Assembly (NCBI GenBank): GCA_902797315.1
Contig: CADBSM010000046.1
Coordinates: forward strand, 1-32,991
DNA from: an uncultured Pseudomonadota bacterium
Lineage (GTDB): Bacteria; Pseudomonadota; Alphaproteobacteria; RF32; CAG-239
Direction: 5' to 3'
Length of the DNA stretch: 32,991 nt
Shown: positions 1-32,991 of the stretch, piece after piece
Layout: each line of letters starts with the position of its first letter
Numbering within the stretch: the first letter of the stretch is position 1
Made by a program: the position numbers and the translations under genes
The notes under the pieces: model-generated
Databases searched by the model: none
What the model saw: only the letters and a program-made list of their open reading frames with translations
What the model was told of the DNA's origin: nothing

Positions 1-1
1 A

Positions 2-751
2 TATTGTATTTTTGCAACATTAAATTATGCGGATGCGGCAAGATATTGCGGTTATAATGAAGATGAAAAAGATTCTGTCGGCTTTGTACATCATTATCAA
101 AAACATCCTGATCAAAAATATTATCCAGACTATGGTCATGAATTGAACATGGCGGCTGAAACAGACCCTGATAAACAAGTTGAGACAATAGTTTCACCAA
201 AAGCCAACCCGCATTTGGGCACAGAATTATATATGGGCAAGCGGACATTTATTATGCCGGAAGATGAAGAATGGATTATTGTGAAAGAATGGTATCGCGC
301 AACATATTTTCCAAACAACGAGAACATGAAAAACCGTCGCTTAAATATTATAGCTGATGCCCAAAAGAATGGCGGCAGACCTTTAACATATATGCCGACA
401 AACATTGAAGTGGCAAATCTATTGCAGGATAATTATCAAAAAGATCCGAAAGAGCTTAAAGAGTTAAGCTATGATGTTATTGCCAAAGATTTATACGAAA
501 AGCTTGAAATAGCAAAGGAATTAGAGTGTATACAGGCAAAAGAACAGCAACAACAATGGCTAAAACCTTCCAAAGAACTGGACTATGATATTGTCGCAAA
601 AGAGCAATCGTCCAAAAATAGTATTAAAAAGTTTCGCTTTTATAAAGAACTTGTCCGCAAAATCAAAAATCCTGAAAAAATTTCAGCACAAAACAAAAAA
701 GAGATTATTCCTCCTTGTATTGATGAGAAAATCTTTGAAAAACACTTTTGA
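2..751 (+). CDS. Unrecognised protein, 5'-truncated by window edge
   Basis: The reading frame is open from base 2, with no stop before TAA-type termination at 749-751 (TGA), so at least 249 residues are coded and the true start lies left of the window. A TTG at 143 and an ATG at 149 are internal codons, not convincing starts: neither has a Shine-Dalgarno sequence. The protein is hydrophilic and rich in Lys, Glu, Gln and Tyr, with no membrane segment visible. A ten-residue motif occurs twice, KELSYDVIAK (bases 458-487) and KELDYDIVAK (bases 572-601), 38 residues apart, which suggests an internal repeat in the C-terminal half. I do not recognise the family and assign no function. Confidence 0.7.
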   Translation, partial: YCIFATLNYADAARYCGYNEDEKDSVGFVHHYQKHPDQKYYPDYGHELNMAAETDPDKQVETIVSPKANPHLGTELYMGKRTFIMPEDEEWIIVKEWYRATYFPNNENMKNRRLNIIADAQKNGGRPLTYMPTNIEVANLLQDNYQKDPKELKELSYDVIAKDLYEKLEIAKELECIQAKEQQQQWLKPSKELDYDIVAKEQSSKNSIKKFRFYKELVRKIKNPEKISAQNKKEIIPPCIDEKIFEKHF

Positions 752-777
752 TATTTTTCTTTTGTAAAAGTCTGTCC

Positions 778-816
778 AAACTCAAATTATTTTGTTAATA
801 AAAATAATTTGAGTTT
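778..816. terminator. Hairpin between convergent genes
   Basis: A perfect 16-bp inverted repeat (778-793 with 801-816) encloses a 7-base loop. It sits just after the plus-strand gene and overlaps the stop codon of the minus-strand gene at 815-817. The stem is AT-rich and the flanking T-run is short on both sides, so termination strength is uncertain, but the placement between converging genes fits a bidirectional terminator. Confidence 0.6.
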
Positions 817-1570
817 ATCTGTGTTGGGAATTGTGTCGTTGCATTAAGTTCCAGGATAATGCATTTTGAACATATTTTTCGGCCTTTTCAAAAGAAAAAG
901 TGCCGTTTTCTTTCAATTTTCCTTCAGCATCAATAAAGACATTTCCAACAGCCACTTTTGCAATTTTTTGAAGCTCTTGTGTCACGTTTTCAGGCGAAAT
1001 TCCGCCGGCGTAGCCTTGAAAGACATCATCAAAAAGAGGCTTTTGCCTTTTTTCAGGCAATACGCCTTCGCCAAAAGAATCGTCAAATAATGCGTCAAAT
1101 TGGATGCCTTGATGATGCATTTTATAAATAAACGGTAAGTTGGTTTTGCTCGCAGATACAATAACACGATGGTCTGAAAGTTGCTCTATAGATTTTTTGA
1201 GCTTTTGAATATCAGGAGCAATTTGCTCATTTTCAAAAATTTCACGTCCGATTTTAAAATTGAGTTGTAAACGTCCAACGGCAGAAGAGTGTTTTTTAAG
1301 ATATAAAACTTCTTTTGGAATATTGCCACTGCAAAAAGAAACAGCAAAACCTTCATTTAAGTGTAGAGCAATGCGTCCAATGATGTTTTCTTGATCAAGT
1401 TTTGAGGTTAATTCTTTCAGCCATTCAAAACGATCTGTACCATATCCGGCTTTTTTGGGTGAGCACTGAACACCCAACTCAAGATTGGGATGTTTTTTTA
1501 AGAATAAAATAGTCTCTTGAATATCATTTTTTTCATTAACACCAGAGCAAACAACCGTTTTTAAAAACAT
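815..1570 (-). CDS. TrpF-like (phosphoribosylanthranilate isomerase-like) barrel protein
   Basis: The 251-residue product resembles phosphoribosylanthranilate isomerase, the (beta/alpha)8-barrel enzyme of tryptophan synthesis. The best match is the stretch GYAGGISPENV near residue 190, which corresponds to the family's AGG-NPENV phosphate-binding loop. FDALFDDSFGEG near residue 160 could hold the general-acid Asp, and VVCSG at residues 6-10 could hold the N-terminal Cys. The usual GGTG after the Asp is not present. No other trp gene is nearby. A GAGGGA Shine-Dalgarno sequence precedes the ATG by about 7 bases. The gene is 98 bases downstream of trkA on the same strand and may be co-transcribed. 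It may have a related but different sugar-phosphate substrate. Confidence 0.5.
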   Translation of the reverse strand: MFLKTVVCSGVNEKNDIQETILFLKKHPNLELGVQCSPKKAGYGTDRFEWLKELTSKLDQENIIGRIALHLNEGFAVSFCSGNIPKEVLYLKKHSSAVGRLQLNFKIGREIFENEQIAPDIQKLKKSIEQLSDHRVIVSASKTNLPFIYKMHHQGIQFDALFDDSFGEGVLPEKRQKPLFDDVFQGYAGGISPENVTQELQKIAKVAVGNVFIDAEGKLKENGTFSFEKAEKYVQNALSWNLMQRHNSQHR

Positions 1571-1668
1571 TTAAAGATCCCTCATTGAAAGTATGTTTGA
1601 GCGAAACCATAGCAGATAGAGCACAAAAATACAAGAATTTTTTATCTACGTAAAAGGAACAAATTTTA

Positions 1669-3030
1669 CTAAACACTAAAAATAGTTTCAACCTTTTTAA
1701 TGCCATTCGGTGCAACAAGAATAATGACGGAATCTTCAAGTTCAAAACTTGTTTCAGAATTTGGAAAAATAATTTGATTTTTTCGTATTAAAGCCAAAAT
1801 TTTACATTTGTCAGGCATCGAAATTTCAGAGACCTTTTTGCCTTCAAGCAAAGTATCTTTTTTAAGCTTAAGCTCCCAGATTTCAGCAAAACCGCGTCCT
1901 AGTGAATAGGCGCTCATAATATTAGCATGACGAATATCTTGTAAAATTTTTGAGATTGTTGCTGTTGACCTGTCAATAATAGTGTTATCCTTCATTTGGT
2001 TGGTTAAATGATCGTAAGTGTGTGAATTGACTAAAGAAATAGTGTTTAAAACACCATTGTTTTGAGCTAAAAGAGAAATTAAAAGATTGTCTTTGTCTTG
2101 TGATGTAACAGAAACAACAGTATCCGCACGGTCTAAATCTGCATCGTTTAAAATAACATCGCTCATCATCTCACCATAAATCACAATTGTTCGAGATAAA
2201 TGCTCAGAAAGTTCATGTGCGGCATTCATATTGTTTGTGATGACCTTAATGCTTGCGATATTATCATTGTCTTCTAAATGTCTCGCAATATCATATGAAA
2301 TGGCATTGCCTCCGAAAATAACAATATTTTCTGGATTTTTCTGCGAAGCATTAAAAATGCGCAAAACTTTAGCAATATCGTCTGACAAAGCTAAAATATA
2401 AATTTCATCATGCGGTAAAATATGCTCTGACCCTTTTGGGTAAAAATTTGTGCCATCACGCAAAATTTGTACGACAGAAAAAGTTAATTCCGGAAAATTT
2501 CGATATAATTCATCAATTTGAAATTGGTACAACGGACATTCTTTAGTGCACTTGAGGCAAATCAGCTGGAGTAAGTTATCGGCAAAGCTATAAACCTCTT
2601 TTGTGCCAGGAAAAGATATCAAACGCAAAATATTGCTGGCAATTTCTTGATCTGGAGAAATAACTAGATCTACCGGTAAACTTTTTTCATTGTATAGAGT
2701 GTTCCATAAGGGGCTTAAAAAATATTCAGAATCGACGCGAGCGATTTTTTTCTTGACACGAAATAGTGTGTAAGCCACTTGACAAGCCACTAAATTGACT
2801 TCATCGTTATCTGTCGCTGAAATTAGAATGTCAGCTACTTCTGCTCCGATTTTTTCTTGAATATCAGGTCTTGAAATAGACCCTAAAACAGGCTGTACGT
2901 CAAATTCTTTCACAATTTCATCAAGCCTTTCCTGATTCGTGTCGACAACAATAATATCATTATTGGCTCGGCTCAAATAAGAAGTAATACTCTTTCCAAC
3001 GTTTCCGGCACCGCCGACGATAATTTTCAT
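1669..3030 (-). CDS. trkA: Trk potassium uptake regulatory protein TrkA
   Basis: TrkA is the cytoplasmic NAD(H)-binding subunit that gates the TrkH/TrkG potassium channel. The 453-residue length is close to the E. coli protein and shows the tandem RCK layout. The first Rossmann motif is GAGNVG at residues 7-12 with the ribose-binding Asp at about residue 30 (VVDTN). A second Rossmann motif, VIFGGNAISYDIARHLED, lies near residues 235-255. C-terminal TrkA-C-type segments follow each. Its ATG overlaps the TGA of dusB (ATGA at 3030-3027), so translation is probably coupled. No trkH is in the window. In many alphaproteobacteria the ntrB-ntrC-ntrY-ntrX genes separate dusB from trkA; here they are absent. 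Confidence 0.93.
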   Translation of the reverse strand: MKIIVGGAGNVGKSITSYLSRANNDIIVVDTNQERLDEIVKEFDVQPVLGSISRPDIQEKIGAEVADILISATDNDEVNLVACQVAYTLFRVKKKIARVDSEYFLSPLWNTLYNEKSLPVDLVISPDQEIASNILRLISFPGTKEVYSFADNLLQLICLKCTKECPLYQFQIDELYRNFPELTFSVVQILRDGTNFYPKGSEHILPHDEIYILALSDDIAKVLRIFNASQKNPENIVIFGGNAISYDIARHLEDNDNIASIKVITNNMNAAHELSEHLSRTIVIYGEMMSDVILNDADLDRADTVVSVTSQDKDNLLISLLAQNNGVLNTISLVNSHTYDHLTNQMKDNTIIDRSTATISKILQDIRHANIMSAYSLGRGFAEIWELKLKKDTLLEGKKVSEISMPDKCKILALIRKNQIIFPNSETSFELEDSVIILVAPNGIKKVETIFSV

Positions 3031-4004
3031 AGGCTCTCTCCCGTTAAAGTGTGTTTGAAAAAATTTTCAATTTCATGAATTGCTTGAGTAAAATCTGAAA
3101 TCTTCATATACGCTTCTCTGAATTTTTTAGCTTCAAAAAAGTTTTTAGAATACCAACATACATACTTGCGAGACAGACCAAGGGCAGTATTGGGTCCATA
3201 GTAATCACGCAAATAATAAATATGTTTTAAAAGTGTTTGATAAATGTCTTTTTTTTGAGCTAAGGCAAGTTCTTTTTGTTCTAAAGTGTTGCAAATGTCG
3301 GCTAAGAGCCACGGATTACCAAGAGCAGCGCGCCCGAGCATAACAGCATCACAGTTGGTTGTTTGAAACATCTCTAAAGCCCTTTGAGGAGTTGTAATAT
3401 CGCCATTACCGATTACGGGAATTTGGATAGCTTCTTTAACTTGTTTGATGATACGCCAATCAGCTGTTCCTGTATATCCTTGAGCTTTTGTACGTCCATG
3501 TACAGTAACAAAAGAGGCGCCACTTTGTGCGCACATTTTGGCAAATTCGACAGCGTTAATGTGTTCATTATCCCAACCTTTTCTGAATTTAACACTAACC
3601 GGTAAATGTGTTGAATGTACAGTTTTTTCAATGATTTGAGAGGCTCTTGGTAAATCCTTCATCAAATCAGAACCGGCGTGACTTGCAATAATTTTACGCA
3701 CCGGACAACCCATATTAATATCAATACCGGCAGCACCTAAGTCAGTGACAAGTTTTGCAGCGTCTTCAAAAAGCAGCGGATCTCCCCCCATCAGCTGAAC
3801 AATCACAGGATATGGCTCAGATCTAACATCTGCAATTTTATATGTCTTGGCATTTTTATAAGATAAAGCATTGACGGCAACCATTTCAGATACAAACCCA
3901 ACTCTTCCGCCTGTTAATTCAAAGACAATACGTCGCATGGGTATATCTGTGATACCGGCCATTGGCGCTAAAAAAACTTTATGAGATAATTGCAGCATAT
4001 GCAT
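3027..4004 (-). CDS. dusB: tRNA-dihydrouridine synthase DusB
   Basis: This flavoenzyme reduces specific uridines in the tRNA D-loop to dihydrouridine using NADPH. The 325-residue product carries the family signatures: APMAGITDIPMRR at residues 13-25, INMGCP with the catalytic Cys at residue 100, VHGRT at 168-172 and VIGNGDI at 197-203. It belongs to the NifR3/DusB branch. The ATG at 4004-4002 overlaps the TAA of the upstream gene by one base (TAATG), and its own stop overlaps the trkA start, so three genes are translated as a tightly coupled unit. A second ATG two codons in (Met3) is possible, but the overlap favours the first. Confidence 0.95.
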   Translation of the reverse strand: MHMLQLSHKVFLAPMAGITDIPMRRIVFELTGGRVGFVSEMVAVNALSYKNAKTYKIADVRSEPYPVIVQLMGGDPLLFEDAAKLVTDLGAAGIDINMGCPVRKIIASHAGSDLMKDLPRASQIIEKTVHSTHLPVSVKFRKGWDNEHINAVEFAKMCAQSGASFVTVHGRTKAQGYTGTADWRIIKQVKEAIQIPVIGNGDITTPQRALEMFQTTNCDAVMLGRAALGNPWLLADICNTLEQKELALAQKKDIYQTLLKHIYYLRDYYGPNTALGLSRKYVCWYSKNFFEAKKFREAYMKISDFTQAIHEIENFFKHTLTGESL

Positions 4005-6082
4005 TAACCTAATTTGTCAAGGGCTCTTGCCATAATATAATAGATTTTTCCAACTTCAGAGCTTGAAATCATTGCTAGCGCAATTTGAGGGTTTTGAGAC
4101 TGTTCTGCAGCTTTTAACAGTGCTTCAAATTCACGCAAGTAGCGATCAGTAATTTCCCTGAAATCTGTATTGTTTTCGTAATATTCTCTAATTTTAATAA
4201 CTTCTTTGCGCCCGAGTTTTTTGACCATATTGTGTGCAAATGCGCCATGATCACCATTATAGAACTTTTTCCACAAATCATCTTCGCTGTCTTTATCAAA
4301 AAAGCGATTAATATCTATGGAAAGATTTTCAAGGTTTTCAATGATAATGGCAATCTGATCCATAAAATTTGTCAGTCCAAGTTCTTGATATTTTGATTTA
4401 ATTTGTTCTAAAGACTGTTCAGCTTTTATCCTTAAATCTTCAATTTGTTTGAATTGTTCTGTAAACAACTTCTGGTATTGTGTCATCTGTTCTTGAAACT
4501 GATTAAAAACATCAACAGATTTTTGTTGAGTTGAAGCCAGTTGCTCAGAAACAAAGCTCATCTGATGTTTGAGACTATCGACATTTTCTTGTGCTTTGAG
4601 CAAAGACGCCTGACTTTCAAGGATAGTTTCAGATCCTTCTTTGCCTTTGGCAACAATAATGTTTGCATTTTCAGAAAGTTGTAATGTGTTTTTTTCAAGA
4701 ATAGCATTAACTTCATTAAACCGATCTATTGCCTCGACAGATCTGAGTTTCAAATCATCAACTTTCAGACCCAAATCAGATGAGACACCAGCAATGCGTT
4801 TTGAGATTTTTTCAGCCGCTGTTTGAACTTGGTCGTTTTGTTTTTCAGTCGTTTCAATAAATCCAGAAAGTTTCTGAACTTCTTTTGAAAGGCCAGCTAA
4901 AACATTTTGAATGTTTTGAATAGCTTGTTCTGATTTGAGGGTTAAACTGTTGTTGGCTCCGCCTAAAATTTCTTCTATTTTTTGCCCTGCTTGTTGGAGC
5001 TTTTCTGTCTGTTCTTGAAAATTGAGATCAAAAGAGGAGGCGCGTTCAACCATGGCAGAAACTTCCATGCTGATTAATTTACCGTATTGACCTAATTTAG
5101 CATCTAAGAAGTTTGCATTTTTATCAATTAAAGCAGCTTGTTCTGAAGCAAGTTCTTTGTGCGTTTTAAGACTGTTTTCTATGTGCGAAATGCCCCCGTC
5201 AATTTTGCTGTAAATGTTTTCACAACTGTCAGCTGTTTGCAACATGGCTTTTTCGAACTTAGAGGTTTGAACTTGGAGCATATCAGCTAAATTTTCCATG
5301 CTCTTCTTACCAACATTTGTAAACGTTTCAAGATCTGATTTTGTCTGAGATATTTGGATGTTGGCATCATCAACAGTTGATTTGAGATGTTCAACTGTAA
5401 CCATGGTTTCATCAATAAGCGGATTGAGCTTAGAATAAATGCAATCTGAGCTTTGTTGCAAACTTTCAGTGCTGTGCTTGAGCTCATCGGAAACCTTGAC
5501 AGCTTCTTGTGATAGAGATCGACACAACTCAAGATATTGGTTTTTATTTTCATCTAAGCGCATTAAATTTTGTTGAAAAGTTGACTGTAAAGTTTTGGAA
5601 ATATCTGCAAAATCTGCCGCTTTTGTATTCATTTCCTTTTTTAAGGTATCCGCCTGTGCTGATAAAAATTGTATTGTTGTATTCAATTCTGCTATCTGAC
5701 TTTGTAAAGCCTTATTGATAATTTTTGAGAGAAGATTGTCATCTTTCGTTTTTAAAAACTTATTGAGCGTTTGTTCCACAATCTCATTTTGCTTTAAGGC
5801 AGAATATGTTTTTCTGAAATAAACAAGCAAAAGAAAAATCAAAAGAGGACAAATCAAAAAAGAAGTCAAAAATAAAACAAAATCAGCCGGCATTAGAGCG
5901 GATAGAGATGAAAATCCATAGAAGAATTGTAAATAAATAAACACAGCAAAAACCCAAAATACAGCTAAAGTCAGTAATGTTTTCATTAAAGGATGTGAGT
6001 TTCCATTAATGTGCTGATTTTCTGTGATTTGTTCAGATTCACCTTCCAAAAATTCGGGGATTTTTCTTTCATTTTCAGTCAT
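4004..6082 (-). CDS. Membrane-anchored long coiled-coil protein
   Basis: The 692-residue product has a polar N-terminus of about 33 residues, two transmembrane segments (about 34-56 and 67-89), a very long Gln/Lys/Glu/Ser-rich coiled-coil region (about 100-590), and a compact C-terminal part (about 600-692) with FYNGDHGAF, REYYENNTDFREI and SSEVGKIYYIMARAL. The end resembles a domain I associate with alphaproteobacterial coiled-coil proteins, often loosely annotated as apolipoprotein-like or chemotaxis-like. There is no recognisable MCP signalling hairpin. Start is ATG at 6082 with GGAGA about 5 bases upstream. The gene heads a coupled unit with dusB and trkA. A structural or polar-scaffold role is possible but only a guess. 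Confidence 0.75.
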   Translation of the reverse strand: MTENERKIPEFLEGESEQITENQHINGNSHPLMKTLLTLAVFWVFAVFIYLQFFYGFSSLSALMPADFVLFLTSFLICPLLIFLLLVYFRKTYSALKQNEIVEQTLNKFLKTKDDNLLSKIINKALQSQIAELNTTIQFLSAQADTLKKEMNTKAADFADISKTLQSTFQQNLMRLDENKNQYLELCRSLSQEAVKVSDELKHSTESLQQSSDCIYSKLNPLIDETMVTVEHLKSTVDDANIQISQTKSDLETFTNVGKKSMENLADMLQVQTSKFEKAMLQTADSCENIYSKIDGGISHIENSLKTHKELASEQAALIDKNANFLDAKLGQYGKLISMEVSAMVERASSFDLNFQEQTEKLQQAGQKIEEILGGANNSLTLKSEQAIQNIQNVLAGLSKEVQKLSGFIETTEKQNDQVQTAAEKISKRIAGVSSDLGLKVDDLKLRSVEAIDRFNEVNAILEKNTLQLSENANIIVAKGKEGSETILESQASLLKAQENVDSLKHQMSFVSEQLASTQQKSVDVFNQFQEQMTQYQKLFTEQFKQIEDLRIKAEQSLEQIKSKYQELGLTNFMDQIAIIIENLENLSIDINRFFDKDSEDDLWKKFYNGDHGAFAHNMVKKLGRKEVIKIREYYENNTDFREITDRYLREFEALLKAAEQSQNPQIALAMISSSEVGKIYYIMARALDKLG

Positions 6083-6176
6083 GTCTTCTCCAACCTATTT
6101 TAGAACAACTGAGGGTCATTTTAAGCTTATTTACTAATAATTCAATGATTTTTACAGCTTTTCACATAAAAAAGAT

Positions 6177-7286
6177 TTAACCTTCTTCTTTAATCAGCAT
6201 AACGGTTATTCCAAGAGATAAAACAATAATCGTCGGTGACCATACGGCAAGCCATATAGGGATATATCCATTTAAGCCAAAAGCATAAATCAGCTGTGAG
6301 CTGAAATAAACCATAAAACCAGTTATGATACCAACAACAATCATAAAAACAACACCTCCCTGCCTAACACTAGGCATTAAGGAAAAAAGAGCAGAGACCA
6401 AAACCATAGCAACAAGCAAAAAGGGTGAAGCCCAAAGAGCTAAATACCGCATCTGATGCCTCGAAGCTGAAAAGCCAGAAGATTCATAAAACTGAATTGT
6501 ATCTGGTAATTCCCAAAATGAAATAGCATCAGGATCAACAAAATTTTCTTTTATTCTTTGGGGCGTAATAGATGTCTGATATTCATAAGTCTGCAATGTT
6601 TCAGTTTGTTGTCCACTTTTAAAGATTTGCACGCCTCTGATCTTAAAATGTTGATTTTGTAATTCTCCGATTAAGCCTTCAATCCGTCTGATAATTTGAC
6701 TGTTGTGATCCATCTCAAGAATACTGATATCGCGCATTGAAAGCATATCATCTTTCTCTTGTCTCAAAGATTTTGCCTGAACAACTAATATTTTATCTTT
6801 TCCTTCAGCTTCTCTAATCCACAGACCTTTGCTGGAAAAAAGCATGGCACTAGGATCTCGAGTGATAAAACGATACTTCAAGGTTGCATGCATTTCATAC
6901 ATTTTGGAAGATATAGGATTAATCAGAGTAATATTGATAAGTCCGACAATAAAAACAGATATTAAAATCGGAAATAAAAATCCCCATACAGATACACCAG
7001 AAGATCTGATGATGACATATTCATTGCTTTTGCTGACTTTCCAAAAAGTAATCATAGCGGCAACCATCATCACAAATGGCAGAACTTTGTCTATTGTTTC
7101 AGGCAGTTTTGTTAAGGCATATTTGACAACATAATCCATACCTGTGTCATCACGTCCTGAAATACGGCGCAAGGCCTCGATAGAATCAAACATCATAATG
7201 ATTCCCATAATGGTAACAAGAACCATCAAAAATGTTAAGATGATTTGTTTTGACAGGTATCTTCCGAGTATTGAATTAACTTTCAT
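6177..7286 (-). CDS. lptG: LPS export permease LptG (YjgP/YjgQ family)
   Basis: LptG is an inner-membrane permease of the LptB2FG ABC transporter, which extracts lipopolysaccharide and hands it to the LptC-A-D bridge. The 369-residue product has the family arrangement: three N-terminal membrane segments (first about 14-34), a large periplasmic beta-jellyroll domain (about 125-280) and three C-terminal membrane segments in the last 90 residues. NSILGRYLSKQ at the N-terminus and VLVSALFSL in the first C-terminal helix are typical. LptF is not adjacent. It starts 18 bases after the cysK stop, so it is probably in the yicC-gmk-cysK-lptG operon. LptF is the alternative assignment; the length and context fit LptG slightly better. 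Confidence 0.82.
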   Translation of the reverse strand: MKVNSILGRYLSKQIILTFLMVLVTIMGIIMMFDSIEALRRISGRDDTGMDYVVKYALTKLPETIDKVLPFVMMVAAMITFWKVSKSNEYVIIRSSGVSVWGFLFPILISVFIVGLINITLINPISSKMYEMHATLKYRFITRDPSAMLFSSKGLWIREAEGKDKILVVQAKSLRQEKDDMLSMRDISILEMDHNSQIIRRIEGLIGELQNQHFKIRGVQIFKSGQQTETLQTYEYQTSITPQRIKENFVDPDAISFWELPDTIQFYESSGFSASRHQMRYLALWASPFLLVAMVLVSALFSLMPSVRQGGVVFMIVVGIITGFMVYFSSQLIYAFGLNGYIPIWLAVWSPTIIVLSLGITVMLIKEEG

Positions 7287-7304
7287 TAAGTTCTTTCTAA
7301 GATA

Positions 7305-8240
7305 TTAAACCTCACGGTTAAAATAACTCAATGAGAGATATCTCTCAATGGCATCGGCAAAGATAACCACAACATTTTTATTTTTAGCTTCATTGCGTTT
7401 AGCAAAATTAATGGCGGCTTTTAGAGCCGCGCCAGCAGATATGCCTATGGCGAGACCTTGTAAGGTTGCACAAGCTTGAGAATAATGAAATGCGTCGTTA
7501 TCGGAAACATCAATAATTTCATCAACAAGTTTTTGTTCATAAAATGGTGGAATAAAATTAGCCCCGATACCACCGATTTGGTGCGAGGCAGGGGCTCCGC
7601 CGATTAAAACAGGACTTGCTGACGGTTCAACGGCAATGACATATAAGTCTGGATTGTAAGTTTTTAAAACACGGCTGATTCCTGTGATTGTTCCGGCAGT
7701 TCCAACACCTGCAACCAAAACATCAACATTACCATCAGTGTCTTTAATGATTTCAGAGGCAGTTGTTAAACTGTGGGCTTCCGGATTAGCTTCATTTTCA
7801 AATTGGTTGAGGATAATCACATTTTTATTTTTTTGAGCTAAAAGTTGAGCTTTTTGAATTGAACCTTTCATGCCGTCTTCTTTGGGTGTTAAAATAACAT
7901 CTGCACCAAACTGACGAATCATTTTAACACGTTCAACACTCATGTTTTCAGGCATGATAATCACAAGTTTATAGCCTTTTGCGGCACACATTGCCGCAAG
8001 TCCAATTCCTGTGTTTCCAGAAGTGGCTTCCACAAAGATCGTATCTTTTGTTATTTGTGTAAATGGCACCTTTTCAAGCATATGTTTGGCTATACGATCT
8101 TTAATCGAAAATGCCGGATTAAAAAATTCGCATTTACCATATAGCTTAGCCTTTAACTTGTATGCGCGTTCAATTGATTTTAAACGAACCAAGGGGGTGT
8201 TTCCAACAAGATCTTCAACTGATTGATATATTTTTGCCAT
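7305..8240 (-). CDS. cysK: Cysteine synthase (O-acetylserine sulfhydrylase)
   Basis: This PLP enzyme makes cysteine from O-acetylserine and sulfide. The 311-residue product starts with the typical LVGNTPLVRL at residues 11-20. The PLP lysine is K47 in NPAFSIKDR, the substrate loop is TSGNTG at 73-78, and the PLP-phosphate loop is GVGTAGT at 178-184. Most CysK enzymes read NP-SVKDR at the lysine; the A-F-S-I-K-D variant here is mild. The C-terminus ends in YLSLSYFNREV. It lies 23 bases downstream of gmk and 18 upstream of lptG. Whether it is CysK or CysM type cannot be settled by eye; length and loops favour CysK. Confidence 0.9.
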   Translation of the reverse strand: MAKIYQSVEDLVGNTPLVRLKSIERAYKLKAKLYGKCEFFNPAFSIKDRIAKHMLEKVPFTQITKDTIFVEATSGNTGIGLAAMCAAKGYKLVIIMPENMSVERVKMIRQFGADVILTPKEDGMKGSIQKAQLLAQKNKNVIILNQFENEANPEAHSLTTASEIIKDTDGNVDVLVAGVGTAGTITGISRVLKTYNPDLYVIAVEPSASPVLIGGAPASHQIGGIGANFIPPFYEQKLVDEIIDVSDNDAFHYSQACATLQGLAIGISAGAALKAAINFAKRNEAKNKNVVVIFADAIERYLSLSYFNREV

Positions 8241-8263
8241 GATGTTATTCTAAAAATTAAGTT

Positions 8264-8926
8264 TTATTTGCTGTTTGCTTCTTCTATTAAGCTGTTAACA
8301 AAAGATTCCATTCCTTGTTGGCGTACGCGTTTCATGCGTTCACAAGAAATAATACGTTGAATTTTTTTGACTGTTTCATCAACATCGACATTGACGATAA
8401 CGTAGTCAAATTCGTTCCAGTGTTTTATTTTTTCAGCGATTAAATTCATGCGCTTTTCAATTACGTCAAGGCTGTCTGTTTTTCTGTTTTCAAGACGTCT
8501 CCTAACTTCCTTAACCGAAGGCGGCAACAAATAAATTGATACGACCTTATCAGGCGCTTTTTGCCTCATTTGCTGCATACCGATCCAGTCTAAATCAAAA
8601 ATAACGTCTTGTCCGACATTAATAAAACTATCTACTTCAGAACGCAATGTTCCATATCGAGAGCCATATTGAGAATCAACATATTCATAAAATGCATCTT
8701 GTTTTAAAAGCTCATCATATTTTTCATTTGAGATATAATAGTAATCAACCCCATCTTTTTCCCCTTCGCGTTTTGGTCGGGTAGTGACGGAAATAGAAAA
8801 CTTGAGATTAGAATCTTTGGCTAAAAGATCTTTGATGACCGTTGTTTTTCCTGTTCCTGAGGGGGCTTCAATAATAAACATTGCGCCAATTCGAGTGTTT
8901 TTTAAATAATCTCTAATGTCTGACAT
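8264..8926 (-). CDS. gmk: Guanylate kinase
   Basis: Gmk phosphorylates GMP to GDP with ATP and is needed to recycle guanine nucleotides. The 220-residue product has the P-loop APSGTGKTT at residues 21-29 (the common form is SGAGKST), followed by SVTTRPKREGEKDGVDYYY, the GMP-binding region, and SRYGT, then DLDWIGMQQMR where the family has D-DVQGA-Q. A GGAG Shine-Dalgarno sequence lies 8 bases before the ATG, inside the end of yicC, and only five bases separate the two genes, so they are co-translated. The N-terminal extension of about 14 residues before the P-loop strand is usual for alphaproteobacterial Gmk. Confidence 0.95.
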   Translation of the reverse strand: MSDIRDYLKNTRIGAMFIIEAPSGTGKTTVIKDLLAKDSNLKFSISVTTRPKREGEKDGVDYYYISNEKYDELLKQDAFYEYVDSQYGSRYGTLRSEVDSFINVGQDVIFDLDWIGMQQMRQKAPDKVVSIYLLPPSVKEVRRRLENRKTDSLDVIEKRMNLIAEKIKHWNEFDYVIVNVDVDETVKKIQRIISCERMKRVRQQGMESFVNSLIEEANSK

Positions 8927-8931
8927 TCTTT

Positions 8932-9834
8932 TTACTCCAAATTTTGTACTTGTTCTCTGAATTGTTCAATAAGTGCTTTTAGTTCCATGCCGATTTTTGT
9001 TAATTCCAAATCCATAGATTTAGAGCATAGCGTATTTGCCTCACGATTAAGTTCCTGACATAAAAAGTCGAGTCTTCGCCCGACAACACCACCTTTGTGA
9101 AAAATATCTCGTGCAGTTAAAATATGTGCTTTAAGGCGATCTATTTCCTCTTTCACATCAGCACGCATAACATAAAATAAAATTTCTTGTTCTAAACGCT
9201 CAGGTGTTAAACTTGTATCTGCAAGATATTCTTCAATTTGAGCTTTAATCTTATCCTTGATAATTTGTTTAATGTTTAAGGCTATTTTTTCAGCATTGAA
9301 GGTTTTGTCTTCAAGAAAATCTAAAATACCAAGCAAGGCTTTAGCTATTTTTGTTCCCTCTGTCAGACGATCTTGATAAAGGGTTTCAAGAGCCTTTTCA
9401 AAAGCGCAAAAAATAGAATCTTTTAAAGTTTTAAGTGCACTTTCATCAAGTTCAGGATTTGTTTTTGTAATTACGCCTTGTATATTCAAAAGTTCGCTGA
9501 GAGATGGTTTTTCAAAAACATCTTTGTGATTAAGATAAATTTCATAAACTTGTTGAGTCAGTTTAGAAAGCAATTCTGAATCGACCTGAATCTCTGTATT
9601 TTTAAGTTCATTTTGAAGTGTAATAATGACACTAAAAGTTCCGCGCGAAAATTTCGAGCTTATTTTGGTTTTCAATTCATTTTCACAATCTTCTAGCAAA
9701 ACAGGAAGTTTAAATTTTGTATCCAGACCTTTAGCATTAACGGTTTTTATTTCAATGTTAAAACTATAGGAAAAAAACTCTGTTTTAATTTCGCCGCTTT
9801 GGTTTGCAAAACCTGTCATACTGGATATGTTCAA
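8932..9834 (-). CDS. yicC: YicC/YloC family endoribonuclease
   Basis: YicC-family proteins are RNA-degrading enzymes, linked in E. coli to small-RNA decay. The 300-residue product shows both family blocks: SMTGFA at residues 5-10 and, at the C-terminus, GVVGRRLDFLCQELNREANT followed by a helical end. The start is a TTG at 9834-9832: AAGGAGA at 9841-9847 lies 6 bases before it, while the first ATG (9819) is 21 bases away. The extra five residues also match the usual distance from the N-terminus to SMTGF. The gene leads the yicC-gmk-cysK-lptG run and is divergent from the SDR gene. The yicC-gmk pair is common in alphaproteobacteria. Confidence 0.92.
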   Translation of the reverse strand: MNISSMTGFANQSGEIKTEFFSYSFNIEIKTVNAKGLDTKFKLPVLLEDCENELKTKISSKFSRGTFSVIITLQNELKNTEIQVDSELLSKLTQQVYEIYLNHKDVFEKPSLSELLNIQGVITKTNPELDESALKTLKDSIFCAFEKALETLYQDRLTEGTKIAKALLGILDFLEDKTFNAEKIALNIKQIIKDKIKAQIEEYLADTSLTPERLEQEILFYVMRADVKEEIDRLKAHILTARDIFHKGGVVGRRLDFLCQELNREANTLCSKSMDLELTKIGMELKALIEQFREQVQNLE

Positions 9835-9908
9835 AAATATTCTCCTTTTTTTAATGTTTTCATGTTAGCTTAAAATAAATGTGTTAAAAATTTACTTAAA
9901 GGAAAGCC

Positions 9909-10670
9909 ATGAATAATATAGAAAATGTTTTAATTACGGGCGCTTCTTCAGGAATTGGTGAGGCTCTTGCTTTGCATTATGCAGCACATGGGGTTAAGAA
10001 ACTTTTTTTATGTGGACGCAATGAAGAGCGTCTTTGTAAGGTTGCTCAGGCTTGCCGTTCATACGGTGTAGAGGTCGATGAAAGCCTTATTGATGTAACA
10101 AATAAAGAGGCTGTTGGCGAATGGATTTTAAAGTCTAATCAACAAGCCCCCTTAGATATTGTTTTTGCAAATGCTGGTGTTTCAACGGGTACTGAAACGC
10201 CAGAACATATTTATCAAACTTTTCAAACAAATATTTTTGGCGTTTTAAATACTGTTACACCAGCCATTGAAATTTATAAAGCACGTGTTGAAAACCGTCC
10301 GAAAATTATTGCGGTGATGGCCTCTATTGCTGGGTATCACGGTTTAGCTTCGTGTCCTTCATATAGTGCAAGCAAAGCATGTGTTAAGGCGTATGGTGAG
10401 GCTCTTAGGGCGAGGCTCAAAGATAAAAATATTCAGGTTAATGTGATTTGTCCAGGATTTGTACGTTCGCGTATCACAGATAAAAATAAATGTCCAATGC
10501 CATTTTTTATGGAGGCTGATCAAGCTGCTTCTATTATTGCTAAAGGCATCGAAAAAAATGTTGGTTTGATAGCATTCCCATTTCCAATGCGTTTTGGTGC
10601 TTATTTGTTGTCGATTTTACCCAATGCAATTAGCAATTTTATCTACCAAAAATTGCCGCATAAAGTTTAA
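9909..10670 (+). CDS. Short-chain dehydrogenase/reductase (SDR)
   Basis: This is a classical SDR oxidoreductase of 253 residues. The NAD(P)-binding motif TGASSGIG is at residues 10-17, NAG at 87-89, and the catalytic set is Asn107, Ser138, Tyr151 and Lys155 (YSASK). CGRNEERL near residue 34, with an Arg after the second strand, hints at NADP preference. The C-terminal 30 residues are hydrophobic (FPFPMRFGAYLLSILPNAIS) and may contact the membrane. Start is ATG with AAAGGAA about 5 bases upstream. The substrate cannot be told from sequence. It is divergent from yicC and its TAA shares the bases TTAA with the stop of the convergent smr gene. Confidence 0.85.
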   Translation: MNNIENVLITGASSGIGEALALHYAAHGVKKLFLCGRNEERLCKVAQACRSYGVEVDESLIDVTNKEAVGEWILKSNQQAPLDIVFANAGVSTGTETPEHIYQTFQTNIFGVLNTVTPAIEIYKARVENRPKIIAVMASIAGYHGLASCPSYSASKACVKAYGEALRARLKDKNIQVNVICPGFVRSRITDKNKCPMPFFMEADQAASIIAKGIEKNVGLIAFPFPMRFGAYLLSILPNAISNFIYQKLPHKV

Positions 10671-11188
10671 GTTCTTTGACGTCTGAGTAAAATATATAGA
10701 GCGCCACTACCGCCAAGTTTAGGGCTTGGGTGGATAAACGTCAAAATCATCGGACGTAGTTCATCACTTCGAAGCCATTGAGGCACACTTTGCTTTAAAG
10801 CACCTTTTACTTCAAAAATATCTTGCTCTTTATGTGGCAACCCCTTGCCCGTGACAATTAAAATAGCACGTTTGTTTTGAAGGTAAGCCGTCCTGACAAA
10901 GTTTTGAACGGCTGAAAAGGCTTTGTTTAAGGTAAATCCGTGCAAATCAAGGCTTGCTTCAACACCAAACTCTTCGCGTTTAAAACGTTTGAGTGTTTGT
11001 TTGTCAATATCGGAAGAGCTATTCAGTTCAACATCGTGTTTAAAATTTCGAAGAACAGGAATATGAGTTTCTTCTTTTTCGCCACGAAAACGGGACTTTG
11101 AAGTGCGAATATAAGGTTGTTTGTCTGATTTTATTTTTTGTACATCAGCTGTAACTTCGAGCCAAATAAGATCATCGTCTTCACTCAT
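10667..11188 (-). CDS. Smr domain protein
   Basis: The 173-residue product has a charged, poorly structured N-terminal half and a C-terminal Smr domain (about 78-170). The domain motifs are LDLHG at 80-84, TGKG at 113-116 and GGSGA at 159-163, the last being in the region often called HPSPKLGGSGALYILLRR. Smr domains of this stand-alone type have DNA- or RNA-nicking nuclease activity in studied cases; the cellular role in alphaproteobacteria is not known to me. It starts four bases after mltA ends and lies in the secB-timA-mltA-smr neighbourhood seen in many alphaproteobacteria. Confidence 0.88.
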   Translation of the reverse strand: MSEDDDLIWLEVTADVQKIKSDKQPYIRTSKSRFRGEKEETHIPVLRNFKHDVELNSSSDIDKQTLKRFKREEFGVEASLDLHGFTLNKAFSAVQNFVRTAYLQNKRAILIVTGKGLPHKEQDIFEVKGALKQSVPQWLRSDELRPMILTFIHPSPKLGGSGALYILLRRQRT

Positions 11189-11192
11189 TTTT

Positions 11193-12323
11193 TTATCTCG
11201 GCAATAAAATATAGAGTTGACCTTGTGCGTTCATTTTTCCGGCTTGAAGTAAAGCTTCTTCACCGTGTCCCCAGAAATAATCACCACGTATGGGTCCCTT
11301 GATTGCGGCACCAATATCCTGAGCTGCTACAATTTTTTGTAAAGGACGACCTGAAGGCTCGGTGGTGTCAAGCCAAAGGAGACTTCCAAGCGGTATAAAA
11401 GCAGGGTCAACAGCTAAACTTCTGCCGGCTTTTAATGGCACACCAAGAGCTCCCAATGGTCCACTGGCATCAGAAATTTTGTGAAAGATAAAGCGTGGAT
11501 TTTCGTTCATGTTAACATCAGCAATTTGCGGGTTGACTTTTAACCAATCTCTTATTTTATCCATAGAGGCTTCGCCTTTTTTTAAGAGACCTTTTTGAAG
11601 CAAAATGCTTCCAATGCCAACAAAACGATGACCATTGTTGTCAGCATAACTTATACGAACTTTGTTGCCGTCATCTAGCAAGGCAACAGCAGATCCCTGT
11701 ATTTGCATTAAAAAGATATCAACTTTATCATCACCCCACAAAATGACAGGAGCATCGATTCCCGAATTTTCTATTTCTTTTCTTGTATAGTAAGGAACAA
11801 GTTTATTTTGTTCAATTCTGCCTAAAATTCGTTTATTTGGAAGCTCTAAATCAAAATCTTTGAGGTTAATTTCAATCAAATCATAGGGCTTTCCATAAAT
11901 AGGATATTTATACTGTCCGTGCTTTGTTTTTGATGCTTTAAGTTCAGCTTCATAATAAGAAGTAAATTTGCCCTTTGAGCTGTTGTTTACAACAATCAAA
12001 TAAGGCTCAAAGTTGTGTTTGATAAAGTTTTTAACCGACAAATTATTTCGAGACTTTAAGGATTTAAATGAGTGGCATATATCGAGCATTTTTTTATGAT
12101 CAATTTTAATCTTAGAGTCCGAACTCAAAGATGTTTTTTTCTCAATAGCGTTGCAACTGTTTTGAAAGACATCTGAAATTTCAGAAAACTGGTCAGCATC
12201 AAAGGCTTCAATTTCTGAAAAATTTGTGCGTTTAAGCTGGATGTCATCTGGCAATGCAGATTCTTGTTGCGGTGCACATGAAAATAAGAAAAAAAATGTC
12301 AGTAAAAGTCCAAAATATTTCAT
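11193..12323 (-). CDS. mltA: Membrane-bound lytic transglycosylase A (lipoprotein)
   Basis: MltA cleaves peptidoglycan glycan strands to 1,6-anhydromuropeptides. I start it at the ATG 12323-12321, giving 376 residues, because this ATG overlaps the timA stop (ATGA) and begins a lipoprotein signal, MKYFGLLLTFFFLFSC, with the lipid-modified Cys at residue 16. An in-frame codon 33 bases further upstream would bury this signal. The MltA insert domain includes VDIFLMQIQGSA and the C-terminal 3D domain has DPAFIPLGSLLW and AAQDIGAAIKG, where the Asp after AQ is the family's catalytic residue, then GDYFWGHG. It is the middle gene of timA-mltA-smr. Confidence 0.92.
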   Translation of the reverse strand: MKYFGLLLTFFFLFSCAPQQESALPDDIQLKRTNFSEIEAFDADQFSEISDVFQNSCNAIEKKTSLSSDSKIKIDHKKMLDICHSFKSLKSRNNLSVKNFIKHNFEPYLIVVNNSSKGKFTSYYEAELKASKTKHGQYKYPIYGKPYDLIEINLKDFDLELPNKRILGRIEQNKLVPYYTRKEIENSGIDAPVILWGDDKVDIFLMQIQGSAVALLDDGNKVRISYADNNGHRFVGIGSILLQKGLLKKGEASMDKIRDWLKVNPQIADVNMNENPRFIFHKISDASGPLGALGVPLKAGRSLAVDPAFIPLGSLLWLDTTEPSGRPLQKIVAAQDIGAAIKGPIRGDYFWGHGEEALLQAGKMNAQGQLYILLPR

Positions 12324-12967
12324 AAGTTGTTTTTCTTTGTCGAGGTTAAAAGCCAAGTAGGTGAAGTTGAGTTGATATTTTTTTCAAAGGTCCAAAAATC
12401 AGTAATTTTTTGCACGAAATTTTCATCGCCTTCAATGATTTGTCCTTGATTGTCTTTAAGAAGGTTAATTTGATCAGAAACAAATTTGAGTGTAATTTTT
12501 GCCAAACCATGAGGTTCAATTTTGGCATCAGTTATTGAAATTTCATCAATCTTGATCAAATCTGTTTCGGAGGTGATATTATCTTTGATGCGTAAATCAA
12601 TAATTTCTTCAAATTTAGCGTAAAGAGCAGGGGATGTCAGCATTTCTATGGTTTCTTTATCTCGAGCTGAAAATGCGGCCAAAATCATTTCAAAGGCTTT
12701 GGATGCGCGTTTGATAAAAGATGATTTATCAAAATTTGGAATTTCAAGCAATATTGAATCAAATGGGGAAGGTTGAATCTTAATTTCCTGAACTTCAGAG
12801 GTTTCTGAAAATCCATTTTGTAAGATGTCATAAATTTTTTCAAACTCTTTTTTTGTAATAATTTTAACCTGAGGCTTTTGAGGTTTTGTCCCCAACACAT
12901 TGTTTAAGCGCAGTAAGATGACAACAACAAGAAGCCCTAAAAAAATTAAATCAACATAAGCCGACAT
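12320..12967 (-). CDS. timA: Tim44-like domain protein
   Basis: This is a Tim44/TimA family protein, bacterial relative of the mitochondrial import motor subunit. The start is placed at ATG 12967-12965, giving 215 residues, since GAGGG lies about 5 bases upstream; a TTG 15 bases earlier lacks such a site. Residues 1-20 (MSAYVDLIFLGLLVVVILLR) form a membrane segment, and the C-terminal half is the Tim44-like domain, including FEMILAAFSARDKETIEMLT and a final FWTFEKN...PTWLLTST. It is divergent from secB and coupled to mltA. The shared neighbourhood with secB suggests an envelope or protein-targeting role, but this is inference. Confidence 0.87.
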   Translation of the reverse strand: MSAYVDLIFLGLLVVVILLRLNNVLGTKPQKPQVKIITKKEFEKIYDILQNGFSETSEVQEIKIQPSPFDSILLEIPNFDKSSFIKRASKAFEMILAAFSARDKETIEMLTSPALYAKFEEIIDLRIKDNITSETDLIKIDEISITDAKIEPHGLAKITLKFVSDQINLLKDNQGQIIEGDENFVQKITDFWTFEKNINSTSPTWLLTSTKKNNL

Positions 12968-13053
12968 TTTTCCCTCAATCAAGAATTTTTTTATAAATCT
13001 TCAAAAAAGATATATAACTTATTTAATAAATATTATCAACTGTTATATTTTAT

Positions 13054-13082
13054 TTGACGTGAAAAAATATTTAAGTTAAATA
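13054..13082 (+). promoter_or_regulatory. Candidate secB promoter
   Basis: TTGACG (13054-13059) is followed after 17 bases by TAAATA (13077-13082), a fair match to housekeeping -35 and -10 boxes. It lies about 40 bases before the secB ATG in the divergent timA-secB gap. The -10 box is imperfect. Confidence 0.35.
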
Positions 13083-13123
13083 GTAGGCTATCTAAAATAA
13101 AGATTAGAAAGAAAGGTAACAAA

Positions 13124-13582
13124 ATGACTAAAGAAAATAAAGAAAAAAATGAAAGCATGCAACCGGCGCTGATGATTAATAGCCAATATATCAAGGATTT
13201 ATCGCTTGAAATTCCGCACGCACCTGAAATTTTCAAAGAACTAACCAAACAACCGCAGCTTAAGGTTGATGTCAAAATAGATACGGATGATTTGGGTGAT
13301 CATGCTTATAATGTGGCATTAAGCTTAGCTCTTAACGGTGATTTGGATACGAAAAAATTGTTTATTTTAGAGTTAACATATTCGGCAGTTGTTGTTCTTA
13401 ATGTTCAAGAAGAGCATATTGAGCCGATTTTAAATATTGAAATTCCAAGATTGCTGTTTCCGTTTGCCAGAAACATTATTGCACAATGCTTGATGGAAGG
13501 CGGACTTCCTCCATTGATGCTCAATCCGATTGATTTTGGCGCTGTTTATGCTGCTCGTCAAGCAGCAAAAGGCAAAAATTAA
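13124..13582 (+). CDS. secB: Protein-export chaperone SecB
   Basis: SecB is a tetrameric cytoplasmic chaperone that keeps preproteins unfolded and passes them to SecA. The 152-residue length is typical. Visible family features are YIKDLSLEIPHAPEIF near residues 22-37, the beta strand LKVDVKIDTDDLGDHAYNVAL, ELTYSAVVVL, and the C-terminal IPRLLFPFARNIIAQC followed by GGLPPLMLNPIDFGAVY. The N-terminal 15 residues are a charged variable extension. An AAAGG Shine-Dalgarno sequence precedes the ATG. trmL begins directly after its TAA. SecB would serve exported products such as the signal-peptide proteins further along the window. Confidence 0.95.
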   Translation: MTKENKEKNESMQPALMINSQYIKDLSLEIPHAPEIFKELTKQPQLKVDVKIDTDDLGDHAYNVALSLALNGDLDTKKLFILELTYSAVVVLNVQEEHIEPILNIEIPRLLFPFARNIIAQCLMEGGLPPLMLNPIDFGAVYAARQAAKGKN

Positions 13583-13583
13583 A

Positions 13584-14054
13584 ATGCGTTTAGCGCTTTT
13601 TCAACCTGATATTGCACAAAATACGGGCACGCTTCTAAGATTGGGGGCGTGCCTTGATTTGCCCATAGACATTATTGAACCGTGTGGTTTTATGTTCAAT
13701 GATAAAGGCATACGCCGTTCAGGGATGGACTATCTTGATTTGGTTTCATACCGAAAACATGCCAGTTGGGACGATTTTTTAAAATATCGTGCAGAACACA
13801 GCAATGAGTATGGGCGAATCGTTCTTTTGACGACACATGCTTGCTTGCCATATACTGATTTTTCTTTTCAAAAAAATGATATTATTTTGATGGGGCGTGA
13901 AAGCGCCGGTGTTCCAGAGATAGTGCATCAACTAGCAGATGCCAGACTTCTAATTCCAATGACAAAATCAGCCCGCTCAATTAATGTTGCTCTTTCGGCG
14001 GTAATGGTTGTTGGTGAAGCCTTAAGGCAGACAAATTTGTTTCCAAAAATTTAA
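13584..14054 (+). CDS. trmL: tRNA (cytidine(34)-2'-O)-methyltransferase TrmL
   Basis: TrmL is a SPOUT (trefoil-knot) methyltransferase that 2'-O-methylates the wobble base of certain leucine tRNAs. The start is ATG 13584, one base after the secB stop, giving 156 residues and the typical N-terminus MRLALFQPDIAQNTGTLLR. A longer open frame reaching back into secB adds residues with no family match. The knot motifs are LMGRESAGVP and IPMTKSARSINVALS. There is no clear Shine-Dalgarno sequence of its own, so translation likely depends on coupling to secB. Confidence 0.93.
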   Translation: MRLALFQPDIAQNTGTLLRLGACLDLPIDIIEPCGFMFNDKGIRRSGMDYLDLVSYRKHASWDDFLKYRAEHSNEYGRIVLLTTHACLPYTDFSFQKNDIILMGRESAGVPEIVHQLADARLLIPMTKSARSINVALSAVMVVGEALRQTNLFPKI

Positions 14055-14095
14055 TTTTTTTCATTTTTAGACTAGATTTGTATCAAAAAATGTGG

Positions 14096-14101
14096 TATAC
14101 T
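14096..14101 (+). promoter_or_regulatory. Candidate -10 box upstream of carD
   Basis: GTATACT with core TATACT at 14096-14101 lies 45 bases before the carD ATG. The region 16-18 bases upstream (around TAGATT, 14073-14078) is a poor -35. The same GTATACT string precedes rsh and the Cys-rich gene at 31702, which makes it more credible. Confidence 0.35.
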
Positions 14102-14145
14102 CCACCTGTTTTGATGTTGAAAATCTAGAAAAATAGGTGAATAAC

Positions 14146-14652
14146 ATGAGTATAAAAAAATTGCCGACCGTTTCTTTTAATTCTGGCGATTATGTGGTTT
14201 ATCCAACACATGGTGTGGGTAAAATTTCAGACATTTCCAAACAGACCATTGCAGGCTCTGAGCTTGAGCTGCTAGTCGTTAATTTTGACAAAGATAAAAT
14301 GACGCTGAGGATTCCTGTGGCCAAGATAGAAAATGTTGGTTTGAGAAAAATTTCTGAAGAATCGACAATTAATCAAGCATTAGAAACCTTAAAGGGCAAA
14401 GCTAAGGTCAAAAAAATTATGTGGTCGAGACGAGCTCAGGAATATGAAAACAAAATTAACTCAGGCAATCCGGTTGCTGTTGCTGAAGTTGTTCGAGATT
14501 TATATCGTAGTGAGAATTTGGCAGAACAGTCATACAGTGAACGCCAGATTTATGAACAAGCCTTTGACAGATTAGCTTCAGAGGTTGCTGTTTTTGATCA
14601 TTCTTCTGTAGAAGAAGCAAACAAAAAGCTTTTGAGTTTTCTTGCTAAATAA
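14146..14652 (+). CDS. carD: CarD/CdnL family transcription regulator
   Basis: CarD/CdnL proteins bind the RNA polymerase beta subunit through an N-terminal Tudor-like domain and stabilise open complexes, notably at rRNA promoters. ATG 14146 is chosen over GTG 14137 because AGGTGA (14135-14140) sits five bases upstream; this gives 168 residues. The RNAP-interaction domain includes GDYVVYPTHGVGKISDI and the helical C-terminal part includes KKIMWSRRAQEYENKI and VVRDLYR. Growth-control genes gcrA, rpoZ and rsh lie further along, but not in one operon. A strong terminator follows 23 bases after the stop. Confidence 0.93.
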   Translation: MSIKKLPTVSFNSGDYVVYPTHGVGKISDISKQTIAGSELELLVVNFDKDKMTLRIPVAKIENVGLRKISEESTINQALETLKGKAKVKKIMWSRRAQEYENKINSGNPVAVAEVVRDLYRSENLAEQSYSERQIYEQAFDRLASEVAVFDHSSVEEANKKLLSFLAK

Positions 14653-14674
14653 GCTTTAATGAACCATTGTTTCA

Positions 14675-14713
14675 AAAAAGAGACCCACGCGTTTTACGCG
14701 TGGGTCTCTTTTT
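14675..14713. terminator. Strong bidirectional Rho-independent terminator
   Basis: A perfect 17-bp stem (14675-14691 with 14697-14713) with a GC-rich upper part closes a five-base TTTTA loop. The arms begin with A5 and end with T5, so it works for carD on the plus strand and for the aas gene ending at 14728 on the minus strand. Confidence 0.92.
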
Positions 14714-14727
14714 GGTTTCAAAACTTT

Positions 14728-16899
14728 CTAAGCTATTTTTTCTAATTCTGCTAAGACTTCTTTTTTCAAAGTGATGTTATCGACTTTACCTGTGGCTGAA
14801 GTCGGAATTTTGTCTCTGAAAATAATGCGTCTTGGCATGTAAAGCTCAGGATAACCATTTTGTTTAATGAAATCACGAAGCATATCTGTTGTTAAAGTCT
14901 GTTCATTGGTGACTAAAATAATCTGTTCACCTTTTTGCTCATGGGGCACAGCAACAACACCGCAGCAAAAATCATCTTTGCCTTCATAGGCTTTATTAAT
15001 CATATTTTCAACGGCTTTTAATGAGACCATTTCACCGCCGATTTTTGCAAAACGTTTAATACGGTCTTTAATGGTAATAAAGCCAATTTCATCAATTTCA
15101 ACAACATCTCCAGTGTGATACCAACCATTATGAGGAGGTACCAAAACGCCTGGGTTTTCAGCTAAAATGTAACCAGACATGACATTCGGCCCTTTAACAA
15201 CAAGCTCGCCGCCTTTTTCAATGCCATCAACTTTTTCAAGTCTGCATTCCATCCCTGGGCATAATTTACCGATTGTGCCAAATTTGTTAAAGACCATGTT
15301 GTTTCCGGCAACAGCGGGAGAACATTCTGTGGTGCCATAAGCTTCCATCAAGCGTGTACCTAAACGTTCATTTAAAATGTTTCGTGTATCAAGTTTCACT
15401 CCTTCAGCACCAGCATAAACCAAACGAAGAGATCCGAAATCAAGCGGATGGGATATTTTTGCATAACTTCTGAAGAATGTATCTGTACCAATCATGACCG
15501 TGGCACCAAGTTCATATAAAAGATCTGAGATGACGCGGAAATGCAACGGTGAAGGATATAAGAAAACTTTTGCGCCTTGATAAAGAGCATAAAGTGTTCC
15601 CAAAACAAGACCAAAACTGTGGAAAATCGGCATAGAGTTTAAGACAATATCGCGTTTATTCAAAGTTTCAAAAGTTGCAATTTGCCATACATTTGAAATA
15701 ACATTTTTATTTGAAAGAACAACAGCTTTCGGTGCGCCTTCTGAACCAGATGTAAATAAAATAACAGCACGGTCTTCTGGGGTGGCTTTATAAGGCACAT
15801 ATTTAACTTTGTACTGCAACAAAGCCAATATTTTTGCAAAAATAGAAACTTTGCGCCCGACCTCTTCAAGATAAATGATTTCAAATCCGGCTTCTTGAAT
15901 GGCTTGAATCAATGATTCTAAACCGGCTTTTTTGACAAACATTTTAGAGGTAATCACTTTTTTAGCTAGAACTGTTTTCAAACCACTGACGACATTTTGT
16001 GGGCCGGCGCTGAAATTAAGCATAACGGGAACTTGTCCATAGGCATTTAAGCCAAAAAACGTGCAAATAGCAGCAACCGAATTAGGTAACATGATACCAA
16101 TCGATTCTTGATGTGTCGAAATTTTTGAAAAATAGCGTCCTAATACATATGATTTAAGTAAAATATCCTTAAAAGTATTGGGCTTTCTTGTGATATCTTC
16201 TAAGACATATGGGCGACGCAAACCAAAACAACGTTTTGCATGTATTTTTGAGGCTTTGATAAGTTGGGTAAAAACTGTTTGTTTGGGATCATAAATCGAT
16301 TCAAACATTTGCTCACGCATAATCATATAAATTTCATTTGAAATATGGTTGCGCTGATGTCTTAATTCGTCTTTAAGTTTTAAAGGACGGGGTTTGTCAA
16401 CCACAATTTTGACATGCGGGAAGTAGCGGTGAGGTAAACGTCCGCCAGTTTTTGAAAAATGACAATATTGTAAACCATTAATCCAAATTGGAATAACAGG
16501 AGCATCAGTCTTATCTGCTAACAAACCAGCTGATTCGTAGATTTTCATAATGTTGCCGTTTGTTGTCATGCGTCCTTCTGGAAAAATAACACAAAGGCGC
16601 CCAGAGTTAACGGTCGCAATCAAATTTTTCAAGTCAGGAACATCTAAGTTGCCGTATTCCATAATGTCAGCCGTTTTCATCAATAGTCTAATCCAGTAAT
16701 TTCTGTAAAGCTGACCATGCAAGGCAAAAACTGGATCTCCCGGCAAAAATGCAAACAAGACAATAGGGTCAACCCATGAGACATGGTTTGAAATGTAAAC
16801 ACCTTTGTGTGGCAACTCAGAAACATCAAAGCGCATTTGAAAACGCACCTTAAAAAGTCTGAAAAAGCACCTTAAGATAAAACGTACAATAGAACGCAT
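14728..16899 (-). CDS. aas: Bifunctional lysophospholipid acyltransferase / acyl-ACP synthetase (Aas)
   Basis: The 723-residue product joins two enzymes, as in E. coli Aas (719 residues), which re-acylates lysophosphatidylethanolamine in the inner membrane. Residues 1-210 form a PlsC-type acyltransferase with the HX4D motif SNHVSWVD (His39, Asp44) and FPEGR at 106-110. Residues from about 240 form an AMP-binding acyl-ACP/CoA ligase with the P-loop LFTSGSEGAPK near 385, YGTTE near 523, GWYHTGD near 595 and the catalytic Lys in PTSATGK near 703. Start is ATG with GGAGA upstream. It is monocistronic between a shared terminator and the divergent lipoprotein gene. It could equally be used to activate exogenous fatty acids. 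Confidence 0.92.
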   Translation of the reverse strand: MRSIVRFILRCFFRLFKVRFQMRFDVSELPHKGVYISNHVSWVDPIVLFAFLPGDPVFALHGQLYRNYWIRLLMKTADIMEYGNLDVPDLKNLIATVNSGRLCVIFPEGRMTTNGNIMKIYESAGLLADKTDAPVIPIWINGLQYCHFSKTGGRLPHRYFPHVKIVVDKPRPLKLKDELRHQRNHISNEIYMIMREQMFESIYDPKQTVFTQLIKASKIHAKRCFGLRRPYVLEDITRKPNTFKDILLKSYVLGRYFSKISTHQESIGIMLPNSVAAICTFFGLNAYGQVPVMLNFSAGPQNVVSGLKTVLAKKVITSKMFVKKAGLESLIQAIQEAGFEIIYLEEVGRKVSIFAKILALLQYKVKYVPYKATPEDRAVILFTSGSEGAPKAVVLSNKNVISNVWQIATFETLNKRDIVLNSMPIFHSFGLVLGTLYALYQGAKVFLYPSPLHFRVISDLLYELGATVMIGTDTFFRSYAKISHPLDFGSLRLVYAGAEGVKLDTRNILNERLGTRLMEAYGTTECSPAVAGNNMVFNKFGTIGKLCPGMECRLEKVDGIEKGGELVVKGPNVMSGYILAENPGVLVPPHNGWYHTGDVVEIDEIGFITIKDRIKRFAKIGGEMVSLKAVENMINKAYEGKDDFCCGVVAVPHEQKGEQIILVTNEQTLTTDMLRDFIKQNGYPELYMPRRIIFRDKIPTSATGKVDNITLKKEVLAELEKIA

Positions 16900-17044
16900 T
16901 TTTTTTAATCTCCATTCACAGAATATTTCGCATTATTTCTATTGAAAATATATCGAATGTATTTAATTGTAAAGTAGGCACTTTTAGGAAACTATTAGGA
17001 AATTGTGTATAAAATTGAAAATATTTTTAAAGGAGGCAATGGTG

Positions 17045-17419
17045 ATGAAAAAAATAATAACCTTAGCTTTGTTTATTTTCTTGGCAGCCTGTCAAAAAAA
17101 TGTTCTTTTCCCGAGTGATAACGGAAAAACACTTTATTTAAAGCTTGGAGATATTTTCAGTATACAACTACCTGAAAATCCCTCTACAGGATATCAATGG
17201 CACTTAATTTTTAATCCTGAAAATCAAGCGATCTTATCTCAGAGAGCAGATCGTTATGCACATTCACAGACAGGACTGGTAGGTGCCTCGGGAGAACGCA
17301 ATTTTAGCTATCAAGCAACGGGAATCGGAAGAGTAGACATATATGCAACATATGCGCGACCATGGGATGAGAGCAGTTCAAGGCAACCCTCTATACAATA
17401 TACCATTGTTGTGCAATAA
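17045..17419 (+). CDS. Chagasin-like (I42) cysteine protease inhibitor lipoprotein
   Basis: The product resembles the chagasin/I42 family of cysteine-protease inhibitors. I start at ATG 17045, eight bases after AAGGAGG (17030-17036), giving 124 residues; an ATG at 17039 is too close to that site. Residues 1-16 are a lipoprotein signal, MKKIITLALFIFLAAC, with LAAC as lipobox and Cys16 lipidated. All three inhibitory loops can be seen: NPSTGYQW at 45-52, VGASGE at 79-84 and RPWD at 105-108. It ends five bases before the convergent gcrA stop and is divergent from aas. The target protease is unknown; the lipid anchor places it on the periplasmic side or at the outer membrane. Confidence 0.87.
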   Translation: MKKIITLALFIFLAACQKNVLFPSDNGKTLYLKLGDIFSIQLPENPSTGYQWHLIFNPENQAILSQRADRYAHSQTGLVGASGERNFSYQATGIGRVDIYATYARPWDESSSRQPSIQYTIVVQ

Positions 17420-17424
17420 AAAAG

Positions 17425-17880
17425 CTATTTCTCTTTTTTAAATGGTTTAACATAGGCAATGGCAGCGTGTTCGTCGCAGTACGTCTGTCCGGTACGAACT
17501 TTTTTGCCGCAAAAGCAGAAGTTTTCATCTTTTGGATCGCCGATAGGCCAGCGACAACTGTGGTTGTCAAGTTCATTTAATCTGAGACATTTTTTGCTTT
17601 CCGAAGAATTTTGTTTTTCTGAGGTTTTTTGTACTGCGCTTGTCGAAACATTTTTTTCTTTTGGTTCGATATCTTTTTTTAAGATTGTTTGTGTTTTTTT
17701 AGTAACTTTTTTTTCTTCTTTTTTCTTAATAGGGGAGGGACGTGCAGATAAGTTAAGGCGATGAACTTTCCCTACAACAGAATTTTTTGAAAGTCCAAGC
17801 TCTTTAGCAATTTCGTTGGTTGTCGCACCACCGAGCCACATACTTGTCAGTTTTTCGACCATTTCATCTGTCCATGCCAT
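17425..17880 (-). CDS. gcrA: GcrA cell cycle regulator
   Basis: GcrA is an alphaproteobacterial regulator that binds sigma70-RNA polymerase and, in Caulobacter, acts with GANTC methylation by CcrM. The 151-residue product has the hallmark N-terminus MAWTDEMVEKLTSMWLGG and a helix-turn-helix (about 18-42, EIAKELGLSKNSVVGKVHRL). A Lys/Ser-rich linker (about 52-100) leads to the C-terminal sigma-binding part with CRWPIGDP, FCFCGKKVRTG and YCDEHAAIAY. Start is ATG with GGAGA 7 bases upstream. It strongly supports the alphaproteobacterial assignment. No ccrM gene is in the window. Confidence 0.95.
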   Translation of the reverse strand: MAWTDEMVEKLTSMWLGGATTNEIAKELGLSKNSVVGKVHRLNLSARPSPIKKKEEKKVTKKTQTILKKDIEPKEKNVSTSAVQKTSEKQNSSESKKCLRLNELDNHSCRWPIGDPKDENFCFCGKKVRTGQTYCDEHAAIAYVKPFKKEK

Positions 17881-18015
17881 TTATTTTCTCCATTATTCGG
17901 TTTCAGATTGAGGACAATTTAATTGAATATCTTTGAGAAGTCTAGAACTAATTTTAAAAATATTGTGTTTTTTCGTTTTTAAGTGTATCATCTCAAAAAA
18001 ATAAAGGAAAAATGT

Positions 18016-19245
18016 ATGATAAAATATCTTTTGATCATATTAGGTGCTTTGTTGCTATCTTTTAAGACACAAGCTGAAGATTTCGCAAAATATTTTGATG
18101 TTGATTTAGATTCTCCAGTTCCAAATCTGGAAGCTTTATCAACAGAACTTCAAAACCTAAATGAGGTTTATGAGCCTCGTTATGTTGTTAGTTGGGATAT
18201 GGGGCCCGTTTTTGATAAAATATGGCGACAAGTCATTACAACTTATGGTACATCTGAAAAATATCTTAAAGCAGCTGGTGAAGATGAATTGGTGGAAATG
18301 ATCTCAGTTTTGCCTAAGGAATTTTATCCGTATATAGGTCCTTTTTTACACACATCTTACGGTATTTCTGAAAAAATTTTGAATATGCCGGGCATTAAGG
18401 AAACAAAAAACAAATTTCCGGACCGTATTGCACCTCAATTAGAAGGTATAGAAGATTTAGAGTTCTTATCTCCTTTTTTATACATTTTATTGATGCCTGA
18501 AATGTGGCCGGAAAATTATAAATCGATTGAAAAACCACAGAAGCGTTTTGCAAAGCTTCCAAATATTGATTACAATCCAAATTTTTATCGCAATTTGCTT
18601 AAAAATCTTCCAGATGGAGGCTATGGAGGAGCAAATGCTCGTGCAGAGTGGCCTGTCAGCGATCGCCTAAGAACATTAAAAATAACAAAAACATCGCCAT
18701 TAACATCGGCTGATATTAAATCTTTTACAAATACTTTAGATGGTGTGAGACAATTTGCTACGCACGAAAATCTGGTGCGTTTAATAAAAATAGAATCTTT
18801 ACTTGACTATTATGAAATGAAAAATGGTACGGCGCTCAACATTAACACATTAAAAGATGCCGTTAATCCGTGTCAAAGGCTTGCGTTGAAAATTAAATGG
18901 GCAGGACTTGAAAATGAATTTTCAAAAGCAATCGCACAAGAAGGTTTTAACCTGAAAGATTGGTCATATACGTGTGATAAAACAATCAAAGCTTATCGTG
19001 TTATCAATGTCTCAGATGCAAAATTTGCTGCTTTAAAGCAGTACAAAAAGGGAGTCTATAATTCTGAGCTTAATAAGTTGCCTGTAAAGCATAGAGAGCG
19101 CTTTCAAGCAACCATTGCAAGCTTGCTTGAAATGTATAAAACAAATGAAAATGATTTAACTGAAGTTTTAAAAAATGAAAGCATTTTGACAGAGCAAATT
19201 AGGCCTTTCGGTTCTATTTTTGTTACTTCTCCGCTTGATTATTAA
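18016..19245 (+). CDS. Exported protein of unknown function
   Basis: I do not recognise the family. ATG 18016 is chosen because AAGGA (18004-18008) lies seven bases upstream and because the protein then begins with a clean Sec signal peptide, MIKYLLIILGALLLSFKTQA, with cleavage likely after Ala20. The 409-residue product is then about 389 residues mature, mostly helical-looking, with two Cys in the last third that could pair (PCQRL and YTCDK). A short motif recurs, TYGTSEKYLK near residue 75 and SYGISEKILN near residue 115. It is divergent from gcrA and upstream of rpoZ with its own promoter, so it is probably a single-gene unit acting in the periplasm. Confidence 0.8.
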   Translation: MIKYLLIILGALLLSFKTQAEDFAKYFDVDLDSPVPNLEALSTELQNLNEVYEPRYVVSWDMGPVFDKIWRQVITTYGTSEKYLKAAGEDELVEMISVLPKEFYPYIGPFLHTSYGISEKILNMPGIKETKNKFPDRIAPQLEGIEDLEFLSPFLYILLMPEMWPENYKSIEKPQKRFAKLPNIDYNPNFYRNLLKNLPDGGYGGANARAEWPVSDRLRTLKITKTSPLTSADIKSFTNTLDGVRQFATHENLVRLIKIESLLDYYEMKNGTALNINTLKDAVNPCQRLALKIKWAGLENEFSKAIAQEGFNLKDWSYTCDKTIKAYRVINVSDAKFAALKQYKKGVYNSELNKLPVKHRERFQATIASLLEMYKTNENDLTEVLKNESILTEQIRPFGSIFVTSPLDY

Positions 19246-19261
19246 AAAGATAAAAAAAAAC

Positions 19262-19290
19262 TTGCTTTTTATTCTGAGAGTATGTATAAG
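19262..19290 (+). promoter_or_regulatory. Candidate rpoZ promoter
   Basis: TTGCTT (19262-19267), a 17-base spacer and TATAAG (19285-19290) form a plausible housekeeping promoter 40 bases before the rpoZ ATG and just after the stop of the exported-protein gene. Confidence 0.45.
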
Positions 19291-19329
19291 TGGAGACAAA
19301 TTTTAATTAACCAATGAGGAAAAATAAAG

Positions 19330-19809
19330 ATGGCACGCGTTACTGTAGAAGATTGTATTGAAAAAGTTCCTAATCGTTATGAGCTTTTGATGGTTGCTGC
19401 CCAACGCGCAAAAGATATTGAACAAGGTTCGCCTTTGAGAGTTGATCGTGATAACGATAAAAATTCTGTTGTTGCTTTGCGTGAAATTGCAGAAGATAAA
19501 GTCAGTATTGAAGATCTTCAAAAATCTTTAGTTTTGAATTTACAAAAATATGTTGAAGTTGAAGAACCTCAAGAAGAAGAAATTGAAATTATTGCTGCTG
19601 AAAAAGAGTTGGCTGATTTAGACGCTCAGTTTGATGCCAGTATGTTGCTTGATACAGATATAGATGACAATATGCAAATCAGAGATGAAACAACAGATTC
19701 ATTAGATGGCTTGGATGATGTTGATTTATCTGACGATTCGTTTGATGACGATTCGTTTGATGAAACAGCTGAAAATGATAGTTTTTCAGATGAAAATGAA
19801 GAATTTTAA
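19330..19809 (+). CDS. rpoZ: RNA polymerase omega subunit with long acidic tail
   Basis: Omega helps assemble RNA polymerase by clamping the beta' subunit and forms part of one ppGpp site. Residues 1-75 are the conserved domain: [28 protein letters not shown] and [11 protein letters not shown]. The protein is 159 residues against about 91 in E. coli. Residues 76-159 are an acidic tail in which I count 36 Asp or Glu and only two basic residues, including two adjacent DDSFD units. Alphaproteobacterial omegas often have extra C-terminal residues, but this is long and strongly acidic. Start is ATG with GAGGA about 9 bases upstream. rsh follows, but a hairpin terminator lies between. Confidence 0.92.
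19732..19761 (+). repeat. 15-bp tandem repeat in rpoZ tail
   Basis: Two perfect adjacent copies of GACGATTCGTTTGAT (19732-19746 and 19747-19761) encode DDSFD twice. The identity at silent positions points to a recent duplication that keeps the frame. Confidence 0.9.
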
Positions 19810-19837
19810 TTTTCCCTCAATCTTTTAGTCTTATCTT

Positions 19838-19871
19838 AAATAGCAGAAAATCAATTTTCTGCTATTTTTTT
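19838..19871 (+). terminator. Rho-independent terminator after rpoZ
   Basis: A perfect 13-bp stem (19838-19850 with 19855-19867) with TCAA loop is followed by a T-run ending at 19871. It lies 28 bases after the rpoZ stop and just before a new -10 box for rsh. Confidence 0.82.
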
Positions 19872-19884
19872 AAAAAAAATCTTG

Positions 19885-19890
19885 TATACT
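19885..19890 (+). promoter_or_regulatory. Candidate -10 box upstream of rsh
   Basis: TTGTATACT with core TATACT at 19885-19890 lies 19 bases before the rsh ATG, immediately after the rpoZ terminator. The -35 region overlaps the terminator T-run and is poor. If used, the leader would be only about 12 bases. Confidence 0.35.
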
Positions 19891-19909
19891 GGATAGTTGA
19901 GAGATAAAA

Positions 19910-22045
19910 ATGCTGAGACAATATGAACTTGTAGATCTTGTTAAATCTTATGATCCTGAGGCAGATGAAGATGCCTTAAACAGGGCATATGTCTTTGCAA
20001 TGAAAAAACATGCCGGACAATTTCGGACATCTGGGGATCCATATTATTCGCACCCTATTGAAGTCGCTGGTATTTTAACAAAATTTCGTTTAGATTCATC
20101 TTCTATTATAGCAGCCTTATTGCATGATACTGTTGAAGATACGGATACAACGGTCGAAGAAGTCCGCTCACTTTTTGGTGACCAAGTTGCTTCGCTGGTT
20201 GATGGTTTGACAAAGCTTGCCATGATTGAACAAAAATCAGGCAACAGTAAACAGGCAGAAAATTTTAGAAAATTATTACTTGCTATGTCAGATGATATTC
20301 GGGTTTTGCTGATTAAGTTAGCAGACAGACTTCATAATATGAGAACACTTTCCTATTGTCCTGTTGATAAAAGAGCTCGAATTGCCAAAGAAACTTTAGA
20401 TATATACGCCCCTTTAGCTGAACGCATCGGTATGCAAGAAGTTAAAGATGAACTTGAGGAAATTGCTTTTGCAGAACTTTATAAAGAAGCTCATGATTCA
20501 ATAGTGGCTCGTTTGAATTTTTTAAGAGAGCAAGGAAGCAATATCATTCCGAAGATTATTGAAACTTTAGAAAATGATATGCAGGAAAATGGGATTGAAG
20601 CAACAGTCACAGGGCGAGAAAAAACTCCATATTCTATTTGGCGAAAGATGCAATCTAAAAACGCATCTTTCGAGCAACTTTCAGACATTATGGCATTTCG
20701 TATTTGTGTCGATGATATTTCCTCTTGTTATCAAGCTTTAGGAGTTATACACAGCAAATATCACATGGTTCCGCGCCGTTTTAAGGATTATATTTCAACC
20801 CCAAAACCAAATGGCTACCAGTCGATACATACAGGGGTTATTGGTCCGGAAGATACGCGAATTGAAGTTCAAATCAGAACATATCAAATGCATGAAATTG
20901 CAGAAAAAGGTGTAGCGGCACATTGGGCTTATAAACAAGGTCAAAAGGCAGAAGGCCGTCATTTCAGATGGATTAGAGAATTGCTTGAAATTTTGGAGCA
21001 GGCGGATAATCCTGAAGAATTTTTAGAAAATACAAAACTTGAAATGTATAGCGACCAAGTGTTTTGCTTTACGCCTAAAGGTGATTTAATAGGGTTGCCG
21101 CGTGGATCGACACCGGTTGATTTTGCTTATGCTGTTCACTCGCGTGTTGGAGACACTTGTGTCGGGGCGAAAGTTAATGGCGAAATTACACCACTTCGTA
21201 CAGTTTTACAAAATGGTGATCAAGTTGAAATTTTAACCTCAAAGGCACAACATCCTTCTACAGAATGGGAGCGCTTTGTTATTACCGGCAAGGCAAAAGC
21301 GGCTATTAGAAGATATGTCCGAGCCACCCAGCGGGAGCAGTTTATAAGTCTGGGCAAAGAAATTTTAGAACGCCTATTTAAGGGAGAAAATTTAGAGTTT
21401 TCTGATCGTGTTCTCGTTAATGTTTTACAGCATTTTGAAGCAGAAACGATTGAAGATATATATGCTAAAGTCGGGGAAGGATTGGTGACAGGCTGGGATG
21501 TTTTGAAAATGGCATATCCTGCTTACAAACAATCAAAACTTGATAAAATGGTCAAATCAATCAAAGCCCCGCTTTTCCGCAGAAAAAAGAAAAACAACCC
21601 CATCAAAATTAAAGGTTTAATCGACAATATGGCCGTTAACTTCGGTAAATGCTGTCATCCTTTACCGGGGGATAGAATTGTTGGTATTGTGACAACAGGC
21701 AAGGGTGTTACCGTTCACAAAATTGGCTGTAAAACACTTTCAAAATTTGCTTCAGAGCCTGAAAGATGGCTTGATATTGACTGGGGCGATGATGCTGAAA
21801 ATGAGTTTCATACAGCACGAATTAAAGTGATGCTTTTAAATGAACCAGGAGCTTTGGGTGATTTATCTAATCTTATTGCCAAAGAAGGTGCGAACATTTC
21901 AAACTTGAATATTGTCAATCGGCTATTAAGTTATTTTGAGTTGTTAATTGATATCGATGTGAAAGATGTCGAACACCTTAATCAAATTATTGCAAACTTA
22001 AAGTCTTCTAAAGTTGTTCGATCTATCTCTCGCGCCGCAGAATAA
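19910..22045 (+). CDS. rsh: Bifunctional (p)ppGpp synthetase/hydrolase (Rsh/SpoT)
   Basis: This enzyme makes and degrades the alarmone (p)ppGpp. The 711-residue product has all parts of the long RelA/SpoT family. The HD hydrolase domain looks intact: HPIEVAGIL near residue 46, LLHDTVEDT near 68 and LADRLHNMRTL near 142. The synthetase domain has RRFKDYISTPKPNGYQSIHT, where RFKD is the form found in bifunctional enzymes, then EVQIRTYQMHEIAE. The TGS domain (VFCFTPKGDLIGLPRGSTPVD) follows near 380, then the zinc-finger-like segment FGKCCHPLPGD and a C-terminal ACT domain. It is probably the only alarmone enzyme of its type here, as is usual in alphaproteobacteria, but other loci are not visible. 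Confidence 0.95.
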   Translation: MLRQYELVDLVKSYDPEADEDALNRAYVFAMKKHAGQFRTSGDPYYSHPIEVAGILTKFRLDSSSIIAALLHDTVEDTDTTVEEVRSLFGDQVASLVDGLTKLAMIEQKSGNSKQAENFRKLLLAMSDDIRVLLIKLADRLHNMRTLSYCPVDKRARIAKETLDIYAPLAERIGMQEVKDELEEIAFAELYKEAHDSIVARLNFLREQGSNIIPKIIETLENDMQENGIEATVTGREKTPYSIWRKMQSKNASFEQLSDIMAFRICVDDISSCYQALGVIHSKYHMVPRRFKDYISTPKPNGYQSIHTGVIGPEDTRIEVQIRTYQMHEIAEKGVAAHWAYKQGQKAEGRHFRWIRELLEILEQADNPEEFLENTKLEMYSDQVFCFTPKGDLIGLPRGSTPVDFAYAVHSRVGDTCVGAKVNGEITPLRTVLQNGDQVEILTSKAQHPSTEWERFVITGKAKAAIRRYVRATQREQFISLGKEILERLFKGENLEFSDRVLVNVLQHFEAETIEDIYAKVGEGLVTGWDVLKMAYPAYKQSKLDKMVKSIKAPLFRRKKKNNPIKIKGLIDNMAVNFGKCCHPLPGDRIVGIVTTGKGVTVHKIGCKTLSKFASEPERWLDIDWGDDAENEFHTARIKVMLLNEPGALGDLSNLIAKEGANISNLNIVNRLLSYFELLIDIDVKDVEHLNQIIANLKSSKVVRSISRAAE

Positions 22046-22060
22046 CCGAAAGCTCAAAAA

Positions 22061-22528
22061 GTGAAAAATATTTTCAAAGGCGTGGTTCAACGTTTGTTTC
22101 AGCATCTGTCGAAACTTCAAAAAAGCCCATATGCTATTGCGGCAGGTTTTGCTTGCGGAGCAGCTATTTCAATGACCCCGCTTGTTGGTTTTCATATGAT
22201 TCTTGGCGTATGCTCAAGCTTTTTAATACGAGCCAGTACAACAGCATCTTTAATAGGAACAATTGTTGGAAATCCTTGGACATTTGCAGTTATTTGGCCT
22301 TTGAGTTTTGAAACAGGCCGAAAAATTTTGGGCATTGAAGAAACAAAGTCAATCGATTTTGCAGTTTTTTTTGAAAATTTTAAGGTCGCTATCTTAAATT
22401 TAAATTTTAATCTTTTAAAAAATGACCTTTCTCCAATTTTAAAACCTATGCTTGTTGGATGTATACCTTATTATATTATTGTATGGATTGGAAGTTATTG
22501 TTTTATTAGGTATTTGATAAAAAAATAG
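22061..22528 (+). CDS. DUF2062 membrane protein
   Basis: The 155-residue product belongs to the DUF2062 family, small membrane proteins of unknown function often found near rsh in alphaproteobacteria. Typical residues are AAGFACGAAISMTPLVGFHM (about 28-47) and IGTIVGNPWTFAVIWPLSFE (about 66-85), with a further membrane segment near the C-terminus (CIPYYIIVWIGSYCFI). The start is GTG 22061, 15 bases after the rsh stop, and I see no good Shine-Dalgarno sequence, so coupling to rsh is likely. It faces dnaK across a shared hairpin. Confidence 0.85.
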   Translation: MKNIFKGVVQRLFQHLSKLQKSPYAIAAGFACGAAISMTPLVGFHMILGVCSSFLIRASTTASLIGTIVGNPWTFAVIWPLSFETGRKILGIEETKSIDFAVFFENFKVAILNLNFNLLKNDLSPILKPMLVGCIPYYIIVWIGSYCFIRYLIKK

Positions 22529-22543
22529 TCTGTCAAACAAAAA

Positions 22544-22575
22544 AAGATATCTTCTTGAAACCAAGAAGATATCTT
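22544..22575 (-). terminator. dnaK terminator
   Basis: A perfect 14-bp stem (22544-22557 with 22562-22575) has a four-base loop. Read on the minus strand it is followed by TTTTTGTTTG, so it acts mainly for dnaK, which stops at 22604. On the plus strand there is no T-run after it, though it lies 15 bases after the DUF2062 stop. Confidence 0.8.
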
Positions 22576-22603
22576 AAAAACGTTCAAAATTTGTAAAATG
22601 ATT

Positions 22604-24514
22604 TTACTTAACCTCTTCAAAGTCTGCATCAACAACTTTTTCATCTTTTGGTTGTTCTGAAGAGCCTTGAGAAGCACCTTGCTCTTGACCTTGTTGGCCA
22701 GAAGCAGCCCCTTGAGCTTTATACATAGCTTCACCGAGTTTGAGCGAGGCCTGCATCAAAGCATCGCTTTTTTCTTTGATGGCAGCAGTGTCAGTGCCTT
22801 CAAGGGCTGTTTTAACAGCTTGAACAGCTTCTTCAATAGCTGTTTTATCAGTAGCTGAAATCTTGTCACTATTTTCTTTTAGAGTTTTTTCTGTTGAATG
22901 AACGAGAGCTTCAGCTTGATTTCTGGTTTCAACTTCTTCTTTTTTCTTTTTATCAGCTTCAGCATTAGCTTCAGCATCTTTAACCATTTTTTCAATATCA
23001 GCATCTGATAGACCGCCTGAAGCCTGAATGCGAATGGCTTGTTCTTTGTTTGTTGCTTTGTCTTTAGCTGAAACGTTAACAATACCGTTAGCATCAATAT
23101 CAAAGGTGACTTCAATTTGAGGCATACCACGTGGAGCAGGCGGTATACCGACCAAATCAAATTGGCCGAGCAACTTGTTGTGAGCTGCAATCTCACGTTC
23201 GCCTTGGAAGACTCGAATTGTTACAGCTGTCTGTCCATCTTCAGCTGTTGAAAAGACTTGAGATTTGCGTGTCGGAATTGTTGTGTTTCGGTCAATAAGA
23301 CGTGTAAAGACACCACCTAATGTTTCAATACCGAGAGAAAGCGGGGTCACATCAAGCAGCAAAACATCTTTAACATCACCCATCAAAACACCGCCCTGAA
23401 TGGCAGCGCCGACGGCCACAACTTCATCAGGGTTAACACCCTTGTGTGGCTCTTTGCCGAAAATTTCTTTAACTTTTTCTTGAACTTTAGGCATACGAGT
23501 CATACCGCCGACCAAAATAACTTCGCTAATTTCATTAGCCGAAAGACCAGCATCTTTTAAGGCTTTTTGACAAGGAGCTACTGTGCGGTCAATTAAATCA
23601 TCAACCAAAGCTTCAAGCTTTGCACGCGTTAATTTGATATTTAAGTGTTTCGGACCTGTTGCATCGGCCGTAATAAACGGCAAGTTGACATCTGTCTGTG
23701 TGGCAGATGAAAGTTCAATTTTAGCTTTTTCAGCAGCTTCTTTCAAACGTTGCAGAGCTAATCTGTCATTTTTCAAATCAATACCTGATTCTTTTTTAAA
23801 CTCTTCAGCCAAGAAGTTGACAATGCGTTGGTCAAAGTCTTCACCGCCTAAGAATGTATCGCCGTTGGTTGATTTCACTTCAAAGACACCGTCACCGATT
23901 TCCAAAATAGAAATATCGAATGTACCGCCGCCAAGGTCATAAACGGCAATTGTGCCTGAGGCTTTTTTATCCATGCCATAGGCAAGGGCAGCAGCAGTCG
24001 GTTCATTGATAATACGCAAGACATCAAGTCCGGCAATTTTGCCGGCATCTTTAGTTGCCTGACGCTGAGAGTCATTGAAATATGCCGGAACAGTAATCAC
24101 AGCTTTTTCAATCTTCTCTCCTAAATAAGCTTCGGCATATTCTTTAATTTTTTGCAAAACAATAGCTGAAATTTGAGAAGGAGCATATTTTTGACCTTTA
24201 ACTTCAACCCAAGCATCACCGTTGTCTCCTGAAACAATCTTAAAAGGAGCCGTTGATTTGTCTTTTTGTACTTCGGCAGAATCATATCTGCGACCAATCA
24301 AACGTTTGATCGCAAAGAGTGTGTTTTCGGGGTTGGTAACTGCTTGGCGCTTAGCAGCCGCACCGACCAAACGCTCGTTGTCTGTAAATGCAACCATAGA
24401 AGGTGTTGTGCGTGCACCTTCAGAGTTTTCCAAAACCTTAGCATCTTTGCCTTCCATAACGGCAAAGCATGAGTTTGTTGTACCAAGGTCAATACCAATA
24501 ACTTTATTGCTCAT
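22604..24514 (-). CDS. dnaK: Chaperone DnaK (Hsp70)
   Basis: DnaK is the ATP-driven Hsp70 chaperone. The 636-residue product has [17 protein letters not shown] at residues 6-22, [13 protein letters not shown] and [13 protein letters not shown] in the ATPase domain, the substrate-binding domain with [13 protein letters not shown], and a Gln/Gly/Ser-rich linker before the end [10 protein letters not shown]. An AAGGA Shine-Dalgarno site precedes ATG 24514. The usual partner dnaJ does not follow; instead the gene ends at its own terminator and faces DUF2062. A candidate heat-shock promoter lies just upstream. The gene is visibly more G+C-rich than its neighbours, as is common for highly expressed genes. 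Confidence 0.98.
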
Positions 24515-24556
24515 TTGTTTAATCCTTTATGTTAAAATCTTTTTTTCTAAAAACTT

Positions 24557-24585
24557 ATATAGGTAACGTTTTTATTAAGAGCAAG
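24557..24585 (-). promoter_or_regulatory. Candidate RpoH/sigma70 promoter of dnaK
   Basis: On the minus strand CTTG (24585-24582) is followed after 18 bases by CCTATAT (24563-24557), close to the RpoH-type pattern known in alphaproteobacteria. The same bases also read TTGCTC, 17 bases, TATATA, a housekeeping-type promoter. Transcription would begin near 24550, giving a leader of about 35 bases. Confidence 0.55.
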
Positions 24586-24708
24586 GGGCAAAATAATTTT
24601 TTTGGTATTTTTTGTTCTTTAACCAATGATTATCTTGTTTTAAGGGTTTAAGAAAATATATCGGAAGAGGAAACGATTGAAATAACATTTATTTTAAGGA
24701 GAAAAACA

Positions 24709-24828
24709 ATGGCTTGTAAATGTCCATCTGGAAAATCATCTGTTTCTAAAAGTTCGAGCTTGAAAGCAGAAGATGAAAAATCTTCTTCCAAAAAAGAAAG
24801 CGAATCGAGCTCATCTAGCAGAAAATAG
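24709..24828 (+). CDS. Ser/Lys-rich 39-residue mini-protein
   Basis: A small open frame of 39 codons with strong expression signals: AAGGAG at 24696-24701 lies seven bases before ATG 24709, and a strong terminator begins 13 bases after the stop. The product starts MACKCPSGKSS, with a CKC pair that could bind metal or be oxidised, then is almost only Ser, Lys, Glu and Asp, ending in a run of five Ser and RK. I know no family for it. It is divergent from dnaK, and its frame does not extend upstream. Base composition matches its AT-rich surroundings. Confidence 0.65.
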   Translation: MACKCPSGKSSVSKSSSLKAEDEKSSSKKESESSSSSRK

Positions 24829-24841
24829 ATGAATAAAAGAT

Positions 24842-24875
24842 AAAAAAATCCTCGGGGTAAACCGAGGATTTTTTT
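24842..24875. terminator. Bidirectional Rho-independent terminator
   Basis: A perfect 14-bp stem (24842-24855 with 24862-24875), A7 on one side and T7 on the other, encloses a GGTAAA loop. It ends both the 39-codon gene on the plus strand and the membrane-protein gene whose stop begins at 24876 on the minus strand. Confidence 0.92.
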
Positions 24876-25199
24876 CTACCACTTGTGAAGAGCTCTGGAC
24901 GCCTCAGTGTAGGCAATGCCCCACTGTTTGTACTCGTCAGAAAGTTCTTCAAAATCGGACATCTTGTGACCGATGTAGTTGACGATCCAGCTCAGATCTT
25001 CAGGGGTATAAGCCTGAAAATCTCGCTTCAAAAAGCGTTTGATGTCCTCATCCTGGGGAATTTCACGCCCGGACGGGAGCGTCAGAGACGTCTTTTGCAT
25101 TTGTGCAAAAGCCTGCCTTGCTTCTTTGAAGCGGTTGATCTTCTCAATCTTGGCGCGGACGAAACCCAGCACCATAAGACCGCCAATCACAACGGCCAT
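24876..25199 (-). CDS. Small membrane-anchored protein of unknown function
   Basis: ATG 25199-25197 is chosen because AAGGAG (25213-25208) lies eight bases upstream; an in-frame ATG at 25223 has no such site. The 107-residue product has one N-terminal membrane segment (MAVVIGGLMVLGFV), a basic stretch, and a soluble part with SGREIPQDEDIKRFLKRDF and DLSWIVNYIGHKM. I do not recognise the family. The coding style differs from neighbours: many ATC, AAC, TAC, CTG and AAG codons, and 149 G or C in the 300 bases 24901-25200, against about 30 per cent in sampled neighbouring lines. This could mean high expression or transfer from another genome. Confidence 0.75.
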   Translation of the reverse strand: MAVVIGGLMVLGFVRAKIEKINRFKEARQAFAQMQKTSLTLPSGREIPQDEDIKRFLKRDFQAYTPEDLSWIVNYIGHKMSDFEELSDEYKQWGIAYTEASRALHKW

Positions 25200-25441
25200 A
25201 ATAATTACTCCTTCAAGTGTCATAAATAATTTTTTTTATGGTTTAACTTTTTTATCCTTTCGACGCCGAAACAATAACAGTATCGACGACATGATTATAA
25301 TCCATAACATTTGATAATAATTTTAATACACCTTCAGTTTATACGATTTTGTCAAAATTGCAAGCAAAAAATTTGTTTTTTTTCAATTTTAAATTGGATT
25401 TTAGCAAAATTATAGGTTATATTGTGATTTGAAAGGTTGGT

Positions 25442-25807
25442 TTGAGGATGATTATTAACACAAACAATCACCGACAACGGAATATTTTAACAAATAAGTG
25501 CTTTTATCAAACGATAGCACAGATTGTTTGCGCCTTTGAAAAGAAGGGATACCAAAATCCGACAGATGAAGCGGCAAAAGTTATTTCAGCCTATCATGAT
25601 CTCGTTAAAAAAAAAAAAAAAAACACCTACAACCAAGATTATAATGAAGCTTTTTCCAAAATTGATTCAGCTATCAAAAGTATGGCCAACAAAGTTTTTT
25701 ATGTGTATGACAACAAAAGTTTTGATATTGCCTATAATGCCTTTAGAGAATTTGATTATATTCAAGCCATTCTGGCTTGGAAGCGTTTAAAAAAACACAC
25801 TTTATAA
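25442..25807 (+). CDS. Orphan protein with a 17-A run inside the gene
   Basis: The product is up to 121 residues, basic, rich in Lys, Asn, Tyr and Phe, with no membrane segment and no family I know. The start is ambiguous: TTG 25442 has AAAGG five bases upstream, while ATG 25448 has the same site at eleven. A candidate promoter, TTGGAT (25394-25399), 18 bases, TATATT (25418-25423), lies just before. After residue 55 the gene crosses a run of 17 A (25607-25623), read as five Lys and an Asn; the frame continues sensibly to TAA at 25805-25807. One A more or less would change the whole C-terminal half. Confidence 0.6.
   Translation: MRMIINTNNHRQRNILTNKCFYQTIAQIVCAFEKKGYQNPTDEAAKVISAYHDLVKKKKKNTYNQDYNEAFSKIDSAIKSMANKVFYVYDNKSFDIAYNAFREFDYIQAILAWKRLKKHTL
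25607..25623 (+). repeat. Homopolymer run of 17 A
   Basis: Seventeen consecutive A inside the orphan gene. Such a run is prone to slippage in replication and transcription, and also to sequencing or assembly error. Confidence 0.95.
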
Positions 25808-25906
25808 GATATTTTGCCTGTTGACGGATTATTTTCTTTTATTGCAAAGCATTTGAAGAACCGCTAAACTTTTTTTAGAATTTTAATGTAAAAAGGAGCT
25901 CATGAG

Positions 25907-26872
25907 ATGAAACAGTTATCAGTTATTGGCTGCGGTAGATGGGGAACTTTCCTTGGGTGGTATGCTGCAAATTATTGCGTTGACAAAGTGATGCTATATG
26001 ATATTCCGACATCTCCTAATTTTTTAGAACTGAAAGATACACGCAAAAATTCCTATTTGACTTTAAGCGATAATATGCATTTAACGCCAGATTTGAATGA
26101 AATTTTCAAAAACGATAACATAATCATTTCAATTGGTGCACAGCATTTACGTTCTCTTGCCAAACAAATTAATCAATACAATTTATCCGGCAAGCATTTT
26201 TTGCTGGCGATGAAAGGTCTTGAGCAGCCTAATGCTAAAATTTTGGTTGATGTGATGGCTGAAGAAATAACTCAAGATGATGTACATGTCGCCTGTTTGG
26301 GTGGTCCGGGGCATGTTCAGGATTATTTAAAAGGTGTTCCATCATGTGCCGTTATAGACAGCTATGAAGAAGAAGAAAAAAAACATTGGATTGACTTAAT
26401 GCAAAGTGAACTTATTCGTTTTTATTATGGAAGTGATGTTGTTGGCAATCAAATCGGTGCGGCTTTGAAAAATGTCATTGGTATTGCGGCAGGCATTTTA
26501 GACGGTTTGGAATGGTATGGTTTGAAAGGCGGTTTGATGGCACGTGCACCGGTTGAGGTCGGACGTTTAATCAAACATTTTGGCGGCAATCCGATGACGG
26601 CATATGGTTTAGCCCATTTAGGTGACTATGAAGCTACTCTCTTTTCTAAAAACAGTCATAATAGGTTGTATGGAGAATTGCTTGCCAAAGGTGAAAAATC
26701 TTCAAAATCGGCTGAGGGTCCGGATACCTTAAAGGCAGTTAAATTTATTGCAGATAAAGAAGGAATTGATATGCCGATTTGTCAGGCTCTTTATAAAGTT
26801 GTGTTTGAAGATGCGCCTATCAAAGAAACTATTAGATCAATGTTTGAACGTGAGGCAAAAAGCGAATTTTAA
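25907..26872 (+). CDS. gpsA: NAD(P)-dependent glycerol-3-phosphate dehydrogenase
   Basis: GpsA reduces dihydroxyacetone phosphate to sn-glycerol-3-phosphate, the backbone of phospholipids. The 321-residue product has the Rossmann motif GCGRWG at residues 8-13 and the catalytic region NQIGAALKNVIGIAAGILDG, with the Lys expected for this family. The N-terminal GCGRWGTFLGW differs from the usual GAGAWGTALA, and the region after the Lys (WYGLKGGLMARAPVEVGRLI) is also off-consensus, so this may belong to a divergent GpsA branch. Start is ATG 25907, eight bases after AAGGAG; an ATG at 25902 is in another frame. It would supply aas-type phospholipid metabolism. It ends at a hairpin shared with polA. 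Confidence 0.87.
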   Translation: MKQLSVIGCGRWGTFLGWYAANYCVDKVMLYDIPTSPNFLELKDTRKNSYLTLSDNMHLTPDLNEIFKNDNIIISIGAQHLRSLAKQINQYNLSGKHFLLAMKGLEQPNAKILVDVMAEEITQDDVHVACLGGPGHVQDYLKGVPSCAVIDSYEEEEKKHWIDLMQSELIRFYYGSDVVGNQIGAALKNVIGIAAGILDGLEWYGLKGGLMARAPVEVGRLIKHFGGNPMTAYGLAHLGDYEATLFSKNSHNRLYGELLAKGEKSSKSAEGPDTLKAVKFIADKEGIDMPICQALYKVVFEDAPIKETIRSMFEREAKSEF

Positions 26873-26889
26873 GTTGAGTGATATTTAAA

Positions 26890-26938
26890 AAAATTAAATT
26901 CCCTTTAAGATGACATTCTTGAAAGGGAATTTAATTTT
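26890..26938. terminator. Hairpin between gpsA and polA
   Basis: A 17-bp perfect stem (26890-26906 with 26922-26938), continued by four more pairs after a one-base bulge, lies between the convergent gpsA and polA stops. Flanking A and T runs make it usable in both directions. Confidence 0.8.
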
Positions 26939-26946
26939 GGGTGTTT

Positions 26947-29694
26947 TTAGTGTGCTTCTTTCCAGTTGTCTCCAATGCCAACTTCGGCAATAAAAGGAAT
27001 ATCAAAAGAAACGACACTTTCCATGGCTTTTTTGACAAGCTCTTGGACAAGATCAATTTCTTGGATGGGAACTTCAAAAATGAGCTCGTCATGTACTTGT
27101 AAAAGCAACTTTGTTTGCAGATTGTTTTGCCTTAAAAGATAATCAATCTTTCGCATGGCAAGCTTAATAATGTCAGAAGCACCACCTTGTATCGGAGCAT
27201 TAATGGCAGCTCTTTGTGCAAAAGAGACAATACGTTTGTTTTGATCATTAATACCAGAAATAGAGCATTTGCGTCCAAATGGGGTGATGACATAACCATT
27301 TTGATGAGCAAAATCAATTGTTTGTAGCATATATGTTTTAATTTCGGGCATCACGTTAAAATATGAATCAATATATTTCTTTGCCTCATCGTTTGAAATA
27401 TTGAGTTGTCTTGCCAATCCATACTGCGAAATGCCATAAACAATCCCAAAATTGATGGCTTTGGCATCTCTTCTTTTGGCAGAATCCACTTGTTCAAGCG
27501 GAATATGAAAAACGCGGCTTGCAGTAGAGGCATGAATATCAACACCATTTCTGAAAGCCTCTTTTAAGGCTTTAACATCAGCAACCTCAGCTAAAAGCCT
27601 AAGCTCAACCTGACTGTAGTCGGCAGAAAGTATTTTAAATCCTTTTTTGGCTACAAAAGCTTGTCGAATTTTTTGTCCGTCTTCAGTTCGAATAGGGATG
27701 TTTTGTAAATTCGGGTTGGAAGAAGCTAAGCGTCCAGTGTTAACCACTGTCTGAGAAAAAGTTGTGTGCACACGGTTTTGAAAGTCTGCATCAGCTAAAA
27801 GGGCTGATGTATAAGTTGATTTGAGCTTTTGATAAGCTCGCCATTGTAAAATTTTTTTAGGCAGATCATGCTCTAAAGCCAGAGTTTCTAAAACGTCAGC
27901 TCCTGTCTGAAAACTGCCTGATGCATTTCTTTTACCTTTGATTCCCATTTTCACAAATAAAACTTCTCCAATCTGTTTTGGTGAGGCAAGGTTAAATTCA
28001 ACACCGGCTAAGTCATAAATTTGCCTTTCAAGAGCAAGCATCTGATTTTCAAATTCATTATCTAGAGAAGCGAGTGCTTGAGCATCAAGCATAATACCTT
28101 CTTGTTCCATTTTTTGTAAAATACCTACAAGAGGTCTGTCAAAATTTTCATAGAGAGCAAGTTTCTTTTCTTTGAGTAAACGTTCTTTCAATAAATTGTA
28201 AAGACGCAAGGTTACATCAGCATCTTCCGCAGCATATTCACATGCTTTATCAAGTTCAACATCATCAAAGGTGATTTTGTTTTTGCCAGAGCCACAAACA
28301 TCTTCATATTTGATGGTTTGATAGCCTAAAAAAAGATCTGCAAGTTCGTCCATGCCATGACCGTGTTCAGAACTATCCAAAACATAGCTCATCACAGCCG
28401 TATCTTCATAGGGTGAAATATTGACTTCTTTGCCGACAATTTGAGCTAAAAAATGCATATCAAACTTAATGTTGTGTCCGATTTTTAAAATCGACTCATT
28501 TTCTAGCAGCGGTTTCAGGTATTTTTTGGCTGTTGTGAGCGAAATTTGTTTAGGAGTTGCCGGCAAATTTGAAAACAAATCAGCATTTTGTTTTTTGAAA
28601 CCATGGTTGAGCGGCACATAGCAAGCCTTGCCTTCCTCATAAGCCATTGAAAAACCGACAATTTTATCTTTAAAGGGGTTGAGTCCTGTCGTTTCAGTGT
28701 CAATGGCAAAGTGAGAAGTTTTTTCAATTTTAGCAACAAATTGGGCTAATGATTCTTCGTCTTGAATCAACAGATATTCTTTTTTTATTTCTTTTGATGG
28801 TTGATTGGCAAAATCAGTTATTGAAGCACATTGTTCTTCAACCCATTTTTCAGCTCTGGCTTTTAGGCTTTTGAGGGCATATTTGTCGATAAATTTTAAG
28901 ACCTTTTCTTTTTCGGGTGCACGGCAGATAAATTCATCAATATCATTTTGAACAGGCACATCTTGTTTTAAGGTTACAAGCTGCTTTGAAATTTTTGCAT
29001 TTTCAATATTAGCAAGTATTGTTTCGCGGCGTTTGTTTTGTTTAATTTCAGAAGCATTTTCTAAAACGGCCTCTAAACTGCCGAAAGTATTGACTAACTC
29101 GGCAGCTGTTTTCGGTCCTATGCCTGGAACTCCCGGAACATTGTCAATAGAATCTCCTGACAATGCCTGAACATCGACAACTTTTTCGGGGAAAACGCCA
29201 AATTTTTCCTTAACATCATCTTTTGTAAAGAACTTATCTTTCATACTGTCATAATATTCAACACCGGGTTTTATAAGTTGCATTAAATCTTTGTCTGCAG
29301 AAACAACAACAGCTTCATAGCCTTTTTTTAAGGCGAGATTAGCGTAGGTTGCAATCAAATCATCAGCCTCATAGCCTTCCATTTCTAAAAAATTGATGTT
29401 TAAAACATTGACAGCTTCTCTGATAATCGGAAATTGAGGAATAAGCTCAGGAGGTGTTTCTTTGCGTGTGCCTTTATAGTCTTTGAAGATGTCATTCCTA
29501 AAGTTTTGGCGTTTGGCATCAAATAAAACAAGACACAAATCACAATCAATTTTGCTTTTAAGTCTCATAAACATATTCATAAAACCTAAAACAGCATTAA
29601 CGGGGATACCTTCGGGCGATGTTAAAACAGGCAAAGCATAAAATGCTCTAAAAATGTAGCCGGATCCGTCAATTAAGCATATTTTTTTGGTCAT
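26947..29694 (-). CDS. polA: DNA polymerase I
   Basis: PolA fills gaps and removes RNA primers in replication and repair. The 915-residue product has all three domains. The 5' nuclease (about 1-290) shows VLFDAKRQNFRNDIF and GYEADDLIATYA. The 3'-5' exonuclease looks active, with AIDTETTGLNPF near residue 331. The polymerase carries motif A, SADYSQVELR near 693, motif B, RRDAKAINFGIVYG, and motif C, LQVHDELIFE near 868. Start is ATG 29694. It is alone on its strand, between the gpsA hairpin and the divergent penicillin-binding protein gene. The retained proofreading residues contrast with lineages that have lost them. Confidence 0.97.
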   Translation of the reverse strand: MTKKICLIDGSGYIFRAFYALPVLTSPEGIPVNAVLGFMNMFMRLKSKIDCDLCLVLFDAKRQNFRNDIFKDYKGTRKETPPELIPQFPIIREAVNVLNINFLEMEGYEADDLIATYANLALKKGYEAVVVSADKDLMQLIKPGVEYYDSMKDKFFTKDDVKEKFGVFPEKVVDVQALSGDSIDNVPGVPGIGPKTAAELVNTFGSLEAVLENASEIKQNKRRETILANIENAKISKQLVTLKQDVPVQNDIDEFICRAPEKEKVLKFIDKYALKSLKARAEKWVEEQCASITDFANQPSKEIKKEYLLIQDEESLAQFVAKIEKTSHFAIDTETTGLNPFKDKIVGFSMAYEEGKACYVPLNHGFKKQNADLFSNLPATPKQISLTTAKKYLKPLLENESILKIGHNIKFDMHFLAQIVGKEVNISPYEDTAVMSYVLDSSEHGHGMDELADLFLGYQTIKYEDVCGSGKNKITFDDVELDKACEYAAEDADVTLRLYNLLKERLLKEKKLALYENFDRPLVGILQKMEQEGIMLDAQALASLDNEFENQMLALERQIYDLAGVEFNLASPKQIGEVLFVKMGIKGKRNASGSFQTGADVLETLALEHDLPKKILQWRAYQKLKSTYTSALLADADFQNRVHTTFSQTVVNTGRLASSNPNLQNIPIRTEDGQKIRQAFVAKKGFKILSADYSQVELRLLAEVADVKALKEAFRNGVDIHASTASRVFHIPLEQVDSAKRRDAKAINFGIVYGISQYGLARQLNISNDEAKKYIDSYFNVMPEIKTYMLQTIDFAHQNGYVITPFGRKCSISGINDQNKRIVSFAQRAAINAPIQGGASDIIKLAMRKIDYLLRQNNLQTKLLLQVHDELIFEVPIQEIDLVQELVKKAMESVVSFDIPFIAEVGIGDNWKEAH

Positions 29695-29818
29695 TTGATT
29701 TTCTTTCTCAAGACAAATTATTTTAAAGACAATATATCCAATCTTTTCCTTTTCGCCAAGATATAAAAAAAATATTAAGATATTTATTTTATATTATTTT
29801 CCAATTGATGGAGGAAAA

Positions 29819-31627
29819 ATGGTTCAGAAAAAGAAAAAAACGTCAAAAAAAGCAGTTAAAACACGAAAGAAAAAACACAAAAAATCATTGAGGCATTTTT
29901 TGTTTAAGTTTGTTTTCATTTTGGGCTTTTTTGTATCTTTTCTTGTTGGTGTTTACGTGTTGTATTGTTATTGGAGCTTGCCCGACGTTGATGTCGCTAT
30001 TTCAAAGACAAGGCAGCCATCAACAACAATTATTGCTGAAAACGGCAATGAAATTCACACATTCGGCAATAGCTTCTCTGAGGTTATTTATCTTAAAGAT
30101 TTGCCTTATTATGTACCTGCGGCAATTGTTGATGTTGAAGACAGACGATATTATTCTCACTTTGGTTTTGATGTTATAGGTTTTGTACGCGCCATGATAA
30201 CGAATGTGTTTAAAAAACGCTATGCTCAAGGGGCGTCAACCATTACGCAACAGGTGGCAAAAAATTTGTTTTTAACACCTCAAAAGAACTTAAAACGCAA
30301 AGTACAAGAGTTGTTGCTTGCTTTTTGGCTTGAAAAAAAATTCAGCAAAGAGCAAATTTTAACACTTTATCTTAATCGTGTCTATTTTGGATCGGGCGCA
30401 TATGGTATTGAGGCCGCGTCGAACAGATATTTTGGTAAAAGCTCAAGAGATTTAAGCTTAAAAGAAGCGGCAATTTTAGCGGGCATGCTTAAAGCACCGG
30501 CTCGGTATAATCCGATTTATAGCAAAAAGAATGCTTTAGAACGTGCCGAAGTTGTGCTTCAATTAATGCATCAACATGGGACAATTACGCAAACAGAATT
30601 AACGCGCGCTAAAAATGAAAACTTGCATGATACAACAAAATATAAAGTTGAAGGAGCACGCCATTTTGCTGATATGGTCTATCAAGAGGTTAACGCCTAC
30701 ATAGGAGAACGTGATGATGATATTTATGTCAGCACGACCCTTGATCAAGATTTGCAGCAAAAAGCTGAATGGATTCTAAGAGATAGTGTTCGATCCCAAA
30801 GCAAAAACAATGTGACGGAAGGCGCTCTTGTTATTTTAGATTATAGCGGCGCTATTAAAGCGTTGGTCGGTGGCGTTGATTATTCCAAGAGCCAGTTTAA
30901 CAGAGCAGAACAAGCTTTAAGACAATCCGGTTCGGCTTTTAAAACATTTGTTTATTTAACAGCGATTGAAAAAGGTTTTTCGTCCTCTGATATCATTTCA
31001 GATACGCCAATTAAAATAGGCTCCTGGAAGCCTGAAAACTATAATAAAAAATATTATGGCGATGTAACGCTTGATTTTGCCTTTTCAAATTCTTTGAATT
31101 TAGCAACCGTTCATCTGGCGCAAAAACTCAACATGAATGATATTATTCGAAATGCTCAAAGAATGGGTATTACAACAAGCTTAAAAAAATTGCCAGCCTT
31201 AGCTTTGGGTGTTAATGAGGTCAAAGTTCTTGATATGGCAGCTGCATATTTGAGCATAGCCAATGGTGGGTATGCCGCCTGGCCATATGCTATTTCTGAA
31301 GTTTATTCTAAAGATGGACACCAACTTTATGCTCGTTCCGAAGACGAGCCTATGCGCATTATTGATCAAAACACCATTGATGAGATAACAAAAATGCTTG
31401 AACATGTTGTTTCAAACGGCACAGGAAAAAATGCGAAAGTTTCAGGCTTTGTTGCTGGAAAAACGGGTACATCTCAAGATTTTAGAGACGCATGGTTTGT
31501 TGGTTTTACCAAAAAGTATGTTATTGCCATTTGGGTTGGAAATGATGATAATTCACCGATGAAAAATGTTTCGGGAGGTACTCTGCCGGCTTCCATTTTT
31601 AAAAAGATTATTTTAACGACAATGTAA
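29819..31627 (+). CDS. Class A penicillin-binding protein (PBP1A family)
   Basis: This bifunctional enzyme polymerises glycan strands and cross-links peptides in the periplasm. The 602-residue product has a strikingly basic cytoplasmic tail (residues 1-26, mostly Lys and Arg), a membrane anchor (about 28-50), a GT51 transglycosylase domain with VEDRRYYSHFGFD, GASTITQQVAKNLFL and KVQELLLAFWLEKKFSKEQI, and a transpeptidase domain with SAFK at 372-375 (catalytic Ser372), FSNSLN near 428 and KTGT at 548-551. It is shorter than E. coli PBP1a, lacking room for the extra OB-type insert. Start is ATG with GGAGG four bases upstream. It could be named mrcA or pbpC-like, but not PbpC itself. Confidence 0.93.
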   Translation: MVQKKKKTSKKAVKTRKKKHKKSLRHFLFKFVFILGFFVSFLVGVYVLYCYWSLPDVDVAISKTRQPSTTIIAENGNEIHTFGNSFSEVIYLKDLPYYVPAAIVDVEDRRYYSHFGFDVIGFVRAMITNVFKKRYAQGASTITQQVAKNLFLTPQKNLKRKVQELLLAFWLEKKFSKEQILTLYLNRVYFGSGAYGIEAASNRYFGKSSRDLSLKEAAILAGMLKAPARYNPIYSKKNALERAEVVLQLMHQHGTITQTELTRAKNENLHDTTKYKVEGARHFADMVYQEVNAYIGERDDDIYVSTTLDQDLQQKAEWILRDSVRSQSKNNVTEGALVILDYSGAIKALVGGVDYSKSQFNRAEQALRQSGSAFKTFVYLTAIEKGFSSSDIISDTPIKIGSWKPENYNKKYYGDVTLDFAFSNSLNLATVHLAQKLNMNDIIRNAQRMGITTSLKKLPALALGVNEVKVLDMAAAYLSIANGGYAAWPYAISEVYSKDGHQLYARSEDEPMRIIDQNTIDEITKMLEHVVSNGTGKNAKVSGFVAGKTGTSQDFRDAWFVGFTKKYVIAIWVGNDDNSPMKNVSGGTLPASIFKKIILTTM

Positions 31628-31643
31628 GCATAATATTTTTTAA

Positions 31644-31671
31644 TTGAAATTATTTTAAAACAATGTATACT
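31644..31671 (+). promoter_or_regulatory. Candidate promoter of the Cys-rich gene
   Basis: TTGAAA (31644-31649), a 16-base spacer and TATACT (31666-31671, preceded by TG) form the best housekeeping-type promoter in the window. Transcription would start near 31678, which excludes the in-frame ATG at 31663 as the gene start. Confidence 0.55.
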
Positions 31672-31701
31672 AAAATTAGTTCTGTATTGAGGAGATTAAA
31701 A

Positions 31702-32166
31702 ATGAAAAAAATGATACTTTTGGCGTTCATCTGTTCAAGCTTTTTAGCCGGATCTGTTTTTGCAGGGGTTACTTTTTTACCTGCTGAAGGCTCAAGTGTC
31801 GGCACAGCTGGTTCAAGTACGGGAAATGATGCCTCTCAAGGTAATGATGCCGCTCAGGAAGATGAGCAAGTAACAAATGGAAAGAAATGTGAAGCTGCTG
31901 GATATACTATACGCACTTATAAAATGTCTGAATGTAATCATATACCTCCTGGGACATCACCAGGGCTGGAAACATGTCCGTATAAAGACGGTTATTATAA
32001 ATGTGTATATAAACCTTTAAGAGGCTCCTACTATTGCGCCCAACAAGGATATCATGACTCGTGCGCTAAGTGTGGAGGTAAGAAGCATGTGTGTCCTTAT
32101 GATGAATCTTATTGCTATTGTGAACCAATCGTCCTAGAACCGCTTCCGGAAATTCCTATCGACTAA
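31702..32166 (+). CDS. Secreted protein with two Cys-rich modules
   Basis: ATG 31702 lies seven bases after GAGGAG (31689-31694) and opens a Sec signal peptide, MKKMILLAFICSSFLAGSVFA, cut probably after Ala21. The 154-residue product then has a Gly/Ser/Asn/Asp/Gln-rich linker (about 31-57) and ten Cys in two modules. Module A runs Cys63-Cys101 (Cys at 63, 78, 92, 101) and module B Cys112-Cys140 (112, 121, 124, 131, 138, 140). Both begin CxxxGY and end CPY, six residues, C, so they look duplicated. The C-terminus is acidic and Pro-rich. The pattern suggests a disulfide-bonded extracytoplasmic protein. I know no family. It follows the PBP gene but has its own promoter. Confidence 0.8.
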   Translation: MKKMILLAFICSSFLAGSVFAGVTFLPAEGSSVGTAGSSTGNDASQGNDAAQEDEQVTNGKKCEAAGYTIRTYKMSECNHIPPGTSPGLETCPYKDGYYKCVYKPLRGSYYCAQQGYHDSCAKCGGKKHVCPYDESYCYCEPIVLEPLPEIPID

Positions 32167-32189
32167 TCATTTGAAGTAGTTTTCATATA

Positions 32190-32630
32190 TTACTCACGGT
32201 GATAAGGGTGTCCGCTTAGTATTGTCTGAATGCGATAGATTTGTTCGCTTAAAACAGCGCGAATAAGCATATGTGGCATAGTTAATTTTCCAAAAGAGAG
32301 CAGCAAGTCTGCTCTTTTTCTGACTCTATCCAAATGTCCATCAGCCCCGCCGATTAAAAAACAAATTTCGGAAATACCTTCATTCTGCCAGTTTTTCACT
32401 TTTGAGGCAAGGTCAATGCTTTTCATGTTTTCACCGCGCTCATCAAGCACAATCACTTTGGCATTCGGCGCAATATTTTGCAGCAAAAAATCTGCCTCTT
32501 TTTCTTGTGTTGAGTTGTCGTGTTCTTTGATGATTAAGTTCCACGAAAGACGTTTTTGATATTGGTCAATCAGAAGTTGTTCGGGCGAGCCTTTTTTGCA
32601 TTTGCCTATGGCTAAAATATATATTTTCAT
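32190..32630 (-). CDS. rlmH: 23S rRNA (pseudouridine(1915)-N3)-methyltransferase RlmH
   Basis: RlmH is a SPOUT methyltransferase that modifies pseudouridine 1915 in helix 69 of 23S rRNA within the ribosome. The 146-residue product has the typical ends: MKIYILAIGKCKKGSPEQ at the N-terminus and LTMPHMLIRAVLSEQIYRIQ...GHPYHRE at the C-terminus. The SAM-binding knot includes VIVLDERGENMKS and FLIGGADGH. Its ATG (32630-32628) overlaps the TGA of the upstream peptidase gene (ATGA), so the two are translationally coupled. Confidence 0.96.
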   Translation of the reverse strand: MKIYILAIGKCKKGSPEQLLIDQYQKRLSWNLIIKEHDNSTQEKEADFLLQNIAPNAKVIVLDERGENMKSIDLASKVKNWQNEGISEICFLIGGADGHLDRVRKRADLLLSFGKLTMPHMLIRAVLSEQIYRIQTILSGHPYHRE

Positions 32631-32991
32631 TTTTGACCTGCCAGTTGCTCTAAAAATTTAATTTGAATGTCTGCAATTTGTTTCACACTTTCCAATTCGA
32701 CATATTCATTTAAGGCATGCATACCTTCGCCTGTTCCTGAGTGCATAATCACGACAGAACCGCGTTCATAAAAGGCTCTTGAATCAGTGGCACCGCCAAT
32801 ATATTCAAAATCAATTTTCTGATTAAGCGTTTTTTCGGCCAAAGTCTTGTAGGCAAGTACTTTGGGATTATCTTCGCTGACAACGACAGGAATACTTTGC
32901 ATCACAACCTCAAAAGTGACACCTTCAGCCATTAAGGGCGTTAGTCTATTTTTTAAATCATTGAGGCTTGATTTTTCGGTTAATCTAAAAT
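32627..32991 (-). CDS. M20 family metallopeptidase, 3' end only (window edge)
   Basis: The frame is open to the right edge of the window, so only the C-terminal 121 or so residues are seen; the ATG at 32932 is internal. The visible part reads RLTPLMAEGVTFEVVMQSI, then GGATDSRAFYERGSVVIMHSGTGEGMHALNEYVELESV. This is the end of an M20 peptidase or deacylase: the GG-(T/S)D(A/S)R motif followed by a metal-binding His before NE. DapE (succinyl-diaminopimelate desuccinylase) and related aminoacylases share this layout, and the specific substrate cannot be fixed from this fragment. It is coupled to rlmH by the ATGA overlap. Confidence 0.82.
   Translation of the reverse strand, partial: FRLTEKSSLNDLKNRLTPLMAEGVTFEVVMQSIPVVVSEDNPKVLAYKTLAEKTLNQKIDFEYIGGATDSRAFYERGSVVIMHSGTGEGMHALNEYVELESVKQIADIQIKFLEQLAGQK

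Follow-up and report, generated by a model that had tools for sequence, protein, structure and literature searches.

The gene at positions 31702 to 32166 of the window (the whole stretch of DNA that was analyzed, 32,991 nucleotides) encodes a small, exported, Cys-rich protein, hereafter the window protein, whose family is apparently undescribed and is restricted to one family of gut/rumen Alphaproteobacteria. The Cys module that it carries also forms the front part of large groups of other proteins that probably sit on the cell surface, which points to a lineage-specific surface system that is seemingly unnamed so far. The window protein is proposed, with a probability of roughly two in five, to be a subunit, structural or anchoring and stapled by disulfides, of a cell-surface (adhesin) system peculiar to the lineage. 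The uncultured rumen/gut Alphaproteobacteria concerned have small genomes, mostly of 1.2-1.8 Mb, and described surface biology was not found for them; the module family provides a concrete handle on their contact with host, fibre or other microbes.

The gene and its product

The features of the gene and its surroundings are collected in Table 1. As had been predicted originally, the product is an export-type protein with ten mature Cys residues (63, 78, 92, 101, 112, 121, 124, 131, 138 and 140) in two CxxxGY...CPY-x6-C modules, preceded by a signal peptide and a flexible linker; an 11th Cys, residue 11, belongs to the signal peptide. The CxxxGY motif begins at residues 63 and 112 and CPY-x6-C at residues 92 and 131. 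When the mature protein was shuffled 200,000 times, both motifs occurred twice in no case and CPY-x6-C occurred twice in two cases; at the DNA level the CPY-x6-C pattern was found twice in the whole window with 0.03 occurrences expected. The signal peptide, MKKMILLAFICSSFLAGSVFA, is followed by GV at the predicted cleavage site, and a lipoprotein reading was discarded, the VFA/GV site offering no lipobox Cys. The good promoter that had also been claimed did not hold up, since the TTGAAA-16-TATACT pattern is present and scores 10/12, yet such sites are about as frequent in shuffled sequence (five found, shuffle mean 3.2, sd 2.3).

Table 1. Positions of the gene, its parts and its neighbors in the window.
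Feature	Position	Strand	Basis or remark
Bifunctional penicillin-binding protein (Transgly + Transpeptidase), upstream neighbor	29819..31627	+	Kept beside the gene in G005, G007, G008 and G009
Sigma-70-like promoter match, TTGAAA-16-TATACT	31644..31671	+	Such sites not above shuffles in number
AGGAG ribosome-binding site	31690..31694	+	Sequence
CDS, secreted Cys-rich protein (window protein), 154 aa + TAA	31702..32166	+	ORF, syntenic orthologues, family-wide profile match
Predicted signal peptide, residues 1-21, SPI-type cleavage VFA/GV, without lipobox	31702..31764	+	Sequence; orthologues align at the cleavage region
GVTFLP, conserved VxF[LI] strand	31765..31782	+	Orthologue alignment
Gly/Ser/Asp/Gln-rich linker, residues 28-62	31783..31887	+	Exceeds most orthologues in length
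Module 1, CEAAGY...C...CPYKDGYYKC, 4 Cys	31888..32004	+	Alignment; module profile 9.8 bits
Module 2, CAQQGYHDSCAKCGGKKHVCPYDESYCYC, 6 Cys	32035..32121	+	Module profile 25.5 bits, no bias correction, above all shuffles
C-terminal tail, short, acidic, Pro-rich, EPIVLEPLPEIPID	32122..32163	+	Sequence
RlmH (SPOUT methyltransferase), convergent, downstream	32190..32630	-	Synteny marker

The window gene stands alone, both of its neighbors being housekeeping genes. Two further genes for apparently exported proteins were observed elsewhere in the window, namely a peptidase inhibitor of the Chagasin family (I42, E 1.6e-21) that appears to have a lipoprotein signal and adjoins gcrA (17003-17419, + strand), and a protein of 420 aa that seems to start with a signal peptide and is not matched by Pfam (17983-19245, + strand).

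Syntenic counterparts within the genus

Searches that used the window protein itself as the query were nearly empty because the protein evolves fast: nothing was returned from genome contigs, nothing from plasmids, and a weak module match alone from 91 relatives. The family was reached by way of a paralogue from a DNA pattern search and by way of synteny, with RlmH as the marker for finding counterparts across the genomes of the genus. A secreted Cys-rich counterpart adjoins rlmH, on the side of the PBP1a gene, in G004, G005, G007, G008 and G009; G004 has two tandem copies and its contig ends before the PBP1a gene. The gene order is PBP1a gene, X, rlmH, where X has diverged in the genus mates. 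Of nine genomes of the genus in which rlmH was found, six, counting the one with the window, have the gene beside it. In G001, G002 and G010 another gene adjoins rlmH and their copies sit elsewhere.

The genus alignment retains MKK, VxFL, CxxxGY, C, CP, Y and C, and module 1 of the window protein is aligned with the invariant C, G, Y, C, C and P of the orthologues. The window ORF is a real gene. That it could be a fortuitous Cys-rich ORF without function, as the fast divergence (37% identity between the window protein and one syntenic counterpart) and the lack of any library match might be taken to mean, is hardly credible, and is already refuted by orthologues that combine synteny, invariant Cys residues and family-wide profile matches. 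An extra C-terminal module, C..LGY...CPYS..Y..C, is carried by the counterpart in G005 and by the second copy in G004, so the two-module state has parallels within the genus.

An orthologue group across the host family

A profile of the genus counterparts found matches in 82 of 126 host-family genomes at E <= 1e-3, with a best match of E <= 3.1e-16 in 48 genomes from 8 of the 16 genera (counted from the match table), and those genomes mostly hold one such protein of ~ 110 aa each. None of 397 other sampled genomes of the phylum was matched by the orthologue profile. The host-family genomes are nearly all draft MAGs and the genome of the window is itself ~ 87% complete, and absences are soft. 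The genes that flank the orthologue vary from genus to genus.

The consensus of the group is signal peptide-[GA]VxF[LI]-linker-C..xGY..T.C...CP...YY..CC...Y.Y...C......C.G.Y.C, with eight near-invariant Cys; among 22 orthologues, the V of the VxF[LI] strand is kept in 21 and the F in 20. The window protein has GVTFLP directly after VFA, as in the signal peptide plus [GA]VxF[LI] arrangement of the group, and its residues C63, G67, Y68, C78, C92, P93 and C101 align with invariant or near-invariant orthologue columns. The CC doublet of the orthologues is reduced to a single Cys in the window protein, whose tail aligns poorly with C...CxG[YL]Y.C; this stretch seems to have been replaced by, or to have diverged into, the second CPY module. 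A genus-free profile scores 24.8 bits on the window protein, whereas no more than 13.3 is reached by any of 1000 shuffles, so it is, as judged by alignment, a diverged member of the orthologue group with a rearranged tail. The duplication of modules in the original prediction is thus correct for this species and some genus mates but does not extend to most orthologues of the family, in which a single CPY module is followed by a tail with another arrangement of Cys. The spacing of the Cys residues, loss of which had been named in advance as evidence against a family, is kept, the Cys forming invariant columns in both the orthologue and the module alignments.

In genus g16 (g1-g16 and f1 are tool labels for genera and a family, not taxonomic names) the window-type domain, together with its VxF strand, forms part of repeated Cys-rich proteins of 310-545 aa. 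Since the strand is internal in these proteins and immediately precedes the Cys domain there too, it probably belongs to that domain. A terminal sorting tag, which was considered for VxFLP, is less likely given this position inside the protein.

A 4-Cys module in many secreted proteins

A search by the CPY-x6-C DNA pattern brought up a paralogue of 99 aa on contig C19 of the same genome, encoded just downstream of a CTP-synthase-like gene. Like the window protein, it carries the C-x3-G[YF]...C...CP[FY]D-x2-Y-x2-C module in tandem behind a signal peptide; unlike it, this protein and its expanded relatives have a tandem domain with nine invariant Cys and no VxF strand. The second module is without CP in many of these relatives, which form a branch separate from the window protein. 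A module profile was made from 36 modules of other loci, leaving out the window protein, and it detects both modules of the latter (Table 1; both scores are without bias correction). The better module score was reached by none of 2000 composition shuffles and none of 2000 Cys-fixed shuffles; the claim is founded on these shuffles because the bias-corrected score of the window protein is weak, at 11.6 bits.

Module loci number five in the genome of the window (C19, C37, C80, C23 and C31), and in relatives the module matches at E <= 1, the weakest of them uncertain, come to 74 in G014, 23 in G018, 16 in G015 and 13 in G022. The many paralogues that had been anticipated therefore exist for the module, in this genome and in relatives, but not for the full-length protein, of which the genome has one copy. 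A profile of the tandem form matched 70 of the 126 host-family genomes and five genomes of a class-wide sample (n = 289), of which four belong to the host family and one has 6% contamination. The records of the module family are named as MAGs of rumen Alphaproteobacteria (roe deer, reindeer, yak and RUG sets) and as MAGs labelled Lapin, read as rabbit gut. One of the latter, G014 (CANPYS01, Lapin-001 bin79), is a 1.6-Mb rabbit-gut Alphaproteobacterium in which the ~ 74 signal-peptide plus tandem-module matches (loci L102-L172) have swappable C-terminal parts, Lcl_C-like or beta-helix-like. So many copies of a clade-restricted Cys module in a genome of this size amount to a large investment.

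The tandem module consists of a 4-Cys unit repeated internally and a single additional Cys, and all nine invariant Cys are kept within the domain in 76 of 79 complete proteins. Over their whole length, the tandem-module proteins (L095-L172) have an odd Cys total in 53 of the 79 complete proteins. Together with the odd number in the domain, this suggests either a thiol that stays free or a bond to another molecule. What follows the tandem module differs: an Lcl_C-like part, a part that looks beta-helix-like to the eye, or long repeats rich in Cys. Within C-terminal classes of the rabbit-gut species, identity over the signal plus module part is 69%, and between classes it is 67%, while the C-terminal parts are just 44% identical within a class. 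Conservation of the N-terminal part across classes is what would be expected of a shared job, e.g. export, anchoring or docking.

Library, literature and structure searches

The idea of a new small extracytoplasmic family found support, and the family is named in none of the libraries searched: Pfam, NCBIfam, PHROGs and PDB sequences gave no meaningful match, Pfam has no entry for the Cys module, and viral contigs gave no match. Antibody matches in the sequence search were set aside as signal-peptide noise. A description of the family was not found in a literature search of incomplete coverage.

The tandem module was modelled by AlphaFold2 with a pLDDT of 84 and a pTM of 0.52, and the window core with moderate values (pLDDT 79, pTM 0.43) from an input alignment that forces the core onto the tandem modules. 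In both models each module is predicted to end in two adjacent strands, read as a beta-hairpin. A fold search with both models against solved structures gave no significant match. Short length, export, many Cys, repeated modules and predicted hairpins are shared with EGF-like domains, Bowman-Birk inhibitors and defensins, but there is neither a sequence match nor a significant fold match to any of these.

One alternative interpretation is that the protein is soluble and disulfide-rich, stays in the periplasm or is released, and has an activity of its own, for example in inhibiting proteases or as a binding peptide aimed at the host or at microbes, with no part in a surface complex. The protein is indeed small, exported and Cys-rich, it has no lipobox and a free C terminus, and it is encoded by a single gene with its own ribosome-binding site; moreover, the best fold match of the tandem-module model is the Bowman-Birk inhibitor 1c2a. 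That match is not significant, however (E 3.6, TM 0.27), the window family has no sequence match to Bowman-Birk-type inhibitors, and the repeated fusion and co-encoding of the domain with larger Lcl_C-type proteins (below) is a better fit to a structural domain. This interpretation is accordingly considered rather unlikely.

Probable cysteine pairing and redox enzymes

The number of mature Cys is variable among the orthologues examined (4, 8, 10, 12 or 14) though even in 23 of 23, which is consistent with intramolecular disulfides; this is supportive and not independent evidence, since the members share ancestry. DsbA-like proteins were found in all 14 host-family genomes searched, and a CSHC motif is present in three of those that were read. 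In the same 14 genomes Pfam detected neither DsbB (PF02600) nor VKOR (PF07884), the controls being positive, and a Cys-rich secretome without a recognizable DsbB or VKOR raises a testable question about the route of oxidation. It could be that the domain binds a metal such as zinc outside the cytoplasm instead of forming disulfides, a reading favored by the missing DsbB and VKOR, by a presumably anoxic habitat and by weak zinc-finger entries among the non-significant fold matches. The universal DsbA-like proteins and the even Cys numbers argue against it, as does the orthologue alignment, in which no CxxC pair or Cys/His ligand pattern is conserved, and metal binding is thought improbable.

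Linkage with Lcl_C-type proteins and proposed role

Eight loci from g16 or close to it were picked by the window-type domain and are uncut by contig ends. At five of them a gene for a signal plus module protein lies ~ 17-32 bp downstream, four of the five being Lcl_C-like, and at the other three the window-type domain continues into module and Lcl_C within one ORF. By Pfam, Lcl_C scored above the cut-off at one linked locus (L188, E = 3.4e-9) and below it at four. Similar pairs are present at g9, g10 and g11 loci, a biased sample that was picked by module matches. In G043, G092 and G126 (L187-L195) the units are themselves repeated, a gene for a window-type-domain protein followed by one for module plus an Lcl_C-like part.

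Fusion and tight co-encoding are established signs of two proteins working together, and the window protein is therefore proposed as a structural or anchoring partner of the module-bearing surface proteins. DUF1566/Lcl_C-type domains have been discussed as targets of diversity-generating retroelements. A Lcl_C domain (PF07603) ends Lcl, the Legionella collagen-like adhesin, which is extracellular and recognizes sulphated glycosaminoglycans (PMC11162425). The resemblance to Lcl lies in the Lcl_C-type C-terminal domains to which relatives of the window domain are fused or with which they are co-encoded, whereas the window protein itself has no collagen-like repeats and no PF07603 match in Pfam. 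Note also that no partner gene adjoins the window gene and that the linkage comes from another genus; because the window gene lies alone between housekeeping genes, we infer the partnership in its own genus from these relatives.

A defensin- or bacteriocin-like antimicrobial peptide would suit a small secreted Cys-rich protein in a crowded gut niche. It would sit poorly with one orthologue in many host-family genomes, with the lack of an adjacent immunity or export gene and with the presence of the same domain inside proteins of 300-545 aa, and it is judged very improbable, slightly more so than metal binding.

Under the preferred reading of a surface subunit, the window protein would be Sec-exported and non-lipidated and would comprise the VxF[LI] strand and, built around the 4-Cys module C-x3-G[YF]-x(n)-C-x(n)-C-P-[YF]-x6-C, a Cys-rich domain. 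Its Cys would most likely pair within the protein and staple two mini-domains, each ending in a predicted beta-hairpin; the odd number of Cys (nine) in the tandem module speaks against the reading, as do the missing DsbB and VKOR, the Cys lost by the window protein together with its poorly alignable tail, and the moderate quality of its model. The protein would be the stand-alone form of a domain that in relatives is co-produced or fused with secreted module plus Lcl_C proteins, the latter domain being of a presumed carbohydrate-binding type. At the cell surface it may be a subunit that supports, anchors or presents adhesin-like proteins bearing the module; the candidate partners in its own genome are the module proteins of the five contigs given above.

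A more specific version, judged less likely, is a two-part cell-surface system confined to one family of gut Alphaproteobacteria. Here a VxF/8-Cys presenting domain, with the window protein as its stand-alone form, would go with an N-terminal 4-Cys docking module on dozens of interchangeable secreted proteins (Lcl_C-type, beta-helix-type or Cys-repeat), and the odd tandem Cys would be available for covalent attachment.

The module is also present in very large proteins. In the genome of the window, the protein encoded at locus L198 (G000:C80:27000-35614) is 1317 aa long or longer, contains 129 Cys and has the module near its N terminus; it is one of several giant Cys-rich exported proteins.
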